Positions 1 to 59,153 of a DNA stretch of 59,153 bases are shown in pieces. The translations under genes were made by a program, and so were the position numbers. Within the stretch, counting starts at the first letter, position 1. Each line of letters opens with the position of its first letter. Below the pieces are notes generated by a model. That model did not search any database. It was not told where the DNA came from and saw only the letters and a list, made by a program, of their open reading frames with translations. The DNA comes from Planctomycetota bacterium (GTDB lineage: Bacteria; Planctomycetota; B15-G4): contig JAJDER010000095.1 in the NCBI GenBank assembly GCA_029259725.1, positions 1 through 59,153 on the forward strand. The letters run 5' to 3'.

Positions 1-1098
1 GGCCGCGCCGGCGCCGATCGCACGCGTCCTCGCATCGGAGCCGCTGCCGAGCAACACCGCGATCCAGCGCAGGTCCTCGCTGCCTTCGAGGGTCAGCTTG
101 ACCGCCATGGTGAGGGGGATCGAGAGCAGCATGCCGATCGCCCCCAGCACCCAGCCCCAGAAGACCAGGGACAGGAACACCACCAGCGTCGACAGGCCGA
201 GTCCCTTGCCGAGCACGCGCGGCTCGATCACGGTCCCCACGACGGTGTTCACGGTGGCGAAGGCGACGCCGGTCCACAGCGCCAGCGAGCCGTCCAGTTG
301 GGCGCCCGCGACGAGCAGCGGCGGCACCGCGGCCACGATCGAGCCGATGTTGGGCACGAAGTTGAGCAGGAAGGCCAGCACGCCCCACAGCACCGCATAG
401 GGCATGCCGATGAGTTGCAGCCAGAGGGTGATGGACACGCCGGTGAGCAGCGACAGACCGGCCTTCAGCGACATGTACCGATTGACGTCGTCGGCGCAGC
501 CTTCGAGGTCCGCCAGCAGCGTCTCCGGATCCCGGAGCGCGGCGCGCAGCTTGGTCGGCAGCCCGGACGCCTCGAGCAGCAGGAAGATGGTGGTCAGCAG
601 GATCAGCGCGGAGTTGCTCAGCAACCCGCCGAGATTCCGGACCGCTTCGGCGACGTAGGAGAACATCGCCTTGGGTTCGAGCGAGTCGGCGATGACGAAG
701 GCCGGCTTGCCGTGCTCGTCCGGGCCCAGGAAGGGCAGGCCATCGACCCAGGTCTGGAGCTGGTGGCCGAAGACCTCCATGCGCGAGAGCAGATCATCCC
801 GGTTCTCGAGGAACTGGCCCAGGGGCGTCGCGACCAGCATCGCGAGTCCGACGAGGCTGGCCATGAGCACGCCGACGACCAGGATCAACGACAGCCAGGT
901 CGGCACGCCGCGCCGTGTCAGCGCCACCAGGGCCGGCGCGGTGATCACGGCCAGGAAGACCGAGAGCAGGAAGGGCACCACGATGGGCTGGGCAGCCTTC
1001 ATGCCCGCCACGACGATCACGAATGCCGCCGCGGCCACGAGTGCGCGCGTGCCGTTCCCCGCCCTGCCGTCGCCAGCCCTGCCGTCGCCAGCCGCCAT
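1..1098 (-). CDS. AI-2E family transporter (permease), C-terminus cut by window edge
   Basis: Polytopic inner-membrane protein of the AI-2E/PerM family; members export or exchange small molecules, and the substrate cannot be told from sequence. The frame is open from an ATG at 1098 to base 1, giving 366 codons with no stop, so the C-terminus lies outside the window. A strong Shine-Dalgarno (GGGAGGTG) sits a few bases before this ATG, which fixes the start. A short Gly/Ala-rich N-terminus leads into two hydrophobic segments, a polar middle domain (about residues 110-150), then several membrane helices, including the family-typical stretches LLNFVPNIGSIVAAVPPLL and GTVIEPRVLGKGLGLS near residues 250-310. 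It may share a transcript with the minus-strand genes upstream (1151-7904). Family assignment is firm, function is not. Confidence 0.88.
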   Translation of the reverse strand, partial: MAAGDGRAGDGRAGNGTRALVAAAAFVIVVAGMKAAQPIVVPFLLSVFLAVITAPALVALTRRGVPTWLSLILVVGVLMASLVGLAMLVATPLGQFLENRDDLLSRMEVFGHQLQTWVDGLPFLGPDEHGKPAFVIADSLEPKAMFSYVAEAVRNLGGLLSNSALILLTTIFLLLEASGLPTKLRAALRDPETLLADLEGCADDVNRYMSLKAGLSLLTGVSITLWLQLIGMPYAVLWGVLAFLLNFVPNIGSIVAAVPPLLVAGAQLDGSLALWTGVAFATVNTVVGTVIEPRVLGKGLGLSTLVVFLSLVFWGWVLGAIGMLLSIPLTMAVKLTLEGSEDLRWIAVLLGSGSDARTRAIGAGAA

Positions 1099-1150
1099 CG
1101 CCACCTCCCGGAGGTGACATCGTAACCACAACCTGCAACGGCCCCGCGAC

Positions 1151-1744
1151 CTAGAACTCCTCGGGCAGTCGGCTCCAGATCAGGTGCGTCACGCGCCACG
1201 CGCCCTGGGGACCGCGCTCGAGAAGCATCAGGTACTTGTCGCTGAGGCGCGCGGGCGGGCGGCCGTCGTGCCAGTGGAACCACCCCTGGGTCTCCCCGCG
1301 ATCGTAGGCCCGGCCCCCCATGACGGCGACTTCGATCGAGGTCGAGGAGACCTCCATGCGGAAACGCTCGAAGCCGGCGCGGTAGCGATCGAGGATCGTC
1401 TCGCGGCCCTCGACCACGGGGCCGTCGGGTGGCATGAGGATCGCGTCGGCCGCGTAGCAGGCGGCCACGCCCTCGAGATCGCCCGCGTTGACGGCGGCCA
1501 TGAGTGCGTCGAGGACCGCGCGCACCCGCGACGCGTCGTCGCTCGTGGGCGGCGCCGCGGGAGGCGCCGCGGGAGGCGCCGCGGGAGGTGCCGCGGGAGG
1601 CGCCGCCGCGCCCGGCGCTCCGTCGGAGGAGGTCGCGGTCGGCAGCCCATCCGGCCGGTCTCCGCCGCAACCGACGAGGGCCAGCGTCACCAGGAGCCTG
1701 CACACGCGCAGGCGGCGGCGGGCGGATCGGATGCGGGACGACAC
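1151..1744 (-). CDS. DUF4440/SnoaL-like lipoprotein
   Basis: 197-residue putative lipoprotein with an NTF2-like (SnoaL/DUF4440) domain. A basic N-terminus and hydrophobic stretch end in a lipobox LALVGC with Cys26. Then comes an Ala/Pro linker (AAPP repeated about five times) encoded by a 12-bp tandem repeat near 1551-1610, and the conserved cone-shaped domain from about residue 72 to the end (VLDALMAAVNAGDLEGV, CYAADAILMPPDGPVVEGR). Such domains bind small hydrophobic ligands or act as simple enzymes; nothing identifies the ligand. The start is a GTG at 1744, 24 bases after the stop of the FG-GAP gene, with no good Shine-Dalgarno, so translation may be coupled to that gene. Confidence 0.75.
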   Translation of the reverse strand: MSSRIRSARRRLRVCRLLVTLALVGCGGDRPDGLPTATSSDGAPGAAAPPAAPPAAPPAAPPAAPPTSDDASRVRAVLDALMAAVNAGDLEGVAACYAADAILMPPDGPVVEGRETILDRYRAGFERFRMEVSSTSIEVAVMGGRAYDRGETQGWFHWHDGRPPARLSDKYLMLLERGPQGAWRVTHLIWSRLPEEF

Positions 1745-1768
1745 CCGCGCATCGTACGGCCGCGCCGG

Positions 1769-3601
1769 CTACGGAGTCAGCATGTCCTCGACGTTGCCAC
1801 TCGGCCCCGGGATGCCGGGCACGACCCACCCGAAGGGCAGCGTGAACGCGGAGGAGGCCGAGAAACCACCGGGCGCGTGCTCATCGGAGAACCAGACCTG
1901 CCCGACGAATCCAGGCGCGATGGAGCCGCCCGGGAGTTCGACGTGCATGTCGAGCGCGCCGTTCCCGTCGAGCACGAGGCCCACCACGAGGTCCGGCGCC
2001 GGGATCAGGATCTGTCCGAGCACCGGCAGCCCCGGCGTCGGCGGCCCGAGGACGAGCACGCCCGCCGAACCGGGAGGACCGCCCTGGACGGTCAGGTCGA
2101 GAGCGAACGACTCGCCCGCTCCGCCGCTGGTACCCAGGGCCTTGAAGCGGATCGTGGTTCCCGTGGCGGCCCCGGGGCCGTCGCCGATGGAGAGCGCGTC
2201 CGGTTCGTTCAGGAACAGCTCCCAGACCGCCCCGGAGTTGTCAGGTCCACCGGCGTCCTCGTCGCCGGGTGCGCCGATGGCCAGGTCCCCGAAGGCGTTG
2301 CCGCCCACGTCGCCCACGGCGGCGAGGGCCGTCCCGAAGTTGTCGACGGCCGCGAGCGGGCCCGGAAAATCACCCTGCGTGGCGCTGAACTTGACGCTCC
2401 ACTGGACCGATCCGTCGAGGTCGAGCTCCAACAGGTAGACCGCGCCGACGTTGAGTGCGCCGTCGTCGTCGAAGCGCGCACCCACGGCGAGACGATTCGC
2501 CTCCCCACCGATCCAGGCCACCGACGATCCGAAGTAGTCGGTGTCATCGAGCTCGAGCTCGGCACCACCAGCCTGCGAGCTGAGCTTGGCGGCGTGATCC
2601 ACGCCACCGAGCGGATCGAGGAACAGGATCCAGACCGCGCCGCGGTTGCTGAGGGCGTTCGCTCCCCCGTCGTCGTCGCCGATGGCGCCGACCGCGAGGT
2701 CGACGTCGCCGTCCTGGTCGAAGTCGGAGAGCCCGGTGACGGACCAGCCGAACCAGTCGCCTGCCTCCAGCTCGGCGAGAGCGGCCTGCTGCCCGTCGAT
2801 CCGGGTGGTCGCGTCCACGCTGCCGTCCGCCGCGAGATCGAGGATCCACACCGCGCCGGCATCCTCGCCGGCCGCGTCGTCGAAGGGCGCGCCCACGACC
2901 AGCTCGGTCAGGCCGTCGGCGCCCATGTCTCCGGGCGCCGCCAGCGCACTGCCGAAACCGTCGCCCGAGGACAGACCCGCACCGAGGTCACCGGTGGTCT
3001 GACTCAGCTTGCGGAAGGACTTCACCTGGCCGTCAGGCTGCAGCAGCAGGATGTAGACTGCGCCGAGGTCGGCCTGCTGGTTCGCGCCGCCGTCGTCATC
3101 GCCGGGTGCGCCGACCGCGAGATCCGGGACCCCGTCGCCGTCGAGGTCGCCGAGCCCGGCGACAGCCGCGCCGAAACCGTCGCCCGGGTTGAGCGCGGGC
3201 AGCCAGCCGCCTTCGCTGGCGCTGATCTTGATGCTCTCGCGCACGCTGCCGTCCGCGTGCCGCAACAGGATCCAGACCGCGCCGACGTCGGAGTTGGACA
3301 GGCCCCCGCCGTCGTCGTCGAAGGGTGCGCCCACGGCGAGATCGTCCACGCCGTCACCGTCCACGTCACCGAGGGCCGCGAGAGAGGATCCGAAGCGATC
3401 GTGAGCGGAGAGGTCGCCATCGAAGCCGCCGCTGGTGGCGCTGACCTTCTGCATCCCGAGCAGCAGTTCGGTGGGCGTGACCGGCTGTCCGCCGGACCCG
3501 CCGCCGAGATCCACGAGTTCGTTGGCCGCCGCCGCACCCGCGAGACCCATCAGGCTGGCGACCCCCATCACGGTTCCGAGCATGAGCTTGTGACTGACCA
3601 T
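1769..3601 (-). CDS. Secreted FG-GAP repeat (integrin-like beta-propeller) protein
   Basis: 610-residue exported protein. The ATG at 3601 follows GGGAG and opens a classic signal peptide (MVSHKLMLGTVMGVASLMG, cleavage near AAAA-NE); the reading frame stays open upstream but that extension has no coding character. Six FG-GAP units follow, each with FGSxLAxLGDxDGDG and LAVGAPxDDDGG cores, so a seven-blade-like propeller with DxDGDG calcium loops is expected. A C-terminal beta-rich domain of about 120 residues (GxSFALDLTVQGG, DLVVGLVLDGNGAL, PGFVGQVWFSDE) resembles the tail often found on planctomycete secreted propellers. The DUF4440 lipoprotein follows after 24 bases. A role in surface binding or adhesion is inferred from the fold only. 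Confidence 0.85.
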   Translation of the reverse strand: MVSHKLMLGTVMGVASLMGLAGAAAANELVDLGGGSGGQPVTPTELLLGMQKVSATSGGFDGDLSAHDRFGSSLAALGDVDGDGVDDLAVGAPFDDDGGGLSNSDVGAVWILLRHADGSVRESIKISASEGGWLPALNPGDGFGAAVAGLGDLDGDGVPDLAVGAPGDDDGGANQQADLGAVYILLLQPDGQVKSFRKLSQTTGDLGAGLSSGDGFGSALAAPGDMGADGLTELVVGAPFDDAAGEDAGAVWILDLAADGSVDATTRIDGQQAALAELEAGDWFGWSVTGLSDFDQDGDVDLAVGAIGDDDGGANALSNRGAVWILFLDPLGGVDHAAKLSSQAGGAELELDDTDYFGSSVAWIGGEANRLAVGARFDDDGALNVGAVYLLELDLDGSVQWSVKFSATQGDFPGPLAAVDNFGTALAAVGDVGGNAFGDLAIGAPGDEDAGGPDNSGAVWELFLNEPDALSIGDGPGAATGTTIRFKALGTSGGAGESFALDLTVQGGPPGSAGVLVLGPPTPGLPVLGQILIPAPDLVVGLVLDGNGALDMHVELPGGSIAPGFVGQVWFSDEHAPGGFSASSAFTLPFGWVVPGIPGPSGNVEDMLTP

Positions 3602-3848
3602 CGTGACGTCTCCCTTCCGCGTTCCACGCGCGTCTGACCCGGCGCGACCGGCTCCCTCGGCCTCTTCTAGTGACCGACACGACTGCGGCCACGGAGCCAG
3701 CCGGTTCGACTTCGTTGGGAACGCCGAGCGAGCGATTCCGGGCCCCGCACGATCCCTCCCCTCGAGAGGAGACCCGGTGCGAAACGAACGGGCTGCGGCG
3801 ACCACGTCACGCGAGTGACAGACCCGGGAGCGCTTGCGTCGCCGCCCG

Positions 3849-4685
3849 TCAGTCCGCGGAGGGCGGCGGGGCGCGGGTCTGGCCCTCCACGCCGACGTCG
3901 CCCAGGACCTCGGGCGCGTCCTCGTGGGAGTGCGTGAAGCCACGCCTGCGTTCTTCGGAGACCGTCGTCGCGGCGCGGAAGGCCACCACGTATGCGCGCC
4001 GCCAACCGTCGGAGTGGTTGCCGCCCGATCCGTGGATCACACGCTCGTCGTGGACCGTCACGTCCCCGCGGGCGATCGGAACCGGACGGACCTCGTCCCG
4101 GCCGGGGTCCACGTCCGTCTGCAGCGCGTGGTGGCGGCCGCGATCACCGAGGATCGGCCGATGCGGCCGCAGGCGTGGTTCGCGCTGGCTTCCGGGCACG
4201 AAGCGCATGCAGCCGTTCTCGAGCGTGCTGTCATCGAGCGCCAACCACACGGTGGCCGTGCGCGTGTCCTCGGTCTCGATCCAGTAGGCCATGTCCTGGT
4301 GCCAGGCGAAGACGGCTTCGGCGCGCCGCGGGCGCTTCGCCAGCAGCTGGTCGTAGTCGAGGGTCAGGCCGTCGCCCTGCAGCTGGATTGCGATGGAGCG
4401 GGCGCGGCGCTCGAAGACGTTGTCCATCCAGGCCGGGTGGTACCGACGCGGCAGCATGATGTTGACCAGCGCGAAGTCGTCGGGAGCGCGGCCGGCGCCG
4501 GACATGTCGCAGAAGTCCCTCCCCGGCACCGGGATCTCGCGGCGCAGGAACTGCTCGTAGACGCGCTCCAGGTCCGCCAACTCGGCCGCCGAGACCACGC
4601 CTGCAAGGTGCACGTATCCGTCGCGTCGGAAACGTTCCAGCTCCTCAGGCGTGACCCGGTACTCGTCGCCGTCGATGCGTGTCAC
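3849..4685 (-). CDS. Phytanoyl-CoA dioxygenase (PhyH) family protein
   Basis: 278-residue Fe(II)/2-oxoglutarate-dependent oxygenase of the PhyH/EctD type. The N-terminal helix-turn (VTPEELERFRRDGYVHLAGV) is characteristic. The iron triad is visible as His129 and Asp131 in WHQDMAYW and distal His218 in DERVIHGSGGN; Arg230 in RRAYVVAFR is placed to bind 2-oxoglutarate. Length is normal for the family. PhyH proteins hydroxylate a wide range of small substrates, and the substrate cannot be inferred here. The stop of this gene and the FG-GAP gene downstream are 247 bases apart, so they need not share a transcript. The membrane-protein gene's stop codon... lies on the same strand at 4696, ten bases upstream of this ATG, which suggests one transcript for those two. 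Confidence 0.9.
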   Translation of the reverse strand: MTRIDGDEYRVTPEELERFRRDGYVHLAGVVSAAELADLERVYEQFLRREIPVPGRDFCDMSGAGRAPDDFALVNIMLPRRYHPAWMDNVFERRARSIAIQLQGDGLTLDYDQLLAKRPRRAEAVFAWHQDMAYWIETEDTRTATVWLALDDSTLENGCMRFVPGSQREPRLRPHRPILGDRGRHHALQTDVDPGRDEVRPVPIARGDVTVHDERVIHGSGGNHSDGWRRAYVVAFRAATTVSEERRRGFTHSHEDAPEVLGDVGVEGQTRAPPPSAD

Positions 4686-4695
4686 GGCCGTCGAG

Positions 4696-5109
4696 CTATC
4701 CGACCGCCAGATCCATCAGCGGGACGACGCGGCTGAGCACGACGCCGAGCAGGGCCAGGGCCGCGAAGTGCAGCCACGGCCGGCCGCGCCCGGAGGCTCG
4801 CCAGCGCAGGTAGTCGGCGGGCACGAGCAGCATGAGCGCGATGGTCACGACCACGCCGGCGGTCCCGAGCGAGATCCCGAGGGGACCCGGACCCGACCAG
4901 AACGAATGGATCTCCGCCCGCGTCAACGAGGTCATCGCGAACAGCGCGATCATCGACATCAGGAACGCGTGCACGCAGGCCAGCAGCAGCGACAGGGGCA
5001 ACGGCAGGCGCCAGCCGCCGGCCTCCTTGAGGCGTTCACTGTCGCGCACGTGGGCGGCGAGGCCGTGCTCGTGCGGCGACTTGCCCCCGGTCGGGCGGGA
5101 TCCGTACAT
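4696..5109 (-). CDS. Small integral membrane protein, unknown function
   Basis: 137 residues from the ATG at 5109; an upstream in-frame Met at 5166 adds only an Arg/Pro-rich tail and was not used. After a hydrophilic 30-residue N-terminus there are three or four hydrophobic helices (LPLSLLLACVHAFLMSMIAL, LGTAGVVVTIALMLLVPADY, FAALALLGVVLSRVVPLMDL). No family is recognised. It ends 10 bases before the PhyH gene starts, so co-transcription is likely. No clear Shine-Dalgarno precedes the start. Confidence 0.6.
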   Translation of the reverse strand: MYGSRPTGGKSPHEHGLAAHVRDSERLKEAGGWRLPLPLSLLLACVHAFLMSMIALFAMTSLTRAEIHSFWSGPGPLGISLGTAGVVVTIALMLLVPADYLRWRASGRGRPWLHFAALALLGVVLSRVVPLMDLAVG

Positions 5110-5182
5110 GGCGGTTCTCGTTGGGCGCGACGCGCAGCACCGGCCCGGTGTACGCGGCGAACGCATCCATGGTAACGCACCG

Positions 5183-5202
5183 GATCCGGAGCCGGCCGGA
5201 TC
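5183..5202 (-). terminator. Possible terminator hairpin after the DinB gene
   Basis: GATCCGG at 5183-5189 pairs with CCGGATC at 5196-5202 across a 6-base loop, 28 bases past the DinB stop codon on the minus strand. There is no T-run, so the call is weak. Confidence 0.25.
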
Positions 5203-5229
5203 AGCCCGCGGTCACTCGAGCGACCTGGG

Positions 5230-5760
5230 CTACCAGCCTCCGGCGTACTGGGGATCGCAGGCCTCCATCCGTGCCGTGGCCCAGGCGAAGCGCAGCCCGC
5301 ACAGCTGACGCAGGTGCAGCAGGTCGTGCACACGCCAGGACAGCAACAGGTCGCCGGCCGAGAGCAGGCCGACCTTCTGCGCCGACGTCTCGGCCCAGTC
5401 GGCATCCCCGAGTCCACCGATCCACGAGAGCGAGTGCCGGCGCTCTCCGGCGAAGCGCGCGAGCACCTCGGTGGGCACCTGGTCGTTGTACGCGCGCTCG
5501 GTGACCCAGCCCTCGGGGTCGATCCCGGGCCAGGCCTCACCCGGACGATTCAACGTGCACTCGATGCGGACACGGAAGTCGAGCCGTTCCTCGTCATCCA
5601 GGTGACCGAGCACCTCCAGCATCGACCACTTGCCCGGAGCGGGTCGCCACGTCCACTGCTCCGGCGTCGCATCGGAGCAGAGCGCGATCAGCGCCGCCGC
5701 CTGGGACTCCATCGCCTTGCAGACCTCGCGGACGTCGATCGGGTGTTCGGATGCCGACAT
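5230..5760 (-). CDS. DinB-like metal-dependent four-helix protein (first of three)
   Basis: 176 residues from the ATG at 5760, chosen because GGAGGAG lies about 5 bases upstream; a longer open frame to 5832 has no such signal. DinB/YfiT fold: four-helix bundle with a predicted metal triad His53 (VLGHLDDEER), His145 and His149 (RVHDLLHLRQ). Relatives include mycothiol- or bacillithiol-dependent transferases and damage-inducible proteins, and many have no known role. The motif APGKWSMLEVLGHL is typical. Two other DinB-like genes occur at 20046-20585 and 53364-53921, each with the same H and HxxxH pattern but otherwise different sequence. Confidence 0.85.
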   Translation of the reverse strand: MSASEHPIDVREVCKAMESQAAALIALCSDATPEQWTWRPAPGKWSMLEVLGHLDDEERLDFRVRIECTLNRPGEAWPGIDPEGWVTERAYNDQVPTEVLARFAGERRHSLSWIGGLGDADWAETSAQKVGLLSAGDLLLSWRVHDLLHLRQLCGLRFAWATARMEACDPQYAGGW

Positions 5761-5871
5761 GGGAACTCCTCCACGCCGCCTCTCGCGCCAGGGCGGCGAA
5801 CCACTGCACCACGACGCCGTCGAGGCCCGCAAGTCGAGGCCGTGCGACCCTACCAGCGTGTGCGCAGGCTG

Positions 5872-6459
5872 CTAGCCGTCGGCGTCCTCGGCCCCGATCG
5901 GTTCCGCGTCGATCGGTTCCGCGTCGGACGGGGGCACCGGCGAGCGGTCGTACCAGTCGCCCACGTCGCCCAGGGTCTGCTCGAAACTCCGGTCGATGTG
6001 GATCGAGCTGGTGCCCCTGAAGCGCTCGGCCCGGATGCGGACATCCATGCGCAGGCGCAGCTCGTCGCCCTCGGTCATCTCGACCGGGCCGGACTCGAAG
6101 ACGATCCGCATCGACCTCGGGATCTCGCTGGGGATCGGCGACAGGCGCTTCAGGTCGACCACGCTCGGCCCCACGTCGAGCCGCTCGTGCGAGAGGTCGA
6201 ACTCGGCCCAGGTCCAGTCGTCCGGGCCGGTGCGCACCAGCTCGAACTCGAGGCGCAGGCCGCCCTCGTCGGTGGGCTGCAGCACGATCGGCTCCAGGTC
6301 GTAGGACAGGGCGTCCATGATCCCGAACGGGTTGGCGAAGTCCCATTCCCCATCGTGGCGCACACCGAGCAGCAGCACGCTGCCGCCACCCAGCACCGCC
6401 AGGATCCCGAACACCAGCAGGATCGCTCCGCACCCGCATCCCTTGTTGCCGCTCGCCAT
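5872..6459 (-). CDS. Membrane-anchored protein of unknown function
   Basis: 195 residues. A short Cys/Gly-containing N-terminus (MASGNKGCGCGAILLVFGI) leads into one transmembrane helix (about residues 11-32); the rest is predicted outside the cytoplasm and beta-rich, without a recognisable domain. The acidic C-terminus contains a duplicated DAEPI segment encoded by a 15-base direct repeat near 5895-5925. The spacing (82 bases after the MATE gene on the same strand) allows co-transcription. Function unknown. Confidence 0.65.
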   Translation of the reverse strand: MASGNKGCGCGAILLVFGILAVLGGGSVLLLGVRHDGEWDFANPFGIMDALSYDLEPIVLQPTDEGGLRLEFELVRTGPDDWTWAEFDLSHERLDVGPSVVDLKRLSPIPSEIPRSMRIVFESGPVEMTEGDELRLRMDVRIRAERFRGTSSIHIDRSFEQTLGDVGDWYDRSPVPPSDAEPIDAEPIGAEDADG

Positions 6460-6542
6460 GCTGGTCGTCTCTCTCGCGTCTCGGGAATGTCGTCTCTAGG
6501 GAAGGGTCCGGCCTCGTCTGTTCGATTGGACCTCGCGCTGTT

Positions 6543-7904
6543 TCAGTGATCCTCGAGGATCATCCGCTCCAGCGTGCCCGCGAACCGGATCCGCACCCGC
6601 ACCAGCAGCAGCCCCGCGACGAGCACCAGACCGGTCACCAGCCCCCACCAGAGGCCCGCCGGGCCCGCGTCGGCGCGGAAGGTCAGCCACCAGCCGAACG
6701 GGATCGCGAAGGCCCAGTAGGCGAGCAGGTTCAGCAGCGCCGGGACGCGCGTGTCGCCGGCACCCCGCAGCACACCGTTGGCCACGACCTGGAGGCCGTC
6801 GAAGACCTGGAACGTCGCCGCCAGGGGGAACAGCGAGATGGCGATCACGGCCACGGCCGGATCCTCGGTGAAGACCGCGGTGAGCGCCTCGGGGAAGGCC
6901 AGGAGCAGGCAGGCCATGACGCCCATGAAGCCTGCGCCGGTCCAGAGCGACACCAGGGCCGCGCGGCGCGCACCCTCGGGGTCGCCGCGGCCGATGTTCC
7001 AGCCCACGCGCACCGACGCCGCCGTCGAGATGCCCAAGGGCACCATGAAGGTCACCGAGGCGACGCTGAGCACGTACTGGTTCGCGGCCAGCTCCAGGGC
7101 GCCGAGCATGCCCATGAACACGCCCACGGCGTGGAACGCCCCCATCTCGAAGACCATCTGGGCGGCGATCGGCAGGCCCAGCCGCAACCAGCGCATCAAC
7201 GGCGCGAACGCGAACGCGCGCGGGTCGAGGGGACGCAGGCGCGGACCGAGCACGGGCCACGACACGAGCAGCAGCGTGGCGGCCATGAACACGCGGCTGA
7301 GCGTCGTGGCCCAGGCCGAGCCGGTCGACCCGAGCGCCGGCAGATCGACGCCCGCGCCCTCCCAGCCGAAGACGAGCACGCGATTGAGCACCACGTTGAG
7401 CAGGTTGGCGACGACGATCACCACGACGATCGGGCGCAGCTTGCCGAGCGCCTGCAGCGTCTGACGCAGCGCGGCGAAGATCAGGAAGAACGGCACGCCG
7501 CCGACCAGCACGTGGACGTAGTCGCGCGCCAGGGGCACGACCTCGGCAGGCTGGCGCAGCCAGGTGAGCACCGCTTCGACGGGGCCCAGGGCCAGGCCGA
7601 TGGGCACGCTCAGCAACAGCGCCAGGAACAGGCCGCGCTGCAGGGATCGCGCCACGCCCGATTCGTCGCCGGCCCCGGCGGCCTGACTCACCAGGGGATC
7701 CAGGGCCAGCAGGATCCCGAGACCGACGGCCAGCATCAGGAAGGCGTAGCCGTTCCCGATGGCGATGGCGCCGGCGCCCACGGTGGAGTGATGGCCGACC
7801 ATGATCACGTCGACCAGGCCCATGGCCATCATGCCCAGGTTGGTCAGCACCACCGGCAGGGCCAGTCGGAGCTGCTGCCGGAACTCGTGACGCCAGAGGG
7901 ACAT
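6543..7904 (-). CDS. MATE family efflux transporter
   Basis: 453 residues from the ATG at 7904, normal for the family, with about 12 predicted membrane helices. The first helix (LRLALPVVLTNLGMMAMGLV) and following DVIMVGHHSTVGAGAIAIGN are typical of MATE (multi-antimicrobial extrusion) proteins, which export cationic compounds using Na+ or H+ gradients. An open frame continues upstream to 8348, but it lies opposite the thioredoxin-like lipoprotein gene and has no membrane character, so it was excluded. Only 28 bases separate this start from the divergent gene at 7933. The last codons contain a perfect 16-bp palindrome at 6547-6562. Confidence 0.92.
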   Translation of the reverse strand: MSLWRHEFRQQLRLALPVVLTNLGMMAMGLVDVIMVGHHSTVGAGAIAIGNGYAFLMLAVGLGILLALDPLVSQAAGAGDESGVARSLQRGLFLALLLSVPIGLALGPVEAVLTWLRQPAEVVPLARDYVHVLVGGVPFFLIFAALRQTLQALGKLRPIVVVIVVANLLNVVLNRVLVFGWEGAGVDLPALGSTGSAWATTLSRVFMAATLLLVSWPVLGPRLRPLDPRAFAFAPLMRWLRLGLPIAAQMVFEMGAFHAVGVFMGMLGALELAANQYVLSVASVTFMVPLGISTAASVRVGWNIGRGDPEGARRAALVSLWTGAGFMGVMACLLLAFPEALTAVFTEDPAVAVIAISLFPLAATFQVFDGLQVVANGVLRGAGDTRVPALLNLLAYWAFAIPFGWWLTFRADAGPAGLWWGLVTGLVLVAGLLLVRVRIRFAGTLERMILEDH

Positions 7905-7932
7905 CTCGGAGAGCCTAGGGCGACGCGGTAGG

Positions 7933-8673
7933 GTGGGGCCAGTGAGATACGGGCCCGACATCCCGAGTCCCGCCGCGCCGGTCCTCCCCCGCGCACGGGT
8001 CGCCACCCTGCTGATCGCCGTGCTGGCGACGTTGCCGGCGTGCGGACGCGTCGAGGCCACGGCCCCGGCGAGGAGTCCGGCGAGCCTCACGGGGACGCCG
8101 ACCGCCGGGCCCCGTGTCGCGCTCATCACCGGGCCGGCGGACCAGGGGCACGAGTTGCTCGGCGCGCCCGCACCGTCGCTCGAGGGCGTGCGCTGGCTGG
8201 ACGGCGAGGAGCATCCGCTGGCGGAGGATCGCGGCAGACCCGTGCTGATCCGCTGGTGGACCGACACCTGCCCCTTCTGCGTGAACAGCGCCCCGGCCCT
8301 CCGCAACCTGGCGGAACGCTTCGGCGACGCACTCGTCGTGCGCGCCATCTACCACGAGAAGCCGCCCGGTCGCCCCGTGTCCGACACCTCGGTGCGCGCA
8401 GCCGCCGAGCGCCTCGGACTGCCCTTCCTGCTGGGCCGCGACGACCAATGGGGCGCGCTCTCGCGCTGGTGGCTCGACGCCGGTGGGCGCACCTACACCT
8501 CGGTGACCTTCCTGGTCGATGCAGAAGGGAGCATCGCCGCGATCCACACCGGCACGGAGTTCCACGGCGACGAGATCACCGCCGCGGACTGCGCGCGCCA
8601 CCCTGACTCCTGCCACGCCGAGCGTGACGCGCTCGAACGGGCGATCGGCGACCTGCTCACCCCCGAAGGCTGA
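7933..8673 (+). CDS. Thioredoxin-like (TlpA/ResA) lipoprotein
   Basis: 246 residues from a GTG at 7933 (a second GTG at 7942 is equally possible). A hydrophobic segment ends at the lipobox-like LATLPAC, so a lipoprotein is likely. The thioredoxin fold begins near residue 77 and carries the redox motif CPFC at residues 113-116 in RWWTDTCPFCVNSAPAL, as in TlpA/ResA proteins that reduce disulfides of cytochromes or other exported proteins; the late VTFLVDAEGSIAAIHTG strand is also typical. The conserved cis-Pro region reads SVTFLVD, so the usual Pro appears to be replaced. A CRTAC1 gene starts only 4 bases after the stop; the two form an operon. Confidence 0.85.
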   Translation: MGPVRYGPDIPSPAAPVLPRARVATLLIAVLATLPACGRVEATAPARSPASLTGTPTAGPRVALITGPADQGHELLGAPAPSLEGVRWLDGEEHPLAEDRGRPVLIRWWTDTCPFCVNSAPALRNLAERFGDALVVRAIYHEKPPGRPVSDTSVRAAAERLGLPFLLGRDDQWGALSRWWLDAGGRTYTSVTFLVDAEGSIAAIHTGTEFHGDEITAADCARHPDSCHAERDALERAIGDLLTPEG

Positions 8674-8677
8674 CGCG

Positions 8678-11134
<2,457 letters not shown>

Positions 11135-11320
11135 GCTGCACCGATTCCGTCCCACATCGGGCGATCGCAGCCGTTGTGTCGATTCGATGACAGCCCCAGG
11201 AGCCGACCTCGGAGCACCGGGCCCGGCGCCTCGACTGATATCCTCGGCCGAGATCCGCGAGGGGGCGCGATCGTGCATCCATTCGGGCCCTCAGCCCGAC
11301 GTCCGACCTGAGAGAGGGAC

Positions 11321-13018
11321 ATGGGCAGTCGACGGATCCAATCGGCGCGCGTTGACCGGGGCCTGCACGGGCCCGGAATCCGCCCCCCGGCTGCTTCTCC
11401 GGCTTCCTCGCCCCGGCCGCCCCTCGGGCTGCTTGCCCCCGCGCTCCTGGCGCTGGTGCTCCCGGGCTGCCTGTACACCCCCGAGCAGTGGGCGGCCGAC
11501 GCGGACGCCGAGGTGGATCCGCTGCTGGCCGAGTACGACTTCGACGTGCTGGGCGACCGCGAGGGCTGGGTGCGGCACCCCGAGGCCCGCCACGAGGACG
11601 AGACCGCGAGCCAGAGCGACGACCAGTACGAGACCGAGACGGGCCCGGTGCGGCTGGACCTGGCCTCGGCTCTCGAGCACGCCGTCACGACGGGTCGCGA
11701 ATTCCTCGACCGCAAGGACACGCTCTACAGTCAGGGACTCTCCCTGACCCTGACCCGCTTCAACTTCGGGCCGCTGTTCAGTTCGACCCTCGACGCGCTC
11801 TACACCGGCGTCGAGAACGGCTCGGACACGTTCAGCTACGGCGCCGACTTCGGTGTCTCGCAGATCCTCGGGACCGGCGGCACGCTCTCGCTCCTGGGCG
11901 ACGTCACCAGCACCGTGGTGGATGATCCGAGCGTTGCACCGCTCGGCACCACCGAGCCCCGGTCCTACGACAGCAACTACGTGCTCGCGCTGAACCAGCC
12001 GCTGCTGCGCGGCGCGGGGTACGAGGTGGCCTGGGAGCCCTTGACCCAGAGCGAGCGGGACCTGATCTACCAGGTGCGTGACTTCGAGCTGTTCCGCGAG
12101 GACTTCAGCATCTCGATCGCGAACGACTACTACCGCCTCGTCGGCGAGCGGCGGCAGCTCGACAACCTGGAAGCCGACTACGAGCAGGCGGTCTTCGACC
12201 GCGAGAAGGCCATCGCCCTGCGTCAGGTGGACCGCAACCAGGACGAGGACGTGTTCCTCGCCCAGCGGCGTGAGATCGACACCGAGTCGAACCTGATCCA
12301 GCAGCGTACGCAGTACAAGCGCAACGTCGATGACTTCAAGATCCGGCTCGGGCTGCCGATCACGACCGAGGTCGAGGTCGTCGAGGAGCGCCCGGAGTTC
12401 CAGAAGGTCCGGCTGGACTCGGTGTCGGCAGTGGAGGTGGCGCTCTACAACCGGCTCGACCTGATCACGGAGCGCCAACGGATCGAGGACCGCGCGCGCC
12501 GCGTGAGCATATCCGCGAACGGCCTGCTGCCCGACGTGGACCTGGTGCTCACGCACTCCGGCAGCGGCTCGGACCGCGACTTCGGGGAGACCAACCCGAC
12601 CCAGAACACCAACGCCGCCGGCCTCTCGATCGAGATCCCGCTGCAGCGCAAGTCGGAGCGGAACGCGTACCGGCAGTCGTTGATCGACCTCGCGCGAGCC
12701 GAACGCGACTACCAGCGGACGCTCGACCAGGTGGAGCGCGACGTGCTGGACCAGCTGCGCGAACTCGACCGCCTGGAGAAGGACATCGAGTTGCAGGAGC
12801 TGCAGATCGTCCAGGAGCGACGCGCCGTGGCCATCAGCGAGATCCGCTGGGAGGCCGGCGAGATCGAGAACCGTGACCTGCTCGACGCTCGTGACTCACT
12901 CGTCCAGGCGGAGAACGCCCTGATCGACTCCACCGTGGACCACTTCATCGCCCGGCTGAGACTGCTGCGAGAGCTCGGCCTGCTGTTCATCGAACCCAAC
13001 GGGAAGTGGCGCGCATGA
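11321..13018 (+). CDS. TolC-family outer-membrane efflux lipoprotein
   Basis: 565 residues; ATG at 11321 preceded by GAGAGAGGGAC. The signal sequence ends at lipobox LVLPGC (Cys50), so the N-terminus before the hydrophobic core is unusually long. The remainder is the OEP fold: beta-rich segments (RFNFGPLFSSTLDALYTG) between long helical repeats (residues about 270-360 and 470-545, rich in Leu/Glu/Arg heptads). It is the first gene of a tripartite efflux operon; its stop overlaps the HlyD start (ATGA at 13015-13018). Expected role: outer-membrane duct for the MacAB-like pump encoded downstream. Confidence 0.88.
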   Translation: MGSRRIQSARVDRGLHGPGIRPPAASPASSPRPPLGLLAPALLALVLPGCLYTPEQWAADADAEVDPLLAEYDFDVLGDREGWVRHPEARHEDETASQSDDQYETETGPVRLDLASALEHAVTTGREFLDRKDTLYSQGLSLTLTRFNFGPLFSSTLDALYTGVENGSDTFSYGADFGVSQILGTGGTLSLLGDVTSTVVDDPSVAPLGTTEPRSYDSNYVLALNQPLLRGAGYEVAWEPLTQSERDLIYQVRDFELFREDFSISIANDYYRLVGERRQLDNLEADYEQAVFDREKAIALRQVDRNQDEDVFLAQRREIDTESNLIQQRTQYKRNVDDFKIRLGLPITTEVEVVEERPEFQKVRLDSVSAVEVALYNRLDLITERQRIEDRARRVSISANGLLPDVDLVLTHSGSGSDRDFGETNPTQNTNAAGLSIEIPLQRKSERNAYRQSLIDLARAERDYQRTLDQVERDVLDQLRELDRLEKDIELQELQIVQERRAVAISEIRWEAGEIENRDLLDARDSLVQAENALIDSTVDHFIARLRLLRELGLLFIEPNGKWRA

Positions 13019-14565
13019 AGCTCCCAGCCATCCTCATCACGCTCGGCGTCGGTGGCGTGCTGACCTGGGCCGCGTGGCCTGACGGAGCCGGCTCGACCTC
13101 GGCGTTCCCCGAGCAGGGCCTGTTCACCGTGCGTCGGGCCGCACTCAACGTGGTCATCACGGAGAACGGCTCGCTGATCGCCAAGGACTCGCAGCAGGTG
13201 ATCCTCGGCGCGGACGGCGGCGGCGAGATCAGCTACTTGATCGACGAGGGCGCGGAGGTCGTCGAGGGGGACCTGATCTGCCAGCTCGACGCGAGCGGCC
13301 TGGAGGACGGGCTCGAGACCCTGGAGCTCGACATCGTCACCGCCGAGGCCGACGTCGAGTCCGCACGCACCGAGCTGGAGTTGCAGGAGACCCAGAACGT
13401 GGGCGACGTGGAGAAGGCCGACGTCGCGCTGGAGAAGGCCCGGCAGGAGCTCGAACGCTACACCGAGGGCGACGCCCCGAACGAGCGCCGCAAGCTCGCC
13501 GTGGCCATCAAGGACGCGCAGACCACCTACGAGCGCTCCAAGAAGAAGTACGAGGACAGCCAGCTGCTGTTCGACAAGGCCTACGTCACCGAGACCGACC
13601 TCGAGCAGGACAAGATCGCCTTCGAGAAGGCCGAAGTGCAGCGGGACGGTGCCAACCTCGACCTGACCATCTTCGAGAAGTACACCTATCCCATGACGCT
13701 CCGCGAGCGGAACGTCGCACTCGCCGACGCGCAGCGCGAGATGGAGGCGGCCACCAAGCGCGCGGTCACCCGCAAGCGCCAGAAGGAGGTCGACCTCGAG
13801 AAGTCCGAGAAGCGGCTCACGCGCCAGCGCAAGCAACGCGAGGAGACGCTCGAGGAGATCACCAAGATGACGCTCACCGCGCCGGGCCCCGGGATCGTGC
13901 TGCACGGCGACCCGAAGCAGCCCTGGATGTCCGACGACATCAAGATCGGCGGGCGCATCTGGAGCGGCATCACCGTCGCCACGATTCCCGACCTGCGCAT
14001 CATGCAGGTCCAGCTGGCGATCCACGAGGCGGACATCAGCAAGCTCAAGGCGGGCCTGTCCGCTTCGGTGACCATGGACACCTACCCGGGCGTGGTGCTC
14101 ACCGGGAAGGTGAGCAAGGTCGCCTCGATCGCCGGTGGCGGCGACCGCTGGAACCGCAACAGCGAGGTCAAGACCTTCCAGGTCGAGGTCACGCTCGAGG
14201 AGCGCGAGGACATCGAGCTCAAGCCGGGCATCAGCGCCAAGGCCGAGATCTTCATCGCCAACCGCACCGAGGTCCTGACCGTGCCGGTGCAGTGCGTCGT
14301 GCTCGAGGAGGGCAAGCACTACTGCTACGTGATGGGGGCCGACGGCGTCGCGTCCCGGCGCGTGGTCGTGCCCGGTCTGAGCAACCAGAACTTCATGGAG
14401 ATCAGCGAGGGTCTCGAGGAGGGCGAGCGGGTCCTGCTCTACAACCCGACCATGCCCACCCACTCCGTGCCCGGCGAGCCGGACGATCCCGAGGCACCCG
14501 GCGACGGCGGGATGGGTAGCGGGAACAGCGGCGACCGTGGGTCGGGCCGCGGGCAGAGAACCTGA
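13015..14565 (+). CDS. HlyD/MacA-type periplasmic adaptor protein
   Basis: 516 residues from ATG 13015, which overlaps the TolC stop. An N-terminal hydrophobic helix (LPAILITLGVGGVLTWAAW) anchors it. The biotinyl-lipoyl half-motif (VITENGSLIAKDSQQVILGA, then DEGAEVVEGDLICQLD) is followed by a long coiled-coil hairpin (about residues 100-280, very rich in Glu/Lys/Arg), the second lipoyl half (LTAPGPGIVL), and beta-barrel and membrane-proximal domains (GLSASVTMDTYPG, LKPGISAKAEIFI, VPVQCVVLEEG). This is the architecture of MacA-like membrane-fusion proteins, which bridge an ABC transporter and TolC. The C-terminal 30 residues are Gly/Asp-rich. Confidence 0.9.
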   Translation: MKLPAILITLGVGGVLTWAAWPDGAGSTSAFPEQGLFTVRRAALNVVITENGSLIAKDSQQVILGADGGGEISYLIDEGAEVVEGDLICQLDASGLEDGLETLELDIVTAEADVESARTELELQETQNVGDVEKADVALEKARQELERYTEGDAPNERRKLAVAIKDAQTTYERSKKKYEDSQLLFDKAYVTETDLEQDKIAFEKAEVQRDGANLDLTIFEKYTYPMTLRERNVALADAQREMEAATKRAVTRKRQKEVDLEKSEKRLTRQRKQREETLEEITKMTLTAPGPGIVLHGDPKQPWMSDDIKIGGRIWSGITVATIPDLRIMQVQLAIHEADISKLKAGLSASVTMDTYPGVVLTGKVSKVASIAGGGDRWNRNSEVKTFQVEVTLEEREDIELKPGISAKAEIFIANRTEVLTVPVQCVVLEEGKHYCYVMGADGVASRRVVVPGLSNQNFMEISEGLEEGERVLLYNPTMPTHSVPGEPDDPEAPGDGGMGSGNSGDRGSGRGQRT

Positions 14566-14569
14566 GCCG

Positions 14570-15297
<728 letters not shown>

Positions 15298-15301
<4 letters not shown>

Positions 15302-16572
15302 ACTACCTGAAGGAGCTGGTCGTCGAGGCCCTGCGCAACCTGGGCCGCCACAAGCTGCGCTCGTTCCTCACGGCGCTGGGCATCATCTTCGGCGTGGCCT
15401 CGGTCATGTCGATGATGTCCACCGGCGAAGGCGCGCGGCAGGAGATCCTGGCGCAGATCAACCAGCTCGGCATCCGCAACATCATCGTCAACGCCAAGAA
15501 GCCGCCCGAGGAGTCCAGCGCCGGGGACGGCAGCACGAGCCGCACGTTGCGCTACGGCCTGACCTTCCGCGACGCCGACCAGATCCGTCTCACCCTGCCC
15601 ATGATCGAGACGGTGTTGCCGGTCCACGACGTCGAGAAGTGGATCTGGTTCAAGAGCAAGCGCATCGAGGCCAAGATCCGCGGCGTGACCCCCGCCTACT
15701 TCGAGAGCCTGCAACTCGAGCCGATGGTCGGCCGGGTGTTCAGCGACGTGGATGAGTTCGACCGCCGGCGCATCTGCGTGGTGCGTCGCAAGCTCCTCGA
15801 GGAAGCGCGCTACATCGGCGACCCGCTCAAGCTCGACCTCAAGATCGGGAACGACTACTACCGCATCGTGGGCGTGCTGCCGGACTTCGAGTTCCAGAGC
15901 CCGAACAAGCTCGCGCTGGGCATCGACGACCGCGCCTTCGAGATCTACGTGCCGCACGAGACCGTGCTCGACCGCTTCGGTCTCGAGCAGCGCGTGCAGC
16001 GCGCCGGAAGCTCCGAACGCAGCGTGGTCGAGCTGCACCAGATCGTGTGCGCCGTGGACACCGAGGAGAACGTGGTCCACGCGGCGCGCGCCGTGCGCGC
16101 GATCCTCGAGTCCTTCCACACCCGGCGCGACTACGAGGTGACCGTGCCCCTGGAGCAGCTCGAGGCGGCGCAGAAGACCCAGGCCGTGTTCGACACGGTG
16201 CTGCCCATCGTGGCCGGCATCTCGCTGCTGGTCGGGGGTATCGGCATCCTGAACATCATGCTGGCGACGATCACCGAGCGGACGCGCGAGATCGGCATCC
16301 GGCGTGCCATGGGGGCGACCGGCCGGGACATCACCTGGCAGTTCCTGGTGGAGACGGTGACGCTGTCCAGCATCGGAGGCTTGCTGGGCCTCGCCGTGGG
16401 CGGCTTCTTCATCCTGATGCTGCGGCACTTCGCCGAGTGGAACGCCGTGATCACTCCCGGGTCGGTCGTGTTGTCGCTGGGCGTGTCGTGCCTGACCGGG
16501 GTCGCCTTCGGCATCTACCCGGCACGGCGCGCGGCCCTCATGGACCCGATCGAGGCCCTCCGGCACGAGTGA
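15298..16572 (+). CDS. FtsX-like ABC permease (MacB permease-type)
   Basis: 424 residues with a GTG start at 15298 overlapping the ATPase stop. Membrane topology is that of MacB permeases: one N-terminal helix (FLTALGIIFGVASVMSMMS), a large periplasmic MacB_PCD domain (about residues 45-290), then three C-terminal helices with the FtsX signature ERTREIGIRRAMGATGRDI followed by PARRAALMDPIEALRHE. The periplasmic domain includes SGxGARQEIL-like and VRGVTPxYF-like motifs (GEGARQEILAQI, IRGVTPAYFESL). Together with the three preceding genes this is a complete MacAB-TolC type pump; substrate unknown (macrolides, peptides or lipids in relatives). Confidence 0.93.
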
Positions 16573-16591
16573 CGCACCCCAGGAGACTGCG

Positions 16592-17389
16592 ATGAGATCC
16601 CTGACCGCGATCCTGGCCGAGGTCGCCCTCGTCGGCGGCGCCGGCCTGCTGGTGGCGCTCGCCGCCAACGCCGCCACCGACGGCATCGAGCTGGGCCGCG
16701 ACTACTTCCCCGTGGTTGCCGTGCCGGTCTCCACCACCGGCGTCGCGGCCCCCGCGGTCACGACCGGAAGCGCTGCCGTCGAGGCCGCCTCGACCGGTGT
16801 CACGACGGGCGGGGTCACCACGGGCGGTGTCACGACAGGCGGTGTCACGACAGGCGGGGTCACCACGGGCGGTGTCACCACGGGCGAGGTCACCGCGACC
16901 GGGAGTTCCGCAGGCGAGGCCTCGGCGACCGACGGCGACGCCGCACAGCAGGCCGTGGCCGACCGGCTCGCCGCCAAGGGCCTGCGGCCGATCTTCTTCG
17001 ACGAGGTCGCCGAGACCTTCAACGACCCGATGCGCGGCTACGGCCTCCACGTGTTCATCGATGCGCGCGATGACAGCCACTACGCCGAGGGCCACATCCC
17101 CGGCGCGTTGGCCTTCGACTACTACCACCCCGACGCCTCCATCGCCGAGGTCACCGCCGCCCTCGCCTCCGCCATGAAGGTCGTCATCTACTGCAACGGC
17201 GGCGACTGCGAGGACAGCGAGTTCGCCGCGCTCTTCCTGCAAGGTCACGTCGGCGACCCGTCGTCGCTCTACGTCTACCCGGGTGGCATCACCGAGTGGA
17301 AGGCGAAGGGCATGGACGTGGAGCGCGGCGCCCGGGACAGCGGAGACATCGTGAGCGGACAGGTCGTGAGCGGAGACGAGTCCCGGTGA
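16592..17389 (+). CDS. Membrane-anchored rhodanese-like sulfurtransferase with VTTGG repeat linker
   Basis: 265 residues; AGGAG lies about 8 bases before the ATG. One N-terminal membrane helix (residues 7-27) is followed by a low-complexity linker with six VTTGG/E repeats (residues 70-99, a 15-bp tandem DNA repeat at about 16799-16888), then a rhodanese domain (residues about 133-245). The active-site loop is CNGGDCED with catalytic Cys201; FIDARDDSHYAEGHIPGA is the usual CH2A-type motif. The stop overlaps the start of the MauE/DoxX-like gene (GTGA). The pair is probably an envelope thiol or sulfur redox unit. It starts 19 bases after the efflux permease gene and may be read from the same promoter. 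Confidence 0.88.
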   Translation: MRSLTAILAEVALVGGAGLLVALAANAATDGIELGRDYFPVVAVPVSTTGVAAPAVTTGSAAVEAASTGVTTGGVTTGGVTTGGVTTGGVTTGGVTTGEVTATGSSAGEASATDGDAAQQAVADRLAAKGLRPIFFDEVAETFNDPMRGYGLHVFIDARDDSHYAEGHIPGALAFDYYHPDASIAEVTAALASAMKVVIYCNGGDCEDSEFAALFLQGHVGDPSSLYVYPGGITEWKAKGMDVERGARDSGDIVSGQVVSGDESR

Positions 17390-17943
17390 GTCGGACCGCC
17401 GCGCCAGCCGAGACCACGCCGCCGACCCCACCGCCCTCGGCGCCGGCGCCCACCGGCGCCTGGTCGCGGTTCGACGCCACCGGCCTGCCGCTGCTCGTCG
17501 CGCGCCTGGTGGTGGGCATCACCTTCGTCGTCATGGGCCTGGCCAAGGTCGAGGACCCGATCGGCTTCCTCAAGCTCGTGCGCGAGTTCGAGCTCGCGCC
17601 GAACCTGCCGTGGCTGCTCAACGGGATCGCGGGGCTGGTGCCCTGGCTCGAGATCTGGTGCGGCGGGTTGCTGGTGCTGGGCGTCGGCGTCCGCGGGGCG
17701 GCGGGCACGCTCTCGATCCTGCTGGTCGTGTTCACGATCGCGATCCAGGACCGCGGCGCGACGTTGGCCGCGCACGACGGCGTGTCGTTCTGCGCGATCG
17801 CCTTCGACTGCGGCTGCGGCGGCGGCATCGTCAACGTCTGCCGCAAGATCGGGGAGAACCTGGGCCTGCTGGTGCTGGCCCTGACGGCGGTGGTCTCCCG
17901 ATCTCGGCGTTTCTGCCTGCGACACGCCCTGTTGGGCCGCTGA
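17386..17943 (+). CDS. MauE/DoxX-like redox-associated membrane protein
   Basis: 185 residues from a GTG at 17386 that overlaps the rhodanese stop. A Pro-rich N-terminus precedes four predicted membrane helices; LARLVVGITFVVMGLAKVED and LKLVREFELAPNLPWLLNGI match the MauE/DoxX family. Cysteines are placed at membrane edges: WCGG in helix 2, SFCAIAFDCGCGGG near residue 145, and VCRK. In MauE-type proteins the equivalent cysteine cluster relays thiols to periplasmic partners. Here the partner is probably the co-translated rhodanese; this is inference from gene order. Confidence 0.82.
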   Translation: MSRTAAPAETTPPTPPPSAPAPTGAWSRFDATGLPLLVARLVVGITFVVMGLAKVEDPIGFLKLVREFELAPNLPWLLNGIAGLVPWLEIWCGGLLVLGVGVRGAAGTLSILLVVFTIAIQDRGATLAAHDGVSFCAIAFDCGCGGGIVNVCRKIGENLGLLVLALTAVVSRSRRFCLRHALLGR

Positions 17944-18008
17944 GGTCCTCGACGACGTCGGAGCCCGGCCGCTAGACTGAAAGCCCCTCCCGCACCCGAG
18001 CACCTCCC

Positions 18009-18623
18009 ATGCCCGATGCCCGCCAGCTGCCGCACGTGTTGCGGCTCCTCGACGATCCTTCGCCCACCGTGCAGCAGGCCGTGACCGCCGCGCTCCTCGA
18101 CTGGGGTGACTCCCTCGACGACGCCCTCGCGGACCTCGACGCCGACCCGGCCACCTGCGCCTCGGTGCGCGCGCTGCTCGACGGCTGCGGCGACGACGCC
18201 CGCGCCCACGACAAGCGGCCGGCCACGGCCACCGAGGTCACCGCGGTGGTGCACTTCGACGAGGACGACAAGCTGTCGGCCGAGATCATCGAGGACAACC
18301 GCAAGCCGCGGCGGCAGCCCTTCTTCGGCCCGGGCCAGCTCGTGCGACACCGCCGCTACGGGTACCGCGGCGTCATCGTCGAGCGCGACGACGAGTGCCG
18401 CGCCGAGGACTCGTGGTACCGGTCGAACACCACGCAGCCGCCGAAGGACCAGCCCTGGTACCACGTGCTCGTGGATGGCAGCGACCAGATCACCTACGCG
18501 GCCCAGTCGAGCCTGCTTCCCGACGAGTCGCTGCGCGCGGTGGACCACCCGCTCGTGCGGTACTTCTTCGCGGGCTTCCACGACGGCCACTACGAGCGCA
18601 ACGAGCAGGCCTGGCCCGAGTGA
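18009..18623 (+). CDS. HspQ/YccV-like (hemimethylated-DNA-binding fold) domain protein with helical N-terminus
   Basis: 204 residues. The C-terminal half (about residues 103-185) is a clear HspQ/YccV domain: FGPGQLVRHRRYGYRGVIVE, then QPWYHVLVDGSDQITYAAQ and LLPDE. In E. coli HspQ is a small protein (about 105 residues) that binds hemimethylated DNA in vitro and modulates Lon. Here a 100-residue N-terminal part is added: a HEAT-like helix pair (LPHVLRLLDDPSPTVQQAVT) and an acidic region. A similar helical extension is known in larger YccV-domain proteins that also contain a SirB1-type transglutaminase domain; that domain is absent here. The amidohydrolase gene follows after 25 bases. Confidence 0.85.
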   Translation: MPDARQLPHVLRLLDDPSPTVQQAVTAALLDWGDSLDDALADLDADPATCASVRALLDGCGDDARAHDKRPATATEVTAVVHFDEDDKLSAEIIEDNRKPRRQPFFGPGQLVRHRRYGYRGVIVERDDECRAEDSWYRSNTTQPPKDQPWYHVLVDGSDQITYAAQSSLLPDESLRAVDHPLVRYFFAGFHDGHYERNEQAWPE

Positions 18624-18648
18624 TCCGCGAATCGCCAGGAACCCGCCG

Positions 18649-19950
18649 ATGCTCATCCTCAGCAACGTCCGCAAGCTCTATGACGGCAGCGGTGCCGGCG
18701 CCACGGCGGTGCACACCCACGTGGACGTCCACGTGGACGGCGGACGCATCACCGAGATCCGCCCGCACGACCCGGCACTGACCGTCGGTGACGGTCGCAG
18801 CCTGGTCGACGCCTCGTCCTACACGGTCACTCCCGGCCTGATCGACTGCCACGGACACATCACGGTGCTCGGCCTCGACGGCGCGGCGATGGACACGATG
18901 CTTGGCGCCACGGCGCTGACCTGGATCGAGCGCATCCTGTACACCACGCTGGTCGACGGCGGCTGCACGACCATGCGAGACGTCGGCGGTGCCACGCACC
19001 TGATGAAGCGCATGGTGGACGAGGGCACGCTCCTCGGCCCGCGCCTGAAGATCGCCATCTGCATGCTGTCCACCACGGGCGGCCACGCCGACTTCCGCGG
19101 CACGGACCGCTGTCACGCGCAGCTGAGCAGGCTCTGGCCCGACGCGCCGGGTCGTCCGTCGAGCGTCGTCGACGGACCCTGGGAGGCGCGCAAGCGCGTG
19201 CGCGAGATCGCGGCGTGCGGCGCGGACCTGATCAAGCTGTGCACCTCGCCCGGCGTGGCCAGCCCCGGCGACGCCCTCGAGCACCGCGACTTCTCGCCCG
19301 AGGAGATCGCCGCGATCTGCGACGAGGCCGGTCACCGCGGGCTGAAGGTCGCCGCCCACGCCCACAGCCGCAACGGCATCGAGATGGCCATCGAGTACGG
19401 CGTGCACGACATCCAGCACATCTCGTTCATGGACGAGCGGCTGGTGGAACTGGCGGCGGCGAAGAACTGCACGGTGACGCCGACCTCCTGGGTGATGTAC
19501 GAGTTGCCCACCGCCGAGGGCCTCTCCGACTTCGTCATGGAGAAGGTCAAGCAGGTCAACGAGGCCCACGAGGTGGCGACGCAGCACGCGCTCTCCGGAG
19601 ACCTCAAGATCCTGGGCGGCACCGACCCGGTGCTCCCGCGGATGCACGGCCGCAACTACATGGAGCTGGTCTGGCTGATCAAGGAGGGCCTGTCGCCGCT
19701 GCGCGCCTGGCACGGCATGACCGGCCTGGCCGCGAGCGAGATCGGGCAGGACGACACCGGCACGCTGGAAGTCGGCCGCCGCGCCGACCTGCTGGTCTGC
19801 AACGGCGACGTGGTCGAGAACCCGGGTTTGCTGGACGAGGGCGCGCTGGTCGAGGTGATCAAGGACGGCGTGGGCCACCGCGGCCTCGACGGCGTGCCGC
19901 AGGTGAGCTGGGCCGGTCGCGTGCGCGAGTCGCTCTGGCCCGAGAGCTAG
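18649..19950 (+). CDS. Amidohydrolase family protein (imidazolonepropionase/prolidase-like)
   Basis: 433 residues from ATG 18649. Metal-dependent TIM-barrel hydrolase: HxH motif at residues 68-70 in TPGLIDCHGHI, a candidate carbamylated Lys in CGADLIKLCTSPG, His ligands in KVAAHAHS and HDIQHIS, and the catalytic Asp in LGGTDPVLPR. The C-terminal beta-sandwich closes with TLEVGRRADLLVCNGD. This subgroup hydrolyses Xaa-Pro or related dipeptides or imidazolone-like rings; the substrate is unresolved. No signal peptide, so cytoplasmic. The gene ends at a strong hairpin (19961-19994). Confidence 0.9.
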   Translation: MLILSNVRKLYDGSGAGATAVHTHVDVHVDGGRITEIRPHDPALTVGDGRSLVDASSYTVTPGLIDCHGHITVLGLDGAAMDTMLGATALTWIERILYTTLVDGGCTTMRDVGGATHLMKRMVDEGTLLGPRLKIAICMLSTTGGHADFRGTDRCHAQLSRLWPDAPGRPSSVVDGPWEARKRVREIAACGADLIKLCTSPGVASPGDALEHRDFSPEEIAAICDEAGHRGLKVAAHAHSRNGIEMAIEYGVHDIQHISFMDERLVELAAAKNCTVTPTSWVMYELPTAEGLSDFVMEKVKQVNEAHEVATQHALSGDLKILGGTDPVLPRMHGRNYMELVWLIKEGLSPLRAWHGMTGLAASEIGQDDTGTLEVGRRADLLVCNGDVVENPGLLDEGALVEVIKDGVGHRGLDGVPQVSWAGRVRESLWPES

Positions 19951-19960
19951 CGGAACGAGC

Positions 19961-19994
19961 GCGGCGGGCCCCCGCTCTCGCGCAGGCCCGCCGC
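19961..19994. terminator. Strong 10-bp hairpin between convergent genes
   Basis: GCGGCGGGCC at 19961-19970 pairs perfectly with GGCCCGCCGC at 19985-19994 across a 14-base loop. It starts 10 bases after the amidohydrolase stop and lies between this gene and the convergent DinB stop at 20046. No U-tract follows on the plus strand, as expected in a GC-rich genome. It may serve both strands. Confidence 0.6.
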
Positions 19995-20045
19995 CGGTCG
20001 TGTCGTGTGTTCGTCCTGGTGTGGGTTGGATACGGCGCTCAGGCC

Positions 20046-20585
20046 TCAGGCGATGGCCCCATCCTTGCCCAGCGCGCGGCGCAGCGAACCGGTCTGCCCC
20101 GCGTGGTAGGCCTCGTGGAAGGCCAGGATGGCGAGCAACGAGCCGATCGTCTCGGAGGGATCCTCGCGCGGGCTGAACGGCGCGGGCCGTCCCAGCCGCT
20201 CGGGCTTGACCGTGTCGAGCGCCGCGAGGAAGTCGTCCTGGCTCTCGTTGAGCGCCTTGACCAGCACGCCGAAATCGATCGCGTCATCGCAGTCGGGCGT
20301 GGGCGGCTGGGTGCCGCGGTCGTAGCGCTTGACGAGCGCCGGGTCGATGACCGGATCGACGCCCAGCATCCCGGTCATGAGATTGCGGGTGTGCAGCACG
20401 TGGCCGAGCACCCAGTTCAGGTTGCTGCCGCCGCCCGGGGCCGGCTGCAGGCTCTCGGCGTGGGTGATGCCATCGACGTTCCGGTTGAGCACGCCGCAGG
20501 TCATGGCGAAGTGCAGGCTGGTCGGGCTCGCGGCGCCCATGGCGGTGGTCGTGGTCGTGGTGGTGGTGCTGGTCATGCCGGTCAT
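20046..20585 (-). CDS. DinB-like protein coupled to a MarR regulator (second of three)
   Basis: 179 residues from the ATG at 20585, which overlaps the stop of the MarR gene (ATGA). The start is followed by a run of eight Thr residues. DinB four-helix fold with metal-ligand candidates His62 (LGHVLHTR) and His157/His161 (FHEAYHAGQ). DinB proteins with such a triad often act as thiol-dependent transferases or detoxification proteins. Coupling to a MarR regulator suggests that expression responds to a small molecule the MarR protein binds; this is inference. Confidence 0.87.
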   Translation of the reverse strand: MTGMTSTTTTTTTTAMGAASPTSLHFAMTCGVLNRNVDGITHAESLQPAPGGGSNLNWVLGHVLHTRNLMTGMLGVDPVIDPALVKRYDRGTQPPTPDCDDAIDFGVLVKALNESQDDFLAALDTVKPERLGRPAPFSPREDPSETIGSLLAILAFHEAYHAGQTGSLRRALGKDGAIA

Positions 20586-21097
20586 GGGGACTCCTGGTCG
20601 GGCGTCGGGGACTCGGGCGTGGGGAACTCGTGCGGCGCGGGCGTGGGCGTGGGCGTGGCATCGGGAGTCTCGGTCCGGACGGCCACGCCGGTGGCCTGGG
20701 CGACGGCGGCCATGACGGCGTCGAAGCCGGCGAGCTGAGCCTCGTCGAGCTGATCGCGGATGGCGTCCTCGAGGGCGCGGGCGGTGACCTCCGTCCGGCC
20801 GGCGAGCGCTCGCCCCGCCGCGGTCATGCCGGCGCGGACGGCGCGGCGGTCCTTCGTGCAGGCGGTGCGCTCGAGCAGACCGCGTGCCTCGAGGCGGTCG
20901 AGCATCGAGGAGAGCGTCGAGCGCTTGTGGCCGAACACACGGGTCAGCTCCTGGCAGGTCACCGGGCCGTACGAAGCCAGGAAGCAGACCATGTGGCCCT
21001 CGGGCGCGGAGAGGCCCAGCGCTCCCATGTCCTCCTCGAGGGCCAGGCTGATCTGGCGCGTGGCACGGTGGATGGCGGAGAGCAGGTGGAAGGTCAT
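20582..21097 (-). CDS. MarR family transcriptional regulator
   Basis: 171 residues. Winged-helix domain: helix-turn-helix around VTCQELTRVFGHKRSTLSSM, then LDRLEARGLLERTACTKDRR, the wing typical of MarR proteins. The C-terminal tail from about residue 143 is a Pro/Thr/Glu-rich stretch not usual in the family. MarR proteins are dimeric repressors released by aromatic or oxidising ligands. The stop codon overlaps the DinB start, so both are made from one message. Palindromes at 21155-21191, 58-94 bases upstream of the start, are the obvious binding site. No Shine-Dalgarno is visible before the ATG. Confidence 0.9.
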   Translation of the reverse strand: MTFHLLSAIHRATRQISLALEEDMGALGLSAPEGHMVCFLASYGPVTCQELTRVFGHKRSTLSSMLDRLEARGLLERTACTKDRRAVRAGMTAAGRALAGRTEVTARALEDAIRDQLDEAQLAGFDAVMAAVAQATGVAVRTETPDATPTPTPAPHEFPTPESPTPDQESP

Positions 21098-21154
21098 GGG
21101 GCCGAGCCGGGCTCAGGAGCACCGGAGGCGGGCTGATCGCGACCCTTTCTCCGG

Positions 21155-21191
21155 TTTCGGATTATCCGAAAACGGACTATCCGATATCGGA
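21155..21191. promoter_or_regulatory. Palindrome array, probable MarR operator
   Basis: TTTCGGATTATCCGAAA at 21155-21171 is a perfect inverted repeat (8-base arms, one central base). TCCGATATCGGA at 21180-21191 is a perfect 12-bp palindrome, and CGGACTATCCG at 21173-21183 is a third dyad between them. The stretch is AT-rich relative to its surroundings and lies between the divergent MarR gene (start 21097) and metalloprotease gene (start 21251). Spacing and symmetry suit dimer binding by the MarR product and autoregulation; control of the protease is possible. Confidence 0.6.
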
Positions 21192-21250
21192 GCAGTCCTG
21201 TCAAGCCCCGATCGTGAGCTGACCGGGGGCCGGAATCCGCATGCCTCCCC

Positions 21251-22495
21251 ATGCTCGTCCCCCGCTCTCCCATCGTCCGTTCGGCCACCGGTCTGCTCGC
21301 GGCCCTCAGCCTTGCGCCTCTCGCGGCGGACACGTCGGTGGACACGTCGGTGGAGTTCGCCTGCCTCACGCCGCCACCGCGGATCGTGCCGGCCGGCGAT
21401 CCGTCCCCCCTCGCACTCGACGGGCCCACCGACGACGGCTCCCTGGTGGACGTCCTGGTGGTCTTCACGCCGGCGGCCGCCGTCGCCGCGACCGGCGCCA
21501 TCGAGGACCAGATCCAGAGCTGGATCGACGAGACGAACGGCTTCTACCTCGCCAGCGGCGTCGCCCACCGGGTGCGCCTCGTGCACGCCGCGTCGATCGC
21601 CTACGCGACGACCGGCAACATCCTCACCGACGTCGCCCGCCTGAAGGCGAAGAACGACGGCTTCCTGGACTCGGTCCATCCGCTGCGTGACGCCGTTGGC
21701 GCCGATCTGGTGTTGCTGGTGGTCGCGTCCGGCTCGGCGGGCGTCGGCTACCAGATGGACGTGCTGTCGACGTCCTTCGAGGACTGCGCCTTCAGCACGA
21801 TCAGCCTCACCGAGGAGTCGCGCGTCTTCGCCCATGAGGCCGGGCACAACATGGGCCTCGGGCACGATCACACCCTCGGCGCCCAGGCCGTCGTGTGCGA
21901 TGCCTTCGGCTACCGCAATGCCGCGCCGGAACAGTTCCGCACGATCATGTCCTCGCCACCGGGCGAGAAGATCAACCTGTTCAGCAGCCCCGCGCTCGCG
22001 GCCGGTGGCTTTCCACTCGGCATCTCGGGAACCGGCTGCCCTGATGACGCGGCCGACGCGGTGCGGGCCCTCGGCGAGACCGTGCCCTTCGTCGCCAACT
22101 TCCGCGTCAGCACCGATGGAGGCTCGGCCTTCAGCGACTTCGGCTTCGCCCACGCGGGGAGCGCGGGCCTGCCGGTGCTGGTGGGCGCGGGCACGCTCGT
22201 GCCCGGCTTCGATCTCTCGGTGAGCCTGTCGTCGGCGGCACCCTCGGCGAGCGCGCTCCTGCTGGTGGCCTTCGGGTCGACGCCGGTGCCCTTCAAGGGC
22301 GGCACCCTGGCCGCGTTCCCGTTCGCGCTGGCCCTCTCCCTGGGCACGGACGCCGGCGGCGGTTTCGCCGTGCCGTTCGTCTGGCCCGAAGGCATCCCGG
22401 CCGGCACCGAACTCGTGCTGCAGACGGCGATCGCCGACCCCGGCGCCAGCAAGGGCGTGGCGCTCTCGAACGCCGTGCTCGGAACCGCGCGCTGA
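21251..22495 (+). CDS. Secreted reprolysin-like zinc metalloprotease
   Basis: 414 residues with a signal peptide (cleavage near LAPLAA-DT). The catalytic domain spans about residues 65-285. It contains the extended zinc motif HEAGHNMGLGHDH (His195, Glu196, His199, His205 with Asp206), as in metzincins of the M12/reprolysin-like group, and a Met-turn TIMSSP with Met233. The C-terminal 130 residues are a beta-rich domain (GFDLSVSLSSAAPSASALLL, ELVLQTAIADPGA) similar in character to the tail of the FG-GAP protein at 1769-3601. Probably exported and active on surface or external protein. It is divergent from the MarR gene. Confidence 0.87.
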   Translation: MLVPRSPIVRSATGLLAALSLAPLAADTSVDTSVEFACLTPPPRIVPAGDPSPLALDGPTDDGSLVDVLVVFTPAAAVAATGAIEDQIQSWIDETNGFYLASGVAHRVRLVHAASIAYATTGNILTDVARLKAKNDGFLDSVHPLRDAVGADLVLLVVASGSAGVGYQMDVLSTSFEDCAFSTISLTEESRVFAHEAGHNMGLGHDHTLGAQAVVCDAFGYRNAAPEQFRTIMSSPPGEKINLFSSPALAAGGFPLGISGTGCPDDAADAVRALGETVPFVANFRVSTDGGSAFSDFGFAHAGSAGLPVLVGAGTLVPGFDLSVSLSSAAPSASALLLVAFGSTPVPFKGGTLAAFPFALALSLGTDAGGGFAVPFVWPEGIPAGTELVLQTAIADPGASKGVALSNAVLGTAR

Positions 22496-22557
22496 GCGGC
22501 TCGGCGTCTCGGGATGCTCTGGCATGATGCGGGGCCCGCGAGCCCCGGAGACGCCCG

Positions 22558-24522
22558 ATGAGCCCCCGCCCGACCTGCCTGCCGGCCCTGTTCCTGTGTG
22601 TCGCGTGCCACGCAGCCGGGGCCCAGCCCGCGGCGCTCGGCTCCACGAGCGACGGTCTGCTCGACCTGCGGGCGATGGTCGAGGGCTACGAGGTCGACGA
22701 CGGTTCGCTGCGTTCCTTCTACCAGGTGCCCGTCTCCGAGCGTCGGCTGCAACGCCTCGACACCTTCGATCGCGCCTGGGCCGAGCGGCTGGACGAAGTC
22801 GAGTTCGCGGACCTCGACACCCAGGCGCGTATCGACCACGTGCTGCTCCGTCTCCACGTCGAGCAGAACCAGGCCCTCCGCGCGACCGAGAGGGAGCACC
22901 TGGCGCGGTCCGCGGAACTGCTGCCCTTCGCGGCGGAGATCGTCGCGCTCGAGGAGGCACGCTGGCGCCTGGCGCCGGTCGACGCGTCGGCCGCCGCCGA
23001 CCGGCTCGCGGCCCTCGCCAAGGAGGTCGAGGCGGTGCGCGAGCGCGTCGAGGCAGGCCTCGAGGCGAAGAAGAAGACGGACAGGATGGACGGCGACGTT
23101 GACGGCGACGCGGAGGGTGACGCCGAAGGCGAAGGCGAAGACAGCTCGTCCGACCTGCCCGAGGGAGGAGACCGCGCGTCCGACACTGCCGAGTCGGATG
23201 AGACCACGCCGATCGTCGTCGATGCCGTCCTCGCACGACGCACGGCCGGGCAGCTCGACGCCGTCCGCCGTGCGCTGCGCACGTGGCGCGATCACTACGC
23301 CGCGTACGAGCCGTCCTTCGGCTGGTGGACCGACGAGCCCTACGAGCAGCTCACCGAGGAGATCGAGTCCTACCGCAAGACGCTGCGCGAGAAGGTCGCC
23401 AAGCAGACCGGCGACGACGACGACCCGATCCTCGGCGACCCCATCGGGCGCGACGCGCTGCTGCGCGACCTGCGACACGAGATGATCCCCTACTCGCCCG
23501 AGCAGCTGCTGCGGATCGGCGAGGAGCAGCTGGCGTGGTGCACCGAGCAGATGCTCGTCGCCGCTCGCGAGCTGGGCGACGGCGACGACTGGCACGCGGC
23601 GCTCGCGAGGGTGAAGGCCCTGCACGTGCCTCCGGGCGGGCAGGACGCACTGGTCGTGAGCCAGGCCCTCGCCGCCGTCGCGTTCCTGGAAGAGCACGAC
23701 CTCGTGACCGTGCCCGAGCTGTGTGCCGAGACCTGGCGCATCACCATGCTCGACGAGCAGCGCCAGCGCTTCCTGCCGTTCGCGGCCTACGGCGGGCAGG
23801 AGATGCTCGTCGCCTATCCGACCGAGGGCATGGACCACGAGAGCAAGCTCGAGTCCATGCGCGGGAACAACATCCACTTCTCGCGCATCGTCACGCCGCA
23901 CGAACTGATCCCCGGGCATCACCTGCAGAGCTACATGGCGCAGCGGCACCGGCCGTATCGCGCCATGTTCCACACGCCGTTCCTGGGCGAGGGCTGGGCG
24001 CTCTACTGGGAGATGCGGCTGTGGGAGCTGGAGTGGGCGCAGTCGCCGGAGAACCGCATCGGCATGCTCTTCTGGCGCATGCACCGGGCCGCGCGCATCG
24101 TCGTGTCGTTGCGCTTCCACCTGGGCGTGATGGACCCCGACGAGATGATCGAGTTCCTGATCGACCGCGTCGGGCACGAGCGCGACGGAGCCACCAGCGA
24201 GGTGCGCCGCTACGTCTCGGGCGGCTACGGGCCGCTGTACCAGTGCGCGTACATGCTCGGCGGCTTGCAGCTCCGCGCGCTGCATCGCGAGATGGTCGAG
24301 TCCGGGCGCATGACCGAGCGGGAGTTCCACGACGCGGTGCTGCGCCAGGGGCCGATCCCGGTGGAGCTGATCCGAGCCGCGCTGCGCGACGAGCCGCCGG
24401 CGAAGGAACACGTCGCCCAGTGGCGTTTTCTCGGGGACGTGGAGCCGGTGGTGGTGGAGGTCGGTGACGGTGACGGTGACGGTGACGGCGATGGCGGCCC
24501 GGCCGAGTCGGGCGAGGGCTAG
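22558..24522 (+). CDS. DUF885 family protein (putative metallopeptidase)
   Basis: 654 residues with an N-terminal signal sequence (cleavage near AGA-QP; Cys residues at 15 and 18 do not form a good lipobox). The DUF885 core ends with two hallmark motifs: TPHELIPGHHLQ (residues about 445-456) and FLGEGWALYWE (about 474-484), which resemble zinc-ligand sets of gluzincin-type peptidases. An acidic insertion, GDVDGDAEGDAEGEGED, near residues 180-196 and a terminal GDGDGDGDGD run (nine-base-type repeats at about 24462-24490) are low-complexity additions. A hairpin (CGGGGC/GCCCCG, 22530-22547) lies just before the ribosome binding site. Confidence 0.85.
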   Translation: MSPRPTCLPALFLCVACHAAGAQPAALGSTSDGLLDLRAMVEGYEVDDGSLRSFYQVPVSERRLQRLDTFDRAWAERLDEVEFADLDTQARIDHVLLRLHVEQNQALRATEREHLARSAELLPFAAEIVALEEARWRLAPVDASAAADRLAALAKEVEAVRERVEAGLEAKKKTDRMDGDVDGDAEGDAEGEGEDSSSDLPEGGDRASDTAESDETTPIVVDAVLARRTAGQLDAVRRALRTWRDHYAAYEPSFGWWTDEPYEQLTEEIESYRKTLREKVAKQTGDDDDPILGDPIGRDALLRDLRHEMIPYSPEQLLRIGEEQLAWCTEQMLVAARELGDGDDWHAALARVKALHVPPGGQDALVVSQALAAVAFLEEHDLVTVPELCAETWRITMLDEQRQRFLPFAAYGGQEMLVAYPTEGMDHESKLESMRGNNIHFSRIVTPHELIPGHHLQSYMAQRHRPYRAMFHTPFLGEGWALYWEMRLWELEWAQSPENRIGMLFWRMHRAARIVVSLRFHLGVMDPDEMIEFLIDRVGHERDGATSEVRRYVSGGYGPLYQCAYMLGGLQLRALHREMVESGRMTEREFHDAVLRQGPIPVELIRAALRDEPPAKEHVAQWRFLGDVEPVVVEVGDGDGDGDGDGGPAESGEG

Positions 24523-24585
24523 CGAGACGAACCGGGCCGGACGCCGCTTCGGGAAGTCCTGCCGCCGGCTGCGCGTCGGACGGCC

Positions 24586-25416
24586 ATGACCGATCGCATC
24601 GCCCTCGTCCTCGCGCTCATCCTCGGTTCCCTCCCCGCGCAGGCGCAGGAGGTCGACCGGCAACTCCACTCGACTCCGCACCCTTCGATCCGACTCGAAC
24701 AGGATGGACTCGAACTCCTGCTCGAGTTCGATGAAGCGTGCGGGGCGCCGCTGCAGGCCTTTCTCGAGCTGGCCGAACAGCGGTTGGACAGCCCCCTCCG
24801 CTACGACCCGGCGGAGGGGGCCGACGTGCAGATCCGCATCATCGGCCGGCAGCGCGTCCGCTCGGACCAGTTCTTCCAGTACGTCCAGTCGGTGCTCGAG
24901 GCGTATCGGTTCATCGTCGTGCCGTCTGTCGAGGGCGAGGGCGAGACCCGCTTCCTGGAGGTCCGACGGTCGCCCGCCGCGGCCTTCAAGGAGTCGGGAG
25001 GGTGTCGGGCGCCGCTGGTCGCGCCCGAGCGACTCGACGACATCCCGAGCAGCGGGCTGGTGACGACCCGGCTGGTCTTGAGACACACACCCGCGCGCTT
25101 CGTCGCGGACGCTCTCGCGGGAGGGGCGAAGTGGAACGTGGAGATCGTCGTCGACCCGACTCCCCGTGCCGAGAGCCTGATCGTCACGGGTTTCGGGCCG
25201 GACGTGCGTTTCGTGAGGGACGTCGTGCGGATCGTCGAGGCCCGGCGCGCCGACCACGCCTCCCCGGGAAGCGCGAACACGGCGCTGGAGGCCGCAGGCG
25301 GACACGGACGTCGCCGCGGGAAGCCCACGGCGATCCGCGCCGTCTCAGCAGCAGCCAGGCCTCGGACACTCCGTGGATCGGTGCCGCCTGACGCATCCGG
25401 GTCCGACGAGCGCTGA
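24586..25416 (+). CDS. Exported secretin-N-domain-like protein, without secretin barrel (paralogue 1)
   Basis: 276 residues; signal peptide (LALILGSLPAQAQ). Two alpha/beta modules of the GspD N-domain type can be seen: LQAFLELAEQRLDSPLRYDP with DVQIRIIGRQRV, and LVLRHTPARFVADALAGG with RAESLIVTGFGPDVRFVRDV. These are the ring-forming periplasmic modules of type II secretion and pilus secretins, but no C-terminal secretin domain follows; the last 50 residues are Arg/Ala-rich and probably disordered. The next gene (25441) encodes a diverged paralogue, and the two presumably form one operon. Role unknown; an accessory ring or a regulator of a secretin elsewhere in the genome is possible. Confidence 0.72.
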   Translation: MTDRIALVLALILGSLPAQAQEVDRQLHSTPHPSIRLEQDGLELLLEFDEACGAPLQAFLELAEQRLDSPLRYDPAEGADVQIRIIGRQRVRSDQFFQYVQSVLEAYRFIVVPSVEGEGETRFLEVRRSPAAAFKESGGCRAPLVAPERLDDIPSSGLVTTRLVLRHTPARFVADALAGGAKWNVEIVVDPTPRAESLIVTGFGPDVRFVRDVVRIVEARRADHASPGSANTALEAAGGHGRRRGKPTAIRAVSAAARPRTLRGSVPPDASGSDER

Positions 25417-25440
25417 CGACCTCAAGAGAGAGGGGATTCC

Positions 25441-26208
25441 ATGCTCCGCAACACCGCCGTTCCGTCCGCGCTGCTCCTCGCCGCGCTCCTGACGCTGGTC
25501 CCCTCGAGCCCGCCGAGCCCGCCGAGCCCACCGGGCGCCGAGGGCATCGAGATCCTCAGTGACGACACGCAGTACATCGTGCGCGTCGACCCCGACGAGG
25601 GTGGCCGGCTCACCGAGTTCCTACGCCTGTCGCAGACACTGCTGGGCCAGCCGATCAAGTACAGCCCGGCCGAGGTCGCCGACGTCCGGCTGCGCTTCGC
25701 CGGCGACCTCACCTGTGCGCGCGAGGACTTCCCCGGCCTCTTCGAGAGCGTCATGCGGTCGTACCAGTTCGTCGTGGCGACGCGAAGCCACGACGGGGGT
25801 GCGTTCCTCGAGGTCCTGCGCCTCACGAATGGCGGGCCACCCGGCAGCGGCCGCCTCTCGTGGGCGCACACGGTGCTGCTGCAGCCCGAGGAACTCGAGA
25901 CGCCGCCCGCGATCCTGATGCCGTTCTACACCGTCGTCTTCCCGGTGAAGAACACCGACGCGCGCGGCATGATGGCCAGCCTGCAGAGCATGATCGACAC
26001 GACCATGGAGAGCATCCGCAACGTGGACTCCCACGCCCTGATCGTGACGGCGAGCCTCGACCACCTGCGGTTCATGGGCAAGCTCATCGCCGCCATGGAC
26101 GAGACGGCGGAGGACCGCGTCGGGCAGATCCAGGAGTTGCAGCAGAAGGTCGCGGCCCTCGAGGCGAGACTGAACCGCCTGGAGACGCCGTCTCCCGCCG
26201 GGCGCTAG
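25441..26208 (+). CDS. Exported secretin-N-domain-like protein, without secretin barrel (paralogue 2)
   Basis: 255 residues; GAGAGAGGGG precedes the ATG. Signal peptide followed by a Ser/Pro repeat (SPPSPPSPP). The first module (LTEFLRLSQTLLGQPIKYSP, DVRLRFAGDL) aligns with paralogue 1. The second is a better secretin_N match: TVVFPVKNTDARGMMASLQS, then NVDSHALIVTASLDHLRFMG. It ends in a short coiled coil (QIQELQQKVAALEARLNRLE), which suggests oligomerisation. The stop codon TAG lies inside the left terminal repeat of the 184-bp foldback element. No secretin barrel is present. Confidence 0.78.
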   Translation: MLRNTAVPSALLLAALLTLVPSSPPSPPSPPGAEGIEILSDDTQYIVRVDPDEGGRLTEFLRLSQTLLGQPIKYSPAEVADVRLRFAGDLTCAREDFPGLFESVMRSYQFVVATRSHDGGAFLEVLRLTNGGPPGSGRLSWAHTVLLQPEELETPPAILMPFYTVVFPVKNTDARGMMASLQSMIDTTMESIRNVDSHALIVTASLDHLRFMGKLIAAMDETAEDRVGQIQELQQKVAALEARLNRLETPSPAGR

Positions 26209-26387
26209 CCTGGACTTCTCACCAGCTTCTGCTGCGGAATCACCAGGGCCTCCATGGCTGCGTCGAGCGGCGCGGTCGATGCGCGACGGGGTGTGCACCC
26301 CGCCTCCGCGTCGACCACGCCGCTGCTCCTTGCCACGAAGGCCCTGGCGCCCCCTCGCGACGAAGCGGGTGAGAAGTCCAGGCTAGC
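26204..26387. repeat. 184-bp foldback repeat with 20-bp terminal inverted repeats, copy A
   Basis: GCTAGCCTGGACTTCTCACC at 26204-26223 is matched by its exact reverse complement at 26368-26387. Inside, further complementary blocks lie on nearly the same axis: CCAGGGCCT (26243-26251) with AGGCCCTGG (26339-26347), GGTCGA (26274-26279) with TCGACC (26311-26316), and CGGGGTG (26287-26293) with CACCCCG (26296-26302). The whole element can therefore fold into one long imperfect hairpin. Each end carries CTAG, which could be a duplicated target. It lies between convergent genes and contains no credible gene. Copy B begins at 59020. It may be a MITE, a palindromic intergenic repeat or a bidirectional 3'-end structure. 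Confidence 0.88.
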
Positions 26388-26402
26388 AGCCGGTGCGCGG
26401 AG

Positions 26403-29081
26403 TCATCCGCGTCGAGGACGCCGCTCCGGCTTCGCGGCCAGCGGGTTCTCGGGCCAGGCGTGCTTCGGGTACCGGCGACGCAGCTCCTTGCGCACCTCGG
26501 GGTAGGTGTTGGCCCAGAAGCTGGCCAGGTCCTCGGTGACCTGCTGCGGGCGCATGTTCGGGCCGAGCAGGTGCAGCAGGACCGGGATACGCCCGCCGCC
26601 GACGCGCGGCGTCTGCGCCAGCCCGAAGATCTCCTGGATGCGCACGGGCAGCACCGGAGGCCGGCCGGGCGCGTACTGCAGGCGCACGTGGCTGCCGCTG
26701 GGAACCTCGATGCGCTCCGGTGCCTCGCGGTCGAGCGCGGCGCGCTGCTCCCACGTGAGCGTCGACGCGAGGCGCTCGACGAGCGGCGCGCGGCGCAGCT
26801 CCGCGAACGAACGCAGGCCTCGACACAGCACCGGGAGTCGCGCGCTCAGCTCCTCCGCGTCGAACAGCGGGAGCTCCAGCTCGGGGCGCCATCCGGCGAG
26901 GCAGCGCACGCGGGCGAGCCAGTTCTGCACGTCAGGGTTGGCGAGATCGAGCGCGCGGTCGAGCTGCTCGCCGGCCGCCGCCGCCAGGGTCGCCGCCACG
27001 GCGTTCTCCTCCGGGAGCTTCGCCGGCGCCGATTGCAGCACGAGGTCCTCGAAGCGCACCTCGCGGACGGCGCTCACGCGCTCTCGGGCGGAGTCGAAGA
27101 CGGTGCGCACCTCGGTGACGATCCGGTGCTCGGGGAGCCAGCTCCGCTCGACGGCCGAGGCCTGGCGCACGAGCGCGTCGTGCCGGGTGTCGGGGCGACC
27201 ACCGGCCGAGACCCCCGTGACCTCCACGGCGACGAAGAGCTCGGCGTCGTGGACCGCGCTCCCCGGATCGAGCCGCACACCCCGGCCGCCGGCCAGGACG
27301 GCGCGGGCGGGGTCGTCGTCGCGACGACGGGCCAGCCGATCCGGAAAGGCCGTGAGCAACGCGCGTCGGAGGGCGACGTCCTCGTCCTGGTGGGATCCGG
27401 GCCCGCGCGCCGCAGGCTCGCTCAGGCGTGACGCCAGCCGCGCGAGCTGATCGCGGCTGCGCAGCACGAAGCGTGCACCGGCGGCGTGGATCTCCCCCGC
27501 GGAGGTCGCCCGGCGTCGACCCTGCTCGAACTCCTGCAGCGCGCGCACGCGATCGACGACATCGGAGTCGGAGCGATGCTCACTGGCCCGACGGGCGGGT
27601 GGCCGCCGCGTGAAGGGATCCCGCTCGGCCAGCAGCGCCGCGGCCAGGGCGACCAGCTCCGGGATGCCGAGGCGCGTGCCCTCGACCAGCAGGCGCGCGA
27701 GCCGCGGGTGGACCGGCAGCTTCGCCAGGGAACCACCCGTACCCGTGATGACACCGTCCTCGAGCGCCCCGAGCCGGTCGAGCAGCTCCAACGCCTGATC
27801 CACGGCGCGTGCCGGCGGCGGTTCGAGCCACGGCAGCGCCGACACGTCGCGCTCACCCCACGCGAGCAGCTGCAGCACCGGGCCGGCGAGGTCCACGCGG
27901 CGCAGCTCCGGCTCCTCGACCTCGGCGCGCGCGCGATGCTCGTGCTCGCTCCAGAGGCGCAGGCACACGCCGGGGCCGAGCCGTCCGGCGCGGCCGGCGC
28001 GCTGATCCGCCGACGCGCGGGAGATGTCCGCGAGCACGAGGCGGTCGAGGCCCACGGACGGATCGAACCGCATGACCCGCGCGAGCCCGGTGTCGACGAC
28101 GGCCGAGACGCCCTCCACGGTGACCGAGCTCTCGGCCACGTTGGTGGCCAGGATCACGCGGCGTCGAGGACCGGCGCGCAGCGCGTCGTCCTGCTTCTCC
28201 GGCGGCAGGTCGCCGTAGAGTTCGACCACGCGGACGCCGGGGGTCGAAGCGTCACCGGCCGCGGGACCATCGGCCGCGGGACCATCGGCCGCGGGAGCAC
28301 CCGCCGCCGGGCCACCCGCCGCTCGGAACGCCGCCGCCAACTCCTCGCCGGTGCGGCGGATCTCCCCGACGCCCGGCAGGAACACGAGCACGTCGCCCGC
28401 CGTCCGCCGCAGCATGGCCACGGCTCCCGCGGCGGCGGCGCGATGCACGGGCTCGTCCCGGTCGCGTCGCGCCCAGCGCATCTCGACCGGATGCAATCGA
28501 CCGGCGCAGCTCACGAGCGGTGCGCCCAGCGCGGAGGACAGTTCCTCGCCGGCCAACGTCGCCGACATGACCACGAGCTTGAGGTCGGCGCGCGCGTCGG
28601 CGCGGACACGTCGCACCATGGCCAACGAGAGGTCGGTGTCGAGGTGGCGCTCGTGGAACTCGTCGAAGACGACGGCGCCGAAGCGCTCCAGGAACGGGTC
28701 CTCCTGGAGCAGGCGCACGAGGACGCCCTCGGTCACGACGAGCAACCGCGTGTCGCGGCCGGCCTTGCGGTCGAAGCGCACCTGGTAGCCGACCTCGTCG
28801 CCGAGCGCGACGCCGCGCTCCTCGGCGATGCGACGGGCGGCGGCCCGAGCAGCCAGCCGACGGGGCTCGAGCACGATCACGGCGCGGTCGCCGGCCAGGC
28901 CGGCATCCAGCAGGGCCGGCGGCACGCGCGTGGTCTTCCCGGCGCCGGTCTCGGCCTGCAGCACCGCCGCCCCGTGATCCCGCACGGCGCTCAGCAGCTC
29001 GGGGAGGACCGCATCGATCGGGAGGGCCACGCGCGCCGGGCGGGCGCGGTCACCGGAACCGGGATTCACGACGGGCGTCAC
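26403..29081 (-). CDS. hrpB: ATP-dependent RNA helicase HrpB
   Basis: 892 residues from a GTG at 29081; E. coli HrpB has about 809. DEAH-box superfamily 2 helicase: Walker A AETGAGKTT (43-51), box II DEFHERHLD (from 141), VVMSATLAG (motif III), LATNVAESSVTVEGV and QRAGRAGRLGPGVCLRLW (motifs V and VI), followed by HA2 and the HrpB_C domain ending in WPENPLAAKPERR. An Ala/Pro/Gly-rich insertion (AAGAPAADGPAADGPAAG, near residue 265) is encoded by 15-base repeats at about 28258-28310. A GTG at 29030 would align better with other HrpB N-termini (ALPIDAVLPELL), and a 13-bp hairpin covers the 29081 start, so the shorter form is possible. Confidence 0.92.
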   Translation of the reverse strand: MTPVVNPGSGDRARPARVALPIDAVLPELLSAVRDHGAAVLQAETGAGKTTRVPPALLDAGLAGDRAVIVLEPRRLAARAAARRIAEERGVALGDEVGYQVRFDRKAGRDTRLLVVTEGVLVRLLQEDPFLERFGAVVFDEFHERHLDTDLSLAMVRRVRADARADLKLVVMSATLAGEELSSALGAPLVSCAGRLHPVEMRWARRDRDEPVHRAAAAGAVAMLRRTAGDVLVFLPGVGEIRRTGEELAAAFRAAGGPAAGAPAADGPAADGPAAGDASTPGVRVVELYGDLPPEKQDDALRAGPRRRVILATNVAESSVTVEGVSAVVDTGLARVMRFDPSVGLDRLVLADISRASADQRAGRAGRLGPGVCLRLWSEHEHRARAEVEEPELRRVDLAGPVLQLLAWGERDVSALPWLEPPPARAVDQALELLDRLGALEDGVITGTGGSLAKLPVHPRLARLLVEGTRLGIPELVALAAALLAERDPFTRRPPARRASEHRSDSDVVDRVRALQEFEQGRRRATSAGEIHAAGARFVLRSRDQLARLASRLSEPAARGPGSHQDEDVALRRALLTAFPDRLARRRDDDPARAVLAGGRGVRLDPGSAVHDAELFVAVEVTGVSAGGRPDTRHDALVRQASAVERSWLPEHRIVTEVRTVFDSARERVSAVREVRFEDLVLQSAPAKLPEENAVAATLAAAAGEQLDRALDLANPDVQNWLARVRCLAGWRPELELPLFDAEELSARLPVLCRGLRSFAELRRAPLVERLASTLTWEQRAALDREAPERIEVPSGSHVRLQYAPGRPPVLPVRIQEIFGLAQTPRVGGGRIPVLLHLLGPNMRPQQVTEDLASFWANTYPEVRKELRRRYPKHAWPENPLAAKPERRPRRG

Positions 29082-29107
29082 GGGTGACGACTCTACCCGT
29101 GACGCCC
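29073..29107. promoter_or_regulatory. 13-bp perfect hairpin at the hrpB start
   Basis: GGGCGTCACGGGT (29073-29085) pairs perfectly with ACCCGTGACGCCC (29095-29107) across a 9-base loop. On the minus-strand message it lies 64 bases after the sppA stop and buries the GTG at 29081. It may end the sppA transcript, or mask the hrpB start and limit its translation. Confidence 0.5.
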
Positions 29108-29170
29108 GCTCGATGAGAGCCGGTCACCCCTCGACGAGGGCACGGCTTCCGCCGGGCCGGCACGGCTCCC

Positions 29171-30994
29171 TCAGCGCACGGTGATCTGGTACGGCAGGAT
29201 CGCCATCACGCGGTCCCGCGAGAGCACGCTCGGTGAACTCACCGCCTGCTCCACCATCCAGCCCAGGTGCGACAGACCCAGCTCCTGCATGGCCCAGGCG
29301 TAGGGCGCGCGCAGGCTGGCCATGTCCTGCATCTGCTCCTCGAGCTGCTCCATGAAGTTGGGCGGCCCGGGGTACTCCATGATGTCGGTCGTCCGCACGT
29401 CGAGGCCGCCACCCATCACGCAGGCCAGGGCGATCGCGTCGTCCAGTCCACCGAGCTCGTCGACCAGGCCGTTCTCGACGGCTTGTCGGCCGGTCCACAC
29501 GCGACCCCCGGCGATGGAGCGCACGAAGTCCGGCTGCAGGTCGCGACCTGCGGCGACCTTCTCGATGAACTCGTCGTACACGCGCTCCATCCAGCCCTGC
29601 ATGATCACGCGCAGCTCCGGCGTGACGCCGTGCTTGAGCAGGCTCAGCGCGTCACCGCGCGGGCCGACGGCCACGACCTCGACGTTCACGCCCAGGTTGT
29701 CCAGCATGACCGACGGGTCCGGCAGCATCGAGACCACGCCGATCGAACCGGTCAGCGTGGACGGCTGGGCGAGGATCACGTCGCAGCCCATCGAGATCCA
29801 GTAGCCACCGGACGCGGCCACCGAGCCCATCGACGAGATCACCGGCTTCTTGCTGCGCACGCGCTCGATGGCGCGCCAGATCATGTCGCTGGCCAGGGCC
29901 GAACCGCCCGGGCTGTTCACGCGCAACACGACCGCCTTGACGTTGTCGTCGTCGTAGCAGCGATCGAGCGCCTCCACGATCGTGTCGCTGCCCATGGAGC
30001 TCACGCGTCCGGTCCAATCGGCGCTGCTCTTGCCGGACATGATCGCGCCGGTGGCGTAGACGATGGCCACGTGGGGCTCGTCGGGTGCCTTGGTGTCGGG
30101 CGGGTTGAGCATCTTGCCCATGAGCGCGAAGGCACCGAAGGGCGAGTCCAGCAGGCGCGCGAGCTCGGCGGCCTCCTCGTTGCCGTAGTCCTCGAGGACC
30201 TCGTACTCCCCGAACAGCTCTTCGAGGTGCGCGTCGAACTCGTCCTCGTAGGCGACCATGTCGATCAGCCCGACCTCGAGGGCCTTGGCCGGATCGATGA
30301 GCACGTCGCCGAGCAGTTCCGCGAGCAAGGCCGGCAACATGTTGCGGTTCTCGGCGATGGTCGAGAACAGCTGCTGGTAGTACTCCTCCAGGATGTTCTC
30401 CAGCATCGTGCGCTGGCCGTCGCTCATGCTGTCGCGCGCGAGGTCCTCGTACGCCGTCTTGAACTCGCCGACGTGCAGGACCTCGAAGCGCAGGTCGATC
30501 TTCGCCAGGGCGTCCTTGAGGTACATCATCTCGGCCACAAGGCCCTCGAAACCGATCAGCGCCGAGGGCGGCACGACCAGCGGGTCGGCCAGGCTGGCAA
30601 AGGCGAGGTCTCGCCCCGCGAGCACCTCCGTGTAGCAGACGATGCGCTTGCCGGCGTCCTTGATGTTCTGCAGCTCGAGCTGCATGTCGAGCGACTTCGC
30701 CCACCCGGGCGTGCCCTTCAGGTCCAGGATCACGCCGTCGATGTCCGGGTCGCCGGCGATGCGGCGCAGCAGCTTCAGCTTCTCGCGGAAGTTGCGCGGC
30801 GTCGCACCGAGCGGGTTGTCCTGCGCGGGGTCCTCCCACTCGGCGTCGGTGATGGTCAGCTCGACCAGCTGCGCCTTGTGCGCGTCGCCGTCCTGCTCGT
30901 CGGCGCAGGGCGCGGCCGCGGTGGCGGGACCCGGGAGCAACAGGACCGCGCCGAGAACGGACGCGGCGGTGAGCAGGGTGGGCAGGTGGCGCAT
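29171..30994 (-). CDS. sppA: Signal peptide peptidase SppA, 67-kDa type
   Basis: 607 residues, the long (tandem-domain) form as in E. coli (618). An N-terminal hydrophobic segment acts as signal or anchor (LLTAASVLGAVLLLPGPATA). Both catalytic residues of the Ser/Lys dyad are visible: Lys179 in the N-terminal domain (HVGEFKTAYE) and Ser395 in the C-terminal domain (SVAASGGYWIS), followed by PSTLTGSIGVVSM. It digests cleaved signal peptides in the membrane. The gap to hrpB on the same strand is 89 bases and contains a strong hairpin. Upstream is the AAA-ATPase gene at 31142... on the same strand. Confidence 0.95.
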   Translation of the reverse strand: MRHLPTLLTAASVLGAVLLLPGPATAAAPCADEQDGDAHKAQLVELTITDAEWEDPAQDNPLGATPRNFREKLKLLRRIAGDPDIDGVILDLKGTPGWAKSLDMQLELQNIKDAGKRIVCYTEVLAGRDLAFASLADPLVVPPSALIGFEGLVAEMMYLKDALAKIDLRFEVLHVGEFKTAYEDLARDSMSDGQRTMLENILEEYYQQLFSTIAENRNMLPALLAELLGDVLIDPAKALEVGLIDMVAYEDEFDAHLEELFGEYEVLEDYGNEEAAELARLLDSPFGAFALMGKMLNPPDTKAPDEPHVAIVYATGAIMSGKSSADWTGRVSSMGSDTIVEALDRCYDDDNVKAVVLRVNSPGGSALASDMIWRAIERVRSKKPVISSMGSVAASGGYWISMGCDVILAQPSTLTGSIGVVSMLPDPSVMLDNLGVNVEVVAVGPRGDALSLLKHGVTPELRVIMQGWMERVYDEFIEKVAAGRDLQPDFVRSIAGGRVWTGRQAVENGLVDELGGLDDAIALACVMGGGLDVRTTDIMEYPGPPNFMEQLEEQMQDMASLRAPYAWAMQELGLSHLGWMVEQAVSSPSVLSRDRVMAILPYQITVR

Positions 30995-31141
30995 GAAGCT
31001 CTCCTTCAGGACAGCGGGTCCGGACGGAACGCCCGGTCAGGGATTCTCGCTGGCGTGTCCCGCGAGTCTACCGGCCCGGTCCGCCGCCGGGAGGGCCGGT
31101 CATCCTCTCGCCACCGCGCCGTGGCGCAGGCAAGACGCGCT

Positions 31142-31876
31142 TCAGCTCTCGCCGGCGACATCACCGATGCGGGTCCGCGCGGTGAGCCCCGCGCCGTTGC
31201 CACCGCCGTTGCCACCGCCGTTGCCGGCATGCGCTGGCGCGGCCTCGGACGCGGCATCGAGCTTCACGTCCGCGCCGAATTCGGTGCCCGGCACGCGGGG
31301 CTCGGAGAGCTGCTCCACCCCGGCCAGCGACAGGGTCCGCTGCACCAGCCGCACCCGCTCCTGCATCGAGAGCGACGCCACGGGGATGTACGGGATCGAG
31401 TACATCTCCAGCAGCAGCTTGACCATGCCGTCGATGCGGATGACCTCTTCCCAGTCCAGCCGCTCGCGTACGCCGTCACTCTGCAGCAACTCGCGGTGCG
31501 GCCGGATGAAGAAGACGATGCCCTGCTTGGTCGACTCCATGTAGTCGGCGAAGCGCGGGTCGTTGGTCAGGCGCCCCAGGATCGTGGCGTGGTGCGCCGC
31601 GTAGGCCAGGTTGCAGAAGGCGCGGTCGCTCACGAAGGGGCCTGTCATCTCGGCCTCGGCCGCCACCTGCCGGGCGAAGACCTCGGTCTGATAGCGATCG
31701 ACGACATCGAGGTTGGAGCGCAACGTGTCGAGCTGCTCCTCCATCTCGGCGAGCACGCCGCGTGCGACCTCCGAGATCATCGGCAGGCCGTAGTGGTCGC
31801 GTACCCAGCGCGCGAGCGTGGTCTTGCCGGTGGAGTGCGCCCCCACCATGTAGACGACGAGCGGCTTCCTCTTCAT
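31142..31876 (-). CDS. AAA-type ATPase, NadR-like (AAA_28)
   Basis: 244 residues from ATG 31876, preceded by GGGAGGG. P-loop GAHSTGKTT (residues 12-20) and the following pattern (ISEVARGVLAEMEE, FVSDRAFCNLAYAAHHATI, FFIRPHRELLQSDGVRERLD) match the AAA_28 group that includes the kinase domain of NadR. Such proteins phosphorylate nucleosides or related small molecules; the activity is not established here. The last 45 residues are low complexity with a GNGGGNGGGNG run from a 12-base tandem repeat at about 31195-31230. The gene ends 148 bases before the sppA start. Confidence 0.8.
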   Translation of the reverse strand: MKRKPLVVYMVGAHSTGKTTLARWVRDHYGLPMISEVARGVLAEMEEQLDTLRSNLDVVDRYQTEVFARQVAAEAEMTGPFVSDRAFCNLAYAAHHATILGRLTNDPRFADYMESTKQGIVFFIRPHRELLQSDGVRERLDWEEVIRIDGMVKLLLEMYSIPYIPVASLSMQERVRLVQRTLSLAGVEQLSEPRVPGTEFGADVKLDAASEAAPAHAGNGGGNGGGNGAGLTARTRIGDVAGES

Positions 31877-32116
31877 CGCGGCCCTCCCGGTCACACGCGA
31901 CTCGAGTGGCCGGGATCGGCCTCGCGGGTGACGCCACCTGCCCGGTGCGCATCGCGGACACCCCGCGGCCCCGCCATCCAGGCCGTGATCCGTCCCTGGC
32001 AACCGCCACTCAAGCTACGCGGACCGGCCGCGTCGCGCCATGCTCGGACATCGATTGTGGAGAGCTGTTGACGGTTTCGTGGAGAACCCGTGCAGAGCCG
32101 GCCGCGCCGCGAGACC
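31877..32116. other. Intergenic region without a recognisable gene
   Basis: About 240 bases between the AAA-ATPase start and the di-heme peroxidase terminator hairpin, on a run of minus-strand genes. The only features seen are the Shine-Dalgarno of the ATPase gene near its start and AT-richer bases around 32045-32080. The ATPase promoter is presumably here, but no convincing hexamer pair could be picked. Confidence 0.4.
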
Positions 32117-32137
32117 CCGGCGCGCGCGCCGGTCAGG
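32115..32137 (-). terminator. GC hairpin directly after the di-heme peroxidase stop
   Basis: CCGGCGCGCGCGCCGG at 32117-32132 is a perfect 16-bp palindrome immediately 3' of the TGA stop (32133-32135). The surrounding 23 bases match the site after the GlcG/HbpS gene (37369-37391) at all but one position. Probably a shared terminator design. Confidence 0.45.
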
Positions 32138-33179
32138 GCAGCGACGGCGCCGGCTGATCGCACTCCTCGTCGAGCGACTCGAGGAAAGCCAGCAGATCCG
32201 CGACCTGCGCGTCGGTCACGTCGCGCTTCAGCAGCTTGGCGTCCTTGTTCGGATTGTCGATGCCACCGTCCAGCATGAGCCGCACGGCTTCCTCGAGCGT
32301 GGCCACCGAGCCGTCGTGGAAGTACGGCCCCGACTGCAAGATGTCGCGCAGGGTCGGGGTCTTGAAGGCGGCCTGGTCGGCGTCTTCCCCGGTCTTCTTG
32401 CCGCGCCCGATGTCGGCGAAGCTGCGGTCGGCCTCGCTCCAGCCGATGCCGACGTTGTGGAAGATCATGTCGGTGAAGAGCACGCCGGTGTGGCACTCGC
32501 TGCAGCCGGCCTGGGTGAAGACGTCGTGGCCGCGCTTGGCGGCGTCGCTGACCGCGCTCTCGTCGCCTGCCTGCCAGCGGTCGTAGGGCGTGTTGCCGCC
32601 GACGATCGTGCGCACGTACGAGGCCAGCGCCTTGGTCACCAGCTCAGGCGTCACGTGATCGTCGAAGACGGCATGGAACTGCTCGTGGTAGCCGGGGATG
32701 CCGTCGAGTTCCTTGCACACGGCCTCCGCGTCGGCACCCATGTTGCCGCCGGTCCAGGCCGCCATGGCCTGGGCCTCCAGCGAGTCCGCGCGCCCGTCCC
32801 AGTAGAAGGCCCAGTGGAAGCCCACGTTCCACATCGTCGGCGCCGAGCGGCCGATGTCCTTGCCGAACGCCCCGATCGCGGTGGCCCGCCCGTCGGTCAG
32901 CCCCAGTTCGCACTGGTGGCAGTCGTAGCAGGACACCGAGCCGTCCCCGCTCAGGCGCCGGTCGTGGTAGAGCTGCCGCCCCAGGGCGACCTTCTCGGCC
33001 GTGAGCGGGTTGTCGGCCGGGACGGCCATGACGTCGTAGCCCGCCAGCGGCGCGTAGTCGGCCGGGTCGGCGGGCAGCGGCCGGAGTTCGGGGGTGAATC
33101 CGCCGGAATCGTCGACGGAGGAACCGCAGCCGACCAGCAGCGCGAGGCCGAGGGTGACGACGAGGATCGAGAGCTTCAT
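32133..33179 (-). CDS. Di-heme cytochrome c peroxidase (CcpA/MauG family) lipoprotein
   Basis: 348 residues. Lipobox LLVGC gives a likely acylated Cys18. Two c-type heme sites are present: CYDCH (84-88) in the first domain and CSECH (226-230) in the second. TLRDILQSGPYFHDGSVATL is the conserved C-terminal segment of bacterial cytochrome c peroxidases. The protein should sit in the periplasm or at the membrane and reduce H2O2, or oxidise a partner as MauG does. It is not next to another cytochrome gene. Predicted signal and start are normal. Confidence 0.92.
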   Translation of the reverse strand: MKLSILVVTLGLALLVGCGSSVDDSGGFTPELRPLPADPADYAPLAGYDVMAVPADNPLTAEKVALGRQLYHDRRLSGDGSVSCYDCHQCELGLTDGRATAIGAFGKDIGRSAPTMWNVGFHWAFYWDGRADSLEAQAMAAWTGGNMGADAEAVCKELDGIPGYHEQFHAVFDDHVTPELVTKALASYVRTIVGGNTPYDRWQAGDESAVSDAAKRGHDVFTQAGCSECHTGVLFTDMIFHNVGIGWSEADRSFADIGRGKKTGEDADQAAFKTPTLRDILQSGPYFHDGSVATLEEAVRLMLDGGIDNPNKDAKLLKRDVTDAQVADLLAFLESLDEECDQPAPSLP

Positions 33180-33265
33180 GACCGGTGCGCTCCACGGCGT
33201 GGTGTGGGTCCGCGGCCGCGATCGACCGCGGCGCGCACGATATCAAAGCCCACGCGGCGCGCGAC

Positions 33266-35272
33266 TCAGAGCTGGTACAGCTCCTGGATCACCTCGATCT
33301 GCGCCAGGTAGTTGATGTCCTCGAGCACCGGCACGGTCCAGCGCAGCTCCGTCTTCTCGCCCACGAACCCCAGGGCCAGGCCCGCGAAGGCCCTGGACAT
33401 GTCTGGCGTGTCCTCGTCCTCGGAGAGGGCGATCAGCGGCCACAGCGAGCGAGCGTCCCTCAGCCGGCCGAGCGCTCGCGAGATCGTCCAGCTGGTCTGG
33501 GACGAATCGGTCTCCTCGAGCGCGGCGAGCAGCGCGTCGTTGGCGCCGGACGCGCGCATGAAGGCCAGGCCCCGCGCGATCTGCAGGCGCAGGTGCCCGT
33601 CGAGCCCCTCACGCGTGACGAGCGTGATCAGGTCCTCGCTCGCCGCGTCGTGGCCGAGCAGCCCCAGCGCCACGCCGGCGTAACCGCGGAAGGCGTCATC
33701 GTCACTCTCGAGCAGGTCCTCGTGCAGCTGCTCGCCGGATTCGACGTCGCGCAGCATGCCCAGCGACACGGCGAAGGCGCCCTTGAACGACGGGTCCTTC
33801 TCGTCGTCGTAGGCCTCGCGGATCTGCTCGGCGAAGGCCGGACGTCGATCGGGGTGCGCGAGCCCGTAGATCCCCGCCGCCAGCGCGGCCCAGCTGCGAT
33901 CCATGCGGTGGTCGGGCCGCGCGACCTGCTGCCGGAGCACGCGCGTCAGGTCCTCGTGGGCCTCGGGCGCCCGCTGCATCGAGGTGCGCGCGGCCACCTT
34001 CCCCAGCGCGATGAAGGCGAAGTGTCGCAGGCCGGCGTCGGAGGCATCCAGCGCCGCCTCGAGCAGGGCCTCCACGACCGACGGCTGGTCGAGCCGCCCG
34101 AGCCTCCCGACGGCGATGGCCGCGGACTGACGCACCAGTCGCGAGGTGTGCTCGTCCTCGAGCAGGGCCAGCAGCGACGGCAGCGCCGCCTCCTCCCCGA
34201 GCTTGGCCAGGGCCACGGGGACGTAGGCCGCCACGTAGTCATCGTCGTCGCCCTCACGCAGCAGCGAGATCAGCGCGGGTCCGGCGCGGTCGCGGCCGTC
34301 CCGGAGCAGACCCAGGGCGAGCACGGCGCAGGCGCGCAGATCGCGCTCGGCGGCGGTGGACCGGGTGATCAGTTCGAGCAGCGGGTCGACGGCCTCGGCA
34401 TTGCCGAGCAGGCCGAGGCCCAGGGCGGCGTACGCGCGCACCTGCCAGGGCACGCGGTCCGTGCTCATCACGCGCCGCCCCTCGGACGTGTCGCCGGCCA
34501 GGGCGACCAGCGTCTCGAACGCCGCGGGCGCGCCGAGCACGCCGAGCGAGACCGCGGACGCCGTCTGCACGGAGAGCGCCGGATGGTCCAGCGCCGCGCG
34601 CAGATCGCGCAGCACGAACGGAGCGAGGTCGTCGCCGCACACGCGTCCCAGGGACATGACCGCGCTGTCGCAGATGAGCTGATCGTTCTGCGTGCGCAGC
34701 AATCGCTGCAGGGTCGGGACGATCTCCGCGCTGAGCAGGGGCGCGCCGCCGCCGTCATCCGACACGGCGCGGCCGCGACCGGTGAGCGGACCGAAGCCAC
34801 CCGAACGCGTCGCGCTCTCCTTGTCCGGCGGGACCCAGACGCCGAGCACGGCGTCGAAGTTGAGCTCCCACCACACTTCCCATCCGTCCAACGTGTACTG
34901 ACTGGTGGCGCTCCCCGAGATCGTCGAGCCACCCTGGTTGCGGGTGCGTCCCGACGCTCCCCGCGTGCCACCGCCGGTGCTCGCCGCGCCCGAGGGCCGG
35001 CTCTTCGAGACCGGCGTGCGCCCCGGCAGCTTTCCGGGACTGGAGCTCGGCAGGCTCTTCCCGTACGACGGAGTGGCCGGCGGCGCCTTCGGTGTCGGAG
35101 CGATCGGCGCGTGACCGCCGCCATGCCAGCCGAGGATCGAGCTCGTCATCGCGATCGACGGGCCCGCGAGAGCACCGGCGGCCTGGGCGAGCGGCAGCGC
35201 CGCCGCCAGCGCCGCGCCGGAAGGGACGGCGAACACCCCGGCCAGCAGCGCCATGCGCAGAACGACTCTCAT
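33266..35272 (-). CDS. Exported HEAT-repeat protein (paralogue 1)
   Basis: 668 residues. Signal peptide, then a Ser/Pro/Gly-rich linker (residues about 50-125), a Trp-rich signature WEVWWELNFDA (131-141), and about 14 HEAT units from residue 185 to the end (for example DQLICDSAVMSLGRVC, VPWQVRAYAALGLGLLGN, RHFAFIALGKVAAR). It closes with WTVPVLEDINYLAQ. The next gene (35338-37182) encodes a paralogue with the same order of parts; the pair probably arose by tandem duplication. HEAT arrays bind other proteins; no enzymatic motif is seen. The gap to the downstream peroxidase gene is 86 bases. Confidence 0.85.
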   Translation of the reverse strand: MRVVLRMALLAGVFAVPSGAALAAALPLAQAAGALAGPSIAMTSSILGWHGGGHAPIAPTPKAPPATPSYGKSLPSSSPGKLPGRTPVSKSRPSGAASTGGGTRGASGRTRNQGGSTISGSATSQYTLDGWEVWWELNFDAVLGVWVPPDKESATRSGGFGPLTGRGRAVSDDGGGAPLLSAEIVPTLQRLLRTQNDQLICDSAVMSLGRVCGDDLAPFVLRDLRAALDHPALSVQTASAVSLGVLGAPAAFETLVALAGDTSEGRRVMSTDRVPWQVRAYAALGLGLLGNAEAVDPLLELITRSTAAERDLRACAVLALGLLRDGRDRAGPALISLLREGDDDDYVAAYVPVALAKLGEEAALPSLLALLEDEHTSRLVRQSAAIAVGRLGRLDQPSVVEALLEAALDASDAGLRHFAFIALGKVAARTSMQRAPEAHEDLTRVLRQQVARPDHRMDRSWAALAAGIYGLAHPDRRPAFAEQIREAYDDEKDPSFKGAFAVSLGMLRDVESGEQLHEDLLESDDDAFRGYAGVALGLLGHDAASEDLITLVTREGLDGHLRLQIARGLAFMRASGANDALLAALEETDSSQTSWTISRALGRLRDARSLWPLIALSEDEDTPDMSRAFAGLALGFVGEKTELRWTVPVLEDINYLAQIEVIQELYQL

Positions 35273-35337
35273 CGGGATGACTCCGCACGAGGTGGATGAC
35301 GGATCCAGGGTATCGCGTTCACAGGCGCCCGTGACGC

Positions 35338-37182
35338 CTAGAGCTGCACCAGCCCGTGGATCGTGTCCACGGCAGCCAGGTAGTTGATGTCCTCGATGAT
35401 CGGCACGGTGAATCGGGGTGGGGCGCGCTCACCGACCAGGCCGAGCGACAGGGCCGCGAAGGCCCGCGCGCGCTTGCTGCCCCCGTCGTCCTCGAGCATG
35501 TGGATCAGCGGCCAGATCGAGCGCGGGTCGGCCATGCGCCCGAGCGCCGTGGCCATGGACCAGCTCACGCCATCGTCGTTCGTCACGGCCAGCGCCTGCA
35601 GCAGGACGTCAGCGGCCAGCGGCAGGCCCATGACCGCCAACCCGCGCGACACCTGCATGCGGAACTCGGCGTCGATGCTCTCGTCCACGACCGTCTCGAG
35701 CAGGGGCTCGACGGCCGCGGGGCTGCCGAGCATGCCGAGACTCAGCGCCGCGTAGCCCCGGAACCCGCGATCGCCGTGGGACAGGAAGTCCGCCAGGATC
35801 TCGTCGGCGGCCTCCTGGTGCCGCAGCAGCCCGAGCCCGAGTGCGAAGGCGGCGCGCACCGAAGGGCCGTTCTCGCGGTGGTAGCGCTTCAGCAGGATCG
35901 CACCGAGCGCGTCACGTCGTTCCGGATTGCCGCGCCCGAACAGCCCGCAGGCCAGCGCGGCCCAGGGGCGGTTGGCGCGCACCGACGGGCGCTCGACCTC
36001 TCGCCGCAAGACGGTCTCGATCCGCTCACGCACCGTCGGGTCGTCCTTCAGGACGGGGCGGGCACCGATGCGCGCCAGGCTGATGAAGGCGAAGTTGCGC
36101 GAGGCCGAGTCCGCCACGTCGAGGGTCTCGATCAGGCGGTCCACGATCTCGCCGTGCTGGATCGTCGCCAACCGACCCAGGGCCACGACCGTCGAGGCGC
36201 GCACGAGCCGGTCGGTGGTGTCGCTCTCGAGCATGGCGAGCAACGTCGGCAACGCCGTGGGGTCCTCGAGCTTGCCCAGGGCGATCGGGACCCAGGACGC
36301 GACGACGTGGTCCCGGAGATCCTCCCGCAGCAGGCCCATCAGGGCCTGGCCCGCGCGGTCGCTCTCCCCGTGCATCAAGCCCAGGGCCAGGGCAGCGCTC
36401 GCGCGCAGGTCACGCTCGCCGCTGGGCGCATGGCGCACGAGGTCGGCGAGGATGTCCACCGAGGCCGGGTCGCCGAGCAGCCCCAGGGCCACGGCGGCGT
36501 GGCCGCGGACCTGCCAGGGCACGCGATCGACGCCCATGGCACGCCGCCCGGAGGACGTGTCGGCCGCCAGGCCCTGCAGGGTCTCCTGCGCGGCCGGCGC
36601 GCCGAGCACGCCCAGAGCCAGGGTCGCCGCCGTCTGGACCGTGAGCATCGGGTGCTCGAGTTGCTTGCTGATGTCGCGCAACACGAACGGCGCCAGCTCC
36701 GGAGCGCACACGCGGCCCAGGGAGATCACGGCCGAGTCGCAGATGAGCTGATCGTCCTCCCGGCGCAGCACGCTCTGCAGCGCAGGAACGATCTCGGTGT
36801 CGACGAGCGATTCGTGTTCGCCCAGCGACCGCTCGGGGCGACCACGCCCCGACAGGGGGCTGATCCAGCCCGAGCGTGTGGTCGCATCCCGGCTCGAGTC
36901 CCAGCCCAACAGCGCCGCGTCGCGGTTGACGTCCCACCACACCTCCCAGCGAGTCGAGGGATCGAAGCTGATGTTGCGCGTGGTGGCTGGCGAGGCGCGG
37001 CCGCGTAGCGTGGCTCGCTTCAGCGCAGCGGCCGCCGCCGTACCCGCTTCACCCCGCGGTCGAACCACCGGCGCGGGCCCGGTCAGGGTCGTGTGTCCCC
37101 CACCGTGCGCCAACGCCGCCGAACACGACACCACCAGCGCCAGCGCAACCCGGACCCCGGGGCGAACACTCAGCGAGCGCAT
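35338..37182 (-). CDS. Exported HEAT-repeat protein (paralogue 2)
   Basis: 614 residues from ATG 37182, which follows a textbook AAGGAGG; the frame is open further upstream but that part is not used. Signal peptide (VRVALALVVSCSAALAHG), a shorter linker than paralogue 1, the WEVWWDVNRDAA signature (79-90), then HEAT units that align with paralogue 1 across the full length (DQLICDSAVISLGRVC, VPWQVRGHAAVALGLLGD). It ends FTVPIIEDINYLAAV. Only 65 bases separate it from paralogue 1, so they are probably one operon with this gene first. Confidence 0.87.
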   Translation of the reverse strand: MRSLSVRPGVRVALALVVSCSAALAHGGGHTTLTGPAPVVRPRGEAGTAAAAALKRATLRGRASPATTRNISFDPSTRWEVWWDVNRDAALLGWDSSRDATTRSGWISPLSGRGRPERSLGEHESLVDTEIVPALQSVLRREDDQLICDSAVISLGRVCAPELAPFVLRDISKQLEHPMLTVQTAATLALGVLGAPAAQETLQGLAADTSSGRRAMGVDRVPWQVRGHAAVALGLLGDPASVDILADLVRHAPSGERDLRASAALALGLMHGESDRAGQALMGLLREDLRDHVVASWVPIALGKLEDPTALPTLLAMLESDTTDRLVRASTVVALGRLATIQHGEIVDRLIETLDVADSASRNFAFISLARIGARPVLKDDPTVRERIETVLRREVERPSVRANRPWAALACGLFGRGNPERRDALGAILLKRYHRENGPSVRAAFALGLGLLRHQEAADEILADFLSHGDRGFRGYAALSLGMLGSPAAVEPLLETVVDESIDAEFRMQVSRGLAVMGLPLAADVLLQALAVTNDDGVSWSMATALGRMADPRSIWPLIHMLEDDGGSKRARAFAALSLGLVGERAPPRFTVPIIEDINYLAAVDTIHGLVQL

Positions 37183-37370
37183 CGGGACCTCCTTCCCTGC
37201 GTCGCGGCTCTCCCGGACACGGCGCCCATCGGGCAGGCGCCCCCGCGTGTCCACCGCGGCGGGCACTGGTCCCACCGAGGCGACGCCAGCTGACAGGTGG
37301 CGTCGGAATTGCCGCGCACCACATCCGTCCCGAGGGCGGGAGGCGTCGCCGGAGCGGGCCTCGCCCCGCC

Positions 37371-37386
37371 CCGGCGCGCACGCCGG
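37371..37386 (-). terminator. GC hairpin directly after the GlcG/HbpS gene stop
   Basis: CCGGCG (37371-37376) and CGCCGG (37381-37386) form a 6-bp stem with a CGCA loop, touching the TGA stop. Nearly the same 23-base sequence follows the peroxidase gene at 32115-32137. Confidence 0.4.
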
Positions 37387-37791
37387 TCAGGAGACGGCGG
37401 CGGCGCCGGCCTCCGCGACCGCGTGGTCGTCCTCGACCGAGCTTCCCGAGACACCGATCGCGCCGATGATGTCACCGGCGGCGTTGCGCAGCGGTATTCC
37501 GCCCGGGAACGAGATCAGCCCGCCGTTGCTGTGCTCGATGTTGAAGAGCGGTCCGCCGGGCTGGGAGAGCTGGCCGATGGCGCCGGTCTCCATGTTGAAG
37601 GACCGCGCGGTGCGCGCCTTCTTGCGGGCGATGTCGATCGAACCGAGCCAGGCACCGTCCATGCGCGCGAAGGCCTTCAGGTTCGTTCCGGCGTCCACGA
37701 CGGCGATGTCCATCAGGACGCCCATCTCCCTCGACTTGGCCACGGCGGCCTCGACGGCGGCCTGGGCCTGTTCCAGCGTGATGTCGCTCAC
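37387..37791 (-). CDS. GlcG/HbpS family heme-binding-like protein
   Basis: 134 residues from a GTG at 37791; GGAGG lies about 8-10 bases upstream and the family N-terminus ([19 protein letters not shown]) begins there, so this start is preferred to upstream codons. Core motifs are [28 protein letters not shown], and [20 protein letters not shown]. HbpS-type members bind heme; GlcG of the glycolate operon has no settled role. No signal peptide is visible, so it is probably cytoplasmic. It diverges from pepN with 131 bases between the two starts. Confidence 0.88.
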
Positions 37792-37922
37792 GTAAGTTGT
37801 TCCTCCAGGATCGGCGGGTCTACCCGTGTCGCACCGACCAAGAGGCGGTCGATGGGCCGCGCACGATATCATGGCCGGCCCTGCTCCCTCCCGGCACTGC
37901 ACCCTCTCCGGCACCCGAACCC

Positions 37923-40664
37923 ATGACGCCTCCGACCGCCGCTCCGGCCACCGTCGGCACCGCCCCCGCCGTGACCCGACTCGCCGACTGGACGCCGCCG
38001 GCCTGGATCGCGCGCGCCGTCTCCCTGCGCGTCGACCTGCAGTCGGACCACGCCCTGGTCACCAGCACCGTGACCTATGAACTCGCACCGCAGCACGCGG
38101 CGACCGACCGCTTGCCCGAGCTTCGCCTGGACGGCCACGACCTGCAACTCGTGGCCTGCAGGCTCGACGGCGCGGACATCCCGACCGAGGATCGCGACCT
38201 CGACCCGCGGCAGCTCGTGCTGCGCCCGCGCACGGCCGCGTTCGAGCTGACGATCACGACGCGGCTGCGCCCGCAGGACAACCGGTCCATGGAGGGGCTG
38301 TACCGCTCCGGCACGATCTGGTGCACGCAGATGGAAGCCCAGGGCTTCCGGCACATGACGTATTTCCAGGATCGGCCCGACGTGCTGTCGGTCTACACGA
38401 CGACGATCGAGGCCGACCACACGCTGGCGCCGGTGCTGCTCGGCAACGGCAACCTCGTCGACCAGGGCGATCTCGGAGATGACCGGCACTTCGCCACCTT
38501 CCACGACCCGTGGCCCAAGCCCTGCTACCTGTTCGCGCTCGTGGCCGGGCCGCTCGGCTGCGTGCAGGACGCGTTCACGACGCAATCCGGCCGTGACGTC
38601 CCGCTGAAGATCTGGTGCGACCCGGGCAACGAGGCGCGCTGCCACCACGCCATGGCGTCGCTCAAGCTCGCGATGGCCTGGGATGAGCGGGTCTACGGCC
38701 GGGAGTACGACCTCGACGTGTTCCACGTGGTCGCCGTGCGCGACTTCAACATGGGCGCGATGGAGAACAAGGGCCTCAACATCTTCAACGCGTCACGGGT
38801 GCTGGCCGACGCGCGCACCGCGACGGACGAGGACTTCCAGCGCATCGAAGGCGTCGTGGCCCACGAGTACTTCCACAACTGGTCCGGCAACCGCGTGACC
38901 TGCCGCGACTGGTTCCAGCTGTCGCTGAAGGAGGGCTTCACCGTCTTCCGCGACCAGGAGTTCAGCGCGGACACCAACAGCCGCGCCGTGCAGCGCATCC
39001 TCGATGTGCGCCGCCTGCGCGAGATGCAGTTCCCGGAGGACGCCGGCCCCCTGGCCCACCCGGTGCGCCCCTCCGAGTACATCAAGATCGACAACTTCTA
39101 CACCATGACGATCTACGAGAAGGGCGCCGAGATCGTGCGCATGCTGCACACGCTGCTGGGCCCGGAGGACTTCCGCCGGGGCACCGACCTCTACTTCGAG
39201 CGTCACGACGGCCAGGCCGTCACCACCGAGGAGTTCGTGGCGGCGATGGAGGACAGCAGCGGCCTCGACCTGCAGCAGTTCCGGCGCTGGTACGACCAGG
39301 CGGGCACGCCCGAAGTGACCGTGAGCGGTCGCTGGGAGGCCGGGCCGGGCGACGAGGGCGGCACGCTCGTGCTCGACGTGGACCAGGCCCAGTCGCCCAC
39401 GCCGGGTCAGCCCGACAAGCTGCCGTTGCACATTCCCCTGGAACTGGGGCTGGTGGGCCCGGATGGCGTCGACCTGCCGCTCCGACTCGAGGGTGAGTCC
39501 GCCGAGGACGCCGCCGCCGCCGAGGCCCGGGCCGCCTCCACCGGCCACGGGGTGCGCTCGCGCGTGCTCTCGATCACCGCGCCGACCGAGAGCTTCCGCT
39601 TCCCGAACCTGCCGGCCTGTCCGGTGCCGTCGCTCAACCGTCGCTTCGCGGCGCCGGTGATCCTCGAGTCCGACCTCGTGGACGAGGACCTGGCCTTCCT
39701 GGTCCAGCACGACGGGGAGCTCTTCCAGCGCTGGGAGTCGGGTCAAGTGCTGGCCCGCCGCGTGCTGCTGTCGCTCGTCGCCGAGCGCGCCGAGAACGAC
39801 GGTCTGCTCTACGACGTCTTGCCGCCGGCCCTGATCACCGCGTTCACCGGCCTGCTCGAGGGCGACGCCGACCCGGCCCTGCGCGCCGAGGCCCTGCGCC
39901 TGCCGACCGAGATCGAGCTGGCCCAGGCCATGGACGTCATCGACGTCGAGGGCATCCACGCGGTGCGCGAGAACACCACGCGCCTGCTGGCCGAGTCGTG
40001 CGAGAGCCGTCTGTCCCAACTGCGTGAGTCGCTGGGCGAGCCCGGCGCCGGCGTGGACGCCGCCACCATCGGGCGCCGCTCGCTGCGCAACACCTGTCTG
40101 GCCTACCTGTCGGCCATCGACCGGCATCGCTACACCCAGCTGGCCCACGAACAGTTCCTGCACGCGAGCACGATGACCGACCAGCTCGCGGCGCTGCAGA
40201 TCCTGGCCGATGTCGGCGGCGCCGAGCGCGAACAGGCCCTCGACCGCTTCCACCACCAGTGGCGGGACGACCCGCTCGTGCTCGACAAGTGGTTCGAGGT
40301 CCAGGCCGCCAGCAGTCACCCCGACACGCTCGAGACGATCGAGAAGCTCTGCCGGGTGCCCGACTTCGACGCGACCAACCCCAACCGCGTGCGCGCGCTC
40401 TTCGCCACGTTGTCCCGCAACCCGGCGCAGTTCCACCGCATCGACGGCAAGGGCTACGAGCTGATGGTGGGCATCATCCTCGACGTCGATCGGCGCAATC
40501 CGATCCTCTCGGGGCGGCTGGCCGGCGCCTTCCATGCCTGGGCTCGCCACGACGACCGGCGTCGCCGGCTGATCGAGGAACGCCTGCACCACATCCTCGA
40601 CACGGCCGGACTCTCGGACAACGTCTACGAGATCGTGAGCAAGGCGCTCGGCTCCGGGAGCTGA
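37923..40664 (+). CDS. pepN: Aminopeptidase N (M1 family, alanyl aminopeptidase)
   Basis: 913 residues from ATG 37923; E. coli PepN has 870. The exopeptidase motif GAMENKG (278-284) and zinc site HEYFHNW (His314, Glu315, His318) with Glu337 in [13 protein letters not shown] are intact. The C-terminal DUF3458-type domains follow from about residue 500. It removes N-terminal amino acids from peptides in the cytoplasm; no signal peptide. The first 20 residues are an Ala/Pro/Thr extension. Its TGA is directly adjacent to the stop of the convergent kinase gene, with no base between. Confidence 0.95.
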
Positions 40665-43600
40665 TCAGCTTCCGGGAGCGTTGGCCGACGAGCCCGCGCC
40701 GGGGCCGGCGGCCGCCCCCGTGCCGGGCTGCGGCCCCGAAGCGGCGCCCGGATCCACCGGATCCGCCGGGCCGGCGGGCGGTGCGGGCGGGGACACCGGC
40801 GGTTCCACCGGGGTCGTGCCCTCGCGCAGCACCACGGTGGTGAAGTTCCCGTAGCCGTCGTTGAGCGCCACGAGCAGCCCGCCCTGGCGGGTGACGAGGC
40901 GCAGGTCGGGATGCTCGTCGCCGTCCACGTCGTCCCAGGTCGGCAGGGCGATGGGCGGCAGGCCGGCCAGGCCACTCGGACCGGTCAGCTCGATGAACAG
41001 CCCGCCGGATGCGCGGTACAGGTGCAGCCCGCCGTCGAGGTCGAGCAGCAGCAGGTCGGAGACGCCGTCACCGTCGGCGTCGGCCCAGTCGGCCTTCTGA
41101 GCGAGCGGCACCCCGCTGAGCAGGACCTGCTCGGTGACGTCGCTGAAGACCCCCGAGGCGGTCTGCCGGAGCAGCGTGACCGTGCCGTCATCGATCAGCA
41201 GCAGGTCGGTCAGGCCGTCGTCGTCGTAGTCGGCCCAGGTCTGGACGACGGCACCGGTCGGCGCGCCGCCCGCGGCCACGAGCAGCAGCGGGTCGTCGGC
41301 GCCGTGATCCACCGACGTCACGACCGAGAGACCGGTGTCGTCGCGATCGCCGCCCTGGTTGTTCTCCATGCCGTGATTCTCGGTGCCCGAGGTCCCGCCA
41401 CCCAGGCCGCCGCCGCCGCCGGTCAGGGGTGGCGTGCCGCCACCGCCGCCTCCGAGGTCGCCCGTCGGACCACCGCCGGGGCCGTCGGTGAGCTGGCCCC
41501 CATCGTGCGGCGCCTCCTGTGCCCAGGTGGGACCGTTCGGGGTTCCGGACGGCGTCGTCGCGTCCGAGGGATCGACCTCGGGATCGAGTCCCGACCCCGT
41601 CTCACCGCCGAAGGCGACCACCCCGGAGCCAGGCGGCGAGCCGGCCGGGACGAGGGCTTCGATGGAGCCGAAGGACGGCGCGTCGAGCACCACGCCCGCA
41701 TCCCTCAGGTGCTGCTCGAGAGCCACGACCCGTTGGTGCAGCTGCTGCGCCGACAGGTCCCAGGGCGCGGCCGGCGCGAACTCTCCCTGCGCCTCGGCGG
41801 CGGGTTCGAACGCGTCACCTGCATCCGGAGTCGACGGCATGTAGGCCTGCACCCAGGTCTCGCGCGCGGCCGGGGTCATGCTGACGCTGACGAACACGGG
41901 CACTTCGCCCGGTCCCGGCCCGGCCCAGGCCGACAGGGCGAAGCCGATGCCCGGTCCGTCGCCCTGCTGGGGCGCGGCGTGGCCGACCGCGATGGAGGGA
42001 GCCAGGCGCGCGTGCGCGGCCACCGGTCCGGACACCCTCAAGCGGGCGCCGACACCGTGGGTCACGACGCGGGCGAAGCCGCCGGCGGGCACCTCGCCCT
42101 CGGCGCGCAGTCCGTCCGGGGCCGAACGGCCGTCGCGCCGCAGCACGGCGTCCACGGGGCCCAGCGGCACCGCGCCGCTTCCGGCCCGGGCGCGTCGCAC
42201 GGTCAACACCGGCTGGCCCGCCGGCCCGGCCACGCCGGCCACGGCCACGACCTCCACGAGTTCGCCGGGCTGCAGCGCGTCGTCCTCGCCGTTGAGCACG
42301 ACGACCATGCCGGGCGCCGGCAACGCGGACACGCCGCGATCGACATCCACCTCGTGTTCGAGGGCGACACGGTCCGCGAGGGCCTGATCGCGCTCGTCGA
42401 CGAGGCGCTCGTTGACGACCGTGAGTTCCTCGCTGCGGTCCAGGGCCTGCCAGGCCGCGCTCACGAGCATGCCGAAGAGGAGCATCACGGCCACGGCCGA
42501 GGTGAGCACGCCGGCGCGATGGCGGCTGATGAACTTGCGCGTGCGGTAGGTCGCGGTCGGCGGACGGGCACTCACCGGCTCGTCGGCGAGGTGGCAGCGC
42601 AGGTCGGATTCCAGCTCGGCCACGGACGCGTAGCGGCGCTCGGCGTCCTTCTCCAGCGCCTTCATCACGATCCAGTCGAGGTCGCCGGTCAACCCGCGGC
42701 GCAGACCCTTGGGATCGGTGCGTCGGTGCAGGGCGGCACGACGGCCCGACCGGCCGGAATCGATGCGCGTGCTCGGGCGGCGCGGCTCGATCTCCGCCAG
42801 CACGCGCTGCAGCTCGGCCTCGTCCTCGGCGCGCAGGCTGCGCCCGTCGAAGGGCAGCACGCCGCAGAGCAGCTCGTACAGCATGACGCCCAGGGAGTAG
42901 ATGTCGCTGCGCGTATCGACCGCGTCGCTGTCGCCGGCGGCCTGCTCCGGGCTCATGTACTCGGGCGTCCCGATGAGCTGCCCGCTGCGTGTCAGCACGG
43001 TGTGCAGGGCCCCACGCTCGCGCGTCGCCTTGGCCACGCCGAAGTCGATGATCTTGGGGCGCACCTCACCGTTGCGCTCGGTCACGAGCACGTTGGACGG
43101 CTTGAGGTCCCGGTGCACGATGCCCTTCTGGTGGGCGTGCTGGACCGCGTCGCAGACCGCCAGGAAGAGTTCGATCCGCTCGGCGACGGTCAGGTAGGCG
43201 AGGTCGCAGTGGTGCGTGATGCGCTCACCCTGCACGTATTCCATGACGAAGTACGGACGGCCGCGGCCGGTCGCGCCGGCGTCGTAGATCGCGGCGACGT
43301 GGTCGTGCTCGAGCGTGGCCAGGGCCTGCCGCTCGGACTGGAAGCGGGCCACGACCTCGCGCGTGTCCATGCCGGCCTTGATGACCTTGAGCGCCACCTT
43401 GCGCCTCAGGGGGACGGTCTGCTCGGCGAGGTAGACCGTGCCCATGCCGCCTTCGCCCAGGACTTCGCGGATCACGTACGGGCCGACCTCGCTACCGGGC
43501 GCGAGCTGCTCGTCCTGCCAATCGTCGCCGAACTTCCAGGCCGGGCTGTCCAGGCAGGTCGGAGCGTCACCGTGGGCCGCGAGCAGCCCGGCGACCTCCT

Positions 43601-43733
43601 CGAACAGCGGTCGGTCGTCGGCGCAAGCCTCGGCCAACCAGGCCGTGCGCTCGGCGGGCTCGAACTCCAGCGCACCGTGGAACAGGTCCTCGGTGCGTTG
43701 GTCACGCCGAGGGTCGCGATCGGCTCTGGTCAT
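40665..43733 (-). CDS. Membrane Ser/Thr protein kinase with extracytoplasmic FG-GAP/VCBS repeats
   Basis: 1022 residues from ATG 43733, overlapping the ECF sigma stop (ATGA). A helical N-terminus is followed by a Hanks-type kinase domain (about 85-380) with Gly loop LGEGGMGTVY, Lys116, catalytic HRDLKPSN (207-214), DFG (230-232) and GTPEYMSPEQA. Then come a membrane helix (about 408-428), a short coiled coil (430-462), a beta-rich region, a Gly-rich linker (about 765-800), and three FG-GAP/VCBS-type units with DxDxDG loops (YDDDGLTDLLLIDDG, DADGDGVSDLLLLD, DDVDGDEHPDLRL). A Pro/Gly tail ends it. The outer part may sense a ligand and signal to the partner sigma factor. Confidence 0.92.
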   Translation of the reverse strand: MTRADRDPRRDQRTEDLFHGALEFEPAERTAWLAEACADDRPLFEEVAGLLAAHGDAPTCLDSPAWKFGDDWQDEQLAPGSEVGPYVIREVLGEGGMGTVYLAEQTVPLRRKVALKVIKAGMDTREVVARFQSERQALATLEHDHVAAIYDAGATGRGRPYFVMEYVQGERITHHCDLAYLTVAERIELFLAVCDAVQHAHQKGIVHRDLKPSNVLVTERNGEVRPKIIDFGVAKATRERGALHTVLTRSGQLIGTPEYMSPEQAAGDSDAVDTRSDIYSLGVMLYELLCGVLPFDGRSLRAEDEAELQRVLAEIEPRRPSTRIDSGRSGRRAALHRRTDPKGLRRGLTGDLDWIVMKALEKDAERRYASVAELESDLRCHLADEPVSARPPTATYRTRKFISRHRAGVLTSAVAVMLLFGMLVSAAWQALDRSEELTVVNERLVDERDQALADRVALEHEVDVDRGVSALPAPGMVVVLNGEDDALQPGELVEVVAVAGVAGPAGQPVLTVRRARAGSGAVPLGPVDAVLRRDGRSAPDGLRAEGEVPAGGFARVVTHGVGARLRVSGPVAAHARLAPSIAVGHAAPQQGDGPGIGFALSAWAGPGPGEVPVFVSVSMTPAARETWVQAYMPSTPDAGDAFEPAAEAQGEFAPAAPWDLSAQQLHQRVVALEQHLRDAGVVLDAPSFGSIEALVPAGSPPGSGVVAFGGETGSGLDPEVDPSDATTPSGTPNGPTWAQEAPHDGGQLTDGPGGGPTGDLGGGGGGTPPLTGGGGGLGGGTSGTENHGMENNQGGDRDDTGLSVVTSVDHGADDPLLLVAAGGAPTGAVVQTWADYDDDGLTDLLLIDDGTVTLLRQTASGVFSDVTEQVLLSGVPLAQKADWADADGDGVSDLLLLDLDGGLHLYRASGGLFIELTGPSGLAGLPPIALPTWDDVDGDEHPDLRLVTRQGGLLVALNDGYGNFTTVVLREGTTPVEPPVSPPAPPAGPADPVDPGAASGPQPGTGAAAGPGAGSSANAPGS

Positions 43734-44329
43734 GCATCGCCCTCCACGTTCATCTGTCGCAGCAGCCAGGCCTTGGCGAACTCCCAATCACGCTTCACCG
43801 AGGCCGGTGCCACGCTCAGCACCTTCGCGGTCTGGTCGATCGTCAGGCCGGCGAAGAAGCGCAGCGAGACGACGCGCACCTTGCGCACATGCCGCTGCTC
43901 CTGCTCGAGCAGGGAGAGCGCGCGGTCGAGCGCCTCGATGTCCAGGTCCGCATCGAGTTCGCCGCCCGCCAGGCCCACCGGGGCGCGCGAGAGCGGCACA
44001 CGCTCGCGGCCGCCGCCGCGCTTCTCGGTGCCGCGCTGCCGCGCGTGGTCGACCAGGATGCGCCGCATGGCCGAGGCCGCGGCGCCGAAGAAATGCGCGC
44101 GCCCCTCGAAGCCCGCGGCATCGGCGACGAGGCGGACGTAGGCCTCGTTGACCAGCGCCGTCGGCTGCAGCGTGTGGCTGTTCCGCTCCCGTCGCATCTG
44201 GCTCGAGGCGAGCTGGCGCAACTCGTCATAGACCAGGGCCCACAGATCCTGTCGGGCGCTCTCGTCGCCGTCCCCGACCTGTGCGATCAGTCGGGTCACC
44301 GGCGAAACCGGTGTGGGGGTCGTGGTCAC
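43730..44329 (-). CDS. ECF-type RNA polymerase sigma factor (planctomycete Sig-70_X6 type)
   Basis: 199 residues from a GTG at 44329, the usual size for this group; the frame stays open to an ATG at 44521, but the extra sequence contains direct repeats and a possible -10 element and looks non-coding. Region 2: LQPTALVNEAYVRLV and FFGAAASAMRRILVDHARQR, which are diagnostic of this branch. Region 4: LRFFAGLTIDQTAKVLSVAP and SVKRDWEFAKAWL. These sigma factors lack classic anti-sigma partners and are usually paired with Ser/Thr kinases, as here: the kinase ATG overlaps this gene's TGA. Phosphorylation of the sigma factor by the kinase is the likely control step. Confidence 0.9.
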   Translation of the reverse strand: MTTTPTPVSPVTRLIAQVGDGDESARQDLWALVYDELRQLASSQMRRERNSHTLQPTALVNEAYVRLVADAAGFEGRAHFFGAAASAMRRILVDHARQRGTEKRGGGRERVPLSRAPVGLAGGELDADLDIEALDRALSLLEQEQRHVRKVRVVSLRFFAGLTIDQTAKVLSVAPASVKRDWEFAKAWLLRQMNVEGDA

Positions 44330-44837
44330 GACGCCACGGTTCTCGCTTGCGGGAAGGAACTCGGGGTGCGGGAAGAAACTCGGGGGAGGTGCGGAATCCG
44401 TGAGCCAACGGGGTGCCGGAATCCGCATGACCATCATACACGAGGTCACGGTGCGGGCCCGATGCCGCGCCCTGTCTGGTGAAGTCGTCTCGCCTCGCGG
44501 GATTGACGCTGTTTCCACCACCCAGCGGCGCAGTCGTCTCTCCCAAGTGGCGATGCGGTCCTTGCCTCAGGTCTCGTGATCCTGAAACGGATCCGTGCCT
44601 TTCGGAGACGTCCGGAGGCGCGGGTCATTGAACACTGGTTCCGCTTCTGGCCGGGTCATCGAGAGGGGTGCTCGGTCGGAGGCGGTCCGGTCTCGAACCG
44701 GGTCTGGGGCAGACGCCCCAGCCTCCGCGGCGGCGTGTGACGCACCACCCTCGCCGCCGCACCACCGAGCCCTGCTCCGCGCGCGAGCGACCGACTCCCC
44801 CGGTCGCGAGCCGCGTGACTCAGGCTCTGACTCAGGC
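44330..44837. other. 508-base region upstream of the ECF sigma gene; no gene seen
   Basis: No coding sequence is supported. Next to the sigma gene lie two 16-base direct repeats, GGGAAGGAACTCGGGG (44351-44366) and GGGAAGAAACTCGGGG (44370-44385), and two copies of the near-palindrome CGGAATCCG (44392-44400 and 44417-44425). TATGAT on the minus strand (44438-44433) could be a -10 element. A 7-bp hairpin (CTGGGGC/GCCCCAG, 44704-44721) may end the esterase transcript. A 12-base direct repeat GACTCAGGCTCW spans about 44815-44838. Confidence 0.5.
44704..44721 (-). terminator. Possible terminator hairpin after the esterase gene
   Basis: CTGGGGC (44704-44710) pairs with GCCCCAG (44715-44721) over a 4-base AGAC loop, 117 bases past the esterase stop on the minus strand. 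No T-run. Confidence 0.3.
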
Positions 44838-45512
44838 TCAGGGGGCGCCGTCCCCCTCTCGAGCCCCGAGCACCTCGTCGAGCCACGCGCCCACGTCGTC
44901 GACTTCCTCGTCGGCGATCTCATGGGCGACCGGGTAGCTGGCCCACCGCGCCCGACGGCCGAGTCGCAGCAAGGCATCAAAGACCTCGCGGCCGCGGTCG
45001 GGGTGCACGAGCGGGTCGCGATCACCGTGCGCCACGAAGAAGGGCGTCTCGGCCTGCGCTTCGTGGGCCTCGTCGTCGAGCGCGTCGGCGAGGACCAGGA
45101 ACCCGGACATCGCGGCGACGCCGGCGAGCGGCTCGTCGTACCGCAGCCCGACGTGCAGGGCCATGGCCGCGCCCTGGGAGAAGCCCACCAGCGCGATGCG
45201 CTCGGCCGGGATGCCGGCGGCGCGCTCCGCTTCCACCAGCGCCTCGATGCGCCGGGCCGAGTCGCGGACCGACAGCTCGTCGTCCTTGGCCCGTCCGTCG
45301 GCGCTGCGACCGTCGAACCACGCGCGCAGGGGCATCCCGGCGTTGACGGAGATCGGACGCTCCGGGGCATGCGGGCACACGAAGCGACGACCCGACGCGC
45401 TCCACACCTGGGCCAGCGGCGCCAGGTCGTGCCCATCGGCGCCCAGGCCGTGGAGCAGGATCACGCTGGCCGTCGCGGGCCCGACCGATGGAATCTCGAC
45501 AACTTGGTCCAT
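44838..45512 (-). CDS. Alpha/beta-hydrolase (carboxylesterase/phospholipase, YpfH-like)
   Basis: 224 residues, a normal size for the Abhydrolase_2 group. Oxyanion-hole segment VILLHGLGADGHDL; nucleophile Ser112 in LVGFSQGAAMAL; acid Asp166 in FFVAHGDRDPLV; His197 in SYPVAHEI. No signal peptide, so cytoplasmic. These enzymes hydrolyse short-chain or lysophospholipid esters. It diverges from the TPR lipoprotein gene with 72 bases between starts. It lies upstream of the ECF sigma gene on the same strand but 508 bases away, so it is probably separate from it. Confidence 0.9.
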   Translation of the reverse strand: MDQVVEIPSVGPATASVILLHGLGADGHDLAPLAQVWSASGRRFVCPHAPERPISVNAGMPLRAWFDGRSADGRAKDDELSVRDSARRIEALVEAERAAGIPAERIALVGFSQGAAMALHVGLRYDEPLAGVAAMSGFLVLADALDDEAHEAQAETPFFVAHGDRDPLVHPDRGREVFDALLRLGRRARWASYPVAHEIADEEVDDVGAWLDEVLGAREGDGAP

Positions 45513-45584
45513 CGCAGCATCCTACGCCCAGACGCTCTCGCCGCGCGATGGCCGCGGGCGCGCGCTCGCCGTTACGATCGGCCC

Positions 45585-47114
45585 ATGCGCCCGTCCCGGT
45601 CCTGCCGACAAGCTGCCCCGGCCCCGCTGCTCGGGGTGACCCGCGCGCTCCTGCTGCTCCTGCTGCTCGGGCTGATCGGCTGCACGGATGACGGACACGG
45701 CCCCGATCGCTCCGGAGGATCCGGCCTGGCCGGCAGGCAGACCGCCGCGAGGGTGGGCGACGAGATCCCCATCCCGGTGGATCGATCGCTGCTCTCGCCC
45801 GAACTGCTCCTGGCCATCGACGCGGCCCTGGCCCGGAGGCCCAGCGAGGACACCGGAGACGCGCACGAGGAGGACGGCAACGCCTGGCTGGAGCTCGGCA
45901 TGGTCTACGACGCCAACGGCCTCGACGACCTGGCCGACCGCGCCTACGCCGGCGCGGCGGAGCGCATCCCCGGCGACCCGCGCCCGCCCTACCATCGCGC
46001 GCGCGTCCTCGCACGGACCGGACGGATCGAGGCGGCCCTGACCTCGATGGGCGCGGCCCTCGCGCTGGCGCCCGAGCACACGCCGGGGCACTGGCGCCGC
46101 GGCCACTGGCTGCTCGACGCGGGCCGGCTCGACGAGGCCGAAGCCGCCTTCGAACGCGCCGTGGCGCTGGCGCCCGACGACCTCGGCGGCCTGCTCGGCC
46201 GAGCACGTGTCGCCCTGGTCCGCGACGACGCGCCGCGCGCTCGTGACCTGCTCTCGCCGCTGGTCGAGCGCCATCCCGAGCTGGGCGAGATCCGCTTCCT
46301 GCTCGGTTCGGCGCTGAGACAGCTCGGCGAGCTGGACGCCGCCGCGGAGCACCTCGCGCGCTGGGATGGCGAGCCCGCGCCGCTGTTCGATCCCTGGGAA
46401 GTCGAGGTCGCCCGACACCTCGCCGGCTACCAGGCGGTCATGGACCAGGTCGTCGCCTGGGGGCTCGCGGGCGAAGCCGGGCTGGCCGTCGGGCCCCTGG
46501 AAGACCTGCATCGACGCGCGCCGGACGACTCGGCCGTGCTCGAGAAGCTCGTGGCCGCCTACCTGGACACCGACCGCGGCGACGAGGCGCACCGCGTGGT
46601 CACGGCGGCGCTGCGACGCGACGACAGCCACTACCGCAGCTGGTACGCCCTGGCCCTGGTCGAAGAGCGTGCCGGCCGCCTGCCCGCGGCGCTCGACGCG
46701 GCCCACGCGAGCCTGGAGCGCCACGCGACCTGGTCCCGCGGCCACGAGTTGCTCGCGCGGTTGTCCTGGCGGTCGGGGGATCTGACCCGTGCGGCGGAGT
46801 CGCTGCAGGACGCGTTGCGCTTCGGCGGCCCGGACCCGGTCAACCTGATGAAGCGCGCGCGGGCGCTGGCCCTGCTGGACCGCTGGCCCGAGGCCCTGGT
46901 GGATCTGGAGAGCGCGCGGGCCGCCGAGCCGGCCAGCGCGGAGCTGCTGGCGCTGATCGCCGAGGCGCGTGCCGAGACCGGCGACCTCGCGGGCGCCTGG
47001 AGGGACTTCGGTGCGGCCGCCGAGCTGGACCGTGATCACGCCCAGGTTCCGCGCGTCCTCGCGCGACTGGTGCAGCTCGATCCGGAGCAGCGCGCGCGGG
47101 GGCGCGACGGATGA
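45585..47114 (+). CDS. TPR-repeat lipoprotein coupled to a CRTAC1 gene
   Basis: 509 residues from ATG 45585, which opens a signal sequence with lipobox LGLIGC (Cys33). Residues about 95-500 are tetratricopeptide repeats (for example AWLELGMVYDANGLDDLADR, HWLLDAGRLDEAEAAFERAV, SWYALALVEERAGRLPAALD). The stop overlaps the start of the following CRTAC1 lipoprotein (ATGA at 47111-47114), so the two are made together. In the other CRTAC1 locus (8678-11134) a TPR-like region is fused to the propeller, which supports a physical complex between these two proteins. Confidence 0.87.
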   Translation: MRPSRSCRQAAPAPLLGVTRALLLLLLLGLIGCTDDGHGPDRSGGSGLAGRQTAARVGDEIPIPVDRSLLSPELLLAIDAALARRPSEDTGDAHEEDGNAWLELGMVYDANGLDDLADRAYAGAAERIPGDPRPPYHRARVLARTGRIEAALTSMGAALALAPEHTPGHWRRGHWLLDAGRLDEAEAAFERAVALAPDDLGGLLGRARVALVRDDAPRARDLLSPLVERHPELGEIRFLLGSALRQLGELDAAAEHLARWDGEPAPLFDPWEVEVARHLAGYQAVMDQVVAWGLAGEAGLAVGPLEDLHRRAPDDSAVLEKLVAAYLDTDRGDEAHRVVTAALRRDDSHYRSWYALALVEERAGRLPAALDAAHASLERHATWSRGHELLARLSWRSGDLTRAAESLQDALRFGGPDPVNLMKRARALALLDRWPEALVDLESARAAEPASAELLALIAEARAETGDLAGAWRDFGAAAELDRDHAQVPRVLARLVQLDPEQRARGRDG

Positions 47115-48964
47115 TCCGATCGTGCCCAGACCGGCGCTCGCGCCCGGGGCCGTGCCGACGTGGCGTGCCCCTCGGGGTCCTCGCCGTCGTGTTGCTCTTC
47201 GCCTGCGATTCGAGCGAGACCGACGACCCCGGTGCACCGAGCGCTGCCGGCCCGCTCCACGATAGGCTCCCCGATTCGCACGCCGCCCCGCGCGAGCAGC
47301 CGCCCGGGCCACCTCCGTGGTTCGAGGACCGCGCGGCGGAAGCCGGGTTGCTGTTCACGCATCACTCGGGACACGACGCCTCGACCGACCCCGAGCGGTT
47401 CCTGATGCCCGAGATCATGGGCGGCGGCGCGGCGCTCCTCGACGCCGACGGCGACGGGCGACTCGACGTGTACCTGGTGCAGGGCGGAACCTGGGGCGCG
47501 GCGCCCACCGAGCAGCCCGGCAACCAGCTCTTCCGCAACCTCGGCGAGTTGCGCTTCGAGGACGTGACCGCGACCAGCGGCGCCGACGATCGCGGCTACG
47601 GCATGGGCGCCACGGCCGGGGACCTCGACAACGACGGCGACGTCGATCTCTACGTGACCAACGTCGGCGGCAACGCGCTGCTGCTCAACGACGGCGGCGG
47701 GCACTTCGCGGACGTGACCGGGCCCTCCGGTGCAGGCGACCCGGGCTGGGGCACGAGCACGGCGGCGCTGGATCACGATCAGGACGGCGACCTCGACCTG
47801 TTCGTGGTCAACTACCTGGACTGGTCCGCGGCGGGCGAACTCACCTGCCACAACGAACTCGGGCAGCTCGACTACTGCTCGCCGCAGAACTACGAGAGCG
47901 CGGCGCGGGACGTGCTGCTCGAGAACGACGGCGCGGCGGTGTTCCGCGACGTGAGCGAGGCCAGCGGCATCGCGTCGGCGCCCGGCACCGGGCTCGGGGT
48001 GGGCTGCGCGGACTTCGACGGGGACGGGTGGATCGACATCTTCGTCGCCAACGACGGCATGCCCGATGCACTCTGGAAGAACGGCGGCGACGGCCGCTTC
48101 GAGAACATCGCGCTCCTCGCCGGGTGCGCGGTGGACCACTCCGGACGCAGCAAGGCGGGCATGGGCGTGGCCGTGTCCGACGTGAACGACGACGGGCGGC
48201 CGGACCTGATCGTCTGCAACCTGGACCGGCAGGCGGACTCGTTCTTCCTCAACCAGGGTGGCTGGTTCCGGGACGAGACGCCGCGCGCCGGGCTGGCCGT
48301 GCGCAGCAGGGCCTTCACGCGCTTCGGCATGGGCCTGCGCGACTTCGACCTGGACGGGCACCTGGACCTGTTCCAGGCCAACGGGCGCGTGACCCGGCGC
48401 GCGAAGCTGTACACCGACGATCCCTACGCCGAGCCCGACCTGCTGCAGCGTGGCATCGGTGCCGACGGACACGCCGGCCCGCCGCGCTTCGAGGCGCTGG
48501 CCACCGCGGACGGGACACGGCAGCCCCCGGCGCTGACCGGCCGCGCCGCGGCGTTCGGAGATCTCGACGACGACGGGCGGATCGACATCGTCGTGGTGAA
48601 CCGCGACGGGCCCACGCGCCTGCTGCACAACGTCACCGGGACCGGCGGAGGCTGGGTCGGTTTCCGGGTGCTCGATGCCCACGGGAGGGACGCGCTCGGA
48701 GCCACGGTCACGCTGCGCACGAGGGCCGGGGAGGAGGCCCGCGAGCGCATGCTCACGCGCGACGTGCGGGCCGCATCCAGCTACCTCGCCAGCCACGATG
48801 CGCGCGTGCACTTCGGGCTGGGAGCGAGGCCGGTGGCGCCCGACGCGGCGCCCGTGCGGGAGGTGACCGTGAGCTGGGTCGACGGCACGGTCGAGACCTT
48901 CGGGGACCGGGACACCGGTCGCTATCATGTCCTGCGCGCAGGGCAGGGCGAGCCGCTTCGCTGA
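47111..48964 (+). CDS. CRTAC1 family lipoprotein (FG-GAP propeller plus ASPIC/UnbV domain)
   Basis: 617 residues. Signal sequence with lipobox LLFAC (Cys32). FG-GAP/VCBS units run from about residue 70 to 500, with calcium loops DADGDGRLDV, DLDNDGDVDL, DHDQDGDLDL, DFDGDGWIDI, DVNDDGRPDL, DFDLDGHLDL and DLDDDGRIDI. The C-terminal ASPIC/UnbV domain (about 513-607) includes DALGATVTLRT, YLASHDARVHFGLG and VTVSWVDGTVETF. The start overlaps the stop of the TPR lipoprotein gene. Function in planctomycetes is unknown; export and calcium binding are likely. Confidence 0.92.
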   Translation: MIRSCPDRRSRPGPCRRGVPLGVLAVVLLFACDSSETDDPGAPSAAGPLHDRLPDSHAAPREQPPGPPPWFEDRAAEAGLLFTHHSGHDASTDPERFLMPEIMGGGAALLDADGDGRLDVYLVQGGTWGAAPTEQPGNQLFRNLGELRFEDVTATSGADDRGYGMGATAGDLDNDGDVDLYVTNVGGNALLLNDGGGHFADVTGPSGAGDPGWGTSTAALDHDQDGDLDLFVVNYLDWSAAGELTCHNELGQLDYCSPQNYESAARDVLLENDGAAVFRDVSEASGIASAPGTGLGVGCADFDGDGWIDIFVANDGMPDALWKNGGDGRFENIALLAGCAVDHSGRSKAGMGVAVSDVNDDGRPDLIVCNLDRQADSFFLNQGGWFRDETPRAGLAVRSRAFTRFGMGLRDFDLDGHLDLFQANGRVTRRAKLYTDDPYAEPDLLQRGIGADGHAGPPRFEALATADGTRQPPALTGRAAAFGDLDDDGRIDIVVVNRDGPTRLLHNVTGTGGGWVGFRVLDAHGRDALGATVTLRTRAGEEARERMLTRDVRAASSYLASHDARVHFGLGARPVAPDAAPVREVTVSWVDGTVETFGDRDTGRYHVLRAGQGEPLR

Positions 48965-48996
48965 CCGCCGCGAGCGCCGCGCTGGAGACTCTTCGC

Positions 48997-49494
48997 ATGC
49001 AGGGCACCGTGCAGCAGCTCTCGATCTCGGACGGCGGCGCGCCGAAGAGCGCGGTCGCGTCGGTCGAGGTCACGCCGGGCGGGCTGCTCGGCGACCGGCA
49101 GCGCTACCGGAAGTACCACGGGGGGCCGGAGCGCGCCGTGTGCCTGCTCGGCCTCGATGTGATCACACGCCTCGCCGGCGAGGGCCATCCCATCGTGCCG
49201 GGCAGCGTGGGCGAGAACGTGACCCTGGCGGGCCTCGACTGGAGCCGCGTGCAGCTCGGCGGCGTGTTCGCCTTCGACGGCGGCGTGGAGCTGGAGGTGA
49301 CGAGCTGGGCCGCGCCCTGCAGCAACATCGGTCACGCCTTCTCGGACGGCGGCTTCGCGCGGTTGCACGCCGAGCAGCACCCCGGGAGCGCGCGGGCCTA
49401 CTGTCGCGTGCTCACCCCGGGCACGCTCCGGGCCGACGAGGGAGTGACCTGGCGCGCGGGCGACGCACAGGCCCCGCCCCTCAGCTCCGCGTAG
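48997..49494 (+). CDS. MOSC domain protein
   Basis: 165 residues from ATG 48997, with GGAG nine bases upstream. Beta-barrel MOSC domain: GLLGDRQRYRKYHGGPERAV (HGGP at 41-44), GSVGENVTLAGLDWS, and the conserved Cys108 in SWAAPCSNIG, which in MOSC proteins carries sulfur or contacts the molybdenum cofactor. Stand-alone bacterial members (YiiM-like) reduce N-hydroxylated compounds in E. coli; this smaller protein may act likewise, but no reductase partner is adjacent. It lies 32 bases after the CRTAC1 gene on the same strand. Confidence 0.9.
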   Translation: MQGTVQQLSISDGGAPKSAVASVEVTPGGLLGDRQRYRKYHGGPERAVCLLGLDVITRLAGEGHPIVPGSVGENVTLAGLDWSRVQLGGVFAFDGGVELEVTSWAAPCSNIGHAFSDGGFARLHAEQHPGSARAYCRVLTPGTLRADEGVTWRAGDAQAPPLSSA

Positions 49495-49572
49495 TCCAGG
49501 GGCACGACGTGGATCGTGGCGGATCGCGCCGCCGGGTGGATCGCGTCCGGCGGCTGGGGCAGACTCGCGGGC

Positions 49573-49956
49573 ATGGTCGACATGCTCTGGGTCGCTGCGG
49601 GCGGCGCCGTGGGTGCGGTGCTGCGCTGGATCACGAGTCGTTGGGGCCAGGGCCTCGTCGCGGGCGACTTCCCGCTCGGCACCCTGATCGTCAACGTGCT
49701 CGGGTGTCTCGCGCTGGGGCTCGCCATCCCCGCGCTGACGCGCGTGTTCGAGGTGCGCGAGGAGGTCCGCGTGGGCGTGATCGTCGGCGTGCTCGGGGCG
49801 TTCACGACCTTCTCGACCTTCGGCTGGGAGACGGTCGACCTGGTCATCGAGGGCAAGCGCGGCGTGGCGCTGGGCTACGTGCTCGTGAGCCTGGTCGGCG
49901 GTTTCCTCGCGGTCTGGATCGGCTACCGCGCGGGGCTGCGCTGGGCCGGGGTGTGA
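49573..49956 (+). CDS. crcB: Fluoride exporter CrcB/Fluc
   Basis: 127 residues from ATG 49573 (another Met three codons later is possible). Four membrane helices with the Fluc signatures GGAVGAVLRW, LGTLIVNVLGC and GVLGAFTTFSTFGWE. A single gene of this size is the homodimeric type that forms a dual-topology fluoride channel. No fluoride riboswitch could be recognised in the 78 bases upstream. It is convergent with the gene at 50051; a hairpin (49993-50009) lies between them. Confidence 0.93.
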   Translation: MVDMLWVAAGGAVGAVLRWITSRWGQGLVAGDFPLGTLIVNVLGCLALGLAIPALTRVFEVREEVRVGVIVGVLGAFTTFSTFGWETVDLVIEGKRGVALGYVLVSLVGGFLAVWIGYRAGLRWAGV

Positions 49957-49992
49957 CCTGGCTGCAGTCCGTGGACTCTTCGAGGATCCTGC

Positions 49993-50009
49993 AACGCCGA
50001 GCCGGCGTT
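49993..50009. terminator. Hairpin between convergent crcB and a secreted-protein gene
   Basis: AACGCC (49993-49998) pairs with GGCGTT (50004-50009) over a 5-base loop. CGAGGA (49981-49986) and TCCTCG (50019-50024) could extend it as an outer stem. Position between two convergent stops fits a bidirectional terminator. Confidence 0.4.
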
Positions 50010-50050
50010 CTCGAGGCGTCCTCGATGCGGATGACCTTGCGCCCAGGCTG

Positions 50051-51469
50051 CTAGGGCACCGCGATGACGGCCGTCGCCTGATCGATCGACGCCGCCCCCG
50101 CTCCGAACGCCGTGATCGCCAGCGCGTAGTCTCCCGGCGGCAACGCCGCGGGCAAGGGGAAGGCCAGGCCGTCCAGCGTGGCCACGCCCAGGGGCGGCAT
50201 GACGACCAGCGCCGGCGTGGTCACGTCCACCAGGGGCAAGCCCACCACGCCTCCCTGCAACACGACCAGCGCGGATTCGTCCGCCAGCGCGCCCTCGTTG
50301 CCGAGGCCGAAGGACAGCGACCAGGTCTCGCCCGGCAGCAGCGAGACCACGTCGTCGCCCACGGCGACGTCGAGGAACGGGTGCACGCGATCGATGCCCA
50401 TGAGCGCCAGGTAGTTGGTGACCCAGCTCTCGTCCTCGTCGACATCGGTGGGCTCGGTGGTCGGGATGCCGCCGTCGTCGTCGCCGTCGGCGGCGATCAG
50501 CTCGTCGTAGATGGACCGGTGCGTGAGCAGGAACTCCGGCTCCACGCCCTGCTCCCAGGCTTCGTGCCGCCCGAGCATGTACCAGGCGGTGTGGGCGAGC
50601 CGCCAGGTGCCGACGGAGTCGATCTGCTTGGTCTTCGGGCCGAACTCCCGCGCCCACGCGAGCCCACCCGGCTCCTCGGCGAAGACCGAACGCAACACGC
50701 CCCAGAGGATCGTGCCGCCCGACAGGGCCCAGGCCTCCTTGCGCATCAGCGCCGGCATCTCCTCGGCCTTGGCGCGCGCCTTGTTGCCCAGCGCCACGGA
50801 CTCCGCGAGCCACGCCGGGTCGGCCTGGTCCACGGCGAAGTCGTGCAGCGCGCCGGCGGCCCAGGCCGTCGTCATCGTGTTGATCTCGGTGTTCGTGCCG
50901 AGGTTGAGCGGCTTGTCGACGACGTATTGCGCGCAGTCGCGTGCGTAGGTCAGGAACGAGCTGTCGCCGGTCAGGGCGCGATACGCGGGCTCGGCCAGCA
51001 GGGCCCAGCCGCAGTTGTAGATCCGGTAGTACCCCGAGTTCGGCCCGCCGCCGCCCTCCTCCTCGTACGCGGGGAAGTTCAGCACGTAGCCCCACGCCGC
51101 GGCCACGTTGCCGTCGTAGCTGCTGTCACCCGTGAGCGCGCGGTAGCGGGTCCAGACCAGGATCGACTCGGTGGTGTTGTCGGTCTGCACGATGTCCAGC
51201 AGCGCCTCGCCCTCACGCATGCCGCCCAGCTCGTTGCCCGACGTGACCTGCAGCGTGGCCAGGAAGGCGGCCACCTCGCTGAGCTGTGCCAGCGGGTCCT
51301 CGAGCGAGAAGGGCTGGGGCCCGCTCGCGTCCGGGCCGGGCGCGGCGACGGTTCCGGAAGCGTCCCTCGCGAGTTCCCGCCCCACGCGCTCGAGCGACCA
51401 GTAGTCCTGGGCCGTCACGGCCGGGACGGCCAGCAGCAGGGCGACGACGCTCGCCGTGAGTGCGGTCAT
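50051..51469 (-). CDS. Secreted protein with helical-barrel-like domain, unknown function
   Basis: 472 residues from ATG 51469, preceded by GGAG; the long open frame upstream is not used. Signal peptide (TASVVALLLAVPAVTAQ). The central region (about residues 75-330) alternates helices with aromatic-rich turns and contains a duplicated phrase, YRALTGDSSYDGNVAAAWGY and YRALTGDSSFLTYARDCAQY. That pattern recalls alpha/alpha-toroid proteins such as polysaccharide lyases and six-hairpin glycosidases, but no catalytic signature is identified. An Asp-rich loop (AADGDDDGG) follows near 345, and the last 90 residues look like an immunoglobulin-like beta domain. No family name can be given. Confidence 0.7.
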   Translation of the reverse strand: MTALTASVVALLLAVPAVTAQDYWSLERVGRELARDASGTVAAPGPDASGPQPFSLEDPLAQLSEVAAFLATLQVTSGNELGGMREGEALLDIVQTDNTTESILVWTRYRALTGDSSYDGNVAAAWGYVLNFPAYEEEGGGGPNSGYYRIYNCGWALLAEPAYRALTGDSSFLTYARDCAQYVVDKPLNLGTNTEINTMTTAWAAGALHDFAVDQADPAWLAESVALGNKARAKAEEMPALMRKEAWALSGGTILWGVLRSVFAEEPGGLAWAREFGPKTKQIDSVGTWRLAHTAWYMLGRHEAWEQGVEPEFLLTHRSIYDELIAADGDDDGGIPTTEPTDVDEDESWVTNYLALMGIDRVHPFLDVAVGDDVVSLLPGETWSLSFGLGNEGALADESALVVLQGGVVGLPLVDVTTPALVVMPPLGVATLDGLAFPLPAALPPGDYALAITAFGAGAASIDQATAVIAVP

Positions 51470-51856
51470 GAGCTTGGCTCCGGAAGCGGGACGGCGGGAA
51501 TCGCGGACGAGGGCCTCGAGGCTCACCCCCAGCTTCCGCCGACGGCGCAGGATCGTCCAGCGCTCTCCGGCCGGGCGCCGGCGCGCGTGCCCGCGAGGGT
51601 CGATGTCGCGGCCATCGGGACTCCTGACGCAACGCTGACAGGAGCCCGCGCCCGCGCCTTTGACGCCCCTGCGGCGACGGGTCCAGAATGCGCGCGTGCT
51701 TCCCGCAGGTTCATGAGGGGTCGCACGCCGCCACGGCGCACGGAGCTTCGGCGCGCCCCCGAGGGGCCGCCCCCGCCTTCCCATCCACCTTCCCATCCGC
51801 CGTCCCCGTCCGCCGTCCCCATCCCCAACTCCAGGCCCCGCCCAGAGGATCCAGCC
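51470..51856. other. 387-base divergent intergenic region
   Basis: Lies between the minus-strand secreted-protein gene (start 51469) and the plus-strand VOC gene (start 51857). No gene is supported. A plus-strand promoter candidate is at 51660-51689. The last 130 bases before the VOC gene are C-rich with repeated CCCATCC/CCGTCCC words (about 51780-51825), a possible long untranslated leader. Confidence 0.45.
51660..51689 (+). promoter_or_regulatory. Possible sigma70-type promoter of the VOC gene
   Basis: TTGACG at 51660-51665 (five of six to TTGACA) and CAGAAT at 51684-51689 (four of six to TATAAT) are 18 bases apart. The start codon is about 160 bases downstream. Confidence 0.35.
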
Positions 51857-52561
51857 ATGTCGAACCCGACCGTGCAGCAGAGCCCCATGTCGACGGCGTT
51901 CATCGCCAAGGACATGAAGAAGAGCATCGCCTTCTACACCGACGTGCTCGGCTTCCAGATGAAGGAGAGCTGGCCCAGCGCCGACAACCCCTGGTGGTGC
52001 AACCTCCTCTACAACGGTCAGAGCATCATGCTCGGCGTCGACATGGACGAGGCCTGCGCCGAACCGTCCGGCGGCGAGGGTGGCGGCGGCCCGTCGCATC
52101 CCGAGGGCATGGTCGACTGGTACAAGACCTGCGTGTCGGACTGGCGCACGAACAAGTCCGGCTGCGGCGTGACCGTGTACCTGCTGACTGAGGACGTCGA
52201 CGCGTATCACGCCGCGGTCACCGGCAAGGGCGGCGAGGCCCGCTACGAGCCGCACACGCAGTTCTACGGCATCCGCGACTTCGGCATCGAGGACCCCGAC
52301 GGCTACAAGCTGCTCTTCTACTCGCCCGTGACCCTGAGCGAGTGCCAGTCCTGCGCGATGCCGCTGGCCGACGCCGAGCCCGGTCAGATGTACTGCGACT
52401 TCTGCACCGACGAGACCGGCCACCTGCGTCCCTACGAGGACGTCTTCGAGGGCACGGTGACCGGCTACTTCATGGGCATGCAGAAGCTCGAGCGAGGCGC
52501 CGCCGAGGTCGCCGCCAAGGCGCACCTGGCCAAGCTGCCGGCCTGGCTCGGACGCGACTGA
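51857..52561 (+). CDS. VOC (glyoxalase-like) protein fused to a zinc ribbon
   Basis: 234 residues from ATG 51857, preceded by GAGGA. The N-terminal VOC/glyoxalase domain (about 10-157) has FIAKDMKKSIAFYTDVLGF at its start and FGIEDPDGYKLLFYSP at its end; an acidic Gly-rich insertion sits near residues 65-82. The C-terminal part has CQSCAMPL (163-170) and MYCDFCTDETG (178-188), the pattern of a short zinc-ribbon domain (Zn_ribbon_2 type) that usually stands alone. Metal-dependent chemistry on a small molecule is likely for the VOC part; the ribbon may bind a partner. No signal peptide. The fusion is not commonplace to my knowledge. Confidence 0.85.
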   Translation: MSNPTVQQSPMSTAFIAKDMKKSIAFYTDVLGFQMKESWPSADNPWWCNLLYNGQSIMLGVDMDEACAEPSGGEGGGGPSHPEGMVDWYKTCVSDWRTNKSGCGVTVYLLTEDVDAYHAAVTGKGGEARYEPHTQFYGIRDFGIEDPDGYKLLFYSPVTLSECQSCAMPLADAEPGQMYCDFCTDETGHLRPYEDVFEGTVTGYFMGMQKLERGAAEVAAKAHLAKLPAWLGRD

Positions 52562-52649
52562 GCGCGCGACCCAGGCTTTCGGTATCGACTTCCGGCTTCG
52601 ACTTCCGGGCGTCGTGGGATCGAGGATCCCGCGGCGCCCGCGCCCCGCC

Positions 52650-53141
52650 TCAGGACGAGCGCTTGCCGCGCCTCGCGGATCCGCGCTGCTTGGCGCCCGG
52701 CTTGGCGCGCTGCTTGGCGCCCGGCTGGGCGCCCCGACCGGAGCGCGCCCCACCGGCGGTATCAGCCGGCGCCGCGGCGATGTCCGACTTGACCTTCCGC
52801 GGCGTGCCGGCCACGCGCTCCAGCAGGCCCGACAACCCTCGCGGCGTGCACGCGTGCGCGCCCTGGATCACGCGGAGGGCGGCTCCGTGGGTCGCGGTCG
52901 GGCCGCAGAACACCACCGGCACCCCCGCCCGTGCCCGCGCCCGGTGGAACCACAACGCGACCTTGCGGCCCTGTTCCGGAAGTCGCTCCAGTGACACCAC
53001 GAGGGCGTCAGGGATGACCCGGAAGCGCGGCAACTGCGTCGCGTCGGAGTGGTAGTCCACCGTGAAGCCGTGGCCGCGCAGGCTGCGCGCCGTGGCCAGG
53101 GCTTCGGACTTGTTCCAGTGCAGGTAGAGGACCTGCGGCAT
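52650..53141 (-). CDS. Small protein with receiver-like fold and basic repeat tail, unknown function
   Basis: 163 residues. The first 95 look like an alpha/beta fold resembling a response-regulator receiver (MPQVLYLHWNKSEALATARS, VIPDALVVSLERLPEQG, VPVVFCGP), but the phospho-acceptor Asp is not convincingly placed: ALVVSLERLP sits where it would be expected. The final 60 residues are very basic, Ala/Gly/Lys/Arg-rich with repeated GAKQRAKPGAKQR, encoded by tandem repeats around 52680-52740, and may bind nucleic acid. No signal peptide. Function unknown. Confidence 0.65.
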   Translation of the reverse strand: MPQVLYLHWNKSEALATARSLRGHGFTVDYHSDATQLPRFRVIPDALVVSLERLPEQGRKVALWFHRARARAGVPVVFCGPTATHGAALRVIQGAHACTPRGLSGLLERVAGTPRKVKSDIAAAPADTAGGARSGRGAQPGAKQRAKPGAKQRGSARRGKRSS

Positions 53142-53363
53142 GGCGGACTCCTTGGACGGGTTGCCGGGGGGACCCGCGAACGAACCGGCGCGCCCGGCCC
53201 ACGGCGTGGCGACTCTAACGGCCCGGGGGCTCGGCGGGCCAGGGCCCTGGCTCCTGCGAGGACCTCGTCGTCAGCCAGGGGTCGATCGAACTCCGCGGCA
53301 GCAAGAACGCGATCGCGCCCGGATACGGCGAACTCCGCCCCGCCCGGCCGCCCACCCGGCCGC

Positions 53364-53921
53364 TCAGAGGTAGCGCTCCTCGATCACGTTCGCGTGGTGG
53401 CGCTCGTGACCGGCGGTGATCCAGGCGGCCGCGCGTGCCGAGACCGGGCTGCCGTTGGCCCGGCCGAGACGGGTCAGTCGCACGTCGTCGAGGCCGGCGA
53501 GGAGCGCGAGGGTGGACTCGCGCACGGCGTTGTACTCACCGAGGATCTCGGCCAGCGGCCGCTGGTGGTGACGCCCGCGGGCGTTGTACTCGTTCTCGTC
53601 GAAGCCCGGCAGCGAGGTCGCGTCACCGCGTGAGGCGCACAACGCGCGGTAGCCGAAGACGCGTTCGCAGTCGACCAGGTGGCCGAGGACCTCCTTGATG
53701 CTCCACTTGCCGTCGGCATAGCGATGCTCGGCCCGGTCCTCCAGGCGGCTCCAACGCTCGATCAGCTCGTCACGCTGCGCGACCAGCGTCTCGAGGATGG
53801 ACCCATCCGGCACCTGGGCGATGTACGGGCCGAAGGAAGCGTCGTGCTCCCCGGCCGCCGGCCGCGTGGCCTGGGCGTCGGGTGTGATGTCGGAGGTGGC
53901 GTCGGGTGTGGCGTCGGTCAT
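53364..53921 (-). CDS. DinB-like protein (third of three)
   Basis: 185 residues from ATG 53921. After a 30-residue Thr/Asp-rich leader (ATPDATSDITPDAQAT) comes a DinB fold with GKWSIKEVLGHLVDCERVF. Metal-ligand candidates are His81 and His172/His176 (GHERHHANV). Length and motif order match the DinB_2 group. It lies 74 bases downstream of the PVC heme-protein gene on the same strand and could be its operon partner. No strong ribosome binding site is visible before the ATG. Confidence 0.86.
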   Translation of the reverse strand: MTDATPDATSDITPDAQATRPAAGEHDASFGPYIAQVPDGSILETLVAQRDELIERWSRLEDRAEHRYADGKWSIKEVLGHLVDCERVFGYRALCASRGDATSLPGFDENEYNARGRHHQRPLAEILGEYNAVRESTLALLAGLDDVRLTRLGRANGSPVSARAAAWITAGHERHHANVIEERYL

Positions 53922-53995
53922 GGCGAGGTTCTCGGTGGGAGCGGGCTCCCGCGGGGGCGAGGGGTGCGCGGGTCGGTGCGACGCACGCCGTGGAG

Positions 53996-56900
53996 TCAGA
54001 GTCCGGCGACGTACGCCACCAGGTCGCGCATCTCCTGCCGGGTCAGCGTGGCCGCGAGGCCCTCGGGCATGGCCGAGAGTCCGGGCCGCACGAGTTCGAT
54101 GTCGGCGCGGTCGACCACGTGCACCTTGCCGTCGGCGTCCTGCAGGGTCAGCGCCGCGTCGGTCTCGTCGACGAGTCGTCCGGTGAGCAGGTCCCCGCCG
54201 TGCAGGAACACGTTGGTCCCGGCATAGCCCGGTGCGGTGCGCCGGTTGGGCGCGACGAGGGACTCCAGGATCTGCAGCCGCGCAAGGCGACGCCCGACGC
54301 CAGCGAGGTTGGGCCCGACGCGCGGCTCCGCGTCGAGTTCGACGGCGTGGCACCGCACGCACGACAGGGACACGCGCTGGAAGACGTCGTAGCCGACGCC
54401 GGCGTCGCCCCCCACCAGCGCGTCGAGCCAGGGACCGAGCTCGCCGTCCAGGTCGCGGCGAGCCAGGTGCTCGTCGAGTCGTTGCCGCACCCCGGCGTCC
54501 TCGCGCTGCTCGGCCGCCAGGACCAGGTCGAGGGACAGCTCGGCGGGCACGAGATCCGCCAGCAACAGATCGAGCTGCCCGGCCAGGATGGCGTCGGCCT
54601 CGGGGCTGTCGGCGGCGCCGAGGATACGATAGGCCACGCGTTGCTCAGCCCACTCGCCGTTCTCCAGGACCGCGGGGACTCGCGGCAGGGCCTCGCCCGG
54701 TGACAGGCGTTCGAGCACTTGCAGCCCCGCGGCGCGCAGGCCACCGTCCACATCGGAAAGGGCGCGCCCGACGATCGAGGCGAGGTCCGCGGGTGCAAGG
54801 TCCTCGAGGCCGGCGAGGGCCGCGGTGCGCAGCGAGGCCGGCGCATCCTCGGCCTCGACCCAGTGCCTCAGTTCCTCGGCCAGGCCGTGGGCACCCGACG
54901 AACCGGCGAGTCGCAGCCACACGGCCACGATGCGGTCGCGCTCCCGACGCGAGCCGGCCGACGCGTCCGCGGCGGCTTCGGCGGCGCGCCCATCCTCGGC
55001 GTCTTCGCTGCGCCAGCGGGCCAGATCGATGGCATCGGCCGCGCGCCCTTCGACCAGCGCGGCCATCCACGGCGACGTGCGCGGGCCGATGGGACGCCAC
55101 GCGCCGTGCACGACGTCGACGCCGGAGGGCTCGTCCCAGTCGGCCAGGAGTTGCAGGGCGAAGAGGCGCAAGCCGGACGGGACGTCCTCGCGGGACGCGT
55201 AACCGAGCAGGTCGCGCGCACGAGTCTCGCCCCCCACCCGATGCGCCGCGGCCAGTGCGCGGCGGGCGAACGCGTCGCTGCGAAGCTCGGCGCCGCTCAC
55301 GCGATCGGCCAGGGCCGGCAGGGCACCGAGCACCAGCGTGTCGTAGATGGCCCAGGCCGCCTCGTTCGCGACGCGCGGATCGGGATCGTCGAGCAGTCGA
55401 GCCAGGGCGGGATCCGCGAGGCGACGCCAGACCAGCGCGACGGCCAGGCGCACCTCGGCGGAAGCGTCCCGGGCGAGGGTCGCGAGTTCGGACGGAAGGG
55501 CGCAGGCCGCAAGGCCCATGACCGCCATGTGCCGCAGGTCGAGGTCGCTGTCGCCGACGCGGCGCACGACGTCGGCCAGCAGCGGGACCGACGCCGGGAT
55601 GCCGATGCGCGCCGCCGCCCGCGCGGCGAAGAACCGCACCCGTGCGTCGGCGTGGCGCAGGCCGATCAGCACCACCGCATCCGCGCCCCGGTGCCGCGCG
55701 TCGCCCAGTCCACGCAGCGCCTGGCTGGCCACCTCGACGTCACCGTCCAGCGCCAGCTCCAGCAACCAGCTCAGCTGCCTGGGGTCGGTCCGACCGGCCT
55801 GCCCCAACCCCCACGTCGCGTGCACGCGCGCGATCTGGTCCGGCGCGCCACGCGCAGTGACCACCAATGCCGCGAGGCCCTCGGAGCCGCGCCGCACGAG
55901 TTCGAACTGTGCTTCGGTGCGCACGCGGCGATCCAGATGCGACAACAGCGCGGCGAGCGTGACCACCTGTTGCCGGGCGATCCCGCCGCCGAGCAACCGG
56001 CGCACGTCGGCCACGACCGGATCGCGCTGCGCGTCGGGATCGGCGAGGCGGTAGAGACGCCCCTTGCCGGTCATGCCCCAGCCCTCGACCCAGTCGCTGA
56101 AGTAGAAGGCTCCATCGGGACCGAAGTCCACGTCGGTGACCAGCGTGTTCCAGATGAACCGCTCGACCTCGCCCAGCTCGAAGCTCGCGCCGGCGCGCTC
56201 CAGCGGGAAGGTGTGCACGCCGCTGGAGCTGCGGCCGCCGCGGAAGTCGGCCAGGAAGAAGTGGTCGTCGTATTTCGCGGGCAAGCCCGTGCCCGGGTAG
56301 TGCGTGAAGCCGCTGGGTCCGTGCGCCAGGTTGTCGATGGGCGGCACGATGTACGCGGGCTGTCCGGGGAAGTGCGGCTTCCACAGCGGCGCGCGCCCCC
56401 ACGGTCCGCGATCGGACGGCCACTGGTAGGGCGAGCGCCAACCGCTCTCGCCGCCCCAGACGACGTGCACCAGGCGCGCCTGGTCGCCGCCGTCACTGTT
56501 GTTGTCGCCGGTGAACAGGTCGCCGAAGTCGTTGAAGGCCAGCTCCTGCGGGTTGCGCAGGCCCGAGTGCACGACTTCCAGGTGGCTGCCGTCGAGCTCG
56601 CTGCGCAGCACCGCGCCGGTCTCGGGATACTCGAAGCGCTGGCCTTCGCGGCTGGTGACCACGAAGCCGCGGTCGCCCATGGAGTAGTAGAGATACCCGT
56701 CGGGGCCGATGCGCAGCCCGTGCAGGTCGTGGCCGAGCAGCGTCACGCGCACGCCGAAGCCGTGGGCGAAGCTGACCTGCTCATCGGCGTGGCCGTCTCC
56801 GTCGCGGTCGCGCAGGCGCCAGAGGTCGGGGATGTTGGTGAACCAGACGTCGCCGCGATAGCTCAACACGCCGGAGCCGAGGCCGTCCTCGGGGGCGTTG

Positions 56901-57418
56901 AATCCGTCGGCGAAGACGGTCGCGGTGTCGCCCGCACCGTCGCCGTCGGTGTCCCGGACGAGGCGCACGCGATCGTGTTCGGTGCTGTACGCGGTCAGCG
57001 CATCGCCCTCGAACTTGCGCATCATGGCCAGGCGATCGGCCACGCTGAAGGTGGCCAGCTCGTCCTCCAGCCAGTCCATGTGGCTGCGGATGTCGGTCAC
57101 GCCCGCGTGCAGGCGAAAGGTCTCGGCCACGTAGACGTCGCCCTGAGCATCGACGTGGAAGGCGACGATGTTGGCCAGCAGGGGCTCGGCCGCCCAGAGC
57201 GACAGGTCGAAACCCTCGGGGATCTCCATCGCCGACATGGCGCGCGCGCCGTCCTCCGATGCGGCCTCGACGTGCGGTGCGTAGCCGCTCGGTGCCGGCA
57301 GGGCATGCTGCGCCCACGCTGCCGCCGGCAGCGCGACCCACGCGATCAGCGCCAGGACGCCGCTGCCGCCCACGCCCGCGCGACGGGTGGGAGCGGGACG
57401 AACGACGCGGTCGAGCAT
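53996..57418 (-). CDS. PVC-type heme-binding CxxCH protein with membrane-bound dehydrogenase propeller
   Basis: 1140 residues from ATG 57418; the frame remains open to the window's right end, but opposite an unrelated gene, so the rest is excluded. A signal sequence (GVLALIAWVALPAAAWAQ) is followed by a sorbosone/glucose-dehydrogenase-like propeller (about 60-490: PEGFDLSLWAAEPLLANIVA, DGYLYYSMGDRGFV, SGLRNPQELAFNDFGDLFTG), HEAT-like repeats (about 490-900), and a C-terminal cytochrome c domain with CVRCH at residues 1020-1024 and the later GYAGTNVFLHGGDLLTGRL. This architecture is expanded in Planctomycetes and Verrucomicrobia; it is thought to oxidise sugars or alcohols in the periplasm. 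DinB gene follows after 74 bases. Confidence 0.93.
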   Translation of the reverse strand: MLDRVVRPAPTRRAGVGGSGVLALIAWVALPAAAWAQHALPAPSGYAPHVEAASEDGARAMSAMEIPEGFDLSLWAAEPLLANIVAFHVDAQGDVYVAETFRLHAGVTDIRSHMDWLEDELATFSVADRLAMMRKFEGDALTAYSTEHDRVRLVRDTDGDGAGDTATVFADGFNAPEDGLGSGVLSYRGDVWFTNIPDLWRLRDRDGDGHADEQVSFAHGFGVRVTLLGHDLHGLRIGPDGYLYYSMGDRGFVVTSREGQRFEYPETGAVLRSELDGSHLEVVHSGLRNPQELAFNDFGDLFTGDNNSDGGDQARLVHVVWGGESGWRSPYQWPSDRGPWGRAPLWKPHFPGQPAYIVPPIDNLAHGPSGFTHYPGTGLPAKYDDHFFLADFRGGRSSSGVHTFPLERAGASFELGEVERFIWNTLVTDVDFGPDGAFYFSDWVEGWGMTGKGRLYRLADPDAQRDPVVADVRRLLGGGIARQQVVTLAALLSHLDRRVRTEAQFELVRRGSEGLAALVVTARGAPDQIARVHATWGLGQAGRTDPRQLSWLLELALDGDVEVASQALRGLGDARHRGADAVVLIGLRHADARVRFFAARAAARIGIPASVPLLADVVRRVGDSDLDLRHMAVMGLAACALPSELATLARDASAEVRLAVALVWRRLADPALARLLDDPDPRVANEAAWAIYDTLVLGALPALADRVSGAELRSDAFARRALAAAHRVGGETRARDLLGYASREDVPSGLRLFALQLLADWDEPSGVDVVHGAWRPIGPRTSPWMAALVEGRAADAIDLARWRSEDAEDGRAAEAAADASAGSRRERDRIVAVWLRLAGSSGAHGLAEELRHWVEAEDAPASLRTAALAGLEDLAPADLASIVGRALSDVDGGLRAAGLQVLERLSPGEALPRVPAVLENGEWAEQRVAYRILGAADSPEADAILAGQLDLLLADLVPAELSLDLVLAAEQREDAGVRQRLDEHLARRDLDGELGPWLDALVGGDAGVGYDVFQRVSLSCVRCHAVELDAEPRVGPNLAGVGRRLARLQILESLVAPNRRTAPGYAGTNVFLHGGDLLTGRLVDETDAALTLQDADGKVHVVDRADIELVRPGLSAMPEGLAATLTRQEMRDLVAYVAGL

Positions 57419-57649
57419 GGGCTGGTGTCCAGGTCGGAAGAAGGACGCGACGCGCCAGCGTAGCGGCACCACAGCGTGGGTGAAACGGCCGCGTTGCCCC
57501 GTCGGCGGACTCGACGTCGGGCCCACTCCCGGATCCCGTGATACCGTGGTTCCGATCCTCGACAGGAGCGCCCGGCCAGCCCCGCGGAGGACGCGCTTCC
57601 CCCGGCGGCGGCGGGCGACCCCATCGAGAACGCCTCGGGGGAATCGCGC
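57419..57649. other. Divergent intergenic region; no gene seen
   Basis: 231 bases between the divergent starts of the PVC heme-protein gene and the secreted unknown at 57650. It must hold both promoters, but I could not pick a convincing -35/-10 pair on either strand. Confidence 0.35.
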
Positions 57650-59008
57650 ATGCATGCACACCTCGCTCGGGCCTGGGTCCTCAGCCCCGGTCTCGTCCTC
57701 GTCCTGTGCCTGGCTCCGCTCGCCGCTGCGTCGCCCGTCGACGAGGGCGAGCCACTCGAGGCACCGGCTTCCGAGGAGAAGGCGGCGACCAAGAAGATCC
57801 GAGCCGCGTTGAAGGAGTACCGCAAGCGCGTCCGCGACGTGGAGAAGGAGTACTACGCGATCATGCTGGACGCGACCGGCATCTTCGACGTGGTCGGCGC
57901 GGACCACATCGTGGCCGGAGCGACCGTCTCCATCCCGGAGTTGATCGACGCTTGGGACACCGTCGAGGCCGCGATCGCCGCGTGCAGCGACGAGTTGTAC
58001 CTCGACGTCGACGAGGGCCAGATCCTGAGCGGCTTCGAGGGTTCCGGCGGAGGCGTGGTGCGCCAAGCCTACGCATCGATGGAGGACACCCTGTGCCGGA
58101 CACAGGTGCGCATCGAACGGCGACTCGGCAAGCTGGGCAAGAAGGCCGACAAGGCCTGCTGGCCGGTGGTCCCTCTGGTGAGGATCACGGGCCTGCAGGG
58201 CGGCCGATCCCACGGGAGCCCGTTCACGGCGGATGCTCCGGCACCCGTGGCGGCGACGATCGTCGCCGCGTTCGACCGGAGTGCCACCGGATGGTTCCGC
58301 AATCTGCAGCCGGGCCAGGTCCCCGTGATCCGCGTCGACGATGACGAGAACCCGCCCTTCGTGGACGAACTCGAGCTGGACGAGAGCGGGTCGTTCACGA
58401 CGGAGAACTACCTTCTCACCAACGGCTCGCCCCGGACCTTCACCCTCGGCGTGCGCGACGCCGAGGGCCATGAGACCTGGCTCGACGAGGCGCGCATCGC
58501 GGCCCGGACGTGGGTCGTTCCCGGAGGCCCGACCTCCGTCGCCGAGTGCCCGGCGCTGTCCGAGGGCGAGGCCTCGGGGTCGGGCACGGTGACGCTGGAC
58601 GCGACGGAGTTCGTCTTCGAGCTGATCGCGGGCGACGCCATCACGGAGAAGGGCGTCGTGACCGGCATCGGCACGCCTCCGATCGCCGTGCAGGGCTCCG
58701 ACCCGGCGGCCACGATCGCCTTCGCCCTGTACAACATCGACGGCCAGGAACTCAGCCCGGGGACCCTCACGGTGCCGCTCGCCGGATCGGCCGGAGCCGA
58801 CGTCATCTGGGTCGACGAGACCGGGACCTACACGGGAGGCCAGGGCTCGGGCAGCGTCGTCGTCCTGGCGGTGGCGCACGATGCGCCGGCCCAGGTCTCG
58901 GCGATCGAGTTCACCTTCGACGTGGTCCTGGGCGACGGCGTCGGTGGCGAGCGGATCTTGACCGGGGCGCTGGAGGGCTGCCTCGCACACTTCGAGCCGG
59001 GCTCGTAG
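57650..59008 (+). CDS. Secreted protein of unknown function
   Basis: 452 residues. Signal peptide (LVLVLCLAPLAAASP). An N-terminal helical part (about 45-190) has a charged coiled-coil start (ATKKIRAALKEYRKRVRDVE) and a second helical block (TQVRIERRLGKLGKKADKAC). The rest is beta-rich: an Ig- or sheath-like segment (about 190-300) and a C-terminal domain with repeated strands (GTVTLDATEFVFELIAGDA, VSAIEFTFDVVLGDGVGGER), where the motif F-F(E/D)(L/V)x-GD-Ix-K/E recurs. No family was recognised. Element copy B begins 12 bases after its stop. Confidence 0.72.
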   Translation: MHAHLARAWVLSPGLVLVLCLAPLAAASPVDEGEPLEAPASEEKAATKKIRAALKEYRKRVRDVEKEYYAIMLDATGIFDVVGADHIVAGATVSIPELIDAWDTVEAAIAACSDELYLDVDEGQILSGFEGSGGGVVRQAYASMEDTLCRTQVRIERRLGKLGKKADKACWPVVPLVRITGLQGGRSHGSPFTADAPAPVAATIVAAFDRSATGWFRNLQPGQVPVIRVDDDENPPFVDELELDESGSFTTENYLLTNGSPRTFTLGVRDAEGHETWLDEARIAARTWVVPGGPTSVAECPALSEGEASGSGTVTLDATEFVFELIAGDAITEKGVVTGIGTPPIAVQGSDPAATIAFALYNIDGQELSPGTLTVPLAGSAGADVIWVDETGTYTGGQGSGSVVVLAVAHDAPAQVSAIEFTFDVVLGDGVGGERILTGALEGCLAHFEPGS

Positions 59009-59019
59009 CGGACGCCGAC

Positions 59020-59153
59020 CTAGCCTGGACTTCCCACCAGCTTCTGCTGCGGAATCACCAGGACCTCCATGGCTGCGTCGAGCGGCGCGGTCGATGCTCG
59101 ACGGGGTGTGCACCCCGCCTCCGCGTCGACCACGCCGCTGCTCCTTGCCACGA
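59020..59153. repeat. Foldback repeat, copy B (cut by right edge)
   Basis: Bases 59020-59153 match 26205-26338 of copy A without gaps at 131 of 134 positions; the differences are at 59034 (C for T), 59063 (A for G) and one in the GATGCKCGACG segment. The left terminal repeat begins CTAGCC as in copy A. The right arm is outside the window, so symmetry cannot be tested here. It starts 12 bases after the stop of the gene at 57650-59008. Confidence 0.88.

Follow-up and report, generated by a model that had tools for sequence, protein, structure and literature searches.

A 174-bp foldback element at positions 26209–26382 of the window (the whole stretch of 59,153 nucleotides analysed here) is most probably a MITE of the IS1380 family, whose transposase is PF13701 (DDE_Tnp_1_4). 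We put the probability of this reading, in which the element is non-autonomous, is mobilised in trans and lands in YTAR tetranucleotides, at about 85%. MITEs and IS1380 elements are both kinds already known. In the open-access literature, outside which most of the subscription papers lie, we found no IS1380-type MITE with a conserved structure spanning phyla or with a habit of landing at stop codons.

The initial annotation had described a 184-bp, gene-free foldback element with perfect 20-bp terminal inverted repeats (TIRs), and the foldback is real. Positions 26204–26223 and 26368–26387 are exact reverse complements, no gene lies inside, and the predicted fold of the 184 nucleotides, a check proposed at the time, is a single hairpin of −129.6 kcal/mol against −79.0 ± 4.5 in shuffles (z = −11.3), none of the 200 shuffles folding as well. 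The DNA fold of 26209–26382 gave z = −8.2. The repeat of 20 bp is exactly complementary but composite: the true TIR has 15 bp (CCTGGACTTCTCACC, perfect), next to it stands the CTAG of a target-site duplication (TSD), and the outermost G/C pair (26204/26387) is a chance complementary flank. The features of the locus and its second copy are as follows.

25441–26208, forward strand: host gene with weak Secretin_N similarity (below the Pfam cut-off)
26205–26208, no strand: left TSD CTAG, of YTAR type, whose TAG (26206–26208) is the stop codon of the gene at 25441–26208
26209–26382, forward strand: MITE body of 174 bp, one long imperfect foldback, probably IS1380-type and non-autonomous (155.7 bits with covariance model R1, model positions 1–175)
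26209–26223, forward strand: left TIR, CCTGGACTTCTCACC
26228–26237, forward strand: left internal-loop motif L1, conserved, TCTGCTGCGG
26257–26265, forward strand: left internal-loop motif L2, conserved, GCTGCGTCG
26326–26334, forward strand: right internal-loop motif R2, conserved, CTCCTTGCC
26354–26363, forward strand: right internal-loop motif R1, conserved, CTCGCGACGA
26368–26382, reverse strand: right TIR, the reverse complement of the left
26383–26386, no strand: right TSD CTAG
26403–29081, reverse strand: convergent host gene hrpB (ATP-dependent helicase HrpB), complete, its stop 16 bp past the right CTAG
59020–59153, forward strand: second copy, with TSD CTAG at 59020–59023 and the body from 59024

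The second copy, noticed already in the initial annotation, is 98% identical to the first and stops at 59153, where the contig ends within the repeat; the open reading frame upstream of it has its stop codon TAG at 59006–59008.

The CTAG at either end is a duplicated 4-bp target of YTAR type. Among 121 element pairs from many genomes, a few of them spurious, a left tetranucleotide other than CTAG equalled the right one in direct orientation in 16 pairs, where permutation gives an expectation of 1.9 (p<1e-4); an inverted match occurred once among the same pairs. Since these other tetranucleotides match directly so far above expectation, CTAG is to be read as the duplicated target, and the reading of CTAG as part of the TIR is ruled out. 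The matching pairs included CTAA, TTAA, TTAG, GTAG and CTAT, and further, unrelated copies in a later set carried TTAG/TTAG, TTAA/TTAA and CTAG/CTAG. Of the two duplications suggested at the outset, 4 bp or TA, the former is thus retained and the latter dropped: 4-bp matches exceed expectation, and the 2-bp TA-only duplication of the IS630 type was not found.

The TIR points to IS1380. Of 392 genomes of the phylum, 23 carry it, and in G129/G357 it is directly followed by a transposase gene of the type PF13701 (DDE_Tnp_1_4). In Singulisphaera the IS1380 elements that have these ends are intact or nearly so and show YTAR duplications, and in Bryobacterales and others identical or near-identical ends lie beside a DDE_Tnp_1_4 transposase; what the MITE shares with the IS1380 copies of other genomes is the same 14–17 nt at the ends. 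The autonomous elements are bounded by TTAG/TTAG and CTAG/CTAG around the full-length Singulisphaera copies and by CTAA/CTAA and TTAA/TTAA in G129. In the source genome of the window (G000) a single gene matches PF13701 (507.9 bits) and is free of stops; the IS1380 element around it is intact, measures 1.7 kb, has perfect ends of 20 bp (CTAGCCCGCATCTCTCACGA) and is flanked, like the MITE, by CTAG/CTAG. Its ends agree with those of the MITE at only 10 positions out of 14. In G013 another variant, ATTCAY, is common to the MITE ends and those of the resident IS1380 element, and the two genomes together are suggestive of MITE ends that may co-vary with the resident transposase. No PF13701 match was obtained in G005 and G002, which have many copies and assemblies that are 87% and 90% complete; this fits older, decaying copies and is also the main gap in the IS1380 argument.

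The initial annotation had proposed a search for a full-length insertion sequence with the same ends; IS1380 elements of Singulisphaera and G129/G357 have such ends, and the resident one has related ends. Its reading as a MITE family with a duplicated 4-bp target stands, but the IS5-like (YTAR target) or IS630-like (TA target) parentage it suggested does not, and we regard such a parentage as very improbable. IS5 is known for short CTAG-type targets, and a 4-bp YTAR duplication alone cannot separate IS5 from IS1380. In several genomes, however, IS1380 elements that have both transposase and TSD carry a matching TIR, and 4-bp matches such as CTAA/CTAA and TTAG/TTAG exclude the TA duplication of IS630. 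MITE and IS1380 insertion sequence have in common inverted ends of CCYGGAYTTCTCAC type, the 4-bp YTAR duplication and one intact member of the family in the genome. They differ in that the MITE is without a transposase gene, measures 174 bp against about 1.7 kb, and has a conserved foldback core with motifs (L1/R1 in subterminal position) that none of the IS1380 copies examined contains. IS1380 transposases have been described as distant prokaryotic relatives of piggyBac (PMC10140906). If this kinship is taken from the literature, the MITE compares with the eukaryotic piggyBac transposons and their MITEs in its TA-centred 4-bp duplication, which is TTAA in piggyBac and in some copies here, and differs from them in being bacterial and in a target relaxed to YTAR with CTAG preferred.

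The copy-number check suggested by the initial annotation gave about 20 copies in the source genome, not two: 9–10 of the copies recovered were complete, many others were halves lying at contig ends, and the distinct junctions came to 17 left ends and 20 right ends. Most of the complete copies are 95–99% identical to one another. The assembly consists of 195 contigs and is 84% complete, and many contigs end inside the element, as expected of a dispersed repeat. Within the same bacterial family, G005 has about 25 copies in two subfamilies that are 79–83% identical to the element of the source genome, G002 has tens of old copies that were mostly missed by DNA search, and G001, G003 and G004 have few copies or none. 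A copy in Phycisphaerales bacterium OFTM8 (L186:3739–3912, JAJDDM010000165.1) is 98% identical to that in the window. The DNA flanking it is only 75–78% identical to G000 and G004, and the OFTM8 copy suggests either that the element recently passed from one genus of the family to another or that the genera have an active lineage in common.

Full-length relatives were found with covariance model R1 in 16 of the 58 planctomycetes scanned, including G029, G056, G011 and G013, where DNA search gave none, and Acidobacteria, Myxococcota, Nitrospira and Fermentibacteria have similar elements. At E<1e-3 the matches of the model in 845 kb of host DNA were the known copies and one further site (L285:1076–1241, source-genome contig C186), a degenerate relative of 44 bits that was detected by the covariance model alone and is apparently an old insertion. 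At another locus (L362:322–496 and 501–678, on contig C24 of G002) two structurally matching elements lie head to tail a few bases apart, possibly one element inserted beside the other. Minimal palindromes of 44–48 bp, consisting of little beyond two IS1380-type ends and bounded by CTAA/CTAA or CTAG/CTAG (or partial) duplications, were seen in Lentisphaerae, Sedimenticola and Fermentibacteria (L228:6993–7036, L205:2435–2482 and L162:2299–2346). The gammaproteobacterial MAG MO_133.B26 harbours a separate MITE family of 240 bp (in JASJBY01, e.g. L183:189–428, L217:4720–4959 and L237:3297–3535), which has the same IS1380-type ends and is not a symmetric foldback.

Empty sites, which the initial annotation had also proposed to look for, were found, one of them with base precision. 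The OFTM8 copy follows a gene that ends in ...CSTCHDADH and TAG, and the orthologue in G004, which ends in ...CHDVY (...CGACHDVY) and TACTAG, has a single CTAG at the same stop and no element; this base-precise case is one locus, seen on one flank. Orthologues of RluD in five genera and of MBOAT in G002 end at the same or nearly the same residue without the element, and no element lies downstream of hrpB in G002 and G003. A TIR-like match near hrpB in G003 (L273:4010) was rejected as a chance match, having two mismatches and no hairpin.

Most of the copies are located at the 3' ends of genes, and the target itself offers a reason, as YTAR reads TAR on both strands, that is, a stop codon (TAG or TAA) in either direction. 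Coding frames were judged with a codon-usage model, for which G000 and G005 each supplied 400 kb of training sequence, and a stop was accepted strictly, when it closed an open in-phase frame that was the best of six frames. CTAG is rare in the source genome, with 0.153 sites per kb against about 2.6 per kb computed from base composition at 71% GC (about 17-fold rarer), and gene stops account for about half of those that remain. A gene stop codon lay inside the TSD in 22 of 28 complete copies, compared with 62 of 126 control CTAG sites (Fisher p=0.004); counted by junction side the numbers were 40/84 and 62/252 (p=9e-5). At one locus (L002) the two flanking genes converge, and each of them stops within the copy of the duplication on its side. 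Genes that end at copies are of full length, with Pfam and NCBIfam profiles that reach their ends (ExbD, MatE, DUF819, HATPase_c_2, LGIC), and because the TSD copies a pre-existing CTAG, the stops predate the insertion. In the lower-GC gammaproteobacterium MO_133.B26 junctions were mostly noncoding (16 of 26) and at a stop in only 6 of 26; landing at stop codons is pronounced only in genomes whose CTAG sites are concentrated there.

Such a location could also be expected of a domesticated bidirectional 3'-end element, the other reading entertained in the initial annotation, whose hairpin would terminate transcription or protect the mRNA 3' ends of convergent genes. That copies do lie at gene stops, often between convergent genes, and that the hairpin is extremely stable, with conserved pairing, would agree with this. 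The CTAG target alone, however, goes far towards predicting their position, since half of the control CTAG sites are stops, and orthologous genes in relatives do without the element. With respect to the adjacent gene the copies are oriented at random (12 L : 13 R and 12 L : 10 R), and a scan for terminators or promoters returned nothing, neither a T-tract nor the G+C-rich stem followed by a T-run of an intrinsic terminator. Random orientation and the missing T-tract argue against a directional 3'-end signal or an intrinsic terminator. Of the 3'-end reading, which we hold to be improbable, the location is kept and the function is not supported; a target that is itself a stop-codon motif largely explains the location.

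Conservation of the element extends beyond its ends. An alignment of 11 divergent elements from Planctomycetota, Acidobacteria, Myxococcota, Nitrospira and Fermentibacteria, with about 60% identity where measured, yielded one consensus hairpin with compensatory changes in 30 of 50 pairs. With 43 further matches from freshly fetched loci (alignment A4) compensatory change was found in 42 of 50 pairs and the covariation score was 0.475 against 0.06–0.10 in slid controls, figures that are favoured by the fitting of this alignment to the covariance model. Most copies keep a length near 174–178 bp, and L1, L2, R2 and R1 are kept in most of them while the TIR varies. Rfam held no family above gathering score, giving only sub-threshold long-hairpin miRNA models and tRNA-Sec. 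The initial annotation would have yielded to a finding of two copies only, no empty sites and inner pairing not conserved elsewhere; some 20 copies, empty orthologous sites and strongly conserved pairing were found.

Covarying helices and conserved loops, together with a TAG-containing tetranucleotide flanking the hairpin, are also what a REP/REPIN-like element would present if an HUH transposase (Y1, RAYT-type) moved it in the form of single-stranded DNA; selection on a hairpin whose unpaired motifs are conserved would then be accounted for. GTAG-tagged REPs, likewise structured palindromic repeats, occur in Planctomycetes (PMC3733652). The tag of REPs is fixed and their target is not duplicated, whereas the tetranucleotide here varies between copies and is directly duplicated, as is done by DDE transposases, and the element ends match a DDE family. 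To our knowledge HUH enzymes make no direct target duplication, and we consider this origin extremely improbable. With NEMIS/Correia, RUP, ERIC and Nezha the element shares the nature of a short gene-less hairpin repeat between genes; it differs from them in its ends and in a single architecture of near-constant length with covarying helices in several phyla.

The compensatory changes may have arisen without selection on the fold. Quasipalindrome correction is a known mutational process, in which template switching between the arms symmetrises a palindrome, and it would give two-sided changes neutrally. The same process should, however, symmetrise the internal loops, and L1/R1 and L2/R2 have stayed unlike each other and conserved across phyla. 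Because template switching leaves these persistent asymmetric loops unexplained, we find it a rather unlikely account and lean towards a functional folded form, in which the folded or cruciform state may matter for mobility or host tolerance. More tentatively, and at somewhat less than even odds, the elements could make up one structured mobile family of about 175 bp, described across phyla by a single covariance model, in which the fold and its internal loops are under selection while the terminal repeats diverge. Its core would be a functional hairpin (cruciform, single-stranded DNA or RNA) serving mobility or host tolerance, and would be carried by different IS1380-type transposases to targets that are stop codons on both strands.

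In the mechanism that we propose, an IS1380-type DDE transposase would act in trans, recognise the CCYGGAYTTCTCAC ends and paste the element into YTAR, best of all CTAG, duplicating 4 bp. As either strand of YTAR reads TAG or TAA, a gene hit at its stop would keep that stop whole, whichever side it lies on, because one copy of the duplication stays with it. Where CTAG is depleted in a high-GC genome, gene stops make up about half of the targets, and insertions there could be silent and costless and so accumulate.

The covariance model makes copies findable where sequence search fails, as in G029, G056, G011 and G013. Conservation over bacterial phyla of the secondary structure of a MITE, beyond its ends, is unexpected for a DDE transposase that cuts double strands. 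A duplicated target that is a stop codon on both strands would explain, simply and in a way open to test, how a gene-dense genome can be filled by a transposon with no damage to genes.

Follow-up and report, generated by a model that had tools for sequence, protein, structure and literature searches.

Prokaryotic MITEs such as QMITE2, the TIMEs, MITEPye1 and the Correia elements are short and non-coding, and their terminal inverted repeats are like those of insertion sequences. According to excerpts of three papers, these elements are mostly intergenic, form a stable hairpin in transcripts and have parent families other than IS1380 (PMC10969869, PMC4133298, PMC11578231). Small transposons of bacteria are commonly regarded as degenerate remnants. 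Another point of comparison is offered by the eukaryotic piggyBac transposons, which are related to IS1380 and have a 4-bp palindromic target with a central TA. The IS1380 transposases form the outgroup of the piggyBac transposases in an excerpt of one analysis (PMC10813416), and the IS1380-family member IS1247 is described, again in an excerpt, as 1672 bp long with 16/13-bp repeats and a 5-bp duplication (PMC3281130). No description of an IS1380-type MITE was found in the available portions of the IS1380 and MITE literature (PMC4133298, PMC3542288, PMC3281130, PMC10813416, PMC11578231, PMC10969869, PMC4853749, PMC3733652), and none of the papers containing the letters of the element ends described below concerns a bacterial repeat, as judged by title and listing.

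The DNA analysed here (the window) is the whole of the 59,153-nucleotide contig C190, whose last base is 59153, from a Planctomycetota MAG assembly of 195 contigs that is 84.43 per cent complete. It carries one complete copy (copy A) and one truncated copy (copy B) of a foldback element (Table 1), and there are three matches to the end motif in the window where 0.00 are expected. We read both copies, with a probability of roughly 0.8, as a non-coding MITE whose ends are recognised in trans by an IS1380-family transposase and which inserts at CTAG. At 182 bp the element falls within the size range of MITEs (about 70-300 bp); it has no transposase gene, and its 25-bp end repeats are perfect in most sister copies. 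In the right repeat of copy A the G at 26367 is unpaired, and this position is a T in 19 of 20 sisters. Unlike the prokaryotic MITEs named above, the present element is GC-rich, has IS1380-type ends and possesses an interior structure that is recognisable in several phyla. Two adjacent long ORFs, at 54719-57463 and 57650-59008, both lack a Pfam family.

Table 1. Features of the two element copies and their neighbours, in window coordinates
Feature	Position	Strand	Remark
Copy A, complete foldback element (MITE), 182 bp	26205..26386	+	fold z -8.8 and sister loci in the genome
Copy B, left 134 bases, truncated at the end of contig C190	59020..59153	+	131 of 134 bases identical to copy A
Left terminal inverted repeat of copy A, starts CTAG	26205..26229	+	
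Right terminal inverted repeat of copy A, ends with CTAG	26362..26386	-	
Central hairpin (helix 5) of copy A	26287..26302	.	stem letters vary by lineage, pairing retained
Terminal CTAG of copy A, target tetramer	26205..26208	+	TAG is the in-frame stop of ORF 25441-26208
Third difference between copies A and B	59098..59098	+	T versus G at 26283; partner 59122 still C
HrpB-like helicase ORF, convergent with copy A	26403..29081	-	HrpB_C, DEAD and Helicase_C matches
452-aa ORF, stops 11 bases before copy B	57650..59008	+	no Pfam family

This genome contains at least 21 copies of the element, a number obtained by counting the complete copies and by pairing every orphan left half with an orphan right half. 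The element matches at 63 places when both strands are counted, for a foldback also matches itself on the opposite strand. The end motif occurs 20 times in forward and 20 times in reverse orientation, compared with 0 for the reversed control, and these 40 matches indicate the many dispersed copies that characterise a MITE. A contig end lies inside the element at 21 of the 30 fetched loci, in many cases after about 140 bases. Near-identical repeats break short-read assembly, which accounts for the end of contig C190 within copy B, and contig ends that fall inside repeats are expected artefacts.

Several copies are rearranged or incomplete. Contigs C111 (L021) and C33 (L101) share the rare end CTCG in place of CTAG, located on opposite arms, and may be two halves of one copy. 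At L081:1501-1681 the outer arms have changed places with respect to the core, an arrangement that looks like the product of a core inversion through arm-to-arm recombination. In a second genome of the same family (G005), loci L116-L133 include many one-ended fragments in which one CTAG end is intact and the remainder is lost at variable points, and L117, L121 and L127 have internal deletions with both ends present.

The ends of the element, CTAG-CCYGGACTTCTCAC... and CTAGCCTGGACTTCTCACC, are similar to the ends of IS1380-family insertion sequences, which read CTAGCCCG...TCTCAC. There is one IS1380 transposase gene in the same genome, confirmed by NCBIfam and Pfam, and the ends of its 1689-bp unit differ from those of the element at 4 and 5 of 21 positions. 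Both ends are similar (summed mismatches of 11 or fewer) at eight of 31 IS1380 loci, compared with none of the 31 for each of two control patterns. The element thus has ends of IS1380 type, which are similar but not identical to those of the resident IS1380. An IS1380-family transposase supplied in trans would recognise these ends and mobilise the element, which itself lacks a transposase and differs further from the family in having 4-base CTAG-like flanks rather than the 5 bp of IS1247. A comparison of the element interior with the interior of the insertion sequence gave no convincing similarity, only isolated weak scores with p of 0.01 or more, uncorrected. For this reason we call the element 'IS1380-ended' and not 'a deletion derivative', and a core derived from the insertion sequence was rejected.

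No IS1380 gene was detected in G005, although that genome has far more copies of the element than the present one; its IS1380 was possibly lost or is unassembled. The IS701-type DDE_5 family (PF13546) was also considered and rejected, as it is found in two of 10 genomes, in neither case with these ends nearby. Pairs of end motifs more than 700 bp apart, sought as autonomous insertion sequences in a genome of Ca. Fermentibacteria, rested on weaker motif matches. The likeness to piggyBac is best taken as an analogy; the target there is TTAA and not CTAG. Four IS1380 loci (L276, L275, L279 and L291) have ends with TTAA or CTAA besides CTAG, which recalls the piggyBac target.

All nine complete copies in the present genome start with CTAG, and eight of them have CTAG at both sides. 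Insertion at CTAG would most likely create a 4-bp target duplication in this genome. In Ca. Fermentibacteria CSMAG_2897 (G060, which holds L145) there are 339 end-motif matches (172 forward and 167 reverse), and elements are nested within elements, as at L202, L203, L205 and L216; many copies also contain small palindromic inserts (CCCGCGTC...GACGCGGG). Wherever both outer parts of a nested copy are readable, comparison with uninterrupted sisters reveals a 4-base flank on each side (4 of 4). One of these is a clean GTAG duplication matching its uninterrupted sister, and the tetramers are unequal in the other three; across the genome, six of 36 end pairs have equal tetramers.

REP/REPIN repeats, which are mobilised by a Y1 (RAYT) transposase, likewise have an inverted pair of short palindromic ends and occur in many copies. 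If the element were of this type, the CTAG foot would be the terminal palindromic tetramer, each end of the element does contain an imperfect hairpin, and GTAG repeats have been reported in Planctomycetes in an excerpt of one study (PMC3733652). However, Y1_Tnp (PF01797) is absent from all six genomes of the family that were searched, in which the controls were detected. Together with ends that match IS1380 and nested copies with 4-base flanks, this leaves a RAYT-moved repeat with almost no weight in our assessment.

The CTAG at which the element sits often includes the stop codon of a gene. Among the 27 complete copies from the present genome and G005 there are 20 gene 3' ends that overlap the element, as called by a simple GC3-based heuristic, and 19 of these stop at the TAG of CTAG. 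The remaining one, at L080, was scored at -5, an effect of a slice that begins two bases too soon; when corrected, it also stops at this TAG. In 37 units from other lineages, four of five gene overlaps stop at the CTAG of the element. There are 13 CTAG tetramers in the window where 153 are expected from base composition, and five of the 13 are located at predicted stops, so the preference for stop sites may be explained by availability alone. The CTAG tetramer, scarce in this GC-rich genome, frequently contains a TAG stop codon, so the element can come to lie on a stop without disrupting the gene.

The same arrangement could reflect an element owned by the host, such as a bidirectional terminator or an mRNA-stabilising hairpin, that has spread for its function at gene 3' ends. 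The folds are very stable, and 37 of 53 flanking predicted genes face the element with their 3' end. Yet this bias is explained by insertion at CTAG, copy A lacks a terminator-like site with a run of T, and nested insertions and one-ended fragments are the mark of a transposon. We therefore consider a host-owned element highly improbable.

The earlier note on this DNA proposed that copy B offers a sharp test of the fold, wherein two of its differences from copy A should be matched by a G near 59187 and a T near 59157. Its location of copy B is borne out by the identity given in Table 1, and both differences were read correctly (59034 C versus 26219 T, and 59063 A versus 26248 G), as were the copy A partners 26372 (A) and 26342 (C). 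Since contig C190 goes no further than 59153, the predicted bases are absent from the assembly. Sister copies provide an indirect answer through an alignment of 30 loci, in which sites are numbered within the element. Site 44 is an A in 22 of 25 copies and its partner, site 138, is a C in 27 of 27. Among the 22 copies in which both are readable, 20 have A-C and two have G-C. Copy B therefore carries the usual base at site 44, and copy A, with its G, is among the exceptions. Site 15 is a T in 18 of 19 copies and a C in copy B only (1 of 19), while the partner site 168 is an A in all 20 aligned right arms and in the right half on contig C33 (21 in total). Judging from these sisters, the predicted G and T are unlikely; if the right arm of copy B resembles them, 59187 is probably A and 59157 is probably C.

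The two-base test is also less sharp than was claimed, for an A-C mismatch on one strand is a G-U pair on the other. Both changes would leave G-U pairs on the complementary strand, and so a right arm that keeps the copy A bases, proposed as the refuting outcome, would not decide the matter. A third difference, at 59098, was overlooked. Its counterpart in copy A, 26283, has 26307 (C) as its partner, and the position of copy B equivalent to this partner lies within the window and is also C. There is thus no compensation at the sole differing pair for which the window shows both bases of copy B. At this site (site 79) 25 of 26 copies have T, and the unusual base is thus that of copy A and not that of copy B. 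A search for the right half of copy B by synteny yielded nothing that could be joined: across 20 genomes including the present one, the neighbouring 452-aa product matched once elsewhere, weakly (E 6.9e-5). The missing right half would be one of the orphan right halves in the genome.

The predicted fold of copy A has an energy of -69.3 kcal/mol compared with a shuffle mean of -39.2, and none of 200 shuffles is as good. To follow changes in this fold, 27 complete copies were aligned, nine from the present genome and 18 from G005; the set excludes L081, with its exchanged arms, and L007, from which 7 bases are missing. Private changes were scored against the consensus of each subfamily on the pairs given by RNAalifold. 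The change is one-sided in 51 of the pairs altered within subfamilies and two-sided in two (2 of 53 compensated), so the decay of sister copies is mostly uncompensated. Across the 27 copies, which represent two genera, double changes are present in 11 of 56 consensus pairs. Only a few subfamilies are separated by these double changes, and there are accordingly few independent events behind them.

Evidence over greater distances comes from a structure model built from 19 element interiors, with the ends excluded, and searched against 47 loci. It matches OFTM8 (E 1.9e-29), LacPavin Planctomycetota (E 4.1e-13), Planctomycetota OFTM221 (E 1.4e-5), Acidobacteria BJ1 (E 1.6e-9 and 5.2e-9), Myxococcota IP29b (E 4.1e-9), Nitrospira bin75 (E 2.7e-4) and, weakly, Ca. 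Fermentibacteria (E 0.018). A sequence-only model from the same alignment found OFTM8, OFTM221 and LacPavin (0.0064); the BJ1, IP29b, Nitrospira and Fermentibacteria interiors were not found by it. In eight lineage rows, 330 of 367 cells are paired and 36 of 47 interior pairs have double changes, compared with shuffled means of 241.5 paired cells and 20.1 double-changed pairs; none of 1000 shuffles reaches either observed value. When the pairings are slid, 106-152 cells are paired. These values are to be read with the caveat that the rows were aligned to the model itself and that three of the eight are from genomes used in building it. Three of 11 aligned rows were left out as opposite-strand matches of copies already included, and with all 11 rows 87.2 per cent of cells are paired and 37 pairs have double changes.

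Models of long hairpins match foldbacks generically. For example, the Rfam plant miRNA model MIR1437 scores 54.5 bits on copy A against a cut-off of 168, and searches of six loci with Rfam gave no match at the element at the gathering score, only sub-threshold generic hairpin models. However, the foldbacks L145, L152, L159 and L170, which have the same ends, and nearly all Fermentibacteria copies remain without a structure-model match even at E 1. Those outside lineages that do match are hit on a single strand. Both observations argue against a purely generic hairpin effect.

The fold is thus kept at the lineage level and not copy by copy. The earlier suggestion that the hairpin is maintained holds between lineages and fails within subfamilies, which indicates that hairpin covariation needs to be tested between lineages and not between two sister copies. 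Probably the fold undergoes selection or renewal only in those copies that still transpose, while dead copies decay. Perhaps instead the matched changes arise when one arm is copied onto the other, by template switching or conversion within the foldback, and do not reflect selection on the fold. The arms are near-perfect inverted repeats, the outer arms at L081 are exchanged relative to the core, and the end change shared by C111 and C33 is on opposite arms. The excess of one-sided over two-sided recent changes speaks against arm copying, and the unlike arm motifs TTCTGCTGCGG and TTCGTCGCGAGG, which homogenisation would erase, persist in distant lineages. We regard it as a rather unlikely source of the matched changes, but one that merits serious consideration. 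The occurrence of the same ends with a covarying fold in several phyla provides a natural data set for examining whether a MITE core is itself functional.

Some observations hint that the strand complementary to copy A is the one that folds better. Sites 44/138 in the 27 complete copies are A-C in seven, G-C in five, C-A in 14 and C-G in one, and all four combinations pair on the complementary strand if G-U is allowed; C15-A168 of copy B would do so as well. Folding energy favours the complementary strand beyond shuffles in 11 of 12 sequences (z 0.88 to 6.70, several below 2), and the exception, Gamma_L170, goes the opposite way (z -1.45). In a strand-neutral count of A-C versus G-T, BJ1, G005_T and LacPavin point in the opposite direction and Gamma is equal, and recent one-sided changes show no strand bias (18 versus 20). 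The strand asymmetry is thus a lead and not a result. It is conceivable, though we would not expect it, that a conserved, structured RNA, transcribed off the complement of copy A, is common to the elements of at least Planctomycetota, Acidobacteria, Myxococcota and Nitrospira, and that it is selected in transposing copies and hence functional. Such an RNA would serve the life cycle of the element or its effect on host mRNA 3' ends.

A phage, virus or plasmid vector was considered and rejected, since 0 viral contigs contain the end motif, and the matches in plasmids (16 records) and phages (28 records) are all short and weak, with not one of them spanning 80 per cent of the query. In a collection of 84,980 species, the end motif is present in 68 stretches, and similar elements are found in records labelled Planctomycetota, Acidobacteria, Myxococcota, Nitrospira and Ca. 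Fermentibacteria. A complete copy at L135:3735-3916, in a record named Phycisphaerales OFTM8, has about 99 per cent identity with copy B along 134 bases. Its presence in another named group indicates either a recent transfer or a mis-binned contig.
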